From: Methylomusa anaerophila
Lineage (GTDB): Bacteria; Bacillota; Negativicutes; Sporomusales; Sporomusaceae
Length of the DNA stretch: 64,000 nucleotides
Direction of reading: 5' to 3'
Assembly: GCF_003966895.1 (NCBI RefSeq)
Contig: NZ_AP018449.1
Coordinates: forward strand, 317,424-381,423
Made by a program: the position numbers and the translations under genes. Positions 1-64,000 of the stretch are shown in pieces (the first letter of the stretch is position 1; every line of letters starts with the position of its first letter). The notes beneath the pieces are model-generated. The model made no database searches. It was not told the origin of the DNA and saw only the letters and a program-made list of their open reading frames with translations.

Positions 1-924
1 ATATTCATAAACGTCTTTCAACTGGGCAACGTCTTCGGCAGTTAACCGGATTTCGTTGGTAATATCTTTAATATCCCTGGCTACGGCCTCTTTAGGCAGC
101 TTTACAGCTTTAAAGGCAATTTCACCTGTCTCTTCCGGGTGTTCGTTAATCCATTGGGAAGCTTCATCAAGGGCCAGAAGAATTCGTTTGGCTGCTTCCG
201 GTTTTTCTTTTAACAGTTTTTCTTTGACTACCAGGAAGCCCCGTGCTTCGAAGGGAATGTCGGCCTGTGAACCTATAATCCTGGCTCCCGGGACCTTTAC
301 AGCTTTATCTAGCCAGGTGCCGCTAAAGAAGGCAAGGTTGATGTCTCCCCGGTCAAAGGCAGCGAATATTTCCGCCGCCGAAGTCAAGCCGACACGATTT
401 ACCTCCCCTTCTTTATATCCATTTTTGTCCAAATACCTGGAGACGATGTACTCCTGCACAGTAGCTTTAGAAACACCGAAATTTTTGCCTTTTATGTCCT
501 GGGGGGAATTAATGCCATCCCGGGCGACAACTTTTGTTTTATCAGCTTTACCTGTCTGGATAAAGCTGATGATCCGCAGGTCGCCGGTGTTGAATCTGGA
601 CAGAGCGGCAAAGTCCATTGCTTCGCCTACGTCCACCTGATCGGCCAGCGCCGCGTTTAAAGTATCAATACCAAAAGAATAAGTACTTATCTGCGGTTCT
701 ATGCCATGTTTCGCAAAAAAACCTTTTTCCCTGGCCACATGGAACTGCAGGCTAAAGGTACCTGCGTCCACCCCGAACCGCACAGGTATTGGCTTTTGAT
801 CAACAGATTTTCCGGATGCATTCTTATCGGCGGTTTGGCTCCCACAACCGGCAAGGATAATCGTTAACAGCGTAATTAACAGTAAGCTTAATAATTTGCT
901 TTTCAATTTGCTTTTTTGTTTCAT
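1..924 (-). CDS. ABC transporter substrate-binding lipoprotein, NitT/TauT/SsuA type (3' end off window)
   Basis: The frame is open from an ATG at 924 to the window edge, so the C-terminus is missing (308 codons seen). The N-terminus is a lipoprotein signal: basic KQKSKLKSK, a leucine-rich core and lipobox LAGC near residue 27. The mature part reads like the SsuA/TauA/ThiY family (FGVDAGTFSLQFHVAREKGFF, then a VDVGEAMDFAAL segment). Such proteins deliver small oxyanions, sulfonates or related molecules to an inner-membrane permease. It follows the permease and ATPase genes in the same direction, as the last visible gene of the nitrogenase-like operon. A sulfonate or other organosulfur substrate is inferred from context only. 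Confidence 0.85.
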   Translation of the reverse strand, partial: MKQKSKLKSKLLSLLLITLLTIILAGCGSQTADKNASGKSVDQKPIPVRFGVDAGTFSLQFHVAREKGFFAKHGIEPQISTYSFGIDTLNAALADQVDVGEAMDFAALSRFNTGDLRIISFIQTGKADKTKVVARDGINSPQDIKGKNFGVSKATVQEYIVSRYLDKNGYKEGEVNRVGLTSAAEIFAAFDRGDINLAFFSGTWLDKAVKVPGARIIGSQADIPFEARGFLVVKEKLLKEKPEAAKRILLALDEASQWINEHPEETGEIAFKAVKLPKEAVARDIKDITNEIRLTAEDVAQLKDVYEY

Positions 925-990
925 TAACTCAGCTCCCGCCCCGTACTTTGTATTTTTTAATTTCCCAATATATCCATTTGTTTAGCGAAT

Positions 991-1773
991 TCACTTGCCG
1001 CCAAAACGATTTTCAGTTGTGATGCCGTATCTTCCCAAAGCTTGGGCGCTAATGACCCGGATAAGCTTATCGGTAAAGAACCCCATCAGCCCCAGGGATA
1101 TCAAGCCGATAAATACCCAGTCGGTTTTAAAATAGAGCCGTGACGTCCAGATCAGGTAACCGATGCCTTCGTTGGCCGCAATCATTTCCGCGCCCACAAT
1201 TGCCATAAAAGAGTTTCCCATGGCCAGCCTTACACCGGTGAAGATATAAGGAATTGTAGCCGGAATAACAACATGGAAGAAAATTTGAGTCTCCGAAGCC
1301 CCAAGGCTTCTGGCAGCCCTGATTTTTTCTTCATCCAGGGCCAGCACACCTGATGCCGTATTTAGCATGACAATAAACGATGTACCGTACATGATAAGGA
1401 TCAGTTTCGATTCCTCGCCGATGCCAAACCACAAAACAAATAAAGTAATGAAGGCAATTGAGGGAATAAAACGGAAAAAGTTAAGATATGGATCAATCAA
1501 CTGGCGAAAAATCTTAACATGGCCTATGAGTAAACCAATAGGCGCTCCCCATAAGCTTCCTAGCAGCCATCCGGCTAAAACCCGGCGCAAACTAACAAGA
1601 ACGAAGTTTAACCAGGAGCCATCGGCAAGTAATTCCATTAATCCGTGCACAACGTCCAGAGGACCAGGCAGAAAATCAGGCTTGCCAAATGTAAGCGAAG
1701 CAAGCTGCCAGATACCGATTGCAGCCAGCCAGGACGCAACACCGATTTTGAGTAAATATTGTATGAAATTCAT
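991..1773 (-). CDS. ABC transporter permease, SsuC/TauC/NitT family
   Basis: 260-residue hydrophobic protein with about six membrane segments and the binding-protein-dependent permease EAA-type loop (LDEEKIRAARSLGASETQIFFHVVIPATIPYIFTG in pieces near residues 145-180). Length fits SsuC/TauC. It lies 24 bp after the ATPase gene and 66 bp before the binding-protein gene, so the three form one importer. The family carries sulfonates, taurine, nitrate or thiamine precursors; the substrate cannot be read from this sequence. Confidence 0.9.
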   Translation of the reverse strand: MNFIQYLLKIGVASWLAAIGIWQLASLTFGKPDFLPGPLDVVHGLMELLADGSWLNFVLVSLRRVLAGWLLGSLWGAPIGLLIGHVKIFRQLIDPYLNFFRFIPSIAFITLFVLWFGIGEESKLILIMYGTSFIVMLNTASGVLALDEEKIRAARSLGASETQIFFHVVIPATIPYIFTGVRLAMGNSFMAIVGAEMIAANEGIGYLIWTSRLYFKTDWVFIGLISLGLMGFFTDKLIRVISAQALGRYGITTENRFGGK

Positions 1774-1797
1774 GAACCTCCACCTTTAACTGCCGAT

Positions 1798-2613
1798 TTA
1801 AACAACTAACTTTTCTTGATTCTCACATACTGATATTTCTTCGAAAAAGTTGGCTGCAATTTTCTTATAAAGATCATTGAACTCCCTGGCGGTTATGTCT
1901 CTGGGATAAGGAAGTTTTACTTCATGAATTTTATAAATTGTGGCATCCGGGGACTTGGACATAATGCCAATTCGCTGACCAAGCAGTATTGCTTCCTGGA
2001 TATCATGAGTGACAAAAACTATGGTTTTTTTGGCCTGGATCCAGATACGCACCAACTCCTGCTGCATACTGCGCCTGGTCATGGCATCCAGGGCGCCGAA
2101 GGGCTCATCCATCAGTAATATGGCCGGGTCATTAGCCAGTACTCTGGCCAATTGGACCCTTTGCTTCATCCCGCCGGAGAGTTCGCGGGGAAATTTATTT
2201 TCATGCCCTGCCAGCCCGACCAGCTTGATGAATTTATTTGAGATCTCCTGCCGCTTACCTGGATTTACCTTCTTCATGCGCAAACCAAATTCAATATTCT
2301 CTCTGACATTAAGCCAGGGGAACAAAGATGCATCAGGGTGTTGAAACACCACGGCCCTTTCCCGTCCGGGCTCACAAATAGGCTGGTTGTTGAGCAACAG
2401 GCTACCGGCTGTCTTATCAAAAAAACCAGCGATAACATTTAGTAACGTGGACTTGCCGCAACCGCTTGGTCCCAACAGCACAAAGAATTCTCCGCCATTT
2501 ATCCGCAGGTTGATATCCTTGAGCACGTTATGAGTATTCGGTCCGGCCGTTGCAAATGTTTTAGCCAGATTCTCAATCAAAATGCAGTTGACCTGATGTT
2601 GACCAGTTAACAT
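1798..2613 (-). CDS. ABC transporter ATP-binding protein, SsuB/TauB/NitT family
   Basis: 271 residues. Walker A is GPSGCGKST (about residues 49-57), the signature is LSGGMKQR, and Walker B ILLMDEPFGALD is followed by the H-loop VTHD. The pattern DEPFGALDAMTR is typical of NitT/TauT importers. It energises the permease encoded next. The gene begins 30 bp after the last nitrogenase-like subunit gene (stop at 2644), which ties the importer to the nitrogenase-like operon. Confidence 0.92.
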   Translation of the reverse strand: MLTGQHQVNCILIENLAKTFATAGPNTHNVLKDINLRINGGEFFVLLGPSGCGKSTLLNVIAGFFDKTAGSLLLNNQPICEPGRERAVVFQHPDASLFPWLNVRENIEFGLRMKKVNPGKRQEISNKFIKLVGLAGHENKFPRELSGGMKQRVQLARVLANDPAILLMDEPFGALDAMTRRSMQQELVRIWIQAKKTIVFVTHDIQEAILLGQRIGIMSKSPDATIYKIHEVKLPYPRDITAREFNDLYKKIAANFFEEISVCENQEKLVV

Positions 2614-2643
2614 TTTTTCTTTCCCTGCCTTTTATTAGTTTAA

Positions 2644-3990
2644 TTAGCCGACCTTGTCTCTTAGCCCGTGATTAAGCCGGCTTTGCCAGGACAATATCCG
2701 ACCGGTTAAGTCTTCCACTAAAGTAATTGCACCATTAAAACCAATATAACTTTTGCTCAAAACGGCTGTATCGGTAATAGGAAACGAAACTTGCAGTACC
2801 GGAACATTTAATTCTGCCGCTATCTCTTGTTCCAGGACGCTTCCCAAAATCAACTCGACGTCATTTCTGCGGATGATGTCATTAATCCGGCCCCGGTCTT
2901 CATTAAAGAAAACTTCTGTTTTAGAGCCCCGAACCAGTTGCTTTATCTCTTCGCTTAAACGCTCTTGACAGGACTGGGGCGGGTTATCCGTTATGATCAC
3001 TACTTTGGGAATCAGCCCAAAGGATTTGCTTAAAAACCTGGCCAGGCCAAGGGCCAACCCGGCCTCCCCGGCCAGCGCAAACTCTTTTTGCAAGTCGTAT
3101 TCAAAATAAGCGTCAGTAATTCTCTCCAGGTAATGGGCCAGACGCTGTTCTTCCCGTTGTTGCACTTTTGCCAACTTGCGGTCATCTAAATTCAACTTTT
3201 CCCTCAGCACCTGAAGAACCACACTGGTATCGTCAACCCCTACCGGCAGACTGTCAAACGCCAGAAACGGGGTACCGAATTTGTTTTCCAAATAATCGGC
3301 AATTCCTGTACCCCAGGGAGAAAATATCAGATTAAGCTCTGCCTGGGGAACTTGCTGCCAGGTTTTGATGCTTTGACCAAAACCAAAAAGAGTATTGGCC
3401 GTCAAACCTACTTCGGCTAGTATATTTTGCAATTCCCAAAGATGGCCTTGCCAAAAAACGTCCTGCCCGGGAATGATTCCCAGAATATTGACAAATCGAA
3501 AATTTTCTTCTGCCGGCACTTGGGCCAATTTAGGCAACTGTTCAATAATTCTTTTTACCGTTACTTCATAGCCGGTGTGGACATCCCCCTTAAAACCCGG
3601 GGTTGAAACATGAATTACCGGCAACCCCTGCTCCTGGGCTTCTTTGGTCATTGCCGGAATATCGTCACCGACAAGTTCGGTGGCGCACCCTGACAAAACC
3701 ACGTACAAATCAGCCTTAACAATCTTCACCGTATTCTTAATTTGTTCCCGCAACCGGGATGAACCCCCAAAAATGACCTGTTTTTCCATAATGTTGGAAG
3801 ACGGTGTTGCTACCCCGCCGGTATAGCCGGCACCGTTCCAACCGCCAACCCTGCTCCCGCCAAGATATTGCTGAATTCCGCAGCCGGCGGTAGAATGAAC
3901 AATAGGTACGATCCCCTTTACCGCCTGAACAGTCTGAAGTGCGCCGGCAAGTACACAATGATTGCGCGAACTCTCAATTGGGTGGCCCAT
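2644..3990 (-). CDS. Nitrogenase component-1-like protein, beta/NifN-like (second pair)
   Basis: 448 residues of the oxidoreductase/nitrogenase component 1 family. Three cysteines sit where the NifK P-cluster ligands lie: C12 (NHCVLAG), C37 (STAGCG) and C102 (LSGCATELVGDD). The protein lacks the long N-terminal extension of classical NifK. It starts 1 bp after its alpha partner (3992-5413), implying translational coupling and a heterodimer. As the beta half keeps its cysteines while the alpha half has lost most, the pair could hold a subunit-bridging Fe-S cluster of altered type or be a cofactor scaffold like NifEN. Function is inferred. Confidence 0.85.
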   Translation of the reverse strand: MGHPIESSRNHCVLAGALQTVQAVKGIVPIVHSTAGCGIQQYLGGSRVGGWNGAGYTGGVATPSSNIMEKQVIFGGSSRLREQIKNTVKIVKADLYVVLSGCATELVGDDIPAMTKEAQEQGLPVIHVSTPGFKGDVHTGYEVTVKRIIEQLPKLAQVPAEENFRFVNILGIIPGQDVFWQGHLWELQNILAEVGLTANTLFGFGQSIKTWQQVPQAELNLIFSPWGTGIADYLENKFGTPFLAFDSLPVGVDDTSVVLQVLREKLNLDDRKLAKVQQREEQRLAHYLERITDAYFEYDLQKEFALAGEAGLALGLARFLSKSFGLIPKVVIITDNPPQSCQERLSEEIKQLVRGSKTEVFFNEDRGRINDIIRRNDVELILGSVLEQEIAAELNVPVLQVSFPITDTAVLSKSYIGFNGAITLVEDLTGRILSWQSRLNHGLRDKVG

Positions 3991-3991
3991 A

Positions 3992-5413
3992 CTATTTTAC
4001 CTCCAGCTTGATGTACCAGTTGGGACTTTTATGATACCACCCCTGTTGGTAGAGCGATGCCGAATTTTTCTTTAGCTTCTGGACAAAAGACTTGTTGAAA
4101 AGTGCTTTTTTCAACCGGTGACTAACTTCAGCTACTCCCTGATATCCCAATATTGATAAATTATCCACCGCTATTGCCGCAATACCGAGCTTAGCCGCCC
4201 AAACCGCATTTTCCGCATTGCCAATATAGACGTCCGGTTTTAGCCGTTCGAGAATATTAGCCTGTTCAAAAGGCTGACCTTGAGCCACGTGTACTTGCAG
4301 AGCCGGATTTTTATCTGCCACTTCGGCTAGTTTAAGCTGATGCAATTTATCGATATGATGAACGGTTAAACCTACCACTTCCGCTCCCAATTCTTCCACC
4401 AAACTTGCCATACCGCAAGCAGTTGAGGTCGGCAGGTTAATATAAGCCTTTACATTTGTAAAATCACACATCCCCATCGAAGGCCCGAGCTGACTCATCC
4501 CCGCCACATTCAACTCATCCGCTTCCCGTTCCAGCCCTACAGCCTTACCCAGAGCAGCAAGCCAGTGGTATGTTCCCTTTATCCCAATAGGCGGCGCCGG
4601 CTGCAAAAACTGTACCCCGTAATTTTCCTCAAGTATTTGCCCTAAATAATGACTATAATCGGAATTAATACTGATCGAGACTTTGGCCCGGGGAGCCTTA
4701 GTGAAATTTTGGATATCAGCAGTGCGGGGCAGGATGTTAGCTTCAAGCCCCAGGCCATTGATCATTCTTTCGATTTCTCTGATATCCTGGCATCTTTCCG
4801 TTATTGAAAGTAAGTTAATAAAATTGCCTCGTTCACAGCCCTGCTTAAATGGCAGGTATTTAATCAAAGCATGCAGGGCGGTATCATAACCTGTAATGCC
4901 GGTTTTGGATTTGAAACCGTCAGAATAAACGGGTACAATGATGAGCCCCAGTTCCGCCCGCAACTCTGCAACAACAGAAAAAATATCATCATTGTTAATC
5001 GCCACAACCGGAGTGGCAATAACGAAAATTATCTGGGGTTGATACCGGCGGTTGAGCGTGATTATGGCTTCCCGCAAGCTGGCTTCGCCCCCCATAATTG
5101 TGTCCCGTTCATTCAGATTGGTTAACGCCCACCGGTTTTTAAACTCACCGGAAGTTTCGAAATACAGTTGGCTGGCGCTACACCCCCTGGGTCCGTGGAC
5201 AATGGCGACAACATTATTGATCCCGCTAAGCAGGCGCAAGACACTGACAACATCATCAACCGCAGTCTGGGAGAAGGTTCTGACCCGCTGTTTCATATCC
5301 TCCTTCTTAAGCTCCTGCAACAGTAAGCCGGCTTCGCCAAAGTAGGCGCTTAGCGTATTCAGCCTTTTTTCCCTGACGGAGACGGTTTTTCCCTGCAATG
5401 AATTTGGCTTCAT
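3992..5413 (-). CDS. Nitrogenase component-1-like protein, degenerate alpha/NifE-like (second pair)
   Basis: 473 residues, family recognised from HGPRGCS (C78), TNLNERDTIMGGEASL and GYQGV near the C-terminus. Aligned by eye with the alpha protein at 8746-10248 and with NifD, only the second P-cluster cysteine (C78) remains. The first is replaced (about T50/A51) and the third is P135 in IATPVVAINNDD. The cofactor cysteine is replaced by N in SINSDYSHYL, and there is no histidine at the position of NifD H442. A standard P-cluster plus M-cluster arrangement is therefore unlikely. Its start has a clear GGAGGATGG ribosome site. Roles as scaffold, insertase or a divergent reductase all remain possible. 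Confidence 0.85.
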   Translation of the reverse strand: MKPNSLQGKTVSVREKRLNTLSAYFGEAGLLLQELKKEDMKQRVRTFSQTAVDDVVSVLRLLSGINNVVAIVHGPRGCSASQLYFETSGEFKNRWALTNLNERDTIMGGEASLREAIITLNRRYQPQIIFVIATPVVAINNDDIFSVVAELRAELGLIIVPVYSDGFKSKTGITGYDTALHALIKYLPFKQGCERGNFINLLSITERCQDIREIERMINGLGLEANILPRTADIQNFTKAPRAKVSISINSDYSHYLGQILEENYGVQFLQPAPPIGIKGTYHWLAALGKAVGLEREADELNVAGMSQLGPSMGMCDFTNVKAYINLPTSTACGMASLVEELGAEVVGLTVHHIDKLHQLKLAEVADKNPALQVHVAQGQPFEQANILERLKPDVYIGNAENAVWAAKLGIAAIAVDNLSILGYQGVAEVSHRLKKALFNKSFVQKLKKNSASLYQQGWYHKSPNWYIKLEVK

Positions 5414-5430
5414 TCCATTCCATCCTCCCC

Positions 5431-6306
5431 CTAAATTGCCGCTTCCTGTCTAACGACGCCTGCTTCCATCTCAAATATCCTGTCGCCCCAATCCCTTGCC
5501 CAATTTCTTAATTCAGTGACACCCAGCGGTTTAGGTATGACGGTCTCATCATTTTCCACAATATAGTGCGCCAACTGTCTGTATATCCGGGCATGCTCCG
5601 ATTCGGGCGAAGCTTCAATAACTGTCTGCCCATACAGCTCACTTTGAGAAACAATAAGGGAGCGCGGCACATATCCGGCCACTTTAGCGCCGGTCCGGTT
5701 GGCAAAATCATCAACAATACCCTGGGAATACACGGCCGACAAGCCGTTGGCGATTATCCCTCCCAGTAGAGCTCCGTCGAACGACGCATATTTATTGATA
5801 GCCTTAAACAGATTATTGGCAGCATACAACGCCATAAAATCAGATGAACTGACTACAAACACTTCATCGGTAATACCTTCCCGGATGGGTACGGCAAAGC
5901 CGCCGCACACTACATCGCCCAGCACGTCATATAAAACGAAGTCGGGTTTGAATTCCTCAAATAATTTCAGTTCCTGCAGCAATTCCACCGCCGCGTTAAT
6001 TCCCCGTCCCGCGCAGCCTACACCGGGAACCGGCCCGCCGGCTTCGATGCACAACACCCCTTTAAAACCGACTGCCGAAATATCTTCCAGCCTGACTTTG
6101 GTTTCATCTCTAATACTATCTAAAACTGTCGGCAAATATTTGCCGCCGCGTAAAGTATTGGTCGAATCACTTTTGGGATCGCAGCCGATCTGAATCACCC
6201 GGTAACCGGTTTCCGCCAGGGCCGCGCTTATATTTGAAGTGGTTGTAGACTTGCCTATGCCGCCCTTGCCGTAAATGGCAATCCGTTTTGGGTTCTTTTC
6301 CCCCAT
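5431..6306 (-). CDS. NifH-like nitrogenase reductase (Fe protein)
   Basis: 291 residues, the usual Fe-protein length. Visible are the P-loop GKGGIGKST (13-21), GCDPKSDST, the [4Fe-4S] cysteines C98 (VGCAGRG) and C134 (DVVCGGF), and the switch regions. It would pass electrons with MgATP hydrolysis to a D/K-type partner. It is the only NifH-like protein in the window, so it must serve one or both component-1-like pairs. It lies 17 bp before the E-like gene, and is separated from the D/K/X genes by a 578-bp gap carrying inverted repeats. Sequence alone does not separate Nif from Nif-like (group IV) reductases with certainty. Confidence 0.9.
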
Positions 6307-6351
6307 GTAAACACTCCCTTAGTTTCAAGTATTTGGCTGCCAATAATGTGA

Positions 6352-6403
6352 AAATACTGCAGGCCAAGTATATTCCTTGCGGAATTACCAGCCTGCAGTA
6401 TTT
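6352..6403 (-). promoter_or_regulatory. Leader hairpin before the nifH-like gene
   Basis: A perfect 13-bp inverted repeat (AAATACTGCAGGC at 6352-6364, its complement at 6391-6403) encloses a smaller stem (ATTCC/GGAAT). It lies 46 bp upstream of the nifH-like start codon and has no long T-run. It could stabilise or process the downstream part of the operon mRNA so that the reductase is made in a different amount from D/K. This is inference. Confidence 0.6.
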
Positions 6404-6714
6404 CTGCTCAGCACAAATTGTTAAAGATTGGGTTTATTATAGCACCTGATAATAACCGCGTAAGTCACCCAGACGACATTTGCAAGAAAATTTACAGCAT
6501 GCTTTATCCAATTACGGCTACCCCCGCTTTGATAAGTATCGTTACATATGTTAACTTATTGCAATAAAGCTTGCTAATTACAGTTCGACTATCATAGCCA
6601 CACCATTGTTGCATTAAACTCTGCAATTAATGATTTGATTATCATAGTCGCACCGTGGGCTGCCGCTTCCGGACTTCGGGGAGGGGGAGGGAGAAATTCC
6701 CCTGCCGAAGCCCA

Positions 6715-6873
6715 GTACCTTGTTACCTCTAAAAGCAAGGGTAAGTTTGCAGGATTTTTCCGCCCTGCTTCGTTGTCGTCGCCTTACATATTCTCGATAT
6801 GCGCGGCTCCTCCGCCTCGCAGGCCGAAAAAATCCTTGCAAACTTATACCATGTTTTAAAGGTAACAAGGTAC
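6715..6873. repeat. Long imperfect inverted repeat, MITE-like
   Basis: The ends are a 14-bp inverted repeat (GTACCTTGTTACCT at 6715-6728, complement 6860-6873). The arms continue imperfectly for about 50 bp on each side (TTTGCAGGATTTTT against AAAAAATCCTTGCAAA). The centre reads as GC-rich hairpin DNA. No coding frame in it resembles a protein. It sits inside the nitrogenase-like operon, between nifX-like and nifH-like. Another GC-rich inverted repeat (about 6671-6713, CTTCGG/CCGAAG) adjoins it. The rest of 6404-6714 shows only a degenerate direct repeat, TATCATAGYCRCACC, near 6590 and 6640. Confidence 0.65.
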
Positions 6874-6897
6874 TAGTTTTGCGGAAGCTAAACGAAT

Positions 6898-7311
6898 TTA
6901 CTTGCACCCTTGCGAGCATCCGCAGGAGCCGTTATTGCCTTCTGATGACCGACAATCCACAGCTGTCTTAAGAATGCTGTTCTTTATGAATTTGCCTCTT
7001 TTCCCATAAGCCTTTAATGCTTTATCAATGGAACCGGTCACAGGTAAAGCAATAACCCCCTGCCTTCGTAATTCTCTCTCCGCCCTGGGGCCAATTTGAA
7101 TCACCAGCACTACTTCGACGTCAGCCAGCAATTCAGCTGTAGCACCGGCAGTGTGCCCGGTGGCATCCTGGGTGCAATGGGGACCGTTTTCCCGGCGTTC
7201 CAAAAACGTGTACGCGCTTTCATCAACTTCATAAATCCAGAATTCTTTTGCTTTGCCAAAATGTTCATTGATTGATATTCCGTCGGTAGTGGCGACAGCA
7301 ACTTTAGACAT
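6898..7311 (-). CDS. NifX/NafY-family dinitrogenase iron-molybdenum cofactor-binding protein
   Basis: 137 residues from ATG 7311, which has AGGAG 8 bases upstream; a GTG three codons earlier lacks such spacing. The domain reads KVAVATTDGISINEHFGKAKEFWIYEV in parts, then GPHCTQDATGHTAGATAELLADVEVVLVIQIG, with a C-terminal Cys-rich tail (CGCSQGCK). NifX/NifY/VnaF-type proteins carry cofactor precursors between assembly and target proteins. Its place just after the D/K genes suggests that the D/K pair receives an assembled metallocluster. No NifB is in the window; if needed it must be elsewhere. Confidence 0.88.
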   Translation of the reverse strand: MSKVAVATTDGISINEHFGKAKEFWIYEVDESAYTFLERRENGPHCTQDATGHTAGATAELLADVEVVLVIQIGPRAERELRRQGVIALPVTGSIDKALKAYGKRGKFIKNSILKTAVDCRSSEGNNGSCGCSQGCK

Positions 7312-7404
7312 GTTTTTCACTCCTCTTAATTAATGAATAAGCTGCATCCCAAATTTTTGGAATACAGCTTCTGGCTAATGAACTCATCCGTGCTAATCTC
7401 TTGA

Positions 7405-8742
7405 TTATAGCGGTCCGCCGTATTTAACCATAAGATCCTCCATCAGGTTCAATCCGCCCCGATAGCCGACATAACTGCGATCTACAATAAGCCGGTCGTA
7501 AGCCGGAAAACCCACACTGAGGAATAAGGCGCCGCCAAGTTCCTTCTCCGCGATATACCTTTCCATAGAGCTGGCGAACACGATCTGAACGGTATAATTA
7601 CGGAGCAGCAGTCTGATTTTATGGGAATCGATTTCAAAAACGACTTTGGGTTTCAATACACTTTCCAAATCCTCGGTTAAATCCCGGATAATTCCTTCCC
7701 GATATTCTTGCGGCGGATCGTCGGTGACAATCACAATTTCAGGATTAAACCCAAGTTCATTGGTGGCATATTTTGTAACCGCTATCGCCGTGCTGCTGTC
7801 GGCTACCACTGCATAGTACGCGTGGGGTATGGCGACAACCAATATATTCCCTACATACTCCGTAAAACGGTAAGCGTCCCTTTCCTCCCCGTTCACCACT
7901 CTGTCAATGACATCCGGGGATATTTTAAATTTATCGCCAAGTACTTGCAGGAATTTAGTCGTATCTTTGGGCCCAATCGGTAAAGAGGGAAAAATGTGAT
8001 AGGGAGTGCCAAAGCGCTCTGCGAGCTTTTTAGCCGGGTTGATACCCCACAAGGAAAATACCAGATTTAATTCAGCGGCGGGAATCCTGTTTAAGGCTTC
8101 CAAGCCGTTTAAATCACCAAATATAATGTTCGCCTCAATGCCGACTTTTTCCAGCAGTTGTTTAAGATTGCGAAGATCCCCTTTCCAGAAAATATTCTGT
8201 GTGGGGACGACTCCCAAAATATTTACCGTTTTCTTTTTGACCGGCTGTTCTTTTAGCAGTTGATCAATAACGGCGTCAAAATAGAGTTCATACCCCTTAT
8301 ATGAATTCCCGGCGAAACCTGACGTTTTGACATGGATAAGAGGTGCACGGTCACGAAATTCCGATATTACCGCGTCTACATCGTCACCGATCAAAGCAGG
8401 TACGCAAGCCGAGATTACCGTATATAAATCGCCAGGCATCAGCTTAATCGTACTGTCAATCAGTTTTCTTAATTTGTCCTCGCCGCCGAAGATAACATGT
8501 TCCTCAACTAATGTGGAGCATGGCGTGCTGGCGCCGCCAACCGGACCGGGGCTGTTAAGCCCGGAAGCAAAACTCTGGCCAAAATTTTGGGCAAAGCCGC
8601 AACCGCCCCCGGAATGCAGGATAGGAACAGAGCCAAAAGTGGCCAAGGCTGCCGCATAGGCTCCGCCCATGGCGCAGGAATATCTCGGAGCCTCAACAAT
8701 CTCAGGAAATAATTGCGGCTCATCTTCTTTTGCCAACGCCAT
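7405..8742 (-). CDS. Nitrogenase component-1-like beta subunit (NifK-like)
   Basis: 445 residues. All three beta-side P-cluster cysteine positions are present: C23 (YSCAMGG), C48 (GGGCGF) and C113 (ISACVPALIGDD). Family marks STPCSTLVEEHVIFGGEDKL and GYRGGLNLMEDL are also present. Its length is nearer VnfK/AnfK and nitrogenase-like proteins than the longer NifK. It begins 3 bp after the alpha gene, so the two are coupled. It should pair with the 500-residue alpha subunit to make the catalytic heterotetramer. Confidence 0.9.
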   Translation of the reverse strand: MALAKEDEPQLFPEIVEAPRYSCAMGGAYAAALATFGSVPILHSGGGCGFAQNFGQSFASGLNSPGPVGGASTPCSTLVEEHVIFGGEDKLRKLIDSTIKLMPGDLYTVISACVPALIGDDVDAVISEFRDRAPLIHVKTSGFAGNSYKGYELYFDAVIDQLLKEQPVKKKTVNILGVVPTQNIFWKGDLRNLKQLLEKVGIEANIIFGDLNGLEALNRIPAAELNLVFSLWGINPAKKLAERFGTPYHIFPSLPIGPKDTTKFLQVLGDKFKISPDVIDRVVNGEERDAYRFTEYVGNILVVAIPHAYYAVVADSSTAIAVTKYATNELGFNPEIVIVTDDPPQEYREGIIRDLTEDLESVLKPKVVFEIDSHKIRLLLRNYTVQIVFASSMERYIAEKELGGALFLSVGFPAYDRLIVDRSYVGYRGGLNLMEDLMVKYGGPL

Positions 8743-8745
8743 CGA

Positions 8746-10248
8746 TTATTTTGCCTCCCCGTTTGCAAAATAAAGCGGATCAGGCTGTTGATACCACCAC
8801 TCGTTGTATACATCCGGTGTCTTTTCCAGCATCGTCTTTTGGAACGAGCGGTTTTTTGTGGACTGCAGCAGGAAGTTGCCGGCAGCTATTGCTCCTTTGT
8901 ATCCGGCCTGCGCGCTCCAGGGACGGGCATCTCCCCGGGCAGAGTGGATTCTGGTTGCTCCTCGGTCGCGTTTATAGGCGCTTCCCTGGAAGGGGCAGGT
9001 CAACGCGATGTCCGGATCATATCTTCTGGTGTGATGGGCCACTTCCGCCGCCTGGAAAGTATTGACCAAAACGTCAAAATCCCCGACCTCTTCGATCAGT
9101 TTTTCCGTTTCATCCACTACCAGGTTATCAAAATCAAGACAAATGGCAGCCGGCGTTTTTACCCCTAATTCATTGAAAAACGGAACTTGGGTAAGCATTC
9201 TTCCCTGTCCCAAAGAGCCAAGAACGTTAATATCTTGGCCTTTGCCAATTTTGTCAAATTCCTTCTGTATGACCTCCAGTTTGGGCAGCCACTCATCGTG
9301 TTCTTCCACGATTAATTTTTCCACTTCTTTTTCTTTACCGGTATAGTAAGCGATGGCCCGCAGCCACTCATCCGTATGTTCTATGCCGATAGGCGAAGGA
9401 TATAAGAAGTAAGGTACACCGTACTCCTGTTCGAGACCCCGCGACAGGTAATCGGTAAATGAGGAGCAGATAGGAGCGGTAACAGCCGCCTCCGACAGTA
9501 TTTCAAACTGCTCAACTGTGGAAAATTCAGGAACAAAGTTGGGCCGTAATCCTATTTTCCCCAGCAACCGGGTAATTTCTATCCGGTCCTGCCAGGTATA
9601 AGATAACATACTGGCCACATTGACAAGATCTTTTTGCTTCTTGGCAGGCTTTTTCACCAGGTATTTGAGTATACCGTGCCAAAAAGCATCATAGCCGGTT
9701 TGTATAAGCTTGGAGCGAATTCCTTCGCAGTGGATGGCAACTATTCTTGCATCTATCTCCGGCTGAACCTCGTCCACAATTCCCGCGATGTCTTCCCCGA
9801 TAATGCCGGTGGTGCAGGATGCCAAAACAAATATTGCTTTGGGGTTATATCTCGCTTGCGCCTCCTGGATGGCGTATTTCAATTTGTCGCCGGCTCCGTA
9901 AATAACATCTTTTTCGTTCAGGTTGGTAGTCAGCCAATGAAAATCATAGTTTTCCGGGCGCCCCAAAGAGGTCGGAACCTTGCGGAATATTTCCCGATAT
10001 CCCAAACCAACCACAGAGCAGCCCACCGGCGCATGGACAATCATCACCGAATCACGAATTGTCATAACACGCTGGGTTAGATAGAAGTTTAAAAGACAAC
10101 CCGACGACTGTTGAAAGGAACGTTCCCGGTTTGGTACCGCCCCATCCTTTACCTCTTTAATGAGCTCACTGGCTTTGCCGAAAAACGCGTTAATGCCATT
10201 ACCGCGTTGTTCCCTGGTGGGGCAGGTATTCTCTTTTAGATTGATCAT
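8746..10248 (-). CDS. Nitrogenase component-1-like alpha subunit (NifD-like, ligands retained)
   Basis: 500 residues. P-cluster cysteine positions are C51 (SSGCLLN), C77 (HAPVGCS) and C145 (ASCTTGIIGED). The two cofactor ligands of NifD also have counterparts: C261 (APICSSFTDYL; NifD C275) and H435 (TRIHSARGD; NifD H442). DPOR, COR and CfbD-type enzymes lack these two, so a NifB-derived cofactor is likely. The protein differs clearly from NifD, VnfD and AnfD around H435, and no VnfG/AnfG delta subunit is present. This points to a nitrogenase-like enzyme such as methylthio-alkane reductase, or to an uncharacterised clade. First gene of the operon. Confidence 0.88.
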   Translation of the reverse strand: MINLKENTCPTREQRGNGINAFFGKASELIKEVKDGAVPNRERSFQQSSGCLLNFYLTQRVMTIRDSVMIVHAPVGCSVVGLGYREIFRKVPTSLGRPENYDFHWLTTNLNEKDVIYGAGDKLKYAIQEAQARYNPKAIFVLASCTTGIIGEDIAGIVDEVQPEIDARIVAIHCEGIRSKLIQTGYDAFWHGILKYLVKKPAKKQKDLVNVASMLSYTWQDRIEITRLLGKIGLRPNFVPEFSTVEQFEILSEAAVTAPICSSFTDYLSRGLEQEYGVPYFLYPSPIGIEHTDEWLRAIAYYTGKEKEVEKLIVEEHDEWLPKLEVIQKEFDKIGKGQDINVLGSLGQGRMLTQVPFFNELGVKTPAAICLDFDNLVVDETEKLIEEVGDFDVLVNTFQAAEVAHHTRRYDPDIALTCPFQGSAYKRDRGATRIHSARGDARPWSAQAGYKGAIAAGNFLLQSTKNRSFQKTMLEKTPDVYNEWWYQQPDPLYFANGEAK

Positions 10249-10303
10249 TGTACAAACCTCCTGTTCTTTTTAACTTTTATCCAATTGCAACTATATGAAA
10301 AAA

Positions 10304-10338
10304 GAGATCATTTTCTTATGAATAAAGAAAATGATCTC
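10304..10338 (-). terminator. Intrinsic terminator in the 5' leader (attenuator) of the nitrogenase-like operon
   Basis: Read on the minus strand, a perfect 14-bp stem (GAGATCATTTTCTT / AAGAAAATGATCTC, loop 7) is followed by TTTTTT. It lies between the promoter at 10384-10412 and the first start codon at 10248. Readthrough must therefore be controlled for the operon to be expressed. A short upstream sequence (CCAG, 7 bases, CTGG) overlaps the stem base and could act as part of an antiterminator. No known riboswitch fits, since only about 40 nt precede the stem. Confidence 0.8.
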
Positions 10339-10383
10339 CAGCAACTCACTGGTCAATCCAAGTCAGTATATTACGTTTTTATT

Positions 10384-10412
10384 ATTGTATTACACTATTT
10401 GGAAGCTGTCAA
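10384..10412 (-). promoter_or_regulatory. Sigma-A type promoter of the nitrogenase-like operon
   Basis: On the minus strand TTGACA (10412-10407), a 17-base spacer, then TACAAT (10389-10384). The predicted start near 10377 gives a leader of about 130 nt containing the attenuator. No sigma-54 (GG-N10-GC) element was noticed here. The DNA between this promoter and the marR promoter (10413-10721) shows no gene and no further motif that I can support. Confidence 0.75.
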
Positions 10413-10721
10413 GTAATTTATCGCGGCTAATTTATCGTGGCTAGCAATTCTATCGCTATTTGCTCTGCTGTTTCATCCATCCTGCTTTTTAATGACAAAG
10501 TTAGCTTCGCGTTATCTTGGTTGTTTTATAGAACCCTAGATGCAGCCCTCAATATGTTTTCCCATCAGGTTGCGACATAAATATTTTTCTCCTTTACTTC
10601 TGTCTTCAAGGGAGAAAACTCATAATGGATTTCTTTGCTGACATTTCTTTTATTTCTACTTTATCACAGTTGCAGCAGACAGTTTACTGATATTCCAGAA
10701 TCATGATATTCCAAAATCATC

Positions 10722-10780
10722 TTGACGAAAACCGGTAAGGGTGTTAAATTGTAATTGTTAATATATTAACAATTACAATT
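10722..10780 (+). promoter_or_regulatory. marR promoter with perfect 34-bp palindromic operator
   Basis: TTGACG (10722-10727), a 17-base spacer and TAAATT (10745-10750) make a promoter. From 10747 to 10780 the DNA is an exact palindrome of 34 bases centred on TTAATATATTAA, covering the -10 box and the start site. Such a site is expected to bind a dimeric MarR repressor, giving autoregulation. Confidence 0.8.
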
Positions 10781-10832
10781 GGGGGTCGTAATAATTCAAG
10801 AAAACGGAAATACACCGGAGAGGTATCTTTCC

Positions 10833-11246
10833 ATGCAGGTGCTCCATGAATTTAATTTGCTTCAAAATATTTTTGAAGATGTTTTTTCTATGCATTTTGC
10901 GCGTTATGGCCTGTCGTGGCCGAAGTATAAGGTTTTAATTAATCTCTATATGTCGGGTGACTATGGATTGATTCAGTCGGAATTAAGCGCGAAGCTGCTT
11001 GTCTCCAGGGCAAATATAACCAGCTTGATAGAGCGGTTGGAAAAAGAAGATCTGGTAATTCGCAGAAACGATTCCGCCGATAAACGAGTGTTTCGAGTTT
11101 ACCTCAGCAACAGGGCTGTTGCACTTATGCATGCATTTCTTCCCATACATAATGATTTTGTGCATAAAGCCATGTCATCGCTTAGTACATCGGAAAAAAA
11201 AGAATTGATTTTTCTGTTAAAAAAACTAAATACGGGATTGGATTGA
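10833..11246 (+). CDS. MarR-family transcriptional regulator
   Basis: 137 residues from ATG 10833, which has GGAGAGG about 9 bases upstream. An upstream in-frame TTG at 10779 lies inside the operator and lacks a ribosome site. The winged helix-turn-helix (ELSAKLLVSRANITSLIERLEKEDLVIRRNDSADKRVFRVYLS) is classic MarR. It is divergent from the nitrogenase-like operon, whose promoter is about 420 bp away, and is probably autoregulated through the palindrome. Whether it also controls the operon is unknown. Its ligand could be a sulfur compound or a phenolic; the sequence does not say. Confidence 0.9.
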   Translation: MQVLHEFNLLQNIFEDVFSMHFARYGLSWPKYKVLINLYMSGDYGLIQSELSAKLLVSRANITSLIERLEKEDLVIRRNDSADKRVFRVYLSNRAVALMHAFLPIHNDFVHKAMSSLSTSEKKELIFLLKKLNTGLD

Positions 11247-11420
11247 ATAAAGAATGTTCTGCGGCGGTGTATATATGCAGGCCTTTCCCTTGAAACCTTG
11301 GGGTTAAATGTTGAGAAAGTGTGTTCTCAGGCGGTTTTTACCGCTGGATTTATTGCCGGTGAATCACAGTAACCGGCATGTTGTTGATTGACTTGAAAAG
11401 AGGAGAGGAGATGGAAAAAG

Positions 11421-11792
11421 ATGAATTGTGAAAGGTGCGGCGAACCCATCACGGAAAATGAAAGTTTTAAACATCATGGTAAGCTCCTATGCGAAGATTG
11501 TTATATTGGAGCCTTGCAGCCGCCGAAAACTTGCGACGTGGCCGCAGTGCATGCGGCGAAAAAGCACCGGGAGATGTTTGGTCAGACTGGTACCGAAGGG
11601 CTTACGGCTTTGCAACAGGAAATTTACAATTATATTAAGGAGCAGGGCAAAGCAACCAGACCGGAATTAATGGCTCATTTCAAACTGCCGGAGTGGGAAC
11701 TGGAAAAACAGTTTTCTATCTTGCGTCATTGTGAACTGGTAAAGGGAAGAAAAGAGGAAGACCAGATATACCTAGTTCCCTTTGACTCTTAA
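11421..11792 (+). CDS. Zinc-ribbon (LIM-like) plus winged-helix small protein, unknown function
   Basis: 123 residues. The N-terminus has two metal-binding pairs (CERC at 3-6; H and CEDC near 20-27) like half a LIM or treble-clef domain. The second half (residues 60-120, LQQEIYNYIKEQGKATRPELMAHFKLPEWELEKQFSILRHCELVKG in pieces) has a winged-helix pattern. It could be a DNA-binding protein with a structural zinc or redox-sensing site. It lies downstream of marR in the same direction, with a 174-bp gap and its own GAGGAGAGG ribosome site. I do not recognise a named family. Confidence 0.75.
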   Translation: MNCERCGEPITENESFKHHGKLLCEDCYIGALQPPKTCDVAAVHAAKKHREMFGQTGTEGLTALQQEIYNYIKEQGKATRPELMAHFKLPEWELEKQFSILRHCELVKGRKEEDQIYLVPFDS

Positions 11793-11879
11793 CTTTCACC
11801 AAAAACCGTTCTTACTTGGGATGATTATGGCAAAATTACCGTTCCACAGGTCTTAGGGGTCAATTACTTAAATAATTTG

Positions 11880-13550
11880 TTAAGCCAAGTGGGCTGCAGC
11901 ATGCAGTAAGCTTTTGGTATAGTTGTTTTCCGGTTGGTTTATAATCTTATGGGTAAAACCTTGTTCCACGATGCTGCCGTTTTTCATTATTGCCAGGCGG
12001 TCACTGATTTTTCTGGCCAGAGCAATATCGTGGGTAATAAACAGAACCGCCAATCCCCGTTTATCCTGCAAGTTGAGAAGCAGTTTCACGATTTTAGCCT
12101 GAACGCTGGCATCAAGGGCTGAGGTAGGTTCGTCGGCGATTAATATTTTCGGACTCAAAGCCAGCGCCCGGGCGATAACCACCCGTTGTGCTTCGCCGCC
12201 GCTGAGTTGATGGGGGTATTTGCGAAGAAACTCGTCGCTGGCCGGGAGTTCAACTTCCGCCAGCAATAGCTTTACTAACGTCAGTCTTTCCTTCTCGCTG
12301 CCGCGCCGCTGGATATCCAGCGGCTCTTTTATTGCCTGCAGTACATTCAGCCGGTGGCTAAGGGCCTCCTTGGGATTTTGGAATACCATTTGCACTTGTT
12401 GATAAAACCAACTGTCATGGCAGGCTACGATTTGACCGTCAAGGGCAATACGGCCGGCTTCAGCCGTTAGCAGGCCCATGATGGATTTGGCTACCGTCGT
12501 TTTGCCTGAACCGCTTTCCCCCACCAGGGCGAGAGTTTCCCCTTCGTATAATGTTAAACTAAGATTATCGACTACTTTGCGGTTACCAAAAATCTTGGTG
12601 AGACCGGCTACCTCCAGCAAGGGGACAATACCGCCGCGATGGCAAGCCAGCAACCGACTGCTGTCAAGTTTAAGCTGGGGGACCACGGTCAGGCATACCG
12701 GCAGATGCTGAGTACATCTGGGGTGAAACGGGCAACCGGAAACACCGTGTTCCATTTGTCCCGGGATACCTTGCAAGTCCTTGACTGTGGTCATATTGGG
12801 AAAGGATCGGAGCAGACCCCGCGTATACGGATGACGCGGGTTATCCATTACCACGGCGATAGGTCCGGTTTCAACAACCCTGCCGCCATACAGTACAGTG
12901 ACGGAATCGGCCAACTCAGCGGCAGTGGTAAGGTCATGGGTGATCAAGATGGTTGCTATTTCCGCCGTAACCCGTTTCAGTAAAGTGAGTATTTCCTGTT
13001 TGGTAAGGGGATCTAAAGAAGCTGTGGGTTCATCAAGAATCAAGATTTGAGGCTGATTGACAAGCGCCATGGCGATTAACGCCCGTTGCTTTTCGCCGCC
13101 GCTTAGTTCATGAGGGAAGGATTTTCCCTGGCGTTCATTCAAACCGATATTGCTTATCACTTCCCACGCCCGCTCAGTGGCGGAAGCCGGCGTAATATTT
13201 TCGTGGACTAAAATAGCTTCCGCCACTTGTTCAACGATGGAGTATAAAGGATGAAGATAGTTATCCGTATTCTGAAAAACCATGGCGATTTGTTTTCCCC
13301 GGATATGTCGGAGTTCCGGTTCGCTAAGGGTTAGGAGATTTTGACCTGACCAGTAAATTTCGCCGCCGGCTTGCCCGCCGGTTAAGCCCAAAATGCTAAG
13401 GCCCAAGGTGGTTTTACCTGCTCCCGATTCACCGATAACAGCCATTATCTGATTTGGTAACAGTGTGAGATTTATCTCCCGTAAGACGGGGATCTTATCA
13501 AAACATACAGTTAAATTTTTGATAGCCAGAAGTTCTGCCGATACTTGCAT
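11880..13550 (-). CDS. Fused two-domain ABC ATPase, DppD-DppF/NikDE type
   Basis: 556 residues containing two complete nucleotide-binding domains. The first has GESGAGKTT, LSGGEKQR and ILDEPTASLD; the second has GESGSGKTT, LSGGEAQR and ADEPTSALD. The linker (near residues 250-310) is the oligopeptide/dipeptide HPY-type element with cysteines (SGCPFHPRCTQHLPVC). A single chain replaces the usual DppD plus DppF pair. It powers import by the two permeases encoded just upstream (4-bp spacing). Family members move peptides, nickel or metallophores. Confidence 0.93.
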   Translation of the reverse strand: MQVSAELLAIKNLTVCFDKIPVLREINLTLLPNQIMAVIGESGAGKTTLGLSILGLTGGQAGGEIYWSGQNLLTLSEPELRHIRGKQIAMVFQNTDNYLHPLYSIVEQVAEAILVHENITPASATERAWEVISNIGLNERQGKSFPHELSGGEKQRALIAMALVNQPQILILDEPTASLDPLTKQEILTLLKRVTAEIATILITHDLTTAAELADSVTVLYGGRVVETGPIAVVMDNPRHPYTRGLLRSFPNMTTVKDLQGIPGQMEHGVSGCPFHPRCTQHLPVCLTVVPQLKLDSSRLLACHRGGIVPLLEVAGLTKIFGNRKVVDNLSLTLYEGETLALVGESGSGKTTVAKSIMGLLTAEAGRIALDGQIVACHDSWFYQQVQMVFQNPKEALSHRLNVLQAIKEPLDIQRRGSEKERLTLVKLLLAEVELPASDEFLRKYPHQLSGGEAQRVVIARALALSPKILIADEPTSALDASVQAKIVKLLLNLQDKRGLAVLFITHDIALARKISDRLAIMKNGSIVEQGFTHKIINQPENNYTKSLLHAAAHLA

Positions 13551-13553
13551 AAT

Positions 13554-14396
13554 TTACCTCTTTTCCATGCGTAAACGCGGGTTGAAAACGGTTTCAAAAG
13601 TGTAGCCAGTAAAGACCAGACCGGTGATTGTCAGCGAAACAGCCAAACCGGCCGGTAGCAGACACCATTGCCAGACGTCCAGATAGATAAAAGGCAGCGC
13701 CTGTTGTATCATTTTACCCCAACTGATTAACGCCGGGTCGCTGACTCCCAGGAAAGATAGGCCGGCTTCCATAAAAATAGCCCGTCTGGCATTATTGATG
13801 ATAATGGCAATAAGGATTGGTCCCAGGTCAAGCAGTATATGCCGTAACAGTAAATATCGCCAATTAGCGCCGAATGTTCTGGCAGCGGCATAAGACATAC
13901 GGCTTTTGAGACTTAAAGTTTGCGCTCGGATGATCCGGGCCCCGGACGGCCAGACAAAGGTTGCGAGGAGAAGAATTAGCAAGAGAATATTTGGTTTTAA
14001 ATAGGCGGCTGTCAGGATCATGAGGATTACCGGCGGTATGACTAGCAAGATATCAATGAAGCGCAGGCAAAACTCTTCATAGACGCCGCCAAACATGGCT
14101 GACGTGCCGCCAATAAGAAGGCTTAACGCGGCGCTGAGAAAAGCGGCGCCAGCTGCCACCAGCAAAGAGGTTCGGGCGCCATATACAAGCTGGGACCAGA
14201 TGTCTTGGCCTACATCATTGGTACCCAGCCAGTATTTAGCGGATGGCGGGTGGAATATATCGCCGGTGTAAGCTGAAGGCCGGAATTGAGTTAAAAACGG
14301 AGCCAGCGTAGCTGCCAAGATTACCAGGGTAAGGATACATAGACCAATCTGACCGAAACGGTTGTGAAATAGTTCTCTATTGTAACGAATATGCAC
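13554..14396 (-). CDS. ABC permease, DppC/NikC type
   Basis: 280 residues with an N-terminal segment before a periplasmic loop (LAPFLTQFRPSAYTGDIFHPPSAKYWLGTNDVGQDIWSQLVYGARTS in parts, the DppC hallmark) and five further hydrophobic segments. The EAA loop is RMSYAAARTFGANWRYLLLRHIL. Partner of the DppB-type protein encoded 22 bp upstream. Confidence 0.92.
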   Translation of the reverse strand: MHIRYNRELFHNRFGQIGLCILTLVILAATLAPFLTQFRPSAYTGDIFHPPSAKYWLGTNDVGQDIWSQLVYGARTSLLVAAGAAFLSAALSLLIGGTSAMFGGVYEEFCLRFIDILLVIPPVILMILTAAYLKPNILLLILLLATFVWPSGARIIRAQTLSLKSRMSYAAARTFGANWRYLLLRHILLDLGPILIAIIINNARRAIFMEAGLSFLGVSDPALISWGKMIQQALPFIYLDVWQWCLLPAGLAVSLTITGLVFTGYTFETVFNPRLRMEKR

Positions 14397-14418
14397 TCTC
14401 CGGTCCTCCTGCCTCCTG

Positions 14419-15384
14419 TTAACTTTGGGTTCTTGGGTCGAGTCTCGCGTATAAAAAGTCTGTTAAATAATTAATTATCAGCACGATGATGGTTATCAAC
14501 AGCAAAATGCCTTGGAGTAGGGGATAGTCGCGAGTCATTAGCGCTTTGTAGAGCAAAGTGCCCATGCCGGGATAGACAAACACGACTTCAATTAATAACA
14601 CGCTGCTTATCAGGTGGCCGAAATTAAGTCCGGTGGCTGTGACCACCGGCAGCAAAGCGCAACGTCCGGCGTGACGGTAGCGCAAGGAATAATCCGGGCA
14701 GCCTTTGGCTCTGGCAGTCCGGATGAAAGCTTCACCCATTACGGTTACCATAGTATTGCGGGTCAGCAAATAAGTTGCGGTCAGGTGGACCATCACCAGG
14801 GAAGTGAGCGGCAGCACAAGATGGTGCAGGATATCCAATGCAATAGCCGGTCCCGTATAGCCGCTGTATGGTGTCATCGCTCCGGACAAAGGAAGCAAAC
14901 GTAAAGAGACTGAAAAAGTCAGCAGTAAAATAATGCCGAAGAAAAAATTAGGCAAGCCGCTGAAGATCATTATTCCGCCTAAAAAATACCGGTCCAGACT
15001 ACTGTTACGGCGATAACCCGATTCAATGCCGAGAATAATTCCGGCCAGGGTGGAAAGAATAAGGGCCGAACCAGCCAACAGGACGGTCCAGGGGAGGAAC
15101 CCGGCGATCAGGCCTGTAACCGGGGCGTTATAAAAATAGGAATATCCCAAGTCAGCTCTGGCTAATGATAATATATAGGCGGCAAACTGTTCGTCTAAAG
15201 ACCGGTCAAGGGAAAAATGCTGAATTAATTCTGCCTGCAGTTCCGGCGTCATATTGGTTAGCGCTTCGTCGCCATATATTGCGTGCAGCGGGTCGCCGGG
15301 CAGCAAACGCGGCAAGAGGAAGTTCAAAACAAAAATGATACATAAAGCAATTAGATAGTTAGTTGTGATTTTTGCATTTGGCAT
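14419..15384 (-). CDS. ABC permease, DppB/NikB type
   Basis: 321 residues. Typical DppB start (membrane helix, then LLPGDPLHAIYGDEALT), LDRSLDEQFAAYI loop, six membrane segments, and EAA loop AFIRTARAKGCPDYSLRYRHAGRCALLPVVTATGLNFGHL in parts. Third gene of the importer operon, following the binding protein by 26 bp. Confidence 0.92.
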   Translation of the reverse strand: MPNAKITTNYLIALCIIFVLNFLLPRLLPGDPLHAIYGDEALTNMTPELQAELIQHFSLDRSLDEQFAAYILSLARADLGYSYFYNAPVTGLIAGFLPWTVLLAGSALILSTLAGIILGIESGYRRNSSLDRYFLGGIMIFSGLPNFFFGIILLLTFSVSLRLLPLSGAMTPYSGYTGPAIALDILHHLVLPLTSLVMVHLTATYLLTRNTMVTVMGEAFIRTARAKGCPDYSLRYRHAGRCALLPVVTATGLNFGHLISSVLLIEVVFVYPGMGTLLYKALMTRDYPLLQGILLLITIIVLIINYLTDFLYARLDPRTQS

Positions 15385-15410
15385 TGTATAAGCTCCTGTG
15401 ATTCTTGCAG

Positions 15411-17021
15411 TTATTTAATAAACGACAGCTTGTTCAACGGCATGGGAACGCCGGAACCAATACCTTGTTTGGTAAAGAATAAGGTTGTTTTGGGATTATA
15501 GGCATAGTACCATGTGGGATAGTACAAAGGCAAGGCGGGGACTTCACTTGCATATGCCGCCTGCACTTGGTCAATCAACTGCCGGCGTGCAATTATGTCC
15601 ATAACGGCCACCTGTTTGCTGAGCAGGGCCGCCAATGTTTCGTTCGCCTGGAAGCGGGCGCTGTTGAAGCCTTTGCCGATAATGTTTTTTGTCAGATAAT
15701 CCGGGTCGGCGCCCAAGCCGCCGTGTCCATTTAAAGCCAGTTCAAATTTCCAGTCATTGAGGCGGCTGTCGAGGGTTTTGGATTCCAATGTACGCAGGCT
15801 GACTTTGATGCCGATTTTCTCCAACTGGGACTTAACAAACTCTCCCTGACGCTCGCCGGGATAGCCGATTATACCGCCATTGCCCACCAGTAGTTCAACC
15901 TCCAGCGGTACGCCGTTCTTTTCCAGGTACGGACCGTTTTTGGCATAGCCTAGACTGCTTAAGATATTTTGAGCTTTGGCTGGGTCATAGGAGTAAAGAT
16001 CTTTTAGCGACGGATTAAACCAGTCGTTGTCGGACGGGACTAAACCGGGACTTGCAGCTAGTCCCTGACCGCGTAAGGTTGTTTCAATGAGAGAACTTCG
16101 GTCAATGGCATCGGCCAGCGCTTGACGAAATTCTTTATTATTGAAGGGCTCTTGTCGGTGATTAATAACCAGCTTGGCCACCCAGTCATGAGGCATGGTC
16201 AAAATTTTAAGACCGGTCTGCGCCAATGGTTTTACAAGTTCTGCCGGCACTTGGGCCATATCGACTTGGCCCTGCTTGAGCGCGGCGGCCGCCATCTCCA
16301 TGTTCATTTTGACCATTTTTATCCGGCGGAATTTAGGCTTTCCCTGATAGTACCCGTCGTAGGCTTCATATAAATAAGAGCCGTGTTCCTTGCTGTAATC
16401 AATGGCTTTAAACGGGCCGGCGCCAATTAAGGCTTCTTTTTGTTGGAAATGCACCGGATCATTCACATTCTTCCAAATATGTTCAGGCAGGATCGGCACC
16501 GTGCCGGCGATGACGTCGAGAAAAGGAGCATAGGGACCATGCAGGTAAAACTTCACTTCATATTCATTTAAGGCTTCTATTTGTTTGATCATACTGGTGT
16601 CGGTAGTTTGGTAAGGATGGATCTTCAGATATTCATACGTAAATACCACGTCTTTGGCCGTGAACTTCTGACCATCATGCCAGGTGGCATTTTTTTGCAA
16701 ATGGAATATATAGGAGATTTCATCCTGGTTATAGTCCCAAGTAGCCGCCAAAGCGGGAATGTAGCCTTGGTCATCCTTCCATACCAAGGTATCAAAGATA
16801 AGGCTCATACGCACATACCCGGGACCGCGGGCGTAGTGGGTGAAAGGTGAGGGAAAACCATAATCGCCTGTAGGATCGGCAACGGTAAATATCAAATTGT
16901 CGGCGCCGGTTGAAGCGGTATTGTTCGGTTGCTGATTGCCGCAGCCCTGAACCAGGAATGAAAAAGCGATCAGGCATATAAAGACTAGTATTGTCTGCCG
17001 CTGATAATTCAACCTTACCAC
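15411..17021 (-). CDS. Substrate-binding lipoprotein, SBP_bac_5 (DppA/NikA/opine type)
   Basis: 536 residues with lipobox LVQGC and a full SBP_bac_5 fold signature (RMSLIFDTLVWKDDQGYIPALAATWDYN, TWHDGQKFTAKDVVFTYEY, ADAIDRSSLI). The start is GTG 17021 or TTG 17012. The GTG overlaps the end of a 42-codon micro-ORF (17015-17143), implying coupling. Ligand may be nickel, a peptide or a metallophore. The FmdE-like micro-ORF here and the related remnant beside the TonB receptor (25320-25553) make a metal or metal-chelate more likely than a peptide, but this is inference. Confidence 0.9.
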   Translation of the reverse strand: MVRLNYQRQTILVFICLIAFSFLVQGCGNQQPNNTASTGADNLIFTVADPTGDYGFPSPFTHYARGPGYVRMSLIFDTLVWKDDQGYIPALAATWDYNQDEISYIFHLQKNATWHDGQKFTAKDVVFTYEYLKIHPYQTTDTSMIKQIEALNEYEVKFYLHGPYAPFLDVIAGTVPILPEHIWKNVNDPVHFQQKEALIGAGPFKAIDYSKEHGSYLYEAYDGYYQGKPKFRRIKMVKMNMEMAAAALKQGQVDMAQVPAELVKPLAQTGLKILTMPHDWVAKLVINHRQEPFNNKEFRQALADAIDRSSLIETTLRGQGLAASPGLVPSDNDWFNPSLKDLYSYDPAKAQNILSSLGYAKNGPYLEKNGVPLEVELLVGNGGIIGYPGERQGEFVKSQLEKIGIKVSLRTLESKTLDSRLNDWKFELALNGHGGLGADPDYLTKNIIGKGFNSARFQANETLAALLSKQVAVMDIIARRQLIDQVQAAYASEVPALPLYYPTWYYAYNPKTTLFFTKQGIGSGVPMPLNKLSFIK

Positions 17022-17143
17022 CCCCTAGTGTATTCTTCAGTACAGGCCAGGCAGGCAATTTTGCCCTTCGTGAGACGGGCGCGGGAGCAGTGGCCGTGAA
17101 ATTCGATAGCCTTTTGGTAGTCGGCAGGATGGTTTGAATGCAT
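17015..17143 (-). CDS. FmdE-like micro-ORF (42 aa), overlaps the binding-protein gene
   Basis: ATG 17143 is preceded by GGAGG 8 bases upstream. Residues 8-18 read DYQKAIEFHGH, the conserved start of FmdE-family domains, but what follows (CSRARLTKGKIACLACTEEY) is not FmdE-like. Either a decayed FmdE or a genuine short metal-binding peptide with H16, H18, C19 and CLAC. Its stop overlaps the GTG of the binding protein. The second micro-ORF at 25151-25309 has FHGH at the same residues, 15-18. Confidence 0.6.
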   Translation of the reverse strand: MHSNHPADYQKAIEFHGHCSRARLTKGKIACLACTEEYTRGW

Positions 17144-17185
17144 TTACATACCTCCGGTTGTCATGTAATAAAAATAATGACGGGA

Positions 17186-17243
17186 AATAAAAAAAGGCAT
17201 GAACAACTACAGGAGTGTCTGCTCCGGTAGAAGGCTTCATACC
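17186..17243 (-). terminator. Leader terminator/attenuator before the ABC importer operon
   Basis: On the minus strand GGTATGAA (17243-17236) pairs with TTCATGCC (17203-17196), enclosing a second stem CTACCGGAG/CTCCTGTAG with one mismatch. A run of seven T (TTTTTTT, then ATTT) follows. It lies about 50 bases upstream of the micro-ORF start. Its position in the 5' leader suggests termination control by a ligand, leader peptide or protein. The DNA from 17244 to 17465 holds no gene I can support. Confidence 0.65.
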
Positions 17244-17465
17244 TTCAATTTCCGCATATTAATCTCTTATATTAATTATCCTATGAAATACTCGGAAATG
17301 TCAATGATTTTTGTGCTATTTTGTGTGCTATCTTCAGACTTCCGAAGACCTTACAAATTGATCAAGACGGATGATTTTTCTGTTGAAAAAACTTAATAAA
17401 GGAAAGTATTTTTTATGCTTAACTTGATGCCAAACGCTTAAAGCGCTATAAACATATCACACCTA

Positions 17466-17512
17466 TTGACGTAAGCCCATTGATTATATACAATATTCAT
17501 GAAATATATTTC
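17466..17512 (+). promoter_or_regulatory. DUF134 gene promoter with 12-bp palindromic operator at +1
   Basis: TTGACG (17466-17471), a 17-base spacer and TACAAT (17489-17494). The perfect palindrome GAAATATATTTC occupies 17501-17512, at the expected start site. The same motif with one change is found twice upstream of the 21.8-kb operon. Probable autoregulatory site for the DUF134 protein. Confidence 0.75.
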
Positions 17513-17529
17513 TTAATTTGAGGTGAACT

Positions 17530-17961
17530 ATGTCCCGCCCATTCAAGGAAAAAACCGTTCGACTTTTACCGCCTATATCCGATTTTAAACCGGCTGGTAT
17601 TCCGATGCGGCAAATGGAAACCGTTATACTAACCATTGACGAAATGGAAGCTATCCGTCTGGCTGACGTCGAAAAGCTGAGCCAAGCCGCAGCCGCCGAA
17701 CAAATGGGTGTGTCCGGTTCAACATTCAATCGTGTTTTAATGCGGGCGCATCAAAAAGTTGGCATTGCCCTTTGGCAAGGAAAAGCTTTACGGATTGAAG
17801 GTGGAAATTTCCGTGTTTCTCATTCCTGTCATAACAAGTTACGCCATTTTATATGTCAAAACTGCGGTAATGAGTGGGCAATACCTTATGGGAACGGACA
17901 GCGGGGCTCTGACCTTATTTGTCCGTTGTGCTCTTCTGCTGATGTCATGAGAAAGGAATGA
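17530..17961 (+). CDS. DUF134 family DNA-binding protein
   Basis: 143 residues. The N-terminal half (TVILTIDEMEAIRLADVEKLSQAAAAEQMGVSGSTFNRVLMRAHQKV in parts) carries the sigma-70 region 4-like HTH of DUF134. The C-terminal half has Zn-ribbon cysteines (CQNCGNEW, CPLC). DUF134 genes usually neighbour NifX-like and Mrp/MinD ATPase genes, as here. Expected to sense Fe-S or cofactor status and control the minus-strand operon at 18.0-21.8 kb. It is convergent with that operon's last gene. Confidence 0.88.
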   Translation: MSRPFKEKTVRLLPPISDFKPAGIPMRQMETVILTIDEMEAIRLADVEKLSQAAAAEQMGVSGSTFNRVLMRAHQKVGIALWQGKALRIEGGNFRVSHSCHNKLRHFICQNCGNEWAIPYGNGQRGSDLICPLCSSADVMRKE

Positions 17962-18017
17962 TATAATGATAAAACCATACTCCTATACTAAGCTTTTTTC
18001 ATTCGCCTGTTGCTTGT

Positions 18018-19217
18018 TTAGTGGTGGCAGCTATGGCCTTCATGGTCATGGTCGCAAGCATTGCCGGCATCGGTAAGTTCACCGCGCAGATAGAGGGCGG
18101 CAAGATTTTCCGGTGTGTCTGAAGGTGCGCCGCACAGGACTTTTATACCGCGTTGGCGGAAAATGGCCTGGGCTGCTTCGCCCATACCGCCGACCAAAAT
18201 ATCAGTGCAGCCTTGGTCTGCCACCCAGTTGGGGATGATGCCGGGGGCATGGGGAGGCGGGTTTAAGGTTTCGTGATTCGTAATTTTGCCGTTAGATACA
18301 GTTATGATGGCAAATTGTTCGCAATGGCCAAAATGGGCGCAAAGTTTTCCGCCGGCTAGGGGAATGGCAATTTTCATAGTTGAGTCAACACCTTTCTGTT
18401 TATTGGGACGTTGATGAATTATACGATCTACAATACGCTGCATTTCTTCTTTGGTATGACTGGCTAGACTGTCCATGGTCTGACCGGCATCGCCGGCGGT
18501 CACTACACCAGGGTCGATCGGCAGTCGTCCCAAAAAAGAAATACCCCAGTCGGAGGCGGTTTTTTCGCCGCCGCCGCTTTTGAATATGGCATGCAAACTG
18601 CCGCAACCGGGACATACAAAACCGCTCATATTCTCAATGATGCCCAAAATCGGCATATTAACTCTTTGACAAAATTGAATGGATTTTCGTACATCCGCCA
18701 AGGCAATTTCTTGCGGAGTGGTTACTATGACAGCCTGACAGCCGGTAACTGTCTGGGCTACAGTCAGCGGCTCATCGCCGGTTCCGGGCGGACTGTCAAT
18801 AATGAGATAATCCAGCGGTCCCCAATTTACATCCGCCAGAAACTGACGAATGATACCGATTTTTACCGGGCCACGCCAGATGAGGGGATCATCAGGATAT
18901 TCCAGTAGTCCTTGAATGGACAATACTTTCAGATTCTCGGTATAGAGGTAAGGCTGAATCTGATTATTCACCGTATTCATTCTTAGGCCGGTGAGCCCTA
19001 AAAGTCCGGCGATGCTTGGACCATGCACATCTACGTCCAGCAGGCCGACTTTATAGCCCTGTTTGCTCAGAAATACAGCCAGGTTTGTGGCGACCGTGCT
19101 TTTGCCGACGCCGCCCTTACCACTCATAACAACTAATTTGTGATCTACATTTTCCAGAAACCGGTTGATTTTTTGGCTTTGTAGTTCAAATTCTTGATCA
19201 GATGAGTTGCATGACAT
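18018..19217 (-). CDS. Mrp/NBP35 Fe-S carrier ATPase fused to a C-terminal NifX-like domain
   Basis: 399 residues from ATG 19217; an ATG at 19229 abuts the AAGGAG and cannot use it. Residues about 25-260 are Mrp (deviant P-loop GKGGVGKST, IIDSPPGTGDEP, CPGCGSLHAIF with the CxxC for a bridging cluster). After a linker, residues about 275-385 are a NifX/dinitrogenase cofactor-binding domain (KIAIPLAGGKLCAHFGHCEQFAI), with a His/Cys tail (CDHDHEGHSCHH). It probably moves Fe-S or other metal clusters to apo-proteins. The fusion joins an ATPase carrier with a cofactor-binding fold. Confidence 0.9.
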   Translation of the reverse strand: MSCNSSDQEFELQSQKINRFLENVDHKLVVMSGKGGVGKSTVATNLAVFLSKQGYKVGLLDVDVHGPSIAGLLGLTGLRMNTVNNQIQPYLYTENLKVLSIQGLLEYPDDPLIWRGPVKIGIIRQFLADVNWGPLDYLIIDSPPGTGDEPLTVAQTVTGCQAVIVTTPQEIALADVRKSIQFCQRVNMPILGIIENMSGFVCPGCGSLHAIFKSGGGEKTASDWGISFLGRLPIDPGVVTAGDAGQTMDSLASHTKEEMQRIVDRIIHQRPNKQKGVDSTMKIAIPLAGGKLCAHFGHCEQFAIITVSNGKITNHETLNPPPHAPGIIPNWVADQGCTDILVGGMGEAAQAIFRQRGIKVLCGAPSDTPENLAALYLRGELTDAGNACDHDHEGHSCHH

Positions 19218-19242
19218 GCTAAAATCCATCTCCTTACTTATT

Positions 19243-19611
19243 CTACTTATTTATATCCAGAGCATTTGGTGCGGCAATAGGACTCAACTTACCATCCAGA
19301 AAGGCTGCCAGGACATCTTCTACAGTACCGCGGGTATCGTTGGACGAATACATTTCGACTTTTCCGGCCGTAAGCACTTTATAGGCTTTAGGGCCGACAT
19401 AGCCGGTAATGAGTATGCCGGCGCCTGCCTTTGCCAGGGTTTGGGCCGACTGAATGCCGGCGCCGTGGGCTGCCTCCAGGTTTTGCGTATTGGGGAAACT
19501 TTCCCAGGCGCCATTTTCCTGATCATACACCATGAAATAAGCAGCCCGGCCAAAGCGGGAGTCGACTGCAGCCTGACGGACATCGCCGTGAGACGTGATG
19601 GCAATTTTCAT
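19243..19611 (-). CDS. NifX/NafY-family cofactor-binding protein
   Basis: 122 residues, single NifX-like domain (KIAITSHGDVRQAAVDSRFGRAAYFMVYD; GAGILITGYVGPKAYKVLTAG). Overlaps the preceding MinD-type gene by 4 bp, so translation is coupled. This is the third NifX-type domain in the window. It probably binds a metal cluster handed over by the MinD-ferredoxin ATPases. Confidence 0.88.
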   Translation of the reverse strand: MKIAITSHGDVRQAAVDSRFGRAAYFMVYDQENGAWESFPNTQNLEAAHGAGIQSAQTLAKAGAGILITGYVGPKAYKVLTAGKVEMYSSNDTRGTVEDVLAAFLDGKLSPIAAPNALDINK

Positions 19612-20555
19612 AGAGTGTTTTCCTCGCTTCCCTTTTTGATACCAAAAGAATTTATTTTGCGAAAGATCCGGCTGATGATAGAGTCGATAGGGTTAATATC
19701 TAATAACTTCGAAAGATTGTACCATAACTCTAAAATTTTTTCCTGTACTTCGGAATTATTTGTGTCCATTACTGTTTTTTCAGCTTGCAAAGCTGTATTG
19801 AAAACATCGCTGTAAGGAATGTTCCCGACTACCGGTACTTTTTTTTTGCTGCACCAGGCGATGAGAGTATGAGTATTTAGAGAATTTAGGGTGGATTTAT
19901 TTATGCATACGGCCATTGGTAATTGAAAATGCCGGATCAGTTCCCACAGACGTTGTAAATCATGCATGCTGGCCAAAGTGGGTTCGACAACTGCCAACAC
20001 TAAACTGGCACCTGACAGAGCGGCGATGGCCGGGCAGCCAATGCCGGGCGGTCCGTCGGTGATAATGAGTGGCAAGTGATGAGCTATTGCGATCTTCTTT
20101 GCTTCTTGCCGCACCTTACTGACCAATTTACCCGAGTTTTCCACCGACATACCCGGTTCAGCGTGGATTAACCGGCCCAAGCGGGTATCAGAGACAAACC
20201 ATTGGCCGGCTTTCTTATCATGCATGGCAATGGCATGTTCCGGGCAGTTAAAGGCGCATACGCCGCAGCCCTCGCAATGTAAAGGAGTAGTAATAATACC
20301 GGCGGTGATGGCTCCGAAGCGGCATAAACCGGTACATTTGCCGCAGTGAGTACAGTTCTGTGCGTCGACATGGGGTTCAAAACCGGCTGTGAATGGATGG
20401 ATTTCCCGGATGACAGCGCTGCTGATTAAATGAAAGTTAGCGGCATCAACATCACAGTCAGCCAGGACCTTTTGCGGCGCCAGAAAAGCGAGAGCGGCGC
20501 TAATGCTGGTTTTGCCGGTACCGCCTTTGCCGCTGACAATAACTAATTCTTTCAT
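19608..20555 (-). CDS. MinD-superfamily P-loop ATPase with inserted ferredoxin domain (first of two)
   Basis: 315 residues. P-loop SGKGGTGKTS at the N-terminus. Two [4Fe-4S] motifs inserted at about 65-110 (CTHCGKCTGLC, CEGCGVCAFNCP). ATPase motif TDGPPGIGCPAIAALSGA. Such tandem ATPases occur across anaerobes with NifX-like proteins and DUF134, and are thought to assemble or reduce Fe-S clusters. Overlaps its upstream paralogue by 4 bp. Confidence 0.9.
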   Translation of the reverse strand: MKELVIVSGKGGTGKTSISAALAFLAPQKVLADCDVDAANFHLISSAVIREIHPFTAGFEPHVDAQNCTHCGKCTGLCRFGAITAGIITTPLHCEGCGVCAFNCPEHAIAMHDKKAGQWFVSDTRLGRLIHAEPGMSVENSGKLVSKVRQEAKKIAIAHHLPLIITDGPPGIGCPAIAALSGASLVLAVVEPTLASMHDLQRLWELIRHFQLPMAVCINKSTLNSLNTHTLIAWCSKKKVPVVGNIPYSDVFNTALQAEKTVMDTNNSEVQEKILELWYNLSKLLDINPIDSIISRIFRKINSFGIKKGSEENTL

Positions 20556-21403
20556 GCTCCCATATTCCTTTCCTTCACCAGTTGCTGCCAGATGGCAGCG
20601 GCAATAGCCTGAAATTCGTCGGGTATCATGCCGGCAGCATACTGTTGGGCCAAAGAAAGACTGTGGGGGATTTTGGCCAATACCGGTATTTGACGGTTAT
20701 GACACAAAGCTTCGATGCTTTCATCGCCGGCGGCTGTATCGCTTTTATTAATAACCACGCCTGCCGGTAGCTGAAGCAGGCGGGTAATGTTCATAGCTAA
20801 TTCCAGGTCATGTCCGCCGAAAGGCGTTGGCTCCGTAACCAGTATGCAAAAGTCGCTGTCGATGATAGCATTGACCATGGAGCAGGCGGTACCGGGCGGA
20901 CAGTCCAGCAGGATATCACCGGCGAGAAGGAATGCTTTGGACTTGACTGCCTTTATCAACGGTACGGCGCTGGGAACGCCAACGTGCAGTGCGCCACTGA
21001 CGAGATGAACGTTCGGCAGTGGCGTGGCTACTCCGGCGGTGATGGTGCCAATGCGTTTTTTGTCTTCGAAAATTGCGCCACTTGGACAGGCAAGCAAACA
21101 TCCGCCACAGCTGTGGCACAATTCGTCAAACAACAAAGCTTTACCACCGGCAACCGCAATGGCGTTAAACAGGCAGACTGCCGAGCAAGCGCCGCATCCG
21201 TTGCAGCGGTCGCTGTCAATGTGCGGGACCATGATGGCAACATCCTGTCCGGGAGTTTGCCATTCCGGTTTGAGAAACAAATGACAGTTCGGTTCTTCCA
21301 CGTCACAGTCAATCAAGGTAATATGAGGGTGAGCGGCAGCGAGCAGTAGGGCCAGTGTCGTTTTACCAGTTCCGCCCTTGCCGCTGGCAATGCTGATAAG
21401 CAT
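20552..21403 (-). CDS. MinD-superfamily P-loop ATPase with inserted ferredoxin domain (second of two)
   Basis: 283 residues from ATG 21403 (AGGAG 7 bases upstream). P-loop ASGKGGTGKTT. Ferredoxin insert CNGCGACSAVC and CHSCGGCLLACP. Later motif DCPPGTACSMVNAI. Paralogue of the next gene; the pair likely forms a heterodimer. It is in the operon headed by the DUF5320 gene. Confidence 0.9.
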   Translation of the reverse strand: MLISIASGKGGTGKTTLALLLAAAHPHITLIDCDVEEPNCHLFLKPEWQTPGQDVAIMVPHIDSDRCNGCGACSAVCLFNAIAVAGGKALLFDELCHSCGGCLLACPSGAIFEDKKRIGTITAGVATPLPNVHLVSGALHVGVPSAVPLIKAVKSKAFLLAGDILLDCPPGTACSMVNAIIDSDFCILVTEPTPFGGHDLELAMNITRLLQLPAGVVINKSDTAAGDESIEALCHNRQIPVLAKIPHSLSLAQQYAAGMIPDEFQAIAAAIWQQLVKERNMGA

Positions 21404-21510
21404 GGCTTTCTCCTTATGAATAAAAAATAGGCTCTTCACCCTGTAAAGGTAAAGGTGAAATGGGTTAAGTCCGTTCCTGTTTATGCGGCGAAGAGCCGGC
21501 AGCCTGCCGA

Positions 21511-21768
21511 TTACTCAACCTTACGGTTTTTACTTGCTAAGTTGCGCAGGTTAGCTGCTTGTTCTTCCAGACGGGCTGCTTGTTCTTTAAGTACTTCCGG
21601 GTTGGTAGCAGTATTGCCGGCCAATCCGAAACAACGACCGAACCCACGCCCAAAACCGCCTCTCATGCCGCGAACAAAGCCGGAGAAAATGCCCATGCCC
21701 CGGCAATTGCCACACATTTGATCCATAGATCCGGTACCCCAAGGTCCGGTTCCATCTCCTCTAGGCAT
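21511..21768 (-). CDS. DUF5320 family small protein
   Basis: 85 residues from ATG 21768 (GGGGGTGA upstream). N-terminus MPRGDGTGPWGTGS is the DUF5320 hallmark. A glycine-rich stretch with MCGNCRG and an F-G-R repeat leads to a coiled-coil tail (EVLKEQAARLEEQAANLRNLASK). These proteins routinely accompany Mrp/MinD/NifX operons; function unknown. First gene of the operon. Confidence 0.85.
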   Translation of the reverse strand: MPRGDGTGPWGTGSMDQMCGNCRGMGIFSGFVRGMRGGFGRGFGRCFGLAGNTATNPEVLKEQAARLEEQAANLRNLASKNRKVE

Positions 21769-21795
21769 AGTATTCACCCCCTTTCAGACAATTAT

Positions 21796-21916
21796 GAAAT
21801 ATATATCATAATCGAAATAAAAAAAATTATATATCCGCTAAATGAATCCTGCACACCTCTTGCGATTAAGAGATATATTTCATAATCAATATATAATACA
21901 TTAAGAAAAATGTCAA
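21796..21916 (-). promoter_or_regulatory. Promoter of the DUF5320-MinD-Mrp operon with two operator palindromes
   Basis: On the minus strand TTGACA (21916-21911), 17 bases, then TATATT (21893-21888). GAGATATATTTC at 21870-21881 (one change from GAAATATATTTC) lies at the predicted start. A second copy, GAAATATATATC, is at 21796-21807 just before the ribosome site. The layout copies the DUF134 promoter. Confidence 0.75.
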
Positions 21917-22060
21917 GGAAGGAAGTGGATTTATTATATAAAATGCGGGGTATCTGTATGCAAGGTATAATTCCACAGTTTTGCAGCAACATAGGTTCGG
22001 TTGCAGATGAAAATCACTTTGGTATTTTCCCCATACGCTTCCTCTCCTTTATACTGCTCT

Positions 22061-22708
22061 TTATTTCGCATTCCTGTTAAACTGCAAGGCTTGCTTGGGA
22101 CAACGCTCGACACAGCGGTCACATTTGAGGCAATCACTATGGCTAAAGCCTTCGGTACTGCCTTTTGCCGTATAAGGCGCTAGTTGCATCGGGCAGGCTT
22201 TCGTACAAAGCTTGCAATTGATACAGGAATTTTCCACTATTAACGGAAATGATTTTTTTCGCTGGCTAATCCAGCTAGCCAGTGTTCCCATCGGGCAAAA
22301 AGAACACCAAGCCCGCTGGTGATAAACCAGCCCTAAAACAACACCCACTATAGTCGTAATCAAAATGATCTGCACAAACACCCTGCCCACGGCTGCCCAA
22401 TCTTCCCAGGCATAAACCATTTGCACTGTAAAGACAGAGATAATGAATAAAACCATAAACGCGCGAAAGGCGGTATGGGAAAAGGGCGCGGGAATTTTCC
22501 GTTTTGGCGATAGCTTGGCCAGAACATGATCGTAGAAGCTGCCCCGCGGGCAGTAATTGCCGCACCAGTACCGTCCCCGAAACGGGGCAACGGCAACAGG
22601 CGCAATCATACAAGTCAAAGCAATGATGCCGATTGCAGGGTAAACCAGCCCGACGCCTAAAAAGGCTAATAAAATCCAAAATAAATAAGGCCGAATACGT
22701 TTTCTCAT
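22061..22708 (-). CDS. NapH/CcoG-like polyferredoxin membrane protein
   Basis: 215 residues with about four hydrophobic segments. Cys motifs CGNYCPRG and CSFCPMG lie near membrane segments (the NosR/NapH type), and two C-terminal [4Fe-4S] motifs (CINCKLCTKACP, CLKCDRCVERCP). Likely passes electrons between the quinone pool or a membrane partner and soluble Fe-S proteins. It lies beyond the DUF5320 operon on the same strand but has its own promoter region. Partner unknown. Confidence 0.85.
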   Translation of the reverse strand: MRKRIRPYLFWILLAFLGVGLVYPAIGIIALTCMIAPVAVAPFRGRYWCGNYCPRGSFYDHVLAKLSPKRKIPAPFSHTAFRAFMVLFIISVFTVQMVYAWEDWAAVGRVFVQIILITTIVGVVLGLVYHQRAWCSFCPMGTLASWISQRKKSFPLIVENSCINCKLCTKACPMQLAPYTAKGSTEGFSHSDCLKCDRCVERCPKQALQFNRNAK

Positions 22709-22890
22709 AAAAGTTCCTCCTTTTTATTGCCCCCCCCGGTAGGGATGGGATAATATCATTATAAATCATAGTAATCCGGTGAGCAATAGGTGATCGACCA
22801 CAAACTAAAAAAGACGTATCAACGTCCCTTTTGAGGAAATAGCTCACAAACGCTATCGTCAAATCGTATATCTTCTATACTCCATTTCAC

Positions 22891-22928
22891 AAACCAGGAC
22901 CGCCCGCTAAAGCGGGCGGTCCTGGTTT
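22891..22928. repeat. Perfect 18-bp inverted repeat hairpin
   Basis: AAACCAGGACCGCCCGCT at 22891-22908 and its exact complement at 22911-22928, loop AA. It is the only structure in the 418-bp gap between the NapH-like gene and the TonB receptor gene. It may end the receptor transcript although the T-run is short; only TTT follows on either side. The rest of 22709-23126 shows no gene I can support. Confidence 0.7.
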
Positions 22929-23126
22929 GACCGCTCTATTTTCTGCCCTAATCGAAGCTCGTACTTTATTTGACCAAGCCAGACTTCTTAAACGGATTGA
23001 TTCTTGCTTGAAAGTAGTTCAGAGGAGTTTTTGCAGCAGCGCTTCCAGAAATTAATAAAGATTTACGGTTGATTCAAATGTTCTAAGTTCCAAAGCACAG
23101 TTTAACGAGCAGCCACCTTATTTTTT

Positions 23127-25154
23127 TCAAAAACTGGTTTGATAAGAAATACTGTAGTTAATTCCTGGCATTGGAAAGTCTTTGGTTTGCTGATAATCTA
23201 CGTCAAACAGATTATTGATCGCTAAAGCGACCGTCTTATCATTTCTGGTATACGCCAACCCCAGGTTAAAGAGCATGTAGCCTTTGGTTTCAGCACTGGC
23301 TACCGTTTGGATTCTTTGCCCGTCCAAGGATGCCTGAAACCCTTTTTGATTATTGTACCGAAACCCCAGATTGATCGTCTCTTGCGGTATAGTGGTCAAT
23401 TCACTCCCGGTAATATCTAGCCGGTCTCCTGTCTTACTGGCATGCTGGTGGGTATAGTTGAACACCAATCCCAACGTTTGGGAAAACTGATAATCGGTGG
23501 CCAGTTCCACGCCCTTCACTTTAGCATTGCCTATGTTGTAAGTCGGTGGCCCGGAATTAATACCAGAACCCATGTAAGTAGTAACATAATTATCAATGTC
23601 ATTCAAAAATCCTGTGATTTTAACACCAAAATTGGGGGGAAATTGTTTTTTCCAGCCTAATTCATAAGCCATACCCGTTTCCGGCTCTAATTGGCCAATA
23701 ATATTCTGCCAATCTGCAAGCGTCCAACTCAGGCCATTATAAGTTTTATATTTTGTATAGTTAGAATTGGCTACATTGCTCGGGTCGTAATTCATTTGCC
23801 AACGAACATAGTCCGACACAGTCGGCGCCCGGAATACCCTGCTGGCACTGGCATAAACGGCTTCCCTCGGATTCACCTGATACGTTATATTGACCTTAGG
23901 GCTTAGCTGCGAAGCATCGGTAAATTCCTTGCCGCTTCTTCTGTCCTCCGATTGATACTGATCATAACGCAGGCCTAATCCCACCAAAGTCTTTTTATTT
24001 ACCTGCCAGTTATCCTGAAGAAAATAACCATTCAATTCCGCTGCCAAAGAGTTGTTGGAACTGCTGCTGGCTACATCGAATCTCAAATTACGGTAATCCA
24101 GGCCTGTAGTCAGGCTGTGATTGCCGATTCGCCTGTTTTTTTGCCAGCTATAGCCGCTGTTGTCCGTCTTGATCTCCGGTGTATCCACACTGCCTGTATA
24201 CCGCAGCCAGTCGTTTCTGGTCTGCTTATTTTGGTAAACGCTCAATTTCCAGTCATGATCGTAATAGTTTAAAGAGTAATTTTTTGTATTGAATTCACGA
24301 TAACTGCCGTCCAGATATTGAGAACCAGATTTTGCTGTTGAAGTAGGAGCCACCGGCACTTCGGGGTAGCCGGGGTCCCAGCCGTTTTCATTATTGACAG
24401 ACCGGTTATTACCGACCAGTATGCCTTCTTTGCGGTAACTGTCAGTCAAAGCGAAAGACACCTTCTTTTTCTCAGAGAAATTATAGGTCATATTTAAATT
24501 AATATCATCACTGTTTAAGAAATTGTTGCGGTAATACCCATCATCTTCCCGTCTGTTAGCGTTGATCGTCCAGGAGAATTTGCCGTCGTCGGTAGTACCC
24601 TGATTAGTAAAGGAATATTTTTCGTTATGATAGCTGCCATAGCTATACTTTAGAAAGCTTTTGTTCTCTCCCGGCTTGTCGACTGTCACAATATTGATAA
24701 TCCCGCCCCAAGTCCCGCCGTAAATAGCTGAACTGGCGCCTCGGATAATCTCGATTTTTTTGACATTACTGACCGGCAGGGAGTCCCATTCCAAAGCCCG
24801 TCCCCGGTACAGTCCTCCTTGATTTTCAATAACATTTCCATTAATAGCAACCAACAGTCTTTCATTGGTCATTCCTCTTATAGCAACCGAAGTCCCTGAT
24901 TGGGGATCTTTAGTGACCACTATACCCGGAACATCCTGAAGCAAATCGGTAACACTGTTAATTTGTCCGGCATCAATTTTATCTTTCACGTTCAAAGAGG
25001 TGACTTTCGTCGTTTCTCCCTCGCCCACGATTCTGCTATCTGTCACCACAATGGTTTCCAGTGTAAAATCTTCGGGCGCGCTGTCTTCCGCATAAACTGC
25101 CGGAGCAAAATTCAGCAACGCAATCAGGGTCAAACCCAAAGACGCCTTGTTCAT
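23127..25154 (-). CDS. TonB-dependent outer-membrane receptor
   Basis: 675 residues with a signal peptide ending in AVYA. Plug domain at about 30-150 (TVTDLLQDVPGIVV-type segment, IRGMTNERLLVAINGNVI, IEIIRGASSAIYGG), then a beta-barrel rich in alternating aromatic strands and ending in F. It imports a scarce chelated nutrient through the outer membrane, showing that the host is diderm. The ATG overlaps the stop of an FmdE-like micro-ORF (ATGA), so the two are coupled. Substrate unknown; cobalamin, siderophore or a metal chelate are possible. Confidence 0.93.
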   Translation of the reverse strand: MNKASLGLTLIALLNFAPAVYAEDSAPEDFTLETIVVTDSRIVGEGETTKVTSLNVKDKIDAGQINSVTDLLQDVPGIVVTKDPQSGTSVAIRGMTNERLLVAINGNVIENQGGLYRGRALEWDSLPVSNVKKIEIIRGASSAIYGGTWGGIINIVTVDKPGENKSFLKYSYGSYHNEKYSFTNQGTTDDGKFSWTINANRREDDGYYRNNFLNSDDINLNMTYNFSEKKKVSFALTDSYRKEGILVGNNRSVNNENGWDPGYPEVPVAPTSTAKSGSQYLDGSYREFNTKNYSLNYYDHDWKLSVYQNKQTRNDWLRYTGSVDTPEIKTDNSGYSWQKNRRIGNHSLTTGLDYRNLRFDVASSSSNNSLAAELNGYFLQDNWQVNKKTLVGLGLRYDQYQSEDRRSGKEFTDASQLSPKVNITYQVNPREAVYASASRVFRAPTVSDYVRWQMNYDPSNVANSNYTKYKTYNGLSWTLADWQNIIGQLEPETGMAYELGWKKQFPPNFGVKITGFLNDIDNYVTTYMGSGINSGPPTYNIGNAKVKGVELATDYQFSQTLGLVFNYTHQHASKTGDRLDITGSELTTIPQETINLGFRYNNQKGFQASLDGQRIQTVASAETKGYMLFNLGLAYTRNDKTVALAINNLFDVDYQQTKDFPMPGINYSISYQTSF

Positions 25155-25309
25155 CCCTTATCATCCCCGACCATAGTCAGCAGAGCAGTCAAGGCATACT
25201 TTTTTTCCCTGACGGCCTCGTAGGCTTTAAAACCGATCGCCAATCCCGGGCACTCATGCCCGTGGAATTGCACACATTTGTCCCCTTGCTGTTTGTCTTG
25301 TTTGTCCAT
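25151..25309 (-). CDS. FmdE-like micro-protein (52 aa), coupled to the TonB receptor
   Basis: ATG 25309 follows GGAGAGGG. Residues 12-26 read CVQFHGHECPGLAIG, the exact N-terminal core of FmdE-family proteins, then FKAYEAV. The reading frame stops at 52 residues, where full FmdE proteins continue for more than 100. C12, H16, H18 and C20 could bind a metal. It may be a truncated gene or a functional stand-alone metal-binding peptide; the clean ribosome site and the ATGA overlap with the receptor favour translation. Confidence 0.7.
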   Translation of the reverse strand: MDKQDKQQGDKCVQFHGHECPGLAIGFKAYEAVREKKYALTALLTMVGDDKG

Positions 25310-25319
25310 AATACCCTCT

Positions 25320-25553
25320 CCTCCTCCTCAACTTCGGAAACGTCCCATCTTTCCGCCGCCAGGGGATGTAGCCGTGTTCCCCCCGTTCCAGTAGACTGTC
25401 GAAAATCATTGCATCTTAAAAATACCGGGCCCTGCGGATAGTGACTGTACGGCGTGGAATACCCGGCATCGCCGCCGGCTAGGCTTATGGTCAGATGGTT
25501 CGTCCCACCGGAAGCCGTAGGCTTTTTTCTGCGCCTTGTTTATCGACTTTATC
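25320..25553 (-). pseudogene. Decayed substrate-binding lipoprotein (SBP_bac_5) fragment
   Basis: On the minus strand one frame reads CGGSAG, two stops, then TASGGTNHLTISLAGGDAGYS and TPYSHYPQGP. This aligns with the start of the intact binding protein at 15411-17021 (TASTGADNLIFTVADPTGDYG, PSPFTHYARGP). Later pieces GPGIFKM and FSTVYW lie in another frame, followed by LHPLAAERWDVSE, matching RMSLIFDTLVW and IPALAATWDYN. So a paralogue existed between the methyltransferase and the FmdE-like ORF and has decayed by deletion, stops and frameshifts. Confidence 0.7.
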
Positions 25554-25571
25554 CGGCACTCCCTCCGCATA

Positions 25572-26396
25572 TCAGCTTACTTTCCAGCCAATCCAGGCAA
25601 TTTTAGCCTGCACCTTTTCCCTGATCATTCCCACAACCGCCTTCTTATGGAGATACTCCGCGATTTGGTTTTCCCTGTTAACGTCAGTGCAATTTTTGCT
25701 TTTCAACTGACGGCTATATATCTCCACCGCTTTTTCAACCGGCCACAGATGTTCGAACTCAGCGTCATGATAGGTGATTTCCGGATAGTAGCCTGATAAC
25801 CAAAGAATATTGACGGTATAATATAGATTTTTACCCCACCGGTGCTCCGGAGCACTGCCATAGATTGCCCGGTGCAGTTCATCCCGCAATTCATCGCTTC
25901 GCTGCACAAAGCTGCTCATGAAGCAGCTGCCCCTGCTTGCCTCGCACATTTTCAGCAGGGCATCGCTGCTGTTGATACCGGGACACATAGAGGCAAAAAC
26001 CAGATCGAACTTTTTGCTCCAGCCTTGTTCTTCGAGGCACAAGGATTCCCATGCCATCAACTTAAAACAAGTGTTGTCCCTATTTTCTTCGGCAGCATTT
26101 TCCCTGGCATACTGAATCATCTTGGGCGAAATATCAATGCCAACTACCCGCTTTGCCTGTGCGGCAAATGCAAGGGAATACTTTCCCGGGCCACAGCCGA
26201 TATCAAGGATTTCGCCATGAGCGGGCAACATATCCCGGGAAACTAAAAATTCAATAACTTTTTCCCGCCGTTTGCTATCTTCGCTTTGATTACTCCGGTT
26301 GTTAAAGTCATCTGCCCGCAAATCCCATAATTTTTGCAATTCCCCAGAGTCTGTCAAGTCGCTTTGCCAAAGTTTTGCAAAATTATTAATTTCCAT
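25572..26396 (-). CDS. Class I SAM-dependent methyltransferase
   Basis: 274 residues. SAM motif I is EILDIGCGPGKYSLAFA (about 83-99), with VVGIDISPKMIQYAREN next. The C-terminal half is specific to this subgroup. It is first in a minus-strand set: methyltransferase, decayed binding protein, FmdE-like ORF, TonB receptor. In that setting it might modify or help make a metal chelator, but no substrate can be read. Confidence 0.8.
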   Translation of the reverse strand: MEINNFAKLWQSDLTDSGELQKLWDLRADDFNNRSNQSEDSKRREKVIEFLVSRDMLPAHGEILDIGCGPGKYSLAFAAQAKRVVGIDISPKMIQYARENAAEENRDNTCFKLMAWESLCLEEQGWSKKFDLVFASMCPGINSSDALLKMCEASRGSCFMSSFVQRSDELRDELHRAIYGSAPEHRWGKNLYYTVNILWLSGYYPEITYHDAEFEHLWPVEKAVEIYSRQLKSKNCTDVNRENQIAEYLHKKAVVGMIREKVQAKIAWIGWKVS

Positions 26397-26430
26397 TTTT
26401 AACCTCCAGACTTATTTTTGTTTTTTTTCC

Positions 26431-26482
26431 CAAAAATAAAAACCACAAAGTTCAGCCTCATCATGAGACACCCTTCATGGTT
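26431..26482 (-). terminator. Leader terminator/attenuator before the methyltransferase-TonB operon
   Basis: On the minus strand AACCATGAAG (26482-26473) pairs with CTTTGTGGTT (26450-26441) around an inner CTCAT/ATGAG stem, followed by TTTATTTTTG. An upstream AGACA could instead pair with TGTCT inside the stem, giving a possible antiterminator. It is only 35 bases before the ATG at 26396. Upstream, GGTGATCT/AGATCACC (about 26570-26587) is a further hairpin. No known riboswitch class was recognised. Confidence 0.55.
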
Positions 26483-26665
26483 TTGTCTTCATCGTATAAA
26501 GTTGTATTGCTGCGGATTATGAATCACAGTCTAATCATACGGCCTGCCTTCGCAACGGCACAGGTGATCTTCAGATCACCTCTATTGCTTTATATTTTAA
26601 ACAAATTGTTTTTTCCTGTCAATAATTCTATTAAACATAATTCTATAAAACTTAGCAACCTGCCC

Positions 26666-27244
26666 CTAATTCTCTCGTTCGGCTATCACTGCATACATCT
26701 CGGCATTCACGGCCATCTGCTGGATATTGGTAAATCCACACTGACGTAACAAGGCAGCCACATCGCCATTATCCAATCTATGCTCCAGGGGCGGTCCCAT
26801 CATGCTGTGCTGCTTGTTCCACTCAATAATGACTACCCGTCCTGCTGGCTCAAGTATTCTTGCCGTTTCCCGGAAAAAAGCCGAAAGGTCTTCCGCTTCA
26901 TGCGCAACTAGGCAGGCAAAAGCATACTGCACCGTTTGGTCGGCCAGCATAAAATCATTCTCCTTTACCTGCAGGAGTTCCACGTTCGTCAAGCGGTTTT
27001 CTCTGACCTTGCTTTTTGTCTCTTCAATCATTGCCGCCATAATGTCCAGGGCGTAAATTTTGCCCTGGCTGCCGACAATTTGGGCGGCCGGCAAGGTGAA
27101 ATAGCCGATGCCGCAACCGATATCGGCCATAGAATCGCCGGCTTTGAGGCCCAGACGACGTAGTGTTTCTGCCGGCGGCAGGAGCCTTCGCCGCTGCGGG
27201 TTGTCCAGCTTATGCCTACTTTCCGGGTTAAATTTATGAACCAT
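26666..27244 (-). CDS. Class I SAM-dependent methyltransferase
   Basis: 192 residues. Motif I MADIGCGIGYFTLPAAQIVG, acidic loop YALDIMAAMIEE, and later VVIIEWNKQHSMMGPPLEHRL. Resembles UbiE/ArsM-like small methyltransferases but lacks an obvious ArsM cysteine set. Monocistronic; 270 bp separate it from the next methyltransferase gene. Substrate unknown. Confidence 0.8.
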   Translation of the reverse strand: MVHKFNPESRHKLDNPQRRRLLPPAETLRRLGLKAGDSMADIGCGIGYFTLPAAQIVGSQGKIYALDIMAAMIEETKSKVRENRLTNVELLQVKENDFMLADQTVQYAFACLVAHEAEDLSAFFRETARILEPAGRVVIIEWNKQHSMMGPPLEHRLDNGDVAALLRQCGFTNIQQMAVNAEMYAVIAEREN

Positions 27245-27504
27245 ATAATCCTCATCCTCTCACTATCGGTTTCACTCACTGCAGTTATGGCCAAAAATAC
27301 CATGCCGCTCTAACGCTAGGCACCCCACGACTGTACAATCTCATTAATCCGGGATGCAAACGGTGCTGCGGCGAAAAGCCTGTATCGTTTTTTTAAATCA
27401 CTTCTTCTATTGTGATGGCTAATAAGACTCATTATGAAGAATAATTTTACACCGTAGGCTCATCCGTTGTATGCTATTGGCGATGCATCACAAGGAGGAA
27501 TGTT

Positions 27505-28171
27505 GTGAATAACGTATTGGGTCACAAGTTTCATGTCACAAATAAGCTGGCCGCCTTGGTAGCCGTCGGGACCGGCATATGCGGCGCAGCCGCCATTGGC
27601 GGAGTAGCACCGCTCATTCGCGCCAAAGAGGAAGATGTCTCGGTGACGATTATCGCCATACTGGGGACGATATTTACGGTAGCTTATACGGCGCTATTGC
27701 CCTTACTAGGTTTGTTTGTCCCCGTATGAATTTGGCATTTTTTCCGGCGCAACCTTGCATGAATTGGCCCATGTCATTGCGGCGGCAGCACCAGATGGTC
27801 AAACCAGCAGTGATATTGCCATTGTAGTAAAATTAGGCCGGGTTGCTTTTTTAGCACCGGTAGCCATCATATTCGGCTGGGTATATGCCAGGCAGGGTCA
27901 ACAGGCTATTGCGCTAACCCGCCTGCCTATACCCTGGTTTATCTTCGGTTTTCTAATCATGGCCGGCTGTAATACTTATCAACTTTTTCCCGGCAATTTG
28001 GTTGTGTTTCTGAGTAGCGCCAGCATTTTTCTCCTAACTATGGCCATGGGGATGAATGTAAAGTTATCGGAACTCAAGCGTGCCGGTTACACCCCGGCAG
28101 TCATCGGCTTCATTGGGTCGATTCTGCTCAGTATTTTCGGTCGTTTACTCATTTGGCTGTTGCACATTTAG
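27505..28171 (+). pseudogene. Broken YeiH-family (UPF0324) putative sulfate/sulfite exporter
   Basis: Two frames together cover the C-terminal two thirds of YeiH: TGICGAAAIGGVAPLIRAKEEDV in frame 1, then SPYEFGIFSGATLHELAHVI and three membrane segments in frame 2. The break is an exact tandem TTTG (27711-27714, repeated 27715-27718); removing one copy restores LGLSPYEFG. The usual N-terminal roughly 90 residues are also missing, although a good AAGGAGG precedes GTG 27505. Its last 27 bp overlap the convergent LysR gene, the regulator type normally paired with yeiH. Confidence 0.8.
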
Positions 28172-29056
28172 CTTACTTAACGCAAAAGCAAGAAATGTTT
28201 CCACTGTATATGTGCGGAATTTATCTTTATGATACACCAGCGAAAATGGGCGGGTTATTTCGCCTTCTGTCAATTGGACCGCTTGGAGTGCGCAATGATT
28301 GAATTCCAGACTGACGGCCCGGCGGGACACAACGGAAATGCCCAGCCCGGCTTTTACCGCTTCTTTGATAGCCTGGGTACTTCCCAGTTCCATAACTATA
28401 TGTAAAGCAGACGGCTCACAGTCATGTGCCCGCAAAAACTCCTCAAATACCCGGCGAGTGCCGGAAGTCGGCTCACGCATCACCCACTTTTCTTGCATCA
28501 GTTTTACCAGCTTGGTGGCCGGCTCCGGTTGTGCCATCGCCCCGGCAGCGATCACAACTAGGCTGTCACCACCGCAGGGTTGGCAAATCAAGTGATCAGA
28601 CGGCAAAAATGGCCCTTCAACAAAGCCTACATTAAGAATCCCGTCACGAACTTTCTCAACCACTTCTTCCGTGTTACAGACTTCCATGGCAATATCCACC
28701 CTGGGATACTGCTGCTGAAACGCAACCAAAATTTCCGGCAAGACATATTCGCCGATTGTCAGGCTAGCCCCCAGATGCAGCCTGCCGGAAATATCGCCGG
28801 CAAATTCCTGCAGCATCCTTTCTGCTTCTTGATACAACCGGTCAATATGCACCGCGTAAGGATATAATGCCTCTCCCGCTGGTGTCGCATGAATCCGCCG
28901 GTAAAACCGGTCAAATAATTTAACATCATAAAAATCTTCAAGATGTTGAATTTGCTGACTGACTGCTGATTGTGTCATATGTAGAACTTCGGCCGCTTTG
29001 GAAAAACTATTCTGTTCCACAATAGTTTTAAATATCTTCAACTGTACATCAAGCAT
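28145..29056 (-). CDS. LysR-family regulator (YeiE/CysB-like group)
   Basis: 303 residues from ATG 29056, placed by the conserved start MLDVQLKIFKTIVEQNSFSKAA and the AAGGATGG site. HTH (AAEVLHMTQSAVSQQIQHLE), then the LysR effector domain (LHLGASLTIGEYVLPEILVAFQQQYP). Divergent from a TauE/SafE exporter and convergent with the broken yeiH, so sulfite or another sulfur oxyanion is the probable effector theme. Confidence 0.9.
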   Translation of the reverse strand: MLDVQLKIFKTIVEQNSFSKAAEVLHMTQSAVSQQIQHLEDFYDVKLFDRFYRRIHATPAGEALYPYAVHIDRLYQEAERMLQEFAGDISGRLHLGASLTIGEYVLPEILVAFQQQYPRVDIAMEVCNTEEVVEKVRDGILNVGFVEGPFLPSDHLICQPCGGDSLVVIAAGAMAQPEPATKLVKLMQEKWVMREPTSGTRRVFEEFLRAHDCEPSALHIVMELGSTQAIKEAVKAGLGISVVSRRAVSLEFNHCALQAVQLTEGEITRPFSLVYHKDKFRTYTVETFLAFALSKLNVQQPNE

Positions 29057-29175
29057 TTGTTTACCATCCTTATCCCTGTTAAAAACACTGACATCAGCAA
29101 TATTGCGGCGGTACGTTTTACACTTGCCTCTGCAATTTGTTGTGTTGCAATACAAATATTTCCAGGAGAAATGTC

Positions 29176-29934
29176 ATGTTTCTATCACTATTATTCCTAT
29201 TAGGCCTTAGCGTCGGCACAATCGGCACATTAATCGGCGTTGGCGGTGGGTTCATTCTGGTACCCGTATTTTTGCTGCTCCTGCACTACTCGCCGCAGCA
29301 CGCGGCCGGCACTTCGCTGGCAATCGTCTTTTTTAATGCCTTGTCCGGCACGGTCGCTTATGTCAAACAGAAAAAAGTATATTATGACGCAGCCATCCGG
29401 TTTAGTCTGGCGACTCTGCCGGGAGCTATACTGGGCAGTTACCTGGCGCACTATTTTAGCAGCCGCAGTTTTTATATCAGCTTTGGCATGTTACTGGTGA
29501 TGATTGCTTTCTTACTCTATCTGCGCTCCACAACTGAGGCAGAGCCTGTCGATGATCAGGCTCTCTTTCCCTACAACCGCTTTCTCGGAATATCGTTTAG
29601 TGTGCTGGTCGGCTTTCTATCCAGTACCTTCGGCATCGGCGGCGGCATTATTCATGTCCCCGTCATGATTGCCCTGCTTGGCTTCCCCACACATACGGCC
29701 ACTGCCACTTCCCACTTCGTGCTGGCAGTTTCCGCCTTATTCGGCGTTGTTACTCATTATTTGTTAGGCAGTATCCTGCTTGTTCCAGCACTGCTCATTG
29801 GCAGCGGCGCAGTGCTGGGCGCACAACTTGGCGCCTATATCGCACCGAAAACAAAATCCCGGTCAATTACATTCCTGCTGTGTTTATTTCTGTTTGTCCT
29901 AGGCTTTCGTATGATATTGGGCATGCAACAATAA
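29176..29934 (+). CDS. TauE/SafE family membrane exporter
   Basis: 252 residues from ATG 29176 (CAGGAG upstream). Two repeats of the family motif: GTLIGVGGGFILVPVFLLLL with HAAGTSL, and STFGIGGGIIHVPVMIALLGFPTHTATATS. About eight membrane helices. TauE/SafE proteins export sulfite, sulfoacetate or related anions and are part of cst-type persulfide operons. Next to LysR and the persulfide reductase, it fits removal of sulfite or thiosulfate. Confidence 0.9.
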   Translation: MFLSLLFLLGLSVGTIGTLIGVGGGFILVPVFLLLLHYSPQHAAGTSLAIVFFNALSGTVAYVKQKKVYYDAAIRFSLATLPGAILGSYLAHYFSSRSFYISFGMLLVMIAFLLYLRSTTEAEPVDDQALFPYNRFLGISFSVLVGFLSSTFGIGGGIIHVPVMIALLGFPTHTATATSHFVLAVSALFGVVTHYLLGSILLVPALLIGSGAVLGAQLGAYIAPKTKSRSITFLLCLFLFVLGFRMILGMQQ

Positions 29935-29971
29935 ATATGACAAATTACTCTTGACAATCATAACTGCCCGG

Positions 29972-31657
29972 TCAGCCTTTTTCACACGAAAATGGCCAGG
30001 CCGCAACACCGCCTTCCATAACCTTGACATTTTCAAAGCCTGCACCTTCCAAAATTCCTTCTGCCTCATAGCCCCGCAGACTGATTTTACAAAACGCCAC
30101 GATTTCATCGTCTTTGTTCAATTCCGTTAACCGGCTACGCAATTGCCCTAACGGGATATATTTAATATTCGGGCAGCCAGCCAGACGGATTTGCTTACAT
30201 TCGTCCGGAGTGCGCACATCAAGAAAAACCGTTTGTTCCGCTGTCATTTTTTCCTTGGCCGCAAGCGAAGAAATACCTTTTAGCTTGCCGGCCAGTTTAT
30301 TCATGACCGCATTGGCCGCCACCGCCACATTGTCAATCGGCGAATTATAAGGCGGCGCATAGGATAGATCGATATCAAACAAATCATCAATAGTACCGCC
30401 GAGAGTCAGCACTGCTGCCACCACATCCACGCGTTTGGCTACTTCTCCTTCACCGACGGCCTGCATCCCGAGAACTTTACCCGTTTTAGCCTCGGCAATT
30501 AGCTTTATAGTAATTAGCTTGGCGCCGGGCATATAGTGAATCTTATCCGGACCGGCAACCATGGCGGTAATATACTCATAACCAAGCTGCTTGGCGTCCT
30601 GTTCGCTCAGCCCGGTCTTTCCCACAGTAAGGCCGTGTAATTTCACAACTACCGTATTGAGTATCCCTTTAAATTTGGCATGTCCGCCGCACAGATTTTC
30701 CCCGATGACCCGGCCGTGCTTATTGGCCGTAGATCCCATAGGGGCAAACACTTTTTGCCCCGAGATTATATTGACGTTTTCCACACAGTCGCCGCCAGCA
30801 AAAATATCCGGGTCACTGGTACGCATTTCGTCATCCACCACAATGGCTCCGGTTGCCCCGACTGTCAGGCCTGCGTCCTCAGCCAGTTTTGCATTGGGAT
30901 GCGCTCCCATTGCCAGCACAACAAGATCTGCAGGAATGGTGCGTTTATCCGTTTCAACTGCGGTTACGTCTGTCTCGCCAATAAACCGTTCGACTTTTTC
31001 GCCGGTCAACAGCTTGATGCCTTTTTCTGCTGCATACTTGGCGGCTATTCCCGCTATTTCCGGGTCAAGAAAGGCCGGGAATAGCTGCTCCTTCATTTCT
31101 ACTACAGTCACTTCCAGCTGCCTTTTCGTCAACGCCTCGGCCATTTCCATACCTACCAGGCCGGCGCCGATGATTACAGCCCGCTTGAACGTTCCCTTCC
31201 CTAGTCCTTGCTGGATGGCCCGTGCATCATCAGGGTGCCAAAGCGTATAAATATTCCCCAGTTCCACCCCCGCTAGCCGCGGTTTGATGGCCGAAGCCCC
31301 CGTGGCGATGACCAGTTGATCATACGGTATGCTATCCGTTTCGCCGGTAGCAAGCTTTTTCACTTTTACTGTTTTCGCTTGCCGGTCAATTACGGTGGCT
31401 TCCGTTTGCGTCAATACAACAATGTCCTTCACATTTTTGAAGTATCCCGGGCCGCGCACAATCCCTACCGGCGTCTTCATTAAATCTTCGATGTCATGCA
31501 CGTCGCCGCCCACGTAATAAGGCAGGCCGCAGGCGCCGTAAGAAATGATTTCACCTCTTTCCAGCACGGTAATGCCAGCCTCAGGGTCGCACCTGCGCGC
31601 CTTTGCGGCAGCTTTCAGCCCAGCCGCCACGCCACCAATCACCACGATTTTTTTCAC
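29972..31657 (-). CDS. CoA-disulfide/persulfide reductase fused to rhodanese
   Basis: 561 residues from GTG 31657 (AGGAGGG upstream). FAD/NAD(P)-binding pyridine nucleotide-disulfide reductase at 1-440: KKIVVIGGVAAGLKAAAKARR, active cysteine in SYGACGLPYY, FAD site GDIFAGGDCVE-like. C-terminal rhodanese at about 465-555 with active cysteine in AFCKISLRG. The fusion corresponds to the Npsr/CoADR-RHD type that reduces persulfides and polysulfides to H2S with NADH. A ~115-bp hairpin element lies immediately upstream. Confidence 0.92.
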   Translation of the reverse strand: MKKIVVIGGVAAGLKAAAKARRCDPEAGITVLERGEIISYGACGLPYYVGGDVHDIEDLMKTPVGIVRGPGYFKNVKDIVVLTQTEATVIDRQAKTVKVKKLATGETDSIPYDQLVIATGASAIKPRLAGVELGNIYTLWHPDDARAIQQGLGKGTFKRAVIIGAGLVGMEMAEALTKRQLEVTVVEMKEQLFPAFLDPEIAGIAAKYAAEKGIKLLTGEKVERFIGETDVTAVETDKRTIPADLVVLAMGAHPNAKLAEDAGLTVGATGAIVVDDEMRTSDPDIFAGGDCVENVNIISGQKVFAPMGSTANKHGRVIGENLCGGHAKFKGILNTVVVKLHGLTVGKTGLSEQDAKQLGYEYITAMVAGPDKIHYMPGAKLITIKLIAEAKTGKVLGMQAVGEGEVAKRVDVVAAVLTLGGTIDDLFDIDLSYAPPYNSPIDNVAVAANAVMNKLAGKLKGISSLAAKEKMTAEQTVFLDVRTPDECKQIRLAGCPNIKYIPLGQLRSRLTELNKDDEIVAFCKISLRGYEAEGILEGAGFENVKVMEGGVAAWPFSCEKG

Positions 31658-31680
31658 AATGATCCCTCCTATCATTTCTA

Positions 31681-31797
31681 TATATGTCGCATCAAAGAAT
31701 TGAAATCCGGGGTATTAAAATGCGCTAAGGTTAAGCGACAGCGTCGAAGCGTTCCTAAATACCCGGATATAATTTCAATTCTTTAATGCGTTCATAT
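31681..31797 (-). repeat. Structured leader repeat, copy 1 (upstream of the persulfide reductase)
   Basis: The outer arms (TATATG..CGCAT..AAAGAATTGAAAT and complement) and inner arms (CCGGGTATT / AATACCCGG) enclose a conserved centre containing TTAAGCGACAGCGTCGAAGC. The element ends 24 bp before the GTG of the reductase. The same centre and inner arms recur at 39646-39763. It is not coding. It could be a cis-regulatory RNA or a small mobile palindrome. Confidence 0.75.
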
Positions 31798-31828
31798 AAA
31801 TTTTTATAAAGTAGACTTAGCTTCAGGT

Positions 31829-31858
31829 GGAGTTTTAACCCCATCTGAAGGTTAGTCG
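31829..31858. repeat. Inverted repeat downstream of the cstR-like gene
   Basis: CTTCAGGTGG and its near complement CCATCTGAAG flank a short loop. It lies about 45 bp beyond the cstR-like stop codon and could end that transcript, though no T-run follows. Nothing else was found between 31798 and 31901. Confidence 0.45.
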
Positions 31859-31901
31859 CCCTTATCCAGGGACTTATCCGCTCTTAACTTAAGGGTTATC
31901 T

Positions 31902-32177
31902 TCACTTTCTTACCATGGTAAGCATCATTTTAGTTAAATTCTCAATTCGCTGACGCACTTTGTCATCGACGATGCGGGCTTCCTCTAGGCATGCGTCTGC
32001 ATAATTTTCAAGAATATGAGCACTTAATTTGTTCACTGCGCCCGTGACAGCGCTTAGTTGAACAAGAATCTCCTCACAATTCTTGTTTTCCTCCACCATT
32101 CTCTCAATACCGGCAACATGCCCCTTAATCGTACCTAATCGTTGCTGCACACTTTTTTTTAATTCTTCCTTCGTCAT
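31902..32177 (-). CDS. cstR: CsoR-family repressor, CstR-like (persulfide sensor)
   Basis: 91 residues, CsoR/FrmR fold (RLGTIKGHVAGIERMVEENKNCEEILVQLSAV). Cysteines C34 and C63 keep the 29-residue spacing of the two sensing cysteines. The copper-ligand histidine of CsoR is Y59 (ENYADAC). Loss of that His with two Cys kept is the CstR pattern, which senses persulfides rather than Cu(I). It is directly upstream, on the same strand, of the persulfide reductase-rhodanese gene. A G/C-tract operator precedes it. Confidence 0.82.
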   Translation of the reverse strand: MTKEELKKSVQQRLGTIKGHVAGIERMVEENKNCEEILVQLSAVTGAVNKLSAHILENYADACLEEARIVDDKVRQRIENLTKMMLTMVRK

Positions 32178-32195
32178 TTTATTATACCCCTTAGT

Positions 32196-32214
32196 CCCTC
32201 CCGTAGGGGGAGGG
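32196..32214. promoter_or_regulatory. CsoR/CstR-type operator
   Basis: CCCTCCC (32196-32202) and GGGAGGG (32208-32214) form a palindrome around GTAGG, within AT-rich DNA 19 bp before the cstR-like ATG. CsoR-family operators are G/C-tract palindromes of this kind. Predicts autoregulation. I found no second copy before the reductase gene. Confidence 0.65.
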
Positions 32215-32357
32215 TTTTATTATTAATATAACCGAGTATTTGCCTAAAATCAATCCCTACCATAAAATAAGCTTCAACTCCCTCGGTACAATTTTACTGC
32301 AGAAGCAGGTGTCCAATTTTTAAATTTGCGTAATGCGATCCGCCCCGTAAAGAAAGA

Positions 32358-32428
32358 GTCCAAATAAAAAACGGCATAAGCCGCCTGCAGGCGAAACCCT
32401 CGTTCCGCACCGGCTCATACCGTATTAT
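32358..32428 (-). terminator. Large terminator hairpin
   Basis: On the minus strand ACGGTATGAGCCG pairs with CGGCTTATGCCGT (two non-Watson-Crick positions), enclosing CGCCTGCAGGCG, then TTTTTTATTTGG. It follows the QueG-like fragment at 32441-32701 and would end any transcript from it. Confidence 0.65.
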
Positions 32429-32440
32429 CCTCATTATCCC

Positions 32441-32701
32441 TCAGTTTCCTAATCTCCCATATGGACAAGCATAAACACACATACCGCATACTGCCAGCCG
32501 ATCTGCGCCTTTAAGTTCCTCAAAATACTTTTCGCACTTTGACACATCCAGTCGTAGAAAACGAGATTCATGCTCAAAAAAATTCCTTCCTTTAATAGCT
32601 TGAGCAGGGCAGGCTTTAACACACTGGTTGCATGTGCCGCATCGACTTTCCATAATGGTTTGATTTTCTTCCAAAAGCCAATTCACTATTTTTATCTGCA
32701 A
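32441..32701 (-). pseudogene. Duplicated C-terminal fragment of the QueG-like 4Fe-4S protein
   Basis: Positions 32457-32668 repeat 34193-34404 with about five differences over some 212 bp. The frame still carries CGTCNQCVKACPAQAIKG and CGMCVYACPYG, but only 86 codons, with unrelated ends. It has no ribosome site that I can see. Remnant of a local duplication flanking the WYL and RidA genes. Confidence 0.8.
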
Positions 32702-32789
32702 TATTATCCAAATAGTTTACATGTTATGATAATCTTAATCAATACCTTTATGTATAAGTAATATTTTGGTTGAAAGCCTGGTGAAGAAA

Positions 32790-33716
32790 ATGAAAATAGA
32801 CAGGTTGCTCGGGATAGTAATGTACCTGTTAAACCGGGACGTAGTCAGTTCGCGAATTTTAGCGGAAAAATTCGAGGTCTCCCATCGGACAATACAGCGT
32901 GATATTGAAGCCCTAAACCTTGCCGGAATTCCTGTCCTGTCAATAAAAGGTTCTCATGGCGGGTATGGAATAGTTGAAGGCTTTAAAATGGACAAGCAAA
33001 TAACCAACACAGACGATTATCTGTTTATTATTACGGCTCTTAAAGGGTTATGTTCCGCCTATGACAGCAAAAGACTTAACACTACCCTGGAAAAGCTGCT
33101 GTCTTTATCATCACCGCAGCAGGGTCTAAAGCAAAAGGTATATCTTGACTTTAGTGTCTTGCGGGAAAATAGCGATATTAATAACTGGGTAAAGCTTGTT
33201 GAAAAAGCAATTGATACCGGAAGGGCAGTTGAATTTGCTTACACAAATGCGGACCATCACACATCTCATCGCTTGGCTGAACCGCTTGCACTGACCTACA
33301 AGTGGTATACATGGTATATGTTCGGGTATTGTTGTAAAAAGAAAGCTTATCGATTATTCCGTCTTTCAAGAATAGGCAACCTATGCATTACAGATAACCC
33401 TTTTTCAGTCGAACACAGAAATGCTGAGGAGTTAATGGCCGAACAAGAGAGACGAGACAACCGCAGTTATATTGACATAAAACTACTCTGCAAAAAAGAG
33501 AGCAGAGTTATGGCTGTTGAACATTTCCCTGTCAGCCATATGAGTGAACTTGGAAATGGCGATATTGTCATTGAAATAAGAGTTCCTGAGAATGAAAGAA
33601 TGTGGTTTGCTTCTCTTATGAGCTTTGGCGACAAAATAACGGTTCTTGAACCGGACGGACTTATTGCCCGGCTTAATGAAAAAGCGCAGGAAATAATAAA
33701 TTTGTACAAAAAATGA
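32790..33716 (+). CDS. YafY/DeoR-type regulator with WYL domain
   Basis: 308 residues from ATG 32790. N-terminal HTH_11 (RLLGIVMYLLNRDVVSSRILAEKFEVSHRTIQRDIEALNLAGIPV in parts), then the WYL domain (AVEFAYTNADHHTSHRLAEPLALTYKWYTWYMFGYCCKKKAYRLFRLSRI in parts) and the WCX end. Likely a transcriptional regulator of neighbouring genes; the ligand is unknown. Divergent from the QueG fragment and followed by the RidA-like gene 64 bp later. Confidence 0.9.
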   Translation: MKIDRLLGIVMYLLNRDVVSSRILAEKFEVSHRTIQRDIEALNLAGIPVLSIKGSHGGYGIVEGFKMDKQITNTDDYLFIITALKGLCSAYDSKRLNTTLEKLLSLSSPQQGLKQKVYLDFSVLRENSDINNWVKLVEKAIDTGRAVEFAYTNADHHTSHRLAEPLALTYKWYTWYMFGYCCKKKAYRLFRLSRIGNLCITDNPFSVEHRNAEELMAEQERRDNRSYIDIKLLCKKESRVMAVEHFPVSHMSELGNGDIVIEIRVPENERMWFASLMSFGDKITVLEPDGLIARLNEKAQEIINLYKK

Positions 33717-33780
33717 TGACATACAGTTGTCCGGTATCCTCCCGTATAATTAAGCTGTATTTTGCAAGGGAGGATTGATT

Positions 33781-34143
33781 ATGATTAAAAGAATGCCAAC
33801 CAGTTACGGTGACGTCACATTACCCGCCTGTGTCGTAGCCGGAGACTACATCTTTCTTTCATGCCATGCCGGCGGGCATGAATCAGCTGATATTATATAC
33901 CAAATGGAGGCCAGCTTTGACAGTTTGGGAAAATCATTGGAATCTGCAGGGGCTTCCTTTGATGATATTGTCCAAATCAATTTATATCTGAAAAATATCG
34001 AAGATTTCAGAACGGCAAGAGATGTGTTCTATAAGTATTTCAAAAACGGATTTCCTGCCAGAATGACGACTACGACAGATTTTGTATCTCCGCCATGTCT
34101 TTGTATGCTTGATGCAATTGCATATAAACAGCAAAATACTTAA
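33781..34143 (+). CDS. RidA/YjgF family protein
   Basis: 120 residues from ATG 33781 (GGGAGG upstream). The family core SLGKSLESAGASFDDIVQINLYLKNIEDFRTARDVFYKYF is followed by PARMTTTTDF, where the RidA substrate-binding arginine lies. The usual glutamate near the C-terminus is D (MLDAIAY). RidA proteins hydrolyse reactive enamines and imines; some family members have other roles. Convergent with the QueG-like gene. Confidence 0.88.
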   Translation: MIKRMPTSYGDVTLPACVVAGDYIFLSCHAGGHESADIIYQMEASFDSLGKSLESAGASFDDIVQINLYLKNIEDFRTARDVFYKYFKNGFPARMTTTTDFVSPPCLCMLDAIAYKQQNT

Positions 34144-34186
34144 AACAACTGCCAGGATTAAACCAAGGCCTCAAAACCCTACTCCC

Positions 34187-34888
34187 CTATCCTCCATATG
34201 GACAAGCATAAACACACATACCGCATACTGCCAGCCGATCTGCGCCTTTAAGTTCTTCAAAATACTTTTCGCACTTTGACACATCCAGTCGTAGAGAACG
34301 AGATTCATGCTCAAAAAAATTCCTGCCTTTAATAGCTTGAACAGGGCAGGCTTTAACACACTGGTTGCATGTGCCGCATCGACTTTCCATAATGGTTTGA
34401 TTCTCTGCTAAAGGAGCATCTGTTAAAACAGTAGTCCACCTTATTCCCGGTCCATGAGTCGGGTTAATCAACAAGCAATTCTTGCCTATCCATCCGAAGC
34501 CGGCCAAACGGGCAGTTATTTTATGGGAAATAGAAGCACATATTCTGTCACTGTCAATCCGTTCTGCTGCCGGAACCGGCATCACGCGGTGGCCGTTTTT
34601 CTGAATGACGGAACTGACAATTGAGGCAAAACTGTCAAGCCGGGTATTAATGACAGTATACGCATGGGTTTCATATTGAAGAGTGTTTTCGTATGTATTT
34701 CTATCTTCCAATAGCTTAATTATACTTTTTGGCAAGACAATTCCTATAGATAATGCCCGGGAAAAATCACTTGCTATTAAACCTCCCGTACTCTCAATTT
34801 CCTTTTTGAATGCTGCGATTCCCGCCACGCCGATAAAATCTATGCCATGTATATCTCCCAACTGCTGTATTCTCTCCAAGAGATCCAT
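34187..34888 (-). CDS. QueG-like epoxyqueuosine reductase-family 4Fe-4S protein (short)
   Basis: 233 residues from ATG 34888 (GAAGGGGG upstream). Two [4Fe-4S] motifs in the C-terminal third (CGTCNQCVKACP; C then CGMCVYACPYG), after an N-terminal cobalamin-binding-like region (KITARLAGFGWIGKNCLLINPTHGPGIRWTTVLTDAPL in parts). True QueG is longer (about 340-380 residues) with a C-terminal HEAT-type part, which is absent here. Probably a paralogue with another substrate. It follows the amidohydrolase gene by 29 bp in one unit. Confidence 0.8.
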   Translation of the reverse strand: MDLLERIQQLGDIHGIDFIGVAGIAAFKKEIESTGGLIASDFSRALSIGIVLPKSIIKLLEDRNTYENTLQYETHAYTVINTRLDSFASIVSSVIQKNGHRVMPVPAAERIDSDRICASISHKITARLAGFGWIGKNCLLINPTHGPGIRWTTVLTDAPLAENQTIMESRCGTCNQCVKACPVQAIKGRNFFEHESRSLRLDVSKCEKYFEELKGADRLAVCGMCVYACPYGG

Positions 34889-34916
34889 AGTTTCCCCCTT
34901 CAAACATGTTTCCCCT

Positions 34917-35717
34917 TTATTGGCTCATATTAAGCAATCCCATAATATTACCGCCTAACACCATCTCGGTTACTTTATCATTCGGACTTATTACTTCAAC
35001 CATTTTTCTTGCAAGTAATGGGTTGCCGTAAGGAGCGTCCGAACTGAAAAGGGTCCGGTCCGGCAATTCGCTTATTGCCAGTCTTGGAGCTATCGTTGTA
35101 AAAACGGCAGACAAGTCAAGGTACAAATTTTTTTGTTCCCTGGCAATTTTTATTGTATCCAGCCAGTTTACTCCTCCCATGTGTCCAAGTATTACCGGAA
35201 TGCCGGAAAATTTCGCTGTCAGAGCCGCAATATCCTTTATATCAGCCAAGGTTAAGGGATGAAAAGTGTGTATCCAAACAGGCATTGCCCTGAATTCCAG
35301 TAATGCTTTAAAGACGGTTTCAAGCAATCCCACATTACCGGTACCGAATGTAAACTCACCAATCCCGGAAAAGCCGTTGGCTATAATATTCTTTTCCATC
35401 CATTCACAGGTTTCCTCATAGGATAAAGATAGCGGCACCAGGCCGAAACCTAAAAACTTGTCCGGGTGTTTCTGTATAGTATCATACAGTTCCGATGCGG
35501 CATGGCGAATATTCCTCATTCGTTCTTCCAATGTGCATTTGCCTGACAAAATATTAAACAGAAGTTTTATTTCCTTCTCAAAGCCTGCTAAATCGTTGGC
35601 TTTTTCAGGGTGGGGCGTTGTTGAAAACAGTATGGTTTTGTCTACGCCGGCTTCCTCCATCATTAATATCTGATTTTCTGTTGGCAATATCACATGAGCA
35701 TGGCTGTCAATTATCAT
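34917..35717 (-). CDS. Amidohydrolase-family TIM-barrel hydrolase (amidohydro_2 type)
   Basis: 266 residues from ATG 35717 (AAGGATGG upstream; an in-frame ATG at 35726 overlaps that site). Metal-ligand motifs in order: IIDSHAHV, VWIHTFHP, VILGHMGG and SSDAPYGNP. This matches the PF04909 group of hydrolases and decarboxylases. Substrate unknown. Divergent from an HxlR regulator that may control it and the QueG-like gene. Confidence 0.85.
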   Translation of the reverse strand: MIIDSHAHVILPTENQILMMEEAGVDKTILFSTTPHPEKANDLAGFEKEIKLLFNILSGKCTLEERMRNIRHAASELYDTIQKHPDKFLGFGLVPLSLSYEETCEWMEKNIIANGFSGIGEFTFGTGNVGLLETVFKALLEFRAMPVWIHTFHPLTLADIKDIAALTAKFSGIPVILGHMGGVNWLDTIKIAREQKNLYLDLSAVFTTIAPRLAISELPDRTLFSSDAPYGNPLLARKMVEVISPNDKVTEMVLGGNIMGLLNMSQ

Positions 35718-35861
35718 ATAAACCATCCTTTCTTAGACTGCAGACTGCACTGTTAATTTTCTAATGAAAGAATAGCATGAATTGTAATGCAGTTAAAGAA
35801 CGCACAAAATTGAAACATAGTGTAATACATGATACTATAATAAAAAAACAAGGAGCCCGGT

Positions 35862-36203
35862 ATGGCAAAATCAGAAAATTTAACAGCAGAATGCCCAATG
35901 GATATTGCTATCAATATATTAAGCGGGAAATGGAAAATAGCTATTCTTTGGCATTTAACAAAAGGAATAGTCAGGTTTAACGAATTGGAAAGATTACTTC
36001 GTAATATTACACACAAGACATTAACACTTCAATTGAGAGAACTGGAAAAAGACGGTATGATTTACAGAAAAGTTTATGCGGAAGTTCCGCCGAGAGTTGA
36101 ATATGGGCTTACTAAACTGGGTGAAAGTATGAAACCTATACTTACTTCAATGTGCGAATGGGGAAAAACTTATCAAAAGACATATAGCTCAAAGCCGGAT
36201 TAG
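35862..36203 (+). CDS. HxlR-family transcriptional regulator
   Basis: 113 residues: ECPMDIAINILSGKWKIAILWHLT (with the conserved redox-type Cys11), recognition helix THKTLTLQLRELEKDGMIYRKVY, wing PPRVEYGLTKLGESM. HxlR proteins often sense aldehydes or oxidants through this cysteine. Divergent from the amidohydrolase operon across 144 bp, its likely target. Confidence 0.9.
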   Translation: MAKSENLTAECPMDIAINILSGKWKIAILWHLTKGIVRFNELERLLRNITHKTLTLQLRELEKDGMIYRKVYAEVPPRVEYGLTKLGESMKPILTSMCEWGKTYQKTYSSKPD

Positions 36204-36236
36204 CGCCGGTAATGACATTAGTCACAAAGCAAGAAT

Positions 36237-36262
36237 AACCGGGCGTCAAACCCGGTTTTCTT
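36237..36262 (+). terminator. Intrinsic terminator after hxlR
   Basis: AACCGGG (36237-36243) and CCCGGTT (36251-36257) with a 7-base loop, followed by TTCTT. It lies between the convergent hxlR and MBL-fold genes. Confidence 0.7.
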
Positions 36263-36286
36263 ATATCCTGATTTATTCTTTTTTGG

Positions 36287-36922
36287 TTACCTTAATTCTA
36301 ACACTACCACCTGCAGTTCCTTCGGCAGTGTCGATTTATCCAGCTTTAGCACCGCTTGTTTTTCAACTTTAGAATAGAAATGAAGAAATTCGTCTACTGT
36401 TGCAATAGGATATTTCAGTCTGTCATCCAACTTGTAATGCATGGGCAAAACCACCGCCGGTTTTAGTTGTTGCACTGTTTCATATGCTTGCCGGGCATCA
36501 ATAGTATAGAAGCCGCCTACCGGCGTCAGCAATACATCCACCGGTCCGATCTCCGCCACTTGCTCCGGAGTCAATGGATGACCCAGATCACCCAAATGGC
36601 AGATATTAAGTTCATCCAGGGAAATCACAAAAATTGTGTTATTTCCCCGTTTTGCCCCCTGCTCCGCGTCATGATAGGTGGCAATCCCCCTGATTTCAAT
36701 TCCTGCCGCCAGATGTTTACCGGCGCCTTCCACTATGATCGGCTTTCCCGGCAAAAGACCGGTGGCATTGTGGTCACCGTGCTGGTGACTTACTGTTACC
36801 GCATCCACCTCAACATTGGGTAGCGGGTAACCGACTTTCTCATCAAAAGGATCGGTTAGCACCTTTACCCCTTTGTCGCCGTGCAGCAAAAAACTGGCAT
36901 GCCCTTTCCATTCCAATTGCAT
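36287..36922 (-). CDS. MBL-fold metal-dependent hydrolase (UlaG/YtkL-like)
   Basis: 211 residues from ATG 36922 (AGGAGG upstream, start MQLEWKGHASF typical of the family). Motifs VSHQHGDHNAT, ATYHDAEQG, CHLGDLGHPL and LPMHYK supply the metal ligands. Resembles the L-ascorbate-6-P lactonase-like/YtkL group. Role not assignable. It lies 132 bp downstream of the cystathionine lyase gene on the same strand. Confidence 0.88.
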   Translation of the reverse strand: MQLEWKGHASFLLHGDKGVKVLTDPFDEKVGYPLPNVEVDAVTVSHQHGDHNATGLLPGKPIIVEGAGKHLAAGIEIRGIATYHDAEQGAKRGNNTIFVISLDELNICHLGDLGHPLTPEQVAEIGPVDVLLTPVGGFYTIDARQAYETVQQLKPAVVLPMHYKLDDRLKYPIATVDEFLHFYSKVEKQAVLKLDKSTLPKELQVVVLELR

Positions 36923-37054
36923 AAAATTCCTGCCTCCTGTTTTTGAAGGCCAAGGAAAAATGCCATTTGCATCATCCTTGGCCTTCATTTTTTCTTTGAT
37001 CAGCCATAATATCAACTTACCCTAAATTTTACAATATGATAATACGTTTAGCAA

Positions 37055-38203
37055 CTACAAAGCATTATCCAAATCTGCAATCAAATCCTTAACATCCTCA
37101 ATCCCGACCGATAATCTTACCAGATTATCATAGATGCCATTTTGCTCTCTAACTTCTTTAGGAATAGAGGCATGAGTCATAATTGCCGGCGCTTCTACCA
37201 GACTTTCTACGCCGCCCAGGCTTTCGGCCAGAGCAAATAATCGGGTTTTTTCCAGGAATTTTTGCGTCTCCGCCGCGCCGCCTTTTAAGTAAAACGACAC
37301 CATGCCGCCAAAATCATTCATCTGGCTCTTGGCGATTTCATGATAAGGATTGGTTGGCAGGCCAGGATAAATTACTTTTTCCACTTTTGGATGCTGCTCA
37401 AGAAATTGGGCAATTTTTTTTGCGTTTTTGCAATGGGCATCCATCCTTACTGCCAATGTTTTTAAGCCCCGCAACAGTAAAAAAGAATCAAAAGGCGAGA
37501 GTACGGAACCAATGGCATTCTGCAAAAATTTTATTTTTTGCGTTAATTCATTATTATTTTTTGTAACAATCAAGCCGCCAATAATGTCGGAATGTCCGTT
37601 CAAATATTTGGTCGCGGAATGAATGACGATGTCAAAGCCAAAGTTTAAGGGTTTTTGCAGGTAAGATGAGGCAAATGTATTGTCGCAAACACTTATTATA
37701 TTGTATTTTGCTGCAATTGAAGCCACTTTTTTTAAATCAATAATTTTGAGCAATGGATTGGTTGGCGTTTCAACCCAAATCATCCTGGTATTTGTTTTTA
37801 CAGCTTTTTCCACAGCTTCGGGCTCCGTCATATCCACATAAGATATTTCCAGGTTATGCGTATCTTTTTTTACTTTTTCAAACAGACGGAAAGTTCCCCC
37901 ATAAAGATCATTAGTGGCAACGATATGTGAATCCCTCGCCAAAGTATCAATGATTACCGATTCAGCGGCCAGTCCGGAAGAAAACGCGAATCCCGCCGTT
38001 CCTTCTTCCAGTGAAGCGATGCACTCTTCCAAAGCCGCCCGCGTGGGATTTCCGCTGCGCGAATATTCGTATCCTCTATGTATTCCCGGACTTTCCTGCA
38101 CAAAGGTTGACGTAGCGTAAATGGGTGTTATGATTGCGCCGGTAGCGCTGTCAGGTTCTTGCCCGCTGTGGATGGCTCTTGTCGAAAATTCATATTTACC
38201 CAT
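37055..38203 (-). CDS. Cystathionine gamma-lyase/gamma-synthase family PLP enzyme
   Basis: 382 residues, Cys/Met metabolism PLP fold. N-terminus FSTRAIHSGQEPDSATGAIITPIYATSTF in parts, YEYSRSGNPTRAALE, the PLP lysine in SATKYLNGHSD, and the C-terminal RLSVGIEDVKDLIADL. Next to cystathionine beta-synthase it most likely acts as the gamma-lyase of reverse transsulfuration, making cysteine and possibly H2S. A MetB-type role is the alternative. Separated from the CBS gene by 11 bp. Confidence 0.92.
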   Translation of the reverse strand: MGKYEFSTRAIHSGQEPDSATGAIITPIYATSTFVQESPGIHRGYEYSRSGNPTRAALEECIASLEEGTAGFAFSSGLAAESVIIDTLARDSHIVATNDLYGGTFRLFEKVKKDTHNLEISYVDMTEPEAVEKAVKTNTRMIWVETPTNPLLKIIDLKKVASIAAKYNIISVCDNTFASSYLQKPLNFGFDIVIHSATKYLNGHSDIIGGLIVTKNNNELTQKIKFLQNAIGSVLSPFDSFLLLRGLKTLAVRMDAHCKNAKKIAQFLEQHPKVEKVIYPGLPTNPYHEIAKSQMNDFGGMVSFYLKGGAAETQKFLEKTRLFALAESLGGVESLVEAPAIMTHASIPKEVREQNGIYDNLVRLSVGIEDVKDLIADLDNAL

Positions 38204-38214
38204 ATTGACCTCTC

Positions 38215-39618
38215 TTATTTTAGCTTTCGCCGCAAATAATTCAGATAATCCATTTTGGTGATTAAACCATAGAATCGATCATTTTGCTTGACGATTACCA
38301 AAAAACCTTGCTTTAAGATAGATACAACCTTGCTCAATTCATCGTTAACGGAGACAGAAATGACATTCTGTGACATATAACCGGCAATTGGTTGTCTTAA
38401 AATGGTCTCATCGCCGTTTTCAACAGCCGTTAATATATCCCACTCGTCAATAATCCCTATGACATCGTCCTCGTTTACCACTGGAATTTGCGATATTTCA
38501 AACATACGCATTTTGGCATGGGCATTCAATAGTGTATCGTTTGATTTTACGGTAATTATGCTCCGTTCCGAGTATTTCCGCGTTATCAGATCCTCAAGGT
38601 TGCCCTGTTGTTCTTTGAGAATAAACCCCTGGTCTGTCATCCAAAAATCGTTAAACAATTTAGTCAAATATTTATTGCCGCTGTCGCATACAAAGGTAAC
38701 GATGTTTTTCGGTTCCCTTTGTTCCTGAGCATATTTAACAGCAGCGCTGATGAGCGTTCCACTGGATGAACCCGCAAGGATGCCTTCCCGCCGCAATAAT
38801 GTCCGGGCAGTGACAAAACTTTCCTCATCGCTTATCGAATAGGCTTTTTTGAGCAGCGTCACATCAAATTGCGCCGGTATAAAATCTTCACCGATTCCTT
38901 CGACAAACCAGCTGCCGGCTTTCGGTATTGCCCGATGATTCACATAAGCGGCTAAGATTGATCCTTCCGGATCAGCCAGAATGATCTCCAAGTCCGGTTT
39001 TACATTCTTAAAATAGTTTGTCAGTCCTTTTAACGTTCCCGCCGAACCGACACCGACCACAATGGCATCCGCACCATGGCCTGTTTGCTCCCAGATTTCC
39101 GGCGCCGTCGTCAATTCATGGGCCAGCGGATTGGCTGGATTATTGAACTGGTTGATAAAAAACGAATCCGGAATTACTTCAGACAACCGTTGGGCATAAT
39201 CCTGATAATATTCCGGATGGCCTTTTTCCACATCGGATCTGGTAATGATGACTTCGGCGCCAAGGGCTTTTAAGTGATTAACTTTTTCCGTACTCATTTT
39301 ATCAGGAATGACCAAAATCAATTTGTAGCCTTTGGTTATGGCGGCAAGAGCCAGGCCAAGCCCGGTATTTCCGGCTGTTGCCTCAATCAAGGTATACCCC
39401 GGCTTAACTTTGCCTTCTTTTTCCGCCTGCTCTATCATGAATAAGCCAATTCTGTCTTTAATCGAACCGCCGGGGTTTTGACATTCCAATTTTAAAAACA
39501 AGCGGCACACACCTACATCGAAGCACGTTACCTCAACCAGGGGAGTATTCCCTATCAAATCAATGGTCCTTTTGATACTATTCGGTATTTTCCGGTTATT
39601 CCCTGCTGTTAAAGCCAT
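38215..39618 (-). CDS. cbs: Cystathionine beta-synthase with C-terminal CBS-domain pair
   Basis: 467 residues. Catalytic core 1-320 with the PLP lysine in NPGGSIKDRIG, the asparagine loop EATAGNTGLGLA, and the PLP phosphate loop VGVGSAGTLKG. A CBS-domain pair follows at about 345-465 (ITVKSNDTLLNAHAKM, YMSQNVISVSVNDEL), so it is regulated, unlike the short MccA/CysK forms. It condenses homocysteine with serine or O-acetylserine. The start has GGGGGTGA upstream, and a structured leader element lies 28 bp before it. Confidence 0.92.
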   Translation of the reverse strand: MALTAGNNRKIPNSIKRTIDLIGNTPLVEVTCFDVGVCRLFLKLECQNPGGSIKDRIGLFMIEQAEKEGKVKPGYTLIEATAGNTGLGLALAAITKGYKLILVIPDKMSTEKVNHLKALGAEVIITRSDVEKGHPEYYQDYAQRLSEVIPDSFFINQFNNPANPLAHELTTAPEIWEQTGHGADAIVVGVGSAGTLKGLTNYFKNVKPDLEIILADPEGSILAAYVNHRAIPKAGSWFVEGIGEDFIPAQFDVTLLKKAYSISDEESFVTARTLLRREGILAGSSSGTLISAAVKYAQEQREPKNIVTFVCDSGNKYLTKLFNDFWMTDQGFILKEQQGNLEDLITRKYSERSIITVKSNDTLLNAHAKMRMFEISQIPVVNEDDVIGIIDEWDILTAVENGDETILRQPIAGYMSQNVISVSVNDELSKVVSILKQGFLVIVKQNDRFYGLITKMDYLNYLRRKLK

Positions 39619-39645
39619 ACTTCACCCCCGAAAATCCAGTTTTTC

Positions 39646-39763
39646 TGTATATGCCGCATTAAAAATCGACATCCGGGTATTAGGATAAGCTGAGGTTAAG
39701 CGACAGCGTCGAAGCGTTCCTAATACCCGGATATCATTTCAATTTATTAATGCGTTCCCTATA
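39646..39763 (-). repeat. Structured leader repeat, copy 2 (upstream of CBS)
   Basis: Same architecture as 31681-31797. Outer arms are CGCATTAA/TTAATGCG, inner arms ATCCGGGTATTA/TAATACCCGGAT, and the centre TTAAGCGACAGCGTCGAAGC is identical. Only the outer arm pairing differs, with several mismatches. It lies 28 bp upstream of the CBS ATG. Nothing else is recognisable between 39764 and 39840. Confidence 0.75.
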
Positions 39764-39840
39764 TTTTATTCACATTGCCCGATTGCGTGAATTCTTCCAG
39801 AAAATATAAAAGAATGCTGCTCCTATGGATCACCAACCAC

Positions 39841-40479
39841 TTACTCTTGTTTTTTGACAGCAATCTCCCAAAGGATTTTGTCTTTTTTATACCTGCATAT
39901 TTCATATTCTTTAATGTATTTGACTTCCCAGGCGCTAAAAAGTTCATCCAACTGCACTCTGTCAAAAAATCTCTTAAAACTGCCATTGACATTATAGTAA
40001 TTTTCCTCGATGACTGTGCCCAGACCGACGCCGTGGTTGATATCCTTCACCGAATTAACCCGTGCTAACAAAAACCCGCCGTTTAGCAAAACCCGTCTTA
40101 TTTCCGTCACGATTTTTTGGGTTTCCATCCAAGAGAAGTAATGTAATGAAAGATCGGCAATAATTATTTTTGCGGTTTCGTCTGCAAAAGGCAACCCTTC
40201 TTTCATATCAAAGAGTTTGGTAACCGGTTTATTGATGAAATATTCCAGTCTTTTCAACGCCTCCGGCGAAAAATCGCAGGAAATCACCTGATAACCTCTT
40301 TCATACAAATATAAGGTATCATTGCCAAACCCGCACCCCAGATCAATAATCGGCATATCCCGGGAATCCCTTAAAATATCCGTGTATTTTTCCAGCCACA
40401 AATCGTAGGCGGGCTTTTTATCGCCAAGGGATTGGTATAATTCATTCCAATGTTTCACTTGATCGTTCATTTTTACCAT
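39841..40479 (-). CDS. Class I SAM-dependent methyltransferase
   Basis: 212 residues from ATG 40479 (GGGAGGG just upstream; an ATG 9 bases further is possible). Motif I PIIDLGCGFGNDTLYLYERG, then VISCDFSPEALKRLE. Similar to TehB-like small methyltransferases. Divergent from an HTH-methyltransferase fusion 166 bp away. Substrate unknown. Confidence 0.8.
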   Translation of the reverse strand: MVKMNDQVKHWNELYQSLGDKKPAYDLWLEKYTDILRDSRDMPIIDLGCGFGNDTLYLYERGYQVISCDFSPEALKRLEYFINKPVTKLFDMKEGLPFADETAKIIIADLSLHYFSWMETQKIVTEIRRVLLNGGFLLARVNSVKDINHGVGLGTVIEENYYNVNGSFKRFFDRVQLDELFSAWEVKYIKEYEICRYKKDKILWEIAVKKQE

Positions 40480-40645
40480 TTTCCCTCCCCCCAAAGACGA
40501 ATGATGAATAGAAGGATTTGCATCAGTCACTATTCAACCGCCGCTTGAGTTTTTCCTGTTATTCAATTATAAGGTTATTGTTCTGCCGGTCGCCCCGCGA
40601 ATATAATTAAACTAAAATACAATTCAAAGGAGTTTTACGAAGAAA

Positions 40646-41470
40646 ATGAAGCTCACCTTTGGTAAAAATATCAGCAAGTACCGCAAGCTAAAAAACATAA
40701 CCCAGGAGGAACTGGCCAGTAAGTTGGGTATAACATTCCAGGCGGTGTCAAAGTGGGAAACAGGTCAGACATACCCGGATATTACCCAGTTGCCCAATTT
40801 GTCAGACATACTGGAAGTAAGTATCGATAAACTGATGGGGCATGCGGTCTATGAAAAGAAAGTCTCCATTTATGAGGATGAATACGCCCGGGATGATTAT
40901 TATTGGGGCCTCATCCCATCAACAATGTGTTATAAAGTACTATCTATATTACCTCCTGCCAAACCGTTTAAATTATTGGATATTGGCTGCGGCGAAGGCA
41001 AGGATGCCGTCTTTTTTGCCCGCAACGGCTATGATGTCACCGCCTTTGACATCGCTGACGCCGGAATTGAGAAGACAAAAAGATTAGCAGATAAACTTGG
41101 CGTACACGTAAATGTCTTCAAAGCGGATATACTCGACATGAGATTGGACACCTGTTACGATATTCTTTATTCCAACGGTGTATTGCATTATATTAAACCC
41201 GGGCTAAGAGAGGAAATTTTTACAAATTACCGGCAATATACGGCGACAAACGGCATTCACGTTTTCTCCGTATTTGTCGTAAAGCCGTTTATACCGCCGG
41301 CGCCGGAAAACGAATCCAACGCCCATACCTGGATTTCCGGCGAACTTTTCTCGCACTACAGTGACTGGATGATAAAGGAATGCGAAGAAATAATATTTGA
41401 CTGCAATTCCGCCGGCATCCCCCATAAACACGCTATGAACAGAATAATAGCCGAGAAAATACCGTGGTAG
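40646..41470 (+). CDS. XRE-type HTH domain fused to a SAM-dependent methyltransferase
   Basis: 274 residues. Residues 1-65 are a Cro/CI HTH (ISKYRKLKNITQEELASKLGITFQAVSKWETGQTYPDITQLP in pieces). Residues about 100-215 are a methyltransferase (FKLLDIGCGEGKDAVFFARNGYDVTAFDIADAG). AAAGGAG lies upstream. Such fusions may couple DNA binding to a methylation reaction or to sensing SAM or substrate. Its divergence from a stand-alone methyltransferase suggests one small regulon. Confidence 0.85.
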   Translation: MKLTFGKNISKYRKLKNITQEELASKLGITFQAVSKWETGQTYPDITQLPNLSDILEVSIDKLMGHAVYEKKVSIYEDEYARDDYYWGLIPSTMCYKVLSILPPAKPFKLLDIGCGEGKDAVFFARNGYDVTAFDIADAGIEKTKRLADKLGVHVNVFKADILDMRLDTCYDILYSNGVLHYIKPGLREEIFTNYRQYTATNGIHVFSVFVVKPFIPPAPENESNAHTWISGELFSHYSDWMIKECEEIIFDCNSAGIPHKHAMNRIIAEKIPW

Positions 41471-41475
41471 CCGGA

Positions 41476-42258
41476 CTAGGAACCGGTGGAAAGATAGTGC
41501 CTGACACCGAATTCCCATACAAACAGACAGGGAACAATGAAAAAAATACCGTACAGGGGGGACAACATATATATTATGCTGTTTCCTTCCGCCTTGTCCA
41601 GGACAAACATCAGCGGCAAATAATTCACACAACCAAAGGGAATCACAAAAGTAAAAAAGCGCGTCACCCATTTTTGGTATATATTAAGCGGATACTGGGC
41701 CATTTCTTTGCCGCCGTCGGTAAAAATATTCGCTACTTCAAGGCCCTGAATGGTCCAAAAACATAACGTCGCCGCCAGAATAAATATTCCTGTAAAAATA
41801 AAGGCACCACTTATTATCATCAATATCACGGTTACCACCTTGAGTATATTCCAGGCGACAGAAAGATTGGCCACCGTCCAGATTAAAACGCCCGCACTCT
41901 GCAACAGCCTCCCAATTCTCGTGAATTCAAACTTCGAGCCCATTACCTGGACTACCGTGTTTCTTGGACGTACCAGCACCCTGTCAAATTCACCGCTGAT
42001 TACAAGGCTGGAAAAAAGATCAAAGCCTCTGGCAAAACATTCACTGATGGCGAACGCCATGTGAATGACGGCAAAGCACAAAGCCACCTCAAAGAAATCC
42101 CAGCCTCTAATCGAGCCAAAGCGGGCAAAAAGAAAGTATAGCCCGGCAAAAACAAACAACGGGGTAAATAATTGTCCAAATGCGACCAAGCAGAAAGAAG
42201 CTCTATATTGCATCTGCACTTTCAACAAAATCCTGAGATATTTGAAATATAGTCCCAT
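41476..42258 (-). CDS. ABC-2 type transporter permease (second)
   Basis: 260 residues with six hydrophobic segments, of the uncharacterised ABC-2 exporter group that also includes the neighbouring 267-residue protein (FEVALCFAVIHMAFAISECFARGFDLF; ISGEFDRVLVRP, which matches the group's G-x-hydrophobic-R-P motif). It forms a heterodimer with the permease encoded 8 bp upstream. The gene end is 5 bp from the convergent HTH-methyltransferase gene. Substrate unknown. Confidence 0.85.
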   Translation of the reverse strand: MGLYFKYLRILLKVQMQYRASFCLVAFGQLFTPLFVFAGLYFLFARFGSIRGWDFFEVALCFAVIHMAFAISECFARGFDLFSSLVISGEFDRVLVRPRNTVVQVMGSKFEFTRIGRLLQSAGVLIWTVANLSVAWNILKVVTVILMIISGAFIFTGIFILAATLCFWTIQGLEVANIFTDGGKEMAQYPLNIYQKWVTRFFTFVIPFGCVNYLPLMFVLDKAEGNSIIYMLSPLYGIFFIVPCLFVWEFGVRHYLSTGS

Positions 42259-42266
42259 TATTCAAT

Positions 42267-43070
42267 TCAGCCTCCCTGTACCACAACCCGTCTTACAGCT
42301 TTATTGATGGCGATTTTACCCAATAAAACCAGCACAGCCAGCCAAACTGTTTGTATCAGTATCCCAACCAGCGCCTCTTTTACCGGTATATTGCCGCTAT
42401 AAACCCGGAAGGGCAGATCCGACGCCAGACGGAAGGGCAGCATATATACTATCGTTTGCAGCCAGGAAGGCATCAGCGGAACCGGAATAATTCCCCCGGC
42501 GAAGAAATCCCCCATAACGGCAATTATAAAGAGGGACCCCATAGGTGACATGGTTATAAATACTGAAATGTAAATAAACATAGATATTGAAACAAGTACC
42601 AGCAGACCAAGGGCCAGAGTGATGATAAATAACCCAAAAGCAGCAAAATTCGCCGGCAAAGATAACTGATACGGTTCAGGCATCAAAAATGCGGCAATAA
42701 GAATGGGAACGCACCGCAGCAAGGCTCCGGACAGCCGCTGGGCAATGAGCTTGGCATACCAGAATCCGTATAAACCGCATGGCCGGCAAAGCTCATAAGC
42801 AATATTGCCGCCGGTTATCAGGCTGAATATTTCATTGTCTCTGACCCACAGCATGATAAATACCAAAAATGCCTGCTGCAGCCAGACATAGGCTACTAAT
42901 TGATCCAGCGCAATCGGCGGAGTCTCTGCCGCATTCAGGTAGAACGCTTCATAAATCATCGTAAACATGAAACCAAAGAAAAACTGCGTTGCCACTCCGG
43001 CTAATGCCGCAACTCTGTATTGCATGCTATTAATCAATCGCATGCGAAATACGGAAAAGTACGCTTTCAT
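42267..43070 (-). CDS. ABC-2 type transporter permease (first)
   Basis: 267 residues, six membrane segments, with the ITGGNIAYELCRPCGLYGFWYAKLIAQRL motif (in parts) of the family. Overlaps the ATPase gene by 4 bp. Partner of the 260-residue permease. Confidence 0.85.
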   Translation of the reverse strand: MKAYFSVFRMRLINSMQYRVAALAGVATQFFFGFMFTMIYEAFYLNAAETPPIALDQLVAYVWLQQAFLVFIMLWVRDNEIFSLITGGNIAYELCRPCGLYGFWYAKLIAQRLSGALLRCVPILIAAFLMPEPYQLSLPANFAAFGLFIITLALGLLVLVSISMFIYISVFITMSPMGSLFIIAVMGDFFAGGIIPVPLMPSWLQTIVYMLPFRLASDLPFRVYSGNIPVKEALVGILIQTVWLAVLVLLGKIAINKAVRRVVVQGG

Positions 43071-44044
43071 ATCTCGTACTCCTTGTATAACTGAACAATA
43101 ATTTCTTCTATCGGCGGATTTTCCACCGTAACATCTAATAATTCAAGCTGCTCCGCCAGAGTTGCTATAACCCGGGAAACACCGGCCTGGTGAGTATCAA
43201 CCAAAAGAGTCGCCCTCTCAGGCGACCAGACAAGCATTTCCGTTCCCTTTATCGCCGGCGGCGGGCTATTTTCCCTAAAGTCAATTGTAATCGTCTTGCA
43301 GGCGCCAAACTGGCTTCGCAGGCTATTCAAACTTCCATCGTAAAGAATTCTGCCCTTGCCAATGAGGAGTATCCTGTCAGCCAAAGCCTCTATATCCCCT
43401 AAATCATGCGTGGTAAGTATGACGGTAACCTTTTTCTCCTTGTTAATACTTTTTATGAACTGGCGTACAGCGATCTTCGAGACGGCATCCAAACCAATAG
43501 TTGGTTCATCCAGAAAAAGTATTTTCGGGCTATGGAGCAGGGATGCCGCTATTTCACACCGCATTCTCTGCCCAAGGCTCAGCTGGCGAACCGGATTGTT
43601 GAGAATACTGCTTAAACCGAGAGTTTCAACAAGCATATCGAGATTGTTTCTATATTTTTCTTTCTCTACTTCGTATATGTCCCGCAGCAACTCAAATGAG
43701 TCTATTACAGGCACATCCCACCACAGCTGTGACCGTTGCCCGAAAACCACACCTATATTTGTTACATGGGCAATTCTTTCTTTCCAGGGGGTACGGCCCA
43801 GTATGCTGCATTTGCCTTTGTCAGGCACTAAAATACCGCTCATGACTTTAATGGTTGTGGACTTGCCGGCGCCATTCGGGCCGATATAGCCAACTATTTC
43901 GCCCTCATTAATATGAAAGGACACATCCCGCAGAGCCTCAATCGCAATGTATTCCCGCCGGAACAGGGATCGGAGAGCCGCCTTAAAACCGGCAGAACGC
44001 TTAGCGACTTTAAATGTCTTACATAAACCCTCAACCGTAATCAT
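43067..44044 (-). CDS. ABC-2 transporter ATP-binding protein
   Basis: 325 residues from ATG 44044 (GGGAGG upstream). Walker A GPNGAGKST, GVVFGQRSQLWWDVP (the hallmark of this exporter ATPase subfamily), LSLGQRMRCEIAASLLH signature, LFLDEPTIGLD, then a C-terminal domain. Exports an unknown lipid-, drug- or peptide-like compound with the two permeases. Confidence 0.92.
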   Translation of the reverse strand: MITVEGLCKTFKVAKRSAGFKAALRSLFRREYIAIEALRDVSFHINEGEIVGYIGPNGAGKSTTIKVMSGILVPDKGKCSILGRTPWKERIAHVTNIGVVFGQRSQLWWDVPVIDSFELLRDIYEVEKEKYRNNLDMLVETLGLSSILNNPVRQLSLGQRMRCEIAASLLHSPKILFLDEPTIGLDAVSKIAVRQFIKSINKEKKVTVILTTHDLGDIEALADRILLIGKGRILYDGSLNSLRSQFGACKTITIDFRENSPPPAIKGTEMLVWSPERATLLVDTHQAGVSRVIATLAEQLELLDVTVENPPIEEIIVQLYKEYEI

Positions 44045-44132
44045 CTTCCGCCTCCCCAAATTTCACCCATTGCCCTCGTCCCTACCGGCACTTTCCCGGA
44101 TTCAGCCGATATTATATGCCGTTTTCAACTCT

Positions 44133-45503
44133 TTATCTACGTTCCAGACAAGCCTCCTTTTTAGATATTTGACTCTCATCCCTTAGAACCTCTTCATAGG
44201 CTTTATCGCTCATCATATTTTGTTCATCCGTTTTGGTGTATCTTTCTATATCCCGCAGCTTGCTAATAAAAAGCATTGCCCCGGTAACACAGATCAAACC
44301 GCCAATGCCTATTGTTGCCGCGGCGCCGATGTAACTCGCCATTACGCCAGCCAGCAAATTGCCAAAGGGAGTCATTCCAAACGACATGGAATACAGGCTC
44401 ATAACACGACCGCGTTTATCTTCGTCCACCAGGGATTGCATCAAAGTACCGGAGGATGCAATGTGCACAATTGATCCCAAGCCGGTAAAAAAAAGAGCTA
44501 TCAGCCCAATTAAAAACAAATTCGTCTGCGAAAAAACTATCAATGTTATTCCCAACAAAGCAACTGCCCAGGGAATCAATCTTTCCAGGCCCGCCGTGCT
44601 GGAACGGGATGCCAGGAATGCCGCCCCGCAAATGGCTCCCAATCCTGTAACCCCCATCAAAATCCCCAAGGTGTGCGAGTCGCCGGCAAATACGTCATGG
44701 GCAAAAACGGGCATTAGCGCAATATACGCCGTCCCTGTCAAATTAACCAGCCCCAGGAGCAGCACAGTATAACAAATCGGCGGAAAACGATAGGCATACA
44801 GATATCCTTCATGCATCTCATGAAACGGCGAATTTCTTACCTTTTCCCTGTCATCTGATGTCCGAAGGCGCATGGACAGCAATGCTGCCAGCACGGGAAT
44901 AAAACTGGCAGCGTTTATTAGAAAACATACTCCTTCACCCACTAAGGCAATCAATATGCCGGCTATCGACGGGCCAACCAATTTTGAGCCGCTGATAATA
45001 ATGGAGTTCAAGGCTATGGCATTAGATAAATCATCCTTTTCTTCAACCGTATCAACAACAAACGCTTGCCGGGCAGTCAAATCAAAGGCATTAATGCAAC
45101 CCAGTACAAAACCTAACCCCAGCAAATGCCCGACCTCTATTTTCCCTGTTAGTACTAAAACCGCCAGCAATACCGCCTGCAACATGGCTAATGTTTGAGT
45201 TACGATAAGAATTTTATGCCTGTTAAACCGGTCGGCAACTACACCGGCTACAGGCCCCAGGAGAAAACCCGGCACATGATTGAAAAAATTAAGGGTGCCC
45301 AGCATGAAAGCCGAATCTGTTAATCTATACACCAGCCAGTTCATAGCAATCACTTGCATCCAAGTGCCAGTTTGGGATATAATTTGGCCGCTGAAAAATA
45401 AACGATAGTTACGATACCGCAACGCCCTCACCATGAATTTTACATTTGCAGACACTTTATTCACGCTTAACGCGCACCCCACTTCTTCCCAAACTATTCG
45501 CAT
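44133..45503 (-). CDS. MFS transporter (MFS_3/EntS-like)
   Basis: 456 residues, about twelve membrane segments. Conserved N-terminus FMVRALRYRNYRLFFSGQIISQTGTWMQVIAMNWLVYRLT in parts, and loop ADRFNRHKILI. Typical of the enterobactin exporter/bacilysin-type multidrug group. Upstream ATG 45503 has AAGGTG; a later GTG at about 45458 is possible. Substrate unknown. Confidence 0.88.
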   Translation of the reverse strand: MRIVWEEVGCALSVNKVSANVKFMVRALRYRNYRLFFSGQIISQTGTWMQVIAMNWLVYRLTDSAFMLGTLNFFNHVPGFLLGPVAGVVADRFNRHKILIVTQTLAMLQAVLLAVLVLTGKIEVGHLLGLGFVLGCINAFDLTARQAFVVDTVEEKDDLSNAIALNSIIISGSKLVGPSIAGILIALVGEGVCFLINAASFIPVLAALLSMRLRTSDDREKVRNSPFHEMHEGYLYAYRFPPICYTVLLLGLVNLTGTAYIALMPVFAHDVFAGDSHTLGILMGVTGLGAICGAAFLASRSSTAGLERLIPWAVALLGITLIVFSQTNLFLIGLIALFFTGLGSIVHIASSGTLMQSLVDEDKRGRVMSLYSMSFGMTPFGNLLAGVMASYIGAAATIGIGGLICVTGAMLFISKLRDIERYTKTDEQNMMSDKAYEEVLRDESQISKKEACLERR

Positions 45504-45530
45504 TTCACCTTCAGAATAAACCCGGCATCA

Positions 45531-45567
45531 AAAACAAAAAAAGCTAAGGACATTTACATTCCTTAGC
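45531..45567 (-). terminator. Intrinsic terminator between the Phd-like gene and the MFS gene
   Basis: On the minus strand GCTAAGG (45567-45561) and CCTTAGC (45549-45543), followed by a run of T (TTTTTTTGTTTTT). It would end the antitoxin transcript before the MFS gene. Confidence 0.75.
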
Positions 45568-45747
45568 CTTCAGTTTCCTACTGATCAGCAATGGTATCGC
45601 AATGGCAAATCCTATTTTACATTACCAATTACCCATGTATGTTGGCAGTACCGCCCGGATGAGATCGATTCCTTCATTACTAAACTACCACAAATTAGTT
45701 GATCACGCAACTGTTTTGTGGCAGTCAGCAAAAAGCGTTTTCCGGTT

Positions 45748-45820
45748 TTAGAATCTATGGGGGTTTGTCAGACGTTCTAAATCCTCTTCTGCGCGAGGGG
45801 TGATATTAACCGTATACTTT
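45748..45820 (-). pseudogene. Remnant of a RelE/ParE-type toxin
   Basis: Overlapping the antitoxin stop, the minus strand reads KYTVNITPRAEEDLERL, a typical RelE/ParE N-terminus, then NPHRF and a stop. The rest of the toxin is missing; downstream DNA to 45568 has no matching frame. The antitoxin is thus an orphan of an inactivated module. Confidence 0.65.
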
Positions 45821-46111
45821 TTGTGTTGTCGAGTTGAAGGCGTCTAACTTCTCCTGAAACTTTTTATCAGATTTTTTTCTGGCAGATTCCAACGGTTGAG
45901 ATTTGCCCTGACGGATTTGCGCCTCAGAAATTAAAAGACTCTCATACATTGACAACTTGGCAAGCATACTTTTAAAAGTATCACTTCCCATAATAACCAT
46001 GTGCTCTTTGGAATTTTTAGCCAACTGAATAATCTGGCCTTCCTCAATAGCAAGTCGTTCAATTTCGGTCATATTCCTAGATAGATCAGATATAGGGCGA
46101 ATCGAAAACAT
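45806..46111 (-). CDS. Phd/YefM-family antitoxin
   Basis: 101 residues. The N-terminus IRPISDLSRNMTEIERLAIEEGQIIQLAKNSKEHMVIMG (in parts) is the Phd/YefM DNA-binding fold. The C-terminal tail (QEKLDAFNSTTQKVYG) would wrap a toxin. The neighbouring toxin frame is broken, so this gene may now act only as an autoregulator or as protection against related toxins. Confidence 0.8.
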   Translation of the reverse strand: MFSIRPISDLSRNMTEIERLAIEEGQIIQLAKNSKEHMVIMGSDTFKSMLAKLSMYESLLISEAQIRQGKSQPLESARKKSDKKFQEKLDAFNSTTQKVYG

Positions 46112-46313
46112 ATATATTCACCTACTTTTGAATTTGTCTATACTAATATATCCCGAAATCAGAAACAAATCAAGAAATAATTACGAATACTTTCGTAAAA
46201 TTATGTTAGCAGTCTCGCTGACCACTCGAAATCCATTAGTATCCTGTCACTAGTAGAATGTCTTTTCATTAATGGAAGTTACCATGTTCCTTGAAGAATG
46301 CTACATGTACTAA

Positions 46314-47369
46314 TCAATAAATTGCAAATGCAATTTCCAACCTTGTAAACCGATGGCGGAAATTCTGTCCGTCATTTGGTTTTATAGTAATTTGGAAGTA
46401 GATGTTGGTGTCGTTGCCGGATCTGAGGGTTACGGTGTCGCTGGCGTCGATGACGCTGCCGGTATGGGTCGTGGTGTTGCCGTTTTCTGTGCCGTGGCCG
46501 GAGCTGAAGCCGCCGGTCAGGCCGGTAAAGTTGCTGGCAAGGCCGAAGGATGCTCCTAAAGACCAGGAGGAGGAACTGGTTTTGGTGTCGATCTGTTGTT
46601 GGTTTTGGGCGGCATCCAGGTTGATGTCGTTTTTGGCGTCCAGGGTGACGTCAGTCGCAGTGATCTTGGTTCCCTTGAGGTTGACATCCCCGTCGGTGGC
46701 GGTGATGTTGACGTTGCCGCCGGCAGTGATGTTGGACGGGTTGACGGTTTCAATGTGTATGGTCTGATCAACAGTGGTTTGGCTGTTGCCAATGCTGACG
46801 TTGACACCCGCTCCTTTTGCCAGGTTGCCTTGGAAGTCCTTCAGCTTCTCAAGATCTTTAACGGCTTTGTACTCATACAGAGTTTTAAGCCGGTCGTCCT
46901 GTACCTGGCCTGAGCGCTGGATGTCGTTATATGCACCCGTGGCAGCATCAATTATGCCGCCACCCAGGGATACGCTGAGGCCGCTTTGCTTGAATTCATA
47001 TTTGTACTGGCTGTCGTAGGTGCTCACCGTGTTGTCGATGGTGACGTTCTTGCCGGTGATGTTGGTGTCCTGGCCGCTGAGAATGGTGGTGCCGGCGCTG
47101 TTGACATTGTTGCCGGCGGTAATGTTGACGTTGCCTTCGATGGAGCCGATGGTGCTGCCGATCCGGTCGAGGGTCTGTTCGTTCAGGCTGCTTTTCTCGC
47201 TCTTGCTGCCGATGGTGAAGCCGAGGCCGCCACCGCTGAAGAGGCCTGACATTTTTTCTTGGCGGTAGTGTTCGTCGCTGCCGGTTTCATCGGCGGCGGT
47301 AATGTTGATGTTGCCGCCGGCGGTAAGGCCGACATCGTTGGTGCCGACTATGTTGCTAATTTCATAGAG
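46314..47369 (-). pseudogene. Orphan cdiA fragment 1 (no toxin domain left)
   Basis: Codons run in frame from just after a TGA (47372-47370) to a stop at 46314. The sequence YEISNIVGTNDVGLTAGG and onward, through the MSGLFSGGGLGFTIGSKSEK region, is almost identical to orphan 2 over about 970 bp (46401-47369 against 50543-51511). It then leaves homology at about 46400 and ends after an unrelated tail (TIKPNDGQNFRHRF). It lacks secretion signal, pretoxin and toxin parts, so it is a relic or a recombination donor. Confidence 0.85.
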
Positions 47370-47392
47370 TCACGGAACCGTCCCCCGACTCT
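47366..47392. repeat. REP-like hairpin at the 5' edge of orphan 1
   Basis: AGAGTC / GACTCT with inner ACGG / CCGT: a 27-base hairpin containing GGAACCGTCCCCC. The same hairpin marks the 5' edge of orphan 2 at 51508-51534. A half copy (TCCCCCGACTCT) follows at 47397-47408. The type resembles REP elements mobilised by REP-associated tyrosine transposases; no such transposase is in the window. Confidence 0.7.
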
Positions 47393-47812
47393 TGCGTCCC
47401 CCGACTCTTGTATGTTTTTCCGTTTTTTAAATTTAATATTTAAATATTACAAAACTGGGAAAGTGTAACATCATTTTGGTGATTTTTATAAAAATATTTT
47501 TATCCGTGACAACGTGACATGTGACAGATGTTTGTCATTTGTTTACCGGGTGATCTCTGTTGGATGATTTTCATCTGGTAATATATTCTATTGTACCCGT
47601 TAATAAAAAATCATCAGAGGTCACGGAAATAACTCTGATGATAAACGGATGCATATTTGATTATTATTTAAGGAACCAGATTGATTTAAACGTTGATTTT
47701 ACTGGATTTATGATAAATTACATGAAAAGAACCTCTGCGACGAAAACCCCGTTTTCGTCATCACCGACAGGTGATATAGTAAAATTATTATTACTGAGGA
47801 GGTTTGATTGAT

Positions 47813-47980
47813 ATGTATGATAATGTAAGGAAATGTCCGAATTGTCATAGTGATGCACCTTGTATGGGAGCTTTGATGAAATGTAAGGATTGTGGCGGTA
47901 CTTATTGTGGCAACTGCTCTGGTAATGGATATGGGGGTAGTTGTCCTTTGTGTGGAGGGAATGAGTCTAAGTCATTCTGA
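47813..47980 (+). CDS. Zinc-ribbon micro-protein, copy 1 (55 aa)
   Basis: ATG 47813 is preceded by GAGGAGG. 55 residues with eight or more cysteines in CxxC pairs (CPNC, CKDC, CGNC, CPLC) and a glycine-rich loop. It looks like a double zinc ribbon. Nearly identical to 59452-59619, differing mainly by conservative substitutions, so the frame is under selection. Located opposite the cdi genes between modules. Function unknown. Confidence 0.75.
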   Translation: MYDNVRKCPNCHSDAPCMGALMKCKDCGGTYCGNCSGNGYGGSCPLCGGNESKSF

Positions 47981-48060
47981 TTCACGAGATTTGATTTTTA
48001 GGGATAATTATCAGGTAATATTATCCAAATTAATTTTGATCACGAGACGACACCCTGAGA

Positions 48061-48104
48061 AAAAGAGAGGTCAGCGGATTTTACGTCCACTGACCTCTCT
48101 TTTA
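48061..48104. terminator. Bidirectional terminator, module end 1
   Basis: AAAGAGAGGTCAGnGGA pairs with TCCACTGACCTCTCTTT around TTTTACG, with T-runs on both strands. It separates the zinc-ribbon gene (+) from the immunity gene of orphan 2 (-). Cognates are at 52008-52038 and 59712-59739. Confidence 0.8.
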
Positions 48105-48140
48105 CCTTTTTATAGGATTAGTTTATTATAAAAAATTGTT

Positions 48141-48620
48141 TTATGAGATTCCTAACTCCAATTTAACTCTCTGGAGTAAAAATTCACCAAAATCATTCGA
48201 AATAACTTCGTAGCTCTGATATTGCAAATCAACTCCAGGAACAAATACAACTACTTTAGGTTCACCTTCAAAATTCAGTTTATTAAAATCTAAACAAAAG
48301 AGTTCCTCACTTCCTGTGTCATAAAAAACTAGTAAATGAGCTGGTAGATTTACCTTTTTCCTCTCTTCCAAAGTATACCAAATAGCATCTGGAATTCGCG
48401 AATTATCGAAATCCTCTCTAACAATTCCATAAAATTCTTCTGCTCCAAAGCTCATTGCTCCAAATCTAAGCAAAAAATCCTTGTAACTTTTTGAAAAAGA
48501 TAAATTTAATTTTTTTTCTGCTTTTTTAATTAACAAATCTGATGCTCCGCCAATAAAACTGGTAATTTCATTACCTGTTTCAATTAGCCTTAACGCCTCT
48601 TCATAATCTCTAAAACTCAT
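48141..48620 (-). CDS. SUKH (SMI1/KNR4) family immunity protein of orphan toxin 2
   Basis: 159 residues from ATG 48620 (AGGAG 8 bases upstream). SUKH-1 pattern: IKKAEKKLNLSFSKSYKDFLLRFGAMSFGAEEFYGIV, and VVFVPGVDLQYQSYEVISNDFGEFL near the end. SUKH proteins are the usual immunity partners of HNH/LHH nucleases in polymorphic toxin systems. It lies 15 bp after the LHH toxin gene. Confidence 0.85.
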   Translation of the reverse strand: MSFRDYEEALRLIETGNEITSFIGGASDLLIKKAEKKLNLSFSKSYKDFLLRFGAMSFGAEEFYGIVREDFDNSRIPDAIWYTLEERKKVNLPAHLLVFYDTGSEELFCLDFNKLNFEGEPKVVVFVPGVDLQYQSYEVISNDFGEFLLQRVKLELGIS

Positions 48621-48634
48621 AAGCATCTCTCCTA

Positions 48635-51511
48635 CTATTTAAAATCATTTGCTCTATTCTTCCAATAAGTCTTCTTCCAAGTATCGAAAGCACTTCTATC
48701 AATTCCAGATGGAATCGTATTAGGATTAATGTGTATAACTTTTGTATTTTCTTGATGAAAAGACTGGGTTATCTCTGCTATGGCACTATCATTGGTTTGC
48801 GTCATATGGTGCAAATTTATAGATTTACCATCTGGGCCAATTGGAGCAATTCCTTGTTGCATTCTTTGTAAATTTGTTCTCCCATAATCATCTACAAGAT
48901 TTGGGTTTATTAGATCATTTCTTTGATAAACCTTAACTCCATTATACTCAGTTGCTTGAGTCCAATATTTACGTGCTTCTCCAACTACAGAAACACTATC
49001 TGAACCTTTAACAACCTTAACAGCATCCTCTCCAACATGCGTTACTACATTTTCTCCCGCTTTTACTTCTTTTGTATAAGCCTGTACAAATTTTATCGCT
49101 TCTTCTGCCTTGGGAACAAGCTTTATTACACCGTTCGCTACTTTAACGATTTCCATGCCAGGAATTGCTGCAAAAGCTGACATCACTGCCGCTTCATTGT
49201 CACCTTCTGCTAGGTAGATAATGGCATTCACGCCTTCACTGATAGGAGCTAGTGGTGTAAATCCACCTATACTTAACAGCTTATGCGCATTTTCTGTAGC
49301 AGTAGCATTGGGGTCATAGATAAAGGTTTCTATAACGCTGGGACTCTTATCTATTATGACTGCACCAGGTATTAAATAAGCGTCTGTTCCATCTAGATTC
49401 ACTCCAACCTTTTCTAGAGAAATAGTTCCTGGATTTTCATTAATATCGCCTAACGTTACTTGATGCTCTTTTTGCCATTTTTCATTTTGTTCTTTATCTA
49501 TTTTTTCGTATTCTGCTTTGATATCCGCTTTTGCTTTTTCCTTTTCTTCAGGTGACTTATCACTCTTATCGACCGCCTCAAGTTCTTCAAGCATCTTTTG
49601 ATATTGCTCATGATATAAGAAGTTATTCTTCGTCTCACTAGCTGCTACACTAGCACCTGTTTGTGCATTACCGCCTATTACTTTAGCAGAGGCTGCACCT
49701 ACAATCGCACTGGCCCATTGCAGTAATGCTGGATCTTTTATATCGGCTAATTCTTTCATCACAAGCTGCGTTATACCACCACTGGCAGCGCCTGATAAGA
49801 AGTCTCCACCACCTAGTTTGGCCATTAGCCCACCCACGAAGAAATCAATTGCAGCCTTTTCAGAGCTACCTTCTTTTAGCTTAAGATCGCCAACGGCTTT
49901 AAATACTTCTTCACCAAATACCTTAGCTAATTCTTGTTGTTCTTGAACCGTTTTCTTATCAAAGATTTTACCTAAAGTATTTAATGAATTATTCGTATCA
50001 CGACTGAGGGTAGATAGATCTTGATCTGGATTGCTACGTATTTCAATCGTACCTGGAGAAATGGCAGATTTAGTTGTACTGTCTGCATCACCTTTAGCTG
50101 TTACACCAATATTAGGAGTGACGCCTTGCTCGTTACGTTCTGCACTAGGATTTGTATTGACATTGACTCCAACACTACTTGAATCATACTCCGCATGGTT
50201 TTGGATATCGGAGTACGTAAGAGTATCGGTAGAGAGTATGTTTTTATCTGGAGTCGCGTCGCTAGCAATGACCGCACCCTTCAGGTCGGTATTTTTCCCC
50301 ACGTAGATATCAAAGCCTTCCTCACCGGCAAAAATCCCTGCCTGACTGGTGACACTGTCATAGTTGGAGTTGGTCTTGCCGGTGTTGAAGGAGCCGGTTG
50401 TACCGCTGATCTTACCGGTACCAAAACCTAAGCCGCTGCTTTGATTGTTCGCCGTGTAGTCGTCACTATCCTGCGTACTGGCGATGTTGAGGTTGCCGCC
50501 GATGTCGGCCACGACTTTGTCGCCTTTGACCTGGGAGCCGGTGATGTTGGTGTCGTTGCCGGATTTGAGGGTTACGGTGCCGGCGGCGTCGATGACGCTG
50601 CCGGTATGGGTCGTGGTGTTGCCGTTTTCTGTGCCGTGGCCGGAGCTGAAGCCGCCGGTCAGGCCGGTAAAGTTGCTGGCAAGGCCGAAGGATGCTCCTA
50701 AAGACCAGGAGGAGGAACTGGTTTTGGTGTCGATCTGTTGTTGGTTTTTGGCGGCATCCAGGTTGATGTCGTTTTTGGCGTCCAGGGTGACGTCAGTCGC
50801 AGTGATCTTGGTTCCCTTGAGGTTGACATCCCCGTCGGTGGCGGTGATGTTGACGTTGCCGCCGGCAGTGATGTTGGACGGGTTGACGGTTTCAATGTGT
50901 ATGGTCTGATCAACAGTGGTTTGGCTGTTGCCAATGCTGACGTTGACACCCGCTCCTTTTGCCAGGTTGCCTTGGAAGTCCTTCAGCTTCTCAAGATCTT
51001 TAACGGCTTTGTACTCATACAGAGTTTTAAGCCGGTCGTCCTGTACCTGGCCTGAGCGCTGGATGTCGTTATATGCACCCGTGGCAGCATCAATTATGCC
51101 GCCATCCAGGGATACGCTGAGGCCGCTTTGCTTGAATTCATATTTGTACTGGCTGTCGTAGGTGCTCACCGTGTTGTCGATGGTGACGTTCTTGCCGGTG
51201 ATGTTGGTGTCCTGGCCGCTGAGAATGGTGGTGCCGGCGCTGTTGACATTGTTGCCGGCGGTGATGTTGACGTTGCCGCTAACCGAGCCGATGGTGCTGC
51301 CGATCCGGTCGAGGGTCTGTTCGTTCAGGCTGCTTTTTTCGCTTTTGCTGCCGATGGTGAAGCCTAGGCCACCGCCGCTGAAGAGGCCTGACATTTTTTC
51401 TTGGCGGTAGTGTTCGTCGCTGCCGGTTTCATCGGCGGCGGTGATGTTGATGTTGCCGTCGGCGGTAAGGCCGACATCGTTGGTGCCGACTATGTTGCTA
51501 ATTTCATAGAG
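48635..51511 (-). CDS. Orphan CdiA segment 2 with C-terminal LHH nuclease toxin
   Basis: In frame from 51511 (an in-frame TGA lies just 5') to a stop at 48635; the first ATG is at 51394 (919 residues). It carries filamentous haemagglutinin repeats and a pretoxin region (DFLSGAASGGITQLVMKELA, ASAIVGAASAKVIGGNAQTGAS). The last ~100 residues contain GPDGKSINLHHMTQ, SFHQEN and the IHINPNTIPSGI motif of LHH/HNH-fold DNases. It has no signal peptide or two-partner secretion domain, so it cannot be exported alone. It would be a silent toxin cassette that recombines into the main cdiA. Confidence 0.85.
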   Translation of the reverse strand, partial: LYEISNIVGTNDVGLTADGNINITAADETGSDEHYRQEKMSGLFSGGGLGFTIGSKSEKSSLNEQTLDRIGSTIGSVSGNVNITAGNNVNSAGTTILSGQDTNITGKNVTIDNTVSTYDSQYKYEFKQSGLSVSLDGGIIDAATGAYNDIQRSGQVQDDRLKTLYEYKAVKDLEKLKDFQGNLAKGAGVNVSIGNSQTTVDQTIHIETVNPSNITAGGNVNITATDGDVNLKGTKITATDVTLDAKNDINLDAAKNQQQIDTKTSSSSWSLGASFGLASNFTGLTGGFSSGHGTENGNTTTHTGSVIDAAGTVTLKSGNDTNITGSQVKGDKVVADIGGNLNIASTQDSDDYTANNQSSGLGFGTGKISGTTGSFNTGKTNSNYDSVTSQAGIFAGEEGFDIYVGKNTDLKGAVIASDATPDKNILSTDTLTYSDIQNHAEYDSSSVGVNVNTNPSAERNEQGVTPNIGVTAKGDADSTTKSAISPGTIEIRSNPDQDLSTLSRDTNNSLNTLGKIFDKKTVQEQQELAKVFGEEVFKAVGDLKLKEGSSEKAAIDFFVGGLMAKLGGGDFLSGAASGGITQLVMKELADIKDPALLQWASAIVGAASAKVIGGNAQTGASVAASETKNNFLYHEQYQKMLEELEAVDKSDKSPEEKEKAKADIKAEYEKIDKEQNEKWQKEHQVTLGDINENPGTISLEKVGVNLDGTDAYLIPGAVIIDKSPSVIETFIYDPNATATENAHKLLSIGGFTPLAPISEGVNAIIYLAEGDNEAAVMSAFAAIPGMEIVKVANGVIKLVPKAEEAIKFVQAYTKEVKAGENVVTHVGEDAVKVVKGSDSVSVVGEARKYWTQATEYNGVKVYQRNDLINPNLVDDYGRTNLQRMQQGIAPIGPDGKSINLHHMTQTNDSAIAEITQSFHQENTKVIHINPNTIPSGIDRSAFDTWKKTYWKNRANDFK

Positions 51512-51534
51512 TCACGGAACCGTCCCCCGACTCT
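51508..51534. repeat. REP-like hairpin at the 5' edge of orphan 2
   Basis: Same 27-base hairpin as 47366-47392 (AGAGTC/GACTCT with ACGG/CCGT). The coding homology of the orphan begins exactly here, as it does at orphan 1. Confidence 0.7.
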
Positions 51535-51589
51535 TGCATAACATTGAAATTGCACTTTTGTTTAAAATATTTTTAAGTGCTTCTGTTGG

Positions 51590-51795
51590 CGGTTGATAAG
51601 AAATTACCTCAACTGTTATGAAATATGGCTCTGATTGTGCTGGGGTGCGTAAATAATTATTATTTTGTGGCAGTATGAATGGTTGCTCTTAACTAAAAGA
51701 GAACAGATGGGGAACTACAAGATAACTATGAAGGAACTGGATAATTTATTAGTTCTTCTTATGGTTTGTAATTATTTAAAATGCTTATATATTGG
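51590..51795. repeat. Inter-module repeat, copy of 58812-59020
   Basis: About 200 bp similar to 58812-59020. Both contain AATTACCTCAACTGTTATG and a run of 11-bp direct repeats starting GAAC. In the right copy four repeats begin at 58933, 58944, 58955 and 58966; in this copy the third has decayed. Not coding. From 51535 to 52108 I see no gene. Confidence 0.65.
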
Positions 51796-52007
51796 TGGTT
51801 GGTGCAACTATATATAAATATTTTTCCATTTTTTTGATTTAATATATAAATATTACAAAGTCGAGAAAGTGTAACATCATTTTTATGATTTTTATATAAA
51901 TATTTTTTATCCGTGACAGTGTGACAGAGATTTGTCATAAGTTTACCGATTAATAGGTAATATTATTCCAGTACATTATGATCACTAGAGAGCACTCAGA
52001 AACAAAC

Positions 52008-52038
52008 GAGGTTAGCGGATTTTACATCCACTAACCTC
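52008..52038. terminator. Terminator, module end 2
   Basis: GAGGTTAG (52008-52015) pairs with CTAACCTC (52031-52038) around CGGATTTTACATCCA. It is the homologue of the other two module terminators. It follows the immunity gene of orphan 3. The preceding DNA (51820-52000) is repeat R3, which joins sequence like 59190 directly to sequence like 59646, lacking the zinc-ribbon gene. Confidence 0.75.
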
Positions 52039-52108
52039 ATTTTCTTATTTACCCGTTATTTTTCATCACGTCGTCAGTTATATCTTGTCCTTGCCCCTGC
52101 TTTTTAAA

Positions 52109-52417
52109 TTATAGGCTGTTTTTATAATCATCCATAAGTTGGATAAATTCATCAATACCAAGACAAAATCTAGTCTGTGAGAAGTCATTTTTAAAATTCT
52201 CGGCATCAATATCAATTATCATAACTTCCCCAGTATTAACCTTTTTAATTAAATATTGATTTCCTTCATACTCACCACTTCTAAAATTTTGGAACTTAAT
52301 AAAATTATATATCATTAAAAAGGTTTCTTCATTAACCTCAGTTCTAAAAAAATCTTCAAGCATATGGTACAAAAACTCATTATTCTTTTCAATAAACCTA
52401 TCTTTATTAAAAGCCAT
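52109..52417 (-). CDS. Probable immunity protein of orphan toxin 3
   Basis: 102 residues from ATG 52417. An upstream ATG at 52429 directly abuts AAGGAG. Acidic, no family recognised (NKDRFIEKNNEFLYHMLEDFF; LGIDEFIQLMDDYKNSL). Immunity is inferred from its position 4-16 bp after the toxin-bearing gene and its small acidic character. Confidence 0.65.
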   Translation of the reverse strand: MAFNKDRFIEKNNEFLYHMLEDFFRTEVNEETFLMIYNFIKFQNFRSGEYEGNQYLIKKVNTGEVMIIDIDAENFKNDFSQTRFCLGIDEFIQLMDDYKNSL

Positions 52418-52433
52418 TATATATATCATCTCC

Positions 52434-53939
52434 TTATTTTGGTAATTTATCAGGAAATACCGTCCATATATTTCCTAACTCATCATAGACTATTCTTACA
52501 GCAGTTTCACCTTTTGTTCCAATTACCCTACCTGCATCAATCCACACTTTATATGACTGCTGACCTTGAGAACCCGCACCGTTATCTACTACACTTTTAA
52601 TCACATTACTATTCGCCCTAGCGCTATTAAGTACAGAATTAACAATCGCATTTGCTTCTTCAACAGTCCCCACGTTGAATTTATTCCATGCAGATGTGTT
52701 ATTAAAGATATCTAAATGCTTGCTTTTGATTGTAAAATCAACAATATTAATTTTGTTTAACGCATTAACCCCGCCAGTAAATAGAGCCCCACTTCCCGAT
52801 GCAGCACTTGCATATTTTACCCATACTCCATCAATTAAGACTACTATAGCCCCTGCCATAACTACGGTAGCAGCAGCATATTTTACTACTGACGAATCAA
52901 CAATCGGAAGTTTTTCAATAAATGAAGTTTGGAAAGCTGGGTCCGCAGCTAATTCTTGAGCCTGTACTGATACTTTTTGCAATAACTCTGAGTTTTTTGG
53001 ATCTTCCCAATTTATCGAATTAGGGTTAATACCCATTCCATTGCATACTTGATCTTGAGCCTTATCAATAAGATCCCAATAAGCCACTTTATCCCAATCT
53101 TCATTTGCAATAGCATCATCTCTTTGCCCAGTTTGCCAATGTGATAAGAAATTATATTTCGTCCCATTTAGCGCAGTAAACGCACCTGTTCCATCACCGC
53201 CGAGTATTTTATCTGCTGCTGTTCCCACAAGAAGACTTGCCCACTGATGTAAAGCAGGGTCTTTAATTTTCTTGAGTTCTCCCTGTAGAATTTCATTGAA
53301 ACCTGCACCTGTAGCACCAGACAAGAAGTTTCCGCCACCAAGTTGCGCTGTCAGTCCACCAACCAAGGCATGGAATAGATCTTTGTTAGTTCCTCCTTCT
53401 ACCCAAAGTGCATATTCCTTTTTCAATGCTTCTCTTTCTTCATCACTCTTAGCATTAACAATCTTGTTTGCAATTCTATCTTTTTCTCTATCAGCAATAT
53501 CTCCAACTAGTTTATTTGCTTCTTCACTAAACACCTGAGCTAATTCCTGTTTCTCTTGAACACTTTTCTTGTCAAATATTTTACCAAGAGCGTTTAATGA
53601 TCCTGACGGATCACGACTTAATTTACTTAGGTCTTGCGTTTGATTACCAGTAATCGTGATAGTACCTGGAGAAATAGCTGATTTAGTAGTACTATCTGCA
53701 TCGCCTGAAACTGGCATACCTGGAGTAGGAGTAGGCATACCTAACTTGCCATCTTTCATACTAATGCTATATCCTGAACTGCTGGCGCTGTACTCGGCCT
53801 TATTCTCAATATCCGAGTAAGTCAGGGTATCGGTACTAATCTTATTCTTGTCCGCGTCGGCATCGCTGGCTATGACCGCACCCTTCATAAGACAGAGAAA
53901 ATAGCAAAATAAAAGTCTTTTACTTGTCAGAGAACACAA
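52434..53939 (-). CDS. Orphan CdiA segment 3 with a C-terminal toxin, 5' end cut by IS110
   Basis: 501 codons. Homology to the main cdiA begins at KGAVIASDADADKNK (about 53886); the first 17 codons come from the IS-side DNA and look accidental. It carries the pretoxin region (FLSGATGAGFNEILQGELK, ASLLVGTAADKILGG). The C-terminal domain ends KVWIDAGRVIGTKGETAVRIV and YDELGNIWTVFP, which resembles small BECR-type RNase toxins (inference). Its immunity gene follows. The 5' part is lost at the insertion junction. Confidence 0.8.
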   Translation of the reverse strand: MCSLTSKRLLFCYFLCLMKGAVIASDADADKNKISTDTLTYSDIENKAEYSASSSGYSISMKDGKLGMPTPTPGMPVSGDADSTTKSAISPGTITITGNQTQDLSKLSRDPSGSLNALGKIFDKKSVQEKQELAQVFSEEANKLVGDIADREKDRIANKIVNAKSDEEREALKKEYALWVEGGTNKDLFHALVGGLTAQLGGGNFLSGATGAGFNEILQGELKKIKDPALHQWASLLVGTAADKILGGDGTGAFTALNGTKYNFLSHWQTGQRDDAIANEDWDKVAYWDLIDKAQDQVCNGMGINPNSINWEDPKNSELLQKVSVQAQELAADPAFQTSFIEKLPIVDSSVVKYAAATVVMAGAIVVLIDGVWVKYASAASGSGALFTGGVNALNKINIVDFTIKSKHLDIFNNTSAWNKFNVGTVEEANAIVNSVLNSARANSNVIKSVVDNGAGSQGQQSYKVWIDAGRVIGTKGETAVRIVYDELGNIWTVFPDKLPK

Positions 53940-53992
53940 ATATAGCGTGATGTTTCTCTATATCATTTTCAACGAATTACCAAATTAATCCT

Positions 53993-55192
53993 TTATAGCT
54001 TGTACGCGGTCTTGTTTTTCATCATCCCATAGATGATGTTAATCAATCGTCTTTGGATACAAATAATCGCCTGGGATTTCTTTTTACCTTCCTTCACCTT
54101 ACGCTGGAAGTATTCATGAAATGCAGGATTCCTTGGTTTTCCACCTTTAACGGATAACAGTTGTACAGCCAGAAAATATAATGTAGCATTTAATACGCGA
54201 TTGCCCTGTTTACTGCGCTGTTCCTTACCTTTGCCCGCAGAAGAAAATAACACGGGTGCTATTCCTGCAAATCGTGCCAGTTTATCAGCACTCGTAAAGC
54301 GGTTAATATCGCCAATCTCGGAAGTAATACGACTAGCGGTAATTAAATTAATACCTGGCATGGTTTCTAACTGGTAGCCTGTTTGGGGTAGAATAATGGC
54401 TAATTGCTCATCTACATCTTTAATGGCTTCTTGTTTATAACGAATTTCCTTCACCATGCTTTGGACAATAAAATCCCGTTCCAATTGATATGCTTTTCCC
54501 GTTTGTCCGTCTAATTCAATCAAAGAGAGAATTTGCTGCGCTTTTCTGGTGGAGCAGGTATTGCGTCCGATCTGGCGCAATTCTTTGCCCAACCCTTCCG
54601 CTGTTATATGTTCCAAATGCTTTGGTGAAGGATACTTCTCCCAAAAGTAAAGTGCTGTGGTACAGGTTAACAACGTGAAGAATTTTTTGTAACTGGGATA
54701 ATGGCTGACCAGTTGGACATGCAGTTGATTTTGCAGCATTTTGGCGCTGTTAGCTAAGGTATCTCTCCGTTTCACCAGTTGACGTATGGTCCAAAATATA
54801 TCTTCCTGATTGGCATCGGGTAATTTATTATTCATATCGCGTAAGGTTTTGGCAATACAAAAAGCATCGTAGCTGTCATCTTTATAGACAGTAGGTGCGC
54901 TGCGTCTGGCGGAACTGGTGTATGCAGGATTTACCTGTTTGACAATGAATTTATGTCCCGTCAAATACACAGCCAGATTGCGTCCATAGCCTCTGGTATC
55001 CTCTAATCCAAAGATGGGTTGTAAATTGCCACTAATTTGTTTAATCTTTTTTAAAAAAGAGTCAAACTTTCCCGGTCGATTCTCAAAAGTGATTTCTCCT
55101 AAAGGGTTGAGCCAACAGTCTACGACTTTGGCGGTATGCGTATGTTTATGGGTATCAATCCCACAATACGCCAGTTGGTGGATGGTTCTCAC
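53993..55192 (-). mobile_element. IS110-family transposase (DEDD recombinase)
   Basis: 399 residues from GTG 55192. The N-terminal DEDD nuclease domain shows CGIDTHKHTH (D), LEDTRGYG (E) and KDDSYDAFCIA (two D). The C-terminal Transposase_20 domain reads METMPGINLITASRITSEIGDI and FAGIAPVLFSSAGKGKEQRS, with the catalytic serine type. Intact, so possibly active. No terminal inverted repeats are expected in this family. The right end lies between the stop and the cdiA junction near 53888. Confidence 0.92.
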
Positions 55193-55198
55193 TCTCCT

Positions 55199-55370
55199 TT
55201 ACTTGATCAGCATAAATCATACCGGCAACCTTCATAGTGGAGCGTCAGCTATTACTAGCCCGCAAGGGTGCGGCAGCCTATCCATGTCTTTACGTGATCG
55301 ATTGATAAGGACAAAAAGTCCTTACCCTTGCTGATGAAAGGATTCATCAACAGGAGTAAACACTTTTTTT
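55199..55370 (-). ncRNA. Candidate IS110 bridge RNA region
   Basis: The non-coding end 5' of the transposase is predicted to fold. On the minus strand, TGATGAA pairs with TTCATCA, AAGGAC with GTCCTT, and a GC-rich part contains GCCGCACCCTTGCGGGC. IS110 elements are known to carry a bridge RNA in this position that pairs with donor and target DNA. The exact ends and loops cannot be set here. Confidence 0.5.
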
Positions 55371-55388
55371 GTGTTAATGGATTATTAT

Positions 55389-55700
55389 TTAGCTTCCGAG
55401 GTGCATTTTAATGTATTCCCGTTCGTCTTTCCTAAGATATCTTATAGATCGTTCAAAAATGTAAAAATAAGTGGCTTTTAGTTCCCTCAATTGTTCCGGG
55501 GATTGCTCCTGAATGGCCTGTTTCATGGCGGGAATGAGTTGTGCATTACTTACACCAAATTTTCCCGGTTGTACTAACTCTTGTTTTAACAATGGCTGAC
55601 TAACAGTGGGTCTACATGTTTTACAGAGTCCTGAACCATCATCGTCATTAGCAGAATAAAATTTCTTACAAATACCACATTGCGGAGTTACGGTTTCCAT
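55389..55700 (-). CDS. Small zinc-finger-like protein, unknown
   Basis: 103 residues from ATG 55700 (GGGAG upstream). N-terminus CGICKKFY and GLCKTCRP form a four-cysteine zinc knuckle. The rest (MKQAIQEQSPEQLRELKATYFYIFERSIRYLRKDEREYIK in pieces) is helical. No family recognised. It belongs to the plasmid-like AT-rich insert. Confidence 0.65.
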   Translation of the reverse strand: METVTPQCGICKKFYSANDDDGSGLCKTCRPTVSQPLLKQELVQPGKFGVSNAQLIPAMKQAIQEQSPEQLRELKATYFYIFERSIRYLRKDEREYIKMHLGS

Positions 55701-55815
55701 GATTACCACTCCCGTTTTATGTAAATATATAAATTTATCGTATCCAGTCGTGTGTCCCGCGTAAACGGTTGTTATAAAAAAATAACCTTCGTCAATGCGT
55801 TGACAGAGGTTATAG

Positions 55816-56121
55816 TCAAAGGCAACCTAAAAATATAAGTACATCAATTTCCAATGCATCGGAAATGGCAAATAATAAATCAAGTGGCCAGGAGAAGTCA
55901 CTGTTTATGTCATAGTTTTCGATCTGGTTAAGGTATTCTGTACTACAGTTGATTTGTAGTGCCAGTTCTTGTTGAGTCATGCCCCTTCTCTTGCGATAAA
56001 AGGTGATTCGTTCCCCAACTTCCTGATAATAGCTTTTGTATTTGTCCTTCATCCCTCTTTGCTCCTCATACCATTTTCCATAATTTGTTTTATTATAAGT
56101 GGTCGATGAGATTTCGGACAT
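55816..56121 (-). CDS. XRE-family HTH regulator
   Basis: 101 residues. Helical N-terminal lead, then a Cro/CI HTH at about 35-95 (GERITFYRKRRGMTQQELALQINCSTEYLNQIENYDIN in pieces). Possible regulator of plasmid-like functions, or an orphan antitoxin. It stands alone between the zinc-finger gene and the recombinase. Confidence 0.8.
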   Translation of the reverse strand: MSEISSTTYNKTNYGKWYEEQRGMKDKYKSYYQEVGERITFYRKRRGMTQQELALQINCSTEYLNQIENYDINSDFSWPLDLLFAISDALEIDVLIFLGCL

Positions 56122-56392
56122 TACAATATTAAAAAGATAATCCTGGTTGTTATAGGATTATCTTTTAGTCACTCAGGGTCACTTCTGACACCGTTTCTAA
56201 TTGAGTTTTATATAAATTACCTATTCTATGAAAAATTACGACAGACGACACTAATAACATCAAGAAGTGTAAACTGAATCTGTTTTCCTGATTTTTTAAC
56301 ACTTGTTACACCTAAATTGCCATTACTGGTGTTATGACCTCACCAGTACATGAAAAGACGTAGAACAGTATAAAAAATATACTTTCCACGTC

Positions 56393-56941
56393 TTAGAGGT
56401 TGAGACTAATATAAATATTGTCCAGTTCTTCCTTGGTGATGCCAATATAGGATAAAGTTATGTTAGGTGCTGAGTGATTTAATAATTTTTGAATCCGGGT
56501 CACGTCGGTTCCATTAATGTATGCATGATAGCCAAAGGTTTTGCGTAAGGTGTGAGTTCCGATAGGTTCTGTAATTCCTACGGTTTTGGCTGCTTCACTT
56601 AAAATGCGATATGCCTGTACTCTGGTAATGGGATTCTTACCTTTACGACTGGTAAATAAATAACCGTCAGTTAAATTTGTTGTTTTTAGGTATTCATGAA
56701 TTGCCTTTTTACAGGTTTCGGATAAAGGAAAGTCTTTCATCTTGCCTGTTTTCTGTTCGCGGATAGTAATTCTATCTTGCAGTTTTACATCTTCGACGGT
56801 GAGTTTAAGTAAATCCGATATTCTTAGTCCACTATTAATGCCAAGGACGAATAATAAATAATCTCTTAGGTTTTGTCCTCGTAAATAGTTTTTTAACGCT
56901 GTTATTTGTTTTTTATTACGGATGGGTTCCACCAGTTCCAT
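56393..56941 (-). CDS. Tyrosine recombinase (Xer/phage integrase family), short
   Basis: 182 residues, almost only the catalytic domain: GINSGLRISDLL (Arg I), EQKTGKMKDFPL (Lys), GTHTLRKTFGYH (H-x-x-R), KLLNHSAPNITLSYIGI (His and catalytic Tyr). Missing the N-terminal SAM-like DNA-binding domain. Such short forms occur on Firmicute plasmids for multimer resolution. Could have integrated the replicon here. Confidence 0.88.
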   Translation of the reverse strand: MELVEPIRNKKQITALKNYLRGQNLRDYLLFVLGINSGLRISDLLKLTVEDVKLQDRITIREQKTGKMKDFPLSETCKKAIHEYLKTTNLTDGYLFTSRKGKNPITRVQAYRILSEAAKTVGITEPIGTHTLRKTFGYHAYINGTDVTRIQKLLNHSAPNITLSYIGITKEELDNIYISLNL

Positions 56942-57113
56942 AATGTCACCTCTAGATTGGATGTAATATTTTGTAAATTAATTATATATTGTATTACATT
57001 CAGCGTAAACGGATTCTAGCGGTTTTGCTGGACATGTTATACGAAGGTATACTCTGGTTATTCTCGTGATTATTTTCCCAAAGTAACAGAAGATAAGTGT
57101 GATACTCGCAAGT

Positions 57114-57156
57114 GCCACCAAAAATGTCCCGCGATTTGAGGGACATCCTTTGTGGC
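57114..57156. repeat. Long hairpin upstream of the recombinase
   Basis: GCCAC (57114-57118) pairs with GTGGC (57152-57156), AAA with TTT, and ATGTCCC (57124-57130) with GGGACAT (57140-57146). It lies in the 56942-57234 gap, otherwise empty. Possible recombination or termination site, or a small RNA. Confidence 0.5.
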
Positions 57157-57234
57157 GCCTGCGGTTGTTGTAATTTTTTTCTATGATATGTGAAAACTGT
57201 AAAGTCTAAATGATAATTATCTTGTCATTGAGGT

Positions 57235-57408
57235 TCAACGATGTTTGCGAAAGGGAATGATTGTGATTTCGTTATCTTGTTCCATCTTTTTTAATACCCT
57301 CATGATGTCCAGTTCCGTCGGATTACTCCGACAGTCCTGGATAATTTGCTCAAAGGAAATCGTTACCACATTGTGACTGTTTTTAAAGAGTAGTCGTATG
57401 GTTTTCAT
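57235..57408 (-). CDS. Small protein overlapping the 3' end of the Rep-like gene
   Basis: 57 residues from ATG 57408 (start MKTIRLLFKNSHNVVTISFE), overlapping the Rep-like gene by 26 bp in another frame. Composition looks protein-like (EQIIQDCRSNPTELDIMRVL). No strong ribosome site. No family recognised. Confidence 0.4.
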   Translation of the reverse strand: MKTIRLLFKNSHNVVTISFEQIIQDCRSNPTELDIMRVLKKMEQDNEITIIPFRKHR

Positions 57409-58027
57409 GTTGACTGGCTGCCTTGTCATTTTTACGGATAGCTTGTTGAATGTCGGTTTCCTTATGATTATTGGCGACATATTTTTCATACGACATGATG
57501 AATTTATATTCTCTCTTGCTACTTTCATCCACTATCAATGCTTGTCCGTCTATTTTGGTCGTTTTCATAAAATTAATAAAGTCGCGGTAGGTTCTTTCCT
57601 TACAGCCTATTTCCTGTTGAAGTTCTGGCGGACTTTTGAATGTGGTAAAGTTTTTAAGGTCAATGATGCGTTTTAGTCTGGCGTAATATTGGCGGTAGGT
57701 TTTGGGGATGGTTTCATCGGTCATAATGGTTAACGGTACAATCACATAGTATGTATCGCTGGTGGTTAAGGTAATGGTGACTGCTCCTAGTTTACCGTTT
57801 TGTTTAAGATTTGGCTCTGATATTTGAATAAGTCCTGAATCCATTAATTCCTGCAGATAGGTTTTTATATGGCGAATGTGAATGTTCATTTGCTCCGCCA
57901 AGGTTTCGCAATGAATTTTAATGGTTTTGCTGCGTTTATAGCGGTTGGCGATTAAATGGATATAGGTGGTAAATACTGCAGTGGATTTATTGAGGACGGT
58001 TTCCGGGATTTTTAGAATTTGAATCAT
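57383..58027 (-). CDS. Replication-initiator-like winged-helix protein
   Basis: 214 residues from ATG 58027. N-terminal winged helix (STAVFTTYIHLIANRYKRSKTIKIHCETLAEQMNIHIRHIKTYLQELMDSGLIQI in pieces); the second half is a less clear helical domain. Its position just after a ribbon-helix-helix gene and three 22-bp iterons suggests a plasmid Rep protein. Family assignment is by context and fold only. Confidence 0.55.
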   Translation of the reverse strand: MIQILKIPETVLNKSTAVFTTYIHLIANRYKRSKTIKIHCETLAEQMNIHIRHIKTYLQELMDSGLIQISEPNLKQNGKLGAVTITLTTSDTYYVIVPLTIMTDETIPKTYRQYYARLKRIIDLKNFTTFKSPPELQQEIGCKERTYRDFINFMKTTKIDGQALIVDESSKREYKFIMSYEKYVANNHKETDIQQAIRKNDKAASQHENHTTTL

Positions 58028-58160
58028 TGTAGATGACACCGCCTTGTAAGTATTGTTTAATGGCCTCATTAGTGATGACTTGTAATGTGGTTCCCCGTTC
58101 GAGGGCGATACCTTTTAATTGCTTGATGTGTTCATAGTTGACGTAAATTTGTTTTACCAT
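57987..58160 (-). CDS. Ribbon-helix-helix (CopG-like) protein, 57 aa
   Basis: ATG 58160 with a GGGGTGAAAG site. KQIYVNYEHIKQLKGIALERGTTLQVITNEAIKQYL (in pieces) matches the beta-strand-helix-helix pattern of CopG/Arc proteins. Overlaps the Rep-like gene start by about 40 bp. Small RHH proteins before rep genes usually repress rep and set copy number. Confidence 0.7.
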   Translation of the reverse strand: MVKQIYVNYEHIKQLKGIALERGTTLQVITNEAIKQYLQGGVIYNDSNSKNPGNRPQ

Positions 58161-58266
58161 TATTCTTTCACCCCTGTGTCAGTTTAAATAAATGTTTAAA
58201 TATTTATTACGTTTTTATAATACGGGAACGGGGGTGAAATATAATGGATAATTTATATTTTTTATG

Positions 58267-58331
58267 AAAATGCAAGTTTTGTCACGGAAAAGTGCAATGT
58301 TTGTCACCAAAAAGTGCAAGTTTTATCATGG
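58267..58331. repeat. Three 22-bp iterons, candidate replication origin
   Basis: TGCAAGTTTTGTCAC (58271-58285), TGCAATGTTTGTCAC (58293-58307) and TGCAAGTTTTATCAT (58315-58329) repeat with an exact 22-bp period within AAAAGTGCAAG-type units. They lie about 110 bp upstream of the ribbon-helix-helix gene in AT-rich DNA, the classic place for Rep-binding iterons. Confidence 0.75.
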
Positions 58332-58429
58332 AGTGATTTTATCTGGTGATTGGAAGAGTATGAAATAATGAAATTGTTATGTTGACTCTAGAATATCTAT
58401 TACTAAAATATCTTTTTCTAAAATATATA

Positions 58430-58513
58430 CTATTGTTCACTACGTTCACAATAGTCTGTGAGACAAGCTCACAGGTAAGTTTTGTTTTTTGAGAAGCAAA
58501 GCTTCTTGAGAGA
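58430..58513. repeat. Cluster of short hairpins beside the iterons
   Basis: CTATTGT/ACAATAG, CTGTGAG/CTCACAG and GAAGC/GCTTC inverted repeats follow one another, in AT-rich DNA with repeated AAATATC-type runs before them (58385-58425). They could be part of the origin or a countertranscript RNA. No protein frame is convincing. Confidence 0.45.
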
Positions 58514-58563
58514 GAGATTAACAAGTGGATTAAGAAACTAAAAACAACGGTTAATCGCTGAGG

Positions 58564-58613
58564 AAACCGGAACGGAGTGAAGGTTTCATTGTATGTACTT
58601 GTTCCGGTTTTTC
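58564..58613 (+). terminator. Inverted repeat/terminator
   Basis: AAACCGGAAC (58564-58573) and GTTCCGGTTT (58601-58610) with TTC after it. Another hairpin, TACCCTGG/CCAGGGTA, is at 58716-58743. Between 58614 and 59451 there is no gene; from 58812 onward the DNA is the repeat shared with 51590-51795 and then with R1. Confidence 0.55.
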
Positions 58614-59451
58614 ATACTCTTATTTGATTATTATTTAGGGGTCTGGATTAAATGATATCGTGATTTTTTAAATTTGAGGTAATTTCATTATATTGGTTAA
58701 ATAATGACAAAATGATACCCTGGGGAATTTTTTCTCCAGGGTACTTGATGGTGATTGATTTTCAATTTGGGGTTGTTTATTTCTCAATGGAAGATTATAG
58801 GATGTTATTTTATCTGTTGGCGTTTGATAAGTAATTACCTCAACTGTTATGAAATATGGCTCTGATTGTATTGGAGTGCGTAAATAATTATTATTTTATG
58901 GCGGTATGAATAGGTTTCTTTTAACTAAAGAGGAACAAGTGGGGAACTATAAGAGAACTATAAAGGAACGGGATACTTTATTAGTTCCTTTTATGTTTTG
59001 TAATTATTTAAAATCCTTATATATTGGCGGCTGGTGTAACTATTAATATATGTTTTTCCGTTTTTTAAATTTAATATTTAAATATTACAAAACTGGGAAA
59101 GTGTAACATCATTTTAGTGATTTTTATAAAATTTTTTTTATCCGTGACAACGTGATATGTGACAGAGAATTGTCATTTGTTTACCGGGTGATCTCTGTTG
59201 GATGATTTTTGTCTGGTAATATATTTTATTGTACCGATTAATAAAAAATCATCAGAAGTCACGGAATTAACTCTGATGATAGACTGATACCTATTTGATT
59301 ATTATTTAAGGAGTCAGATTCAATGAGATATTGATTTTACTGGATTTACGATAAATTACATGGAAAAGAACCTCTGCGACGAAAACTCCGTTTTCGTCAT
59401 CACCGACAGGTGATATATTAAAATCATTATTACTGAGGAGGTTTTATTGAT

Positions 59452-59619
59452 ATGTACGATAATGTGAGGAAATGTCCAAATTGTCATAGTGATGCACCTT
59501 GTATGGGAGCTTTAAGAAAATGTAAAGATTGTGGTGCTACTTATTGTGGAAATTGTTCTGGTAATGGTTATGGAGGTAGTTGTCCGTTTTGTGACAGTAA
59601 CGAATCGAAGTCCTTCTGA
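59452..59619 (+). CDS. Zinc-ribbon micro-protein, copy 2 (55 aa)
   Basis: ATG 59452 with GAGGAGG upstream. 55 residues; same cysteine pattern as copy 1 (CPNC, CKDC, CGNC, CPFC). Differences from copy 1 are few and keep all CxxC pairs; many of the DNA changes are third-base. Two copies at equivalent places in the CDI island suggest a maintained role or a marker of module duplication. Confidence 0.75.
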   Translation: MYDNVRKCPNCHSDAPCMGALRKCKDCGATYCGNCSGNGYGGSCPFCDSNESKSF

Positions 59620-59711
59620 TTCACTAGATTTGATTTTTAGGGATTATTAATAGGTAATATTATCCAGTCGATTATTTGTTCACCAGACGACACCTGAGAT
59701 ACAAAGAGAGA

Positions 59712-59739
59712 GGTCAGCGGATTTTTACGTCCACTGACC
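59712..59739. terminator. Terminator, module end 3
   Basis: GGTCAGCGGA pairs with TCCACTGACC around TTTTTACG, with TTTT after it. Shared by the zinc-ribbon gene (+) and the main immunity gene (-). Confidence 0.8.
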
Positions 59740-59784
59740 TTTTGATTTAACCAGGAAAGGTATTAATAACTTCGTTCCCTGGAT

Positions 59785-60315
59785 TTACAATATTTTAGCT
59801 ACTGCTAATTCATTGAATTCTTCTTCTGACAGACTTCCAAGCATTAATCCGATATATGTACCATTACAATCTACCAACAACGCATTCTTTTCATCCATAT
59901 AAATTCTACTACAATTATAAGCATCTCCAGAAATCAAGAATAAGCAATTATCGGCTATATATGCTTCAACATCCCCCACCTCAAACCTCTGATATACTTT
60001 TTCACTATAGTTACTAATGTCAAATATAGGCAATCCATTCTGGCTATTAACACACGTTAATGTGTTGTTTTTTCGTGATAGTTTTTCATCTTGAAAGAAA
60101 AATTTTATATAATTTAATACACTGTTTTGTGGATTTATTGCTATGTCAAACGGAGGCTTCTTATTGTTTTCTAGAAACCAGTGATGTGGCGAATTACTCC
60201 CTAACGGTAATACCTCAAGTGTAACTAGCAACAAATTATCTCCCATCGCTTCGAATACTCTATTAATTGTAACGTCAGATGGCTTTTTTTCTATTCCTAA
60301 AATTTTTAATGCCAT
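59785..60315 (-). CDS. cdiI: Probable CDI immunity protein for the main CdiA toxin
   Basis: 176 residues, acidic, no family recognised (MALKILGIEKKPSDVTINRVFEA; NNKKPPFDIAINPQNSVLNYI). It starts 13 bp after the cdiA stop. Position and size fit CdiI, which blocks the cognate toxin domain in the producing cell. It should be specific for the toxin ending WELGINTETGVIYHALYK. Confidence 0.7.
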   Translation of the reverse strand: MALKILGIEKKPSDVTINRVFEAMGDNLLLVTLEVLPLGSNSPHHWFLENNKKPPFDIAINPQNSVLNYIKFFFQDEKLSRKNNTLTCVNSQNGLPIFDISNYSEKVYQRFEVGDVEAYIADNCLFLISGDAYNCSRIYMDEKNALLVDCNGTYIGLMLGSLSEEEFNELAVAKIL

Positions 60316-60327
60316 GTTCTTCTCCTA

Positions 60328-63300
60328 TTATTTATATAATGCATGGTATATTACCCCCGTTTCGGTGTTAATGCCCAGCTCCCATCCACCTACATTTATG
60401 AAGTACCTTCCTGGTGCTGAAGTTGCCAAATTCGCCATCCCCTGTTGAACTGCTGAATTAAAACTGGATAACATCGCTTGACTTCTTATTTCTGCTGTCC
60501 AACTTTCAGCGCCAAACCTATTAATATTTTCTGCCATATGCTTCGTAGCGTTCGAATTAACATATAGAACCCTCTGTGCAGTTTGAAGTTGGAATGTTGC
60601 TGGTATAGCCGTACCAGGTAAATTACTAGCTATTGGGGTTATTTTGTCCCAAACTGTACCTGTAACAGTACCAGTTGCCGCTGCTTTATACCAGTTACCC
60701 GCTACATAATACAGCGTCACACCAGCTACTACAGCAGTTGCAGCACCAGCTAACAGTGTTCCAGTACTAATAGTCGGAACATTATCCGGATTAGAAGGAA
60801 TCATAGCTTGTCTAAATGATGCTAAGTTATCAGAAAGACTACCACCTTCATTATAATTAAAGTCAATTCCTAGTTGTTGCGCAGCTGCATTTAAAATATT
60901 AATTGTATCTGCATCTTTATCTGCTGCTTCGCCTAATCCTGAATTATTTGGATTACGATTATTATTTGTATTAACCGTACTCCAATCTAAAATTGCTTTT
61001 ACTATATCTTCTGTGTTTCCTGTATTCTGTGCTTTGACTATTGCATTTGACAAGTCACTGTACATCTTCATTTGCTGATCGTGCATCAATCCATTATTTA
61101 CGATACCCGATACAGCGGTTGATGCGCCTGTCTGACCACTACCACCTGCAATTTCGGATGCAGCTGCCCCAATGATCGCACTGGCCCATTGCTGCAAATC
61201 AGGAGATAAATTTTGAAGTTGTCCGTGTATAGCTTCACTTACCCCAGCGCCTACTGCCCCAGAACCAAAGCTATTGCCACCAAGATCAGACATAATACCG
61301 CCGGCTAAAGCGTGTAGAGCTATTTCATTCGCTCCACCTGGAGCCCATGCATCTCTCCGGGCTAAAGCTTCGTTATATGCGTCCGTTTCCGGTGTAGCAT
61401 TTGCAAGATCAGACGCTGCTTTTTTGTATTGTGAAAGTGCCAAATCACCAATTGCTTTATATGCTACTTCGCCAAATAATTGAGCTAATTCCTGTTTTTC
61501 CTGAACTGTCTTTTTATCAAATATCTGGTCGAGTGCATTTAAAGCACCGGCGGGGTCACGACTTAAACCACTCAGATCCTGATTCGGATTACTCCTGACT
61601 TCAATAGTTCCGGGTGAAATAGCTGATTGGGTTGTACTTGAGGCATCCCCACTAGCTGATACTCCAAGATTAGGCGTTAGTCCCAGGTCTTTCTTTTCTA
61701 CGTCGTTACCATTCGCATCTTTTCCTGCTGCGTAGCCAATACCTTTGCTGCTTGCTGAATACTCCGCCTTATTCTCAATATCCGAGTAAGTCAGCGTATC
61801 GGTACTGAGCTTATTCTTATCCGGCGTAGCCTCGCTGCTAATCACCGCACCCTTCAGGTCGGTATTCTTCCCCACATAAATATCAAAGCCTTCCGCCCCG
61901 GCAAAAATCCCTGCCTGACCGGTGACACTGTCATAGTTGGAGTTGGTCTTGCCGGTATTGAAGGAGCCCGTTGTACCGCTGATCTTGCCGGTGCCGAAAC
62001 CAATGCCGGTGCTTTGATTGTTCGCCGTGTAGTCATCGCTGTCCTGCGTGCTGGCGAGGTTGAGGTTGCCGCCGATGTCGGCCACGACTTTGTCGCCTTT
62101 GACCTGGGAACCGATAATGTTGGTGTCGTTGCCGGATTTGAGGGTTACGGTGCCGGCGGCGTCGATGACGCTGCCGGTATGGGTTACCGTGTTGCCGTTT
62201 TCCGTGCCGTGGCCGGAGCCGAAGCCGCCGGTCAGGCCGGTAAAGTTGCCGTCAAGGCCGAAGGATGCTCCCAAGGACCAGGAGGAGGAACTGGTTTTGC
62301 CGTCGATCTGTTGTTGGTTTTGGGCGGCGTCCAGGTTGAGGTTTTGCTTGGCGTCGAGCAGGACGTCGATGGCATGGATGTTTGTCGCTATCAGGTTGAT
62401 ATCCCCGTCGGTGGCAGTGATGTTGACGTTGCCGCCGGCGTTGATGTTGGACGGGTTGACGGTTTCGGCGTGGGTTGTTTGTTCGGCGCTCATTTGGCTG
62501 CTGCCGATGCTGACGCCGACACCCACTCCTTTTGTCAGGTTGCCTTTGAAGTCCTTCAGTTTCTCAAGATCTTTAACGGCTTTGTACTCATACAGCGTTT
62601 TAAGCCGGTCATCCTGTACCTGGCCCGAGCGCTGGATGTCGTTATAAGCACCCGTGGCAGCATCGATTACGCCGCCGCCTAAGGATACACTCAGGCCGCT
62701 TTGCTTGAATTCGTATTTGTACTGGCTGTCGTAGGTGTTTACTGTGTTGTCGATGGTGACATTTTTGCCGCTGATGTTGGTGTCCTGGCCGCTGATAATT
62801 GTAGTCCCGGCGCTGTTGACTTGGTTGCCGGCAATGAGGTTGACGTTGCCGTCGATGGAGCCGATGGTGCTGCCGGCTTGCTCCATGGTTTGTTGATCGA
62901 GGGTGGTTTTTTCGCTTTTGCTGCCGATGGTGAAGCCGAGGCCGCCGCTGCTGAAGAGGCCGGAGGTTTTTTGCTGGCGCATGTGTTCTTCCTGGGAGGT
63001 TTGTTGGGCGGCGGTAAGGGTAATGTCGTTGCCGGCCTGCAGGGTTACGTCATGGGTGGCGGCTACGTTGCTGCCGCTGATGTTGATGTCCCGGCCGGTT
63101 TGGACACTGATGCTGTCGGCCGAAAGGGTGGTGCCCTGGCTTAGGGTTTCCTGAACTTGGTCGTGGGTGGTGTAGGTGGTGCTGGAGAAGAAGCCGCTGG
63201 TGCCTTTGTGCTGATGGTTTTCCTCCACATTGTCGCTGCTCTGGCCTGCTGTCAGGTTGACGTCGCGGCCGGCGGTGAGGGTGAGGGGGCCTTGGCTGTC

Positions 63301-64000
63301 CAGGTAGGCGGCTCTGGCGTTGAGGTCATTGCCGGCTTGCAGTTCGGTGCTGCCCTGGGTTTGGATGGTGGTGCCGGTTTCGCTGCTGAAGCTGTCGCTG
63401 CGCCGGTTGTTGCCATCCCAGACCAGGCGGTTGCTGCCGCTTTGCCCGACGGTGCCGAGGTTGAGGTCCTGCCCGGCGGCAAGGGTGGTTTGGCTGTCGG
63501 TGCCGCTGTTGTTGATTTCGGCGGCGGTGAGGTTGACGTTGCGTTGGGCGCTGGCCAGGAGCAGCCCGTTGCTGCCGGTGACGTAGAGGCCGGCGATTCG
63601 GTCGATGACGGTGCGGCTGCCGTTGTCGTTGGCCGCGGCCGTGGTGGTGGTGACGAGATTGAGGTCTCTGCCGGCCTGGGCGGTAAGGCTGCTGACGGCT
63701 TCCAGCCGCCCGCCGATGTTGTCAAGGTCGGTTCGGGCTTGCAGGTCCAGGTTGTTGCCCCGGATGCTGCCGCCGAGGTTGCGGATGTTTTCGGCGGTCA
63801 GAGCGACCAGGTTGTTGCCGGCGATGCCGCCGCTGTTGGTGAGGTCGCCGCTGAGGTTGAGCTTTACGTCATAGCCGGAGAGCAAAGCTCCTGAGGCAGC
63901 TAGGTCGCCTTCTTTGAGGGCGCACACGTAGAGTTGGGGTACCAGCGCCCGCGTTGTTTGGCCGTCCGGCAGGATCACGTCTTTTTCCACCAGCCAGACC
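60328..64000 (-). CDS. cdiA: CdiA-type filamentous haemagglutinin/contact-dependent inhibition toxin (5' end off window)
   Basis: At least 1220 residues, open to the window edge. It shows filamentous haemagglutinin repeats (TAGRDVNLTAGQS, LQAGNDITLTAAQQTSQEE), the SGLFSSGGLGFTIGSKSEK region, and a long repeat block shared with the orphans. Next comes a pretoxin domain (FGSGAVGAGVSEAIHGQLQNL, ASAIIGAAASEIAGGSGQTGAS), a hydrophobic helix (LLAGAATAVVAGVTLYYVAG), and a ~100-residue C-terminal toxin of unrecognised type. It would be exported through a CdiB transporter and deliver the toxin on contact. CdiB is not in the window. Confidence 0.9.
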   Translation of the reverse strand, partial: VWLVEKDVILPDGQTTRALVPQLYVCALKEGDLAASGALLSGYDVKLNLSGDLTNSGGIAGNNLVALTAENIRNLGGSIRGNNLDLQARTDLDNIGGRLEAVSSLTAQAGRDLNLVTTTTAAANDNGSRTVIDRIAGLYVTGSNGLLLASAQRNVNLTAAEINNSGTDSQTTLAAGQDLNLGTVGQSGSNRLVWDGNNRRSDSFSSETGTTIQTQGSTELQAGNDLNARAAYLDSQGPLTLTAGRDVNLTAGQSSDNVEENHQHKGTSGFFSSTTYTTHDQVQETLSQGTTLSADSISVQTGRDINISGSNVAATHDVTLQAGNDITLTAAQQTSQEEHMRQQKTSGLFSSGGLGFTIGSKSEKTTLDQQTMEQAGSTIGSIDGNVNLIAGNQVNSAGTTIISGQDTNISGKNVTIDNTVNTYDSQYKYEFKQSGLSVSLGGGVIDAATGAYNDIQRSGQVQDDRLKTLYEYKAVKDLEKLKDFKGNLTKGVGVGVSIGSSQMSAEQTTHAETVNPSNINAGGNVNITATDGDINLIATNIHAIDVLLDAKQNLNLDAAQNQQQIDGKTSSSSWSLGASFGLDGNFTGLTGGFGSGHGTENGNTVTHTGSVIDAAGTVTLKSGNDTNIIGSQVKGDKVVADIGGNLNLASTQDSDDYTANNQSTGIGFGTGKISGTTGSFNTGKTNSNYDSVTGQAGIFAGAEGFDIYVGKNTDLKGAVISSEATPDKNKLSTDTLTYSDIENKAEYSASSKGIGYAAGKDANGNDVEKKDLGLTPNLGVSASGDASSTTQSAISPGTIEVRSNPNQDLSGLSRDPAGALNALDQIFDKKTVQEKQELAQLFGEVAYKAIGDLALSQYKKAASDLANATPETDAYNEALARRDAWAPGGANEIALHALAGGIMSDLGGNSFGSGAVGAGVSEAIHGQLQNLSPDLQQWASAIIGAAASEIAGGSGQTGASTAVSGIVNNGLMHDQQMKMYSDLSNAIVKAQNTGNTEDIVKAILDWSTVNTNNNRNPNNSGLGEAADKDADTINILNAAAQQLGIDFNYNEGGSLSDNLASFRQAMIPSNPDNVPTISTGTLLAGAATAVVAGVTLYYVAGNWYKAAATGTVTGTVWDKITPIASNLPGTAIPATFQLQTAQRVLYVNSNATKHMAENINRFGAESWTAEIRSQAMLSSFNSAVQQGMANLATSAPGRYFINVGGWELGINTETGVIYHALYK

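Follow-up and report, generated by a model that had tools for sequence, protein, structure and literature searches.

The leader preceding the nitrogenase-like operon of Methylomusa anaerophila is best explained as a default-off attenuator of a sulfur-scavenging regulon, opened most likely by a DUF2292 protein, a reading to which we assign a probability of about 0.7. The locus lies in a stretch of 64,000 nucleotides (the window), in which the first-pass annotation had pointed to a promoter followed about 40 nt later, ahead of the first start codon, by a perfect 14-bp stem and a T6 tract. All of these features are present on the minus strand (Table 1), the stem lying about 40 nt past the expected transcription start. 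The promoter matches the consensus at 11 of 12 positions, a quality reached by only two sites in 20 kb, and the terminator, made of the arms GAGATCATTTTCTT and AAGAAAATGATCTC, has the highest pair count among the terminator-like sites in 20 kb. The operon has NifD-, NifK-, NifX- and NifH-like products followed by a NifE/NifD- and NifK-like pair. A gene for a MarR-family regulator (10779-11246, plus strand) runs divergently from the operon, and its product may contribute further control at initiation.

Table 1. Features of the window that bear on the leader, the related elements and the operon
Feature	Position	Strand	Basis or detail
Sigma-70 type promoter TTGACA-17-TACAAT	10384..10412	minus	sequence; -35 TTGACA 10412-10407, -10 TACAAT 10389-10384, spacer 17 nt
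Antiterminator hairpin GAUU-GA-CCAG-UGAGUUG-CUGG-A-GAUC, 26 nt	10333..10358	minus	folding and covariation; internal loop 5' GA 10354-10353, 3' A 10337
Intrinsic terminator stem-loop, 14 bp	10304..10338	minus	sequence and folding; 14 perfect pairs, 10338-10325 / 10317-10304, loop 7 nt
Terminator T6 tract	10298..10303	minus	
Shine-Dalgarno AGGAGG, first operon gene	10257..10262	minus	
NifD-like (Oxidored_nitro), first operon gene	8746..10248	minus	ATG at 10248
NifK-like (Oxidored_nitro)	7405..8742	minus	
NifX/NifB-C-like (Nitro_FeMo-Co)	6898..7320	minus	
Second, weaker element, inside operon before NifH-like gene	6386..6416	minus	UGCU-GA-GCAG-AAAUA-CUGC-A-GGCU; tail TATTTT
NifH-like	5431..6306	minus	
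NifE/NifD-like (Oxidored_nitro)	3992..5413	minus	
NifK-like, second	2644..3990	minus	assigned from translation
ABC transporter ATPase and permease, nitrate/sulfonate/taurine type	991..2613	minus	assigned from translations
Fourth, imperfect element beside Shine-Dalgarno site	36976..37008	minus	no T run
Third element and terminator (T7)	45561..45593	minus	before MFS transporter gene (45503-44133)

A comparison of leaders in relatives, named beforehand as a check, showed that the arrangement is kept. It recurs at one further locus in M. anaerophila, where a pattern search found a second full copy upstream of a NUDIX gene with promoter, leader and terminator conserved, and at the orthologous operon of two other genomes (G044 and the MAG of L034), in which a nifD-like gene follows a promoter, a short leader and a terminator of different sequence. 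Such repetition, within its own genome and in two others and with different sequences, takes the arrangement beyond chance. In Sporomusa KB1, S. silvacetica, G009 and G003 the gene order differs, and elements lie elsewhere in the cluster, preceding nifX-, nifH- or other genes.

The core of the leader is a weak hairpin whose general architecture is a 4-bp helix, an internal loop with GA on the 5' side and A on the 3' side, a second 4-bp helix and then the terminator, with a U-G pair flanking the internal loop in most copies and terminal loops of 4-9 nt. Since the 3' strand of this hairpin is the 5' arm of the terminator, which contains its A and GAUC, the two structures cannot coexist. When cut after the terminator 5' arm, the window leader folds as GAUU-GA-CCAGU-loop-GCUGG-A-GAUC, and at full length it folds the terminator; among four leaders treated in this way, the truncated form gave the exact hairpin in three (window, second own copy and G044) and a related one in L034, while the terminator formed in all four at full length. 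In all 92 distinct elements obtained from the loci fetched, the terminator is the more stable structure (median -21.6 vs. -6.7 kcal/mol), and the antiterminator, being far weaker, needs a factor holding it. These results support the attenuator that the first-pass annotation had placed in the leader, as well as the short alternative stem that it had thought implied, in the form of a covarying stem mutually exclusive with the terminator.

A covariance model built from three leaders recovered elements with wholly different helices that keep the 5' GA and the 3' A, such as GACU-GA-CUUA..UAAG-A-GGUC and AGCC-GA-UUAG..CUAA-A-GGCU. In 30 aligned elements all pairs are kept, with double-sided changes at seven of the eight, and the covariation score is 0.816, vs. 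0.385 for shuffled and at most 0.16 for slid versions; the script having demanded pairing, weight rests on the controls and slid versions and not on the 100% pairing. Three near-identical elements of the first of these helix types (L093, L094 and L100; G000:C1:261516, 246785 and 1807639) were observed in M. anaerophila with no clear sulfur gene behind them; a NUDIX gene follows one of the three and also the copy at 271465.

The element is numerous. A strict script required two 4-bp helices, the internal loop G[A/G] plus A and a terminator that includes the outer 3' strand. In the first 687 kb examined it gave about 35 distinct elements, against none in the reversed sequence; in M. anaerophila, the strict descriptor gave 25 copies in the 433 kb covered of the 4.78-Mb genome, vs. 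0 in reversed sequence. When the same geometry was searched in M. anaerophila DNA with free loop letters, GA/A accounted for 23 of 35 matches, with no more than 2 in any other of the 64 loop classes. By covariance model, M. anaerophila has about 40 copies, and the element occurs in 81 of the 380 genomes examined in the class. Matches of model R2 at E values up to 0.5, the weakest of which are uncertain, number 44 in M. anaerophila, 52 in S. silvacetica and 35 in G044, with a few sites in Geobacter-type and Desulfobacterota-type genomes. Four of them fall in the window: in the leader, before the nifH-like gene, before the MFS gene and beside cysteine-synthase-like genes, the last coming after cystathionine-synthase-like and cysteine-synthase-like genes. 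No Rfam family matches the element at gathering scores, Rfam detects no known riboswitch in the window, and no description of the element was found in the open-access literature. Permissive Rfam matches on the leader (PyrR, 22.6 of 54 bits, rli60 and miRNAs) were judged to be chance. Another conserved element that carries a terminator, ACAACUGGCUGGC(U)AAAAGCUGGAGGCUGUGUUCCA..UGGAA..CAGCC, is followed by a conserved stretch, GGAAGCCGCC..CCGACCAAGAGTTGAGCGA, and was seen at L098 and L101 (G000:C1:268839-268909 and 273687-273760, minus) and at L074 (G006:C73:100636-100707); it resembles the motif and breaks the GA/A rule.

Behind the M. anaerophila elements lie genes for sulfonate-type ABC permeases and ATPase, cysteine synthase (cysK), O-acetylhomoserine sulfhydrylase (metY), rhodanese, sulfopropanediol dehydratase, an enzyme of the methionine gamma-lyase/cystathionine-synthase type and an activase of the 2-hydroxyglutaryl-CoA-dehydratase type, together with nifB, nifH, three nifD-like genes, an MFS transporter, NUDIX genes and a DUF2292 gene. 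Judged from these predicted functions, sulfur acquisition is the common theme of many of the targets; the elements at 246845, 261577, 1807653 and 271465 have no obvious sulfur gene downstream. Nitrogen is not indicated by the neighbouring genes. The nitrogenase-like operon, with an enzyme of presumed organosulfur substrate, would belong to organosulfur scavenging. In common with the methylthio-alkane reductases (described in PMC12552129) and other nitrogenase-like systems, it has nitrogenase-like D, K and H genes and cofactor genes in a sulfur-scavenging context. Searched with the query protein, the M. anaerophila genome (G000) shows about a dozen nitrogenase-component-1-like matches, many of them in one region (nifD-like genes at 196630, 214766, 225266, 274846, 313371, 321442, 403491, 1606655, 4416664 and others), which points to a family of different reductases.

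Attention was drawn to DUF2292 by an element located directly before a DUF2292 gene in M. anaerophila. The family is present in 77 of the 81 genomes with the motif vs. 66 of the 299 others (Fisher 4e-35, uncorrected for kinship), and among the 119 nearest relatives its odds ratio with the motif is 378, vs. 9 for the nitrogenase-like genes. Two of the four motif genomes in which no DUF2292 was detected are about 60% complete. The association is also seen within genera: in g6, motif and DUF2292 are both missing from G013 and G027 and both present in G020, G023 and G025; in g16, G096 alone has either. All five Desulfobacterota-type MAGs, which were chosen for a motif near a nifD-like gene, encode a tandem, two-domain DUF2292; in the class, the family usually appears as two domains or as two adjacent genes. 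A DUF2292 gene is often followed directly by an element and then by cysK or metY, and in Geotalea the order is nifB-DUF2292-nifH-cysK-ssuC-ssuC-ssuA-nifD-nifK. DUF2292 genes were found inside the nitrogenase-like operons of L241 (G164) and L036 (Geotalea), between nifD-like and nifX-like or nifB and nifH-like genes. This almost perfect co-occurrence favours the other implication drawn in the first-pass annotation, that of an RNA-binding antiterminator, for which it makes DUF2292 a plausible candidate.

On profile scores, the candidate factor is a predicted member of the OscA/YezD/DUF2292 family and a different equivalog from OscA, scoring 95.7 and 54.2 bits for DUF2292 (PF10055; Pfam gathering cut-off 22) and 28-56 bits for the OscA equivalog (NF033785; cut-off 85). 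These small proteins, the candidate trans factor, form a sulfur-starvation family: oscA is known from the response of Pseudomonas corrugata to sulfur starvation, according to work cited in PMC2996968. The literature searched yielded no molecular function and no link to RNA or antitermination for the family. Structural comparison of an AF2 model of the single DUF2292 domain of L036, with a pLDDT of 66, gave no clear RNA-binding relative, the best structural Z being 3.3 (hibernation factors). DUF2292 is the best candidate for the antiterminator, its RNA binding being suggested by genomic association.

A further piece of information came from the upstream regions of the DUF2292 genes themselves. 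In at least 11 genomes (G096, G035, G068, G025, G038, G061, G020, G022, G023, G017 and G120), a SAM riboswitch (S box, RF00162), scoring 84-93 bits, lies directly before DUF2292 genes. The physiological theme is one already familiar from the S box in Firmicutes. The element itself is no S box and has no known ligand; its action seems to come one step after that of the riboswitch. In G096 the order is SAM riboswitch, tandem DUF2292, an element overlapping the DUF2292 stop codon, a terminator and the gene for an ABC transporter lipoprotein, an arrangement like that of bglG, with a regulator gene followed by attenuator and target. In M. anaerophila, neither DUF2292 gene directly follows a SAM riboswitch: none was found before the copy beside cysK, and the other copy is preceded by an element, through which it would amplify its own expression.

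A close mechanistic parallel is LicT/SacY/BglG, in which a weak hairpin with internal loops (RAT, bound by CAT_RBD) likewise overlaps the terminator 5' arm and depends on a protein to hold it, and in which the bglG order is regulator, attenuator, target. The element differs from RAT in its GA/A internal loop, its length of about 26 nt and its association with sulfur instead of sugars. It has no RAT sequence or structure and no Rfam gathering match (the bglG cis-regulatory family reaches 19 of 80 bits in L034), and CAT_RBD (PF03123) is absent from M. anaerophila and 10 of the 11 relatives searched (present in 1 of 12 genomes). BglG had been suggested by a G044 gene upstream of the operon that ends in a PTS-IIA-like domain, but its sequence is that of a sigma-54-type PRD activator, and CAT_RBD is absent. 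In G044, the operon leader is immediately preceded by a sigma-54-type PRD regulator gene (L054:9800-12688, minus), which adjoins PTS/EIIA, dehydrogenase and aldolase-like genes.

It is possible, although we consider it rather unlikely, that antiterminator and regulon both exist as described and that another RNA-binding protein or factor holds the hairpin; DUF2292 could then be a sulfur-starvation protein that is co-regulated, serves some other role and is only a target. The M. anaerophila DUF2292 gene located behind an element is what would be expected of a target, and 66 genomes have DUF2292 and no match to the motif, whose model is strict. Against this stand the regulator-before-element gene order, the control of DUF2292 by the SAM riboswitch, a co-occurrence much tighter than that of the nitrogenase-like targets and the fact that, among the few families tested, no other emerged. 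An ANTAR protein of the EutV/NasR type, as proposed for the nitrogenase genes of Pelobacter carbinolicus, would be a known kind of factor. ANTAR proteins (EutV, NasR, AmiR) do mediate protein-dependent antitermination of nutrient-scavenging operons, this mode of control is established for nitrogen genes and their regulons include predicted nitrogenase ones (PMC3369931), and M. anaerophila encodes a single ANTAR response regulator, next to a histidine kinase. Their targets, however, are two short-stem hairpins having hexanucleotide loops with A1 and G4 (PMC3369931), whereas the element is a single hairpin with loops of 4-9 nt and no such signature. Most genomes of the class encode ANTAR, with or without the motif (75 of 81 motif genomes vs. 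202 of 299 others, a weak association), and it is absent from six motif genomes of the class and from all five motif-bearing Desulfobacterota-type MAGs (among them G383-G387, G045 and other motif genomes). The ANTAR explanation was thus rejected on motif and distribution, and we hold it to be extremely improbable.

Two explanations dispense with a protein antiterminator altogether. The hairpin might be a very small, protein-free metabolite riboswitch, for instance for a sulfur metabolite, as the strictly conserved GA/A loop, the frequent flanking U-G pair and the sulfur theme could suggest. Its size of about 26 nt, its single 3-nt internal loop and its freely varying terminal loop and helix sequences speak against this, as do the absence of an Rfam match and the sensing of SAM upstream by a standard riboswitch; to our knowledge, all known metabolite aptamers are larger. 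We therefore regard this riboswitch as improbable. Short promoter-terminator units are often small RNA genes, and the promoter and terminator could likewise form a stand-alone RNA of about 75 nt, the operon having its own promoter. In L034, however, the T run lies about 15 nt from the Shine-Dalgarno site, leaving no room for another promoter, and the element repeatedly precedes same-strand genes with the antiterminator geometry kept, so this explanation is hardly credible.

In the preferred reading, that of an attenuator opened by DUF2292, RNA polymerase would start near 10384 and, unaided, would stop at the terminator (10338-10298). Alternatively, the nascent leader would fold the 26-nt hairpin, trapping the first bases of the terminator 5' arm, and DUF2292 would bind the GA/A hairpin co-transcriptionally under sulfur shortage; the direction of the response, induction by sulfur shortage, is likewise what we infer. 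In some relatives a cascade may operate, in which low SAM would lead to the synthesis of DUF2292, the opening of dozens of terminators and the onset of organosulfur scavenging, and the nitrogenase-like operon of the window would be among the operons switched on. With somewhat less assurance than we hold the default-off attenuator, we think it probable that DUF2292, a widespread small protein, is the first of a new family of antiterminators that bind RNA and recognize a GA/A-loop hairpin, relaying in many anaerobes the signal of the SAM riboswitch to dozens of sulfur-scavenging operons, the nitrogenase-like ones included.

If this is true, it would account for the joint activation of many sulfur-scavenging and nitrogenase-like operons in a group of anaerobes, and it would provide the first molecular function for the OscA/YezD/DUF2292 family. 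It would also add a class to the known kinds of antitermination, one where an RNA-binding protein that acts on other leaders is made under riboswitch control, and the nitrogenase-like operons located behind such elements would serve sulfur, and not nitrogen, nutrition.
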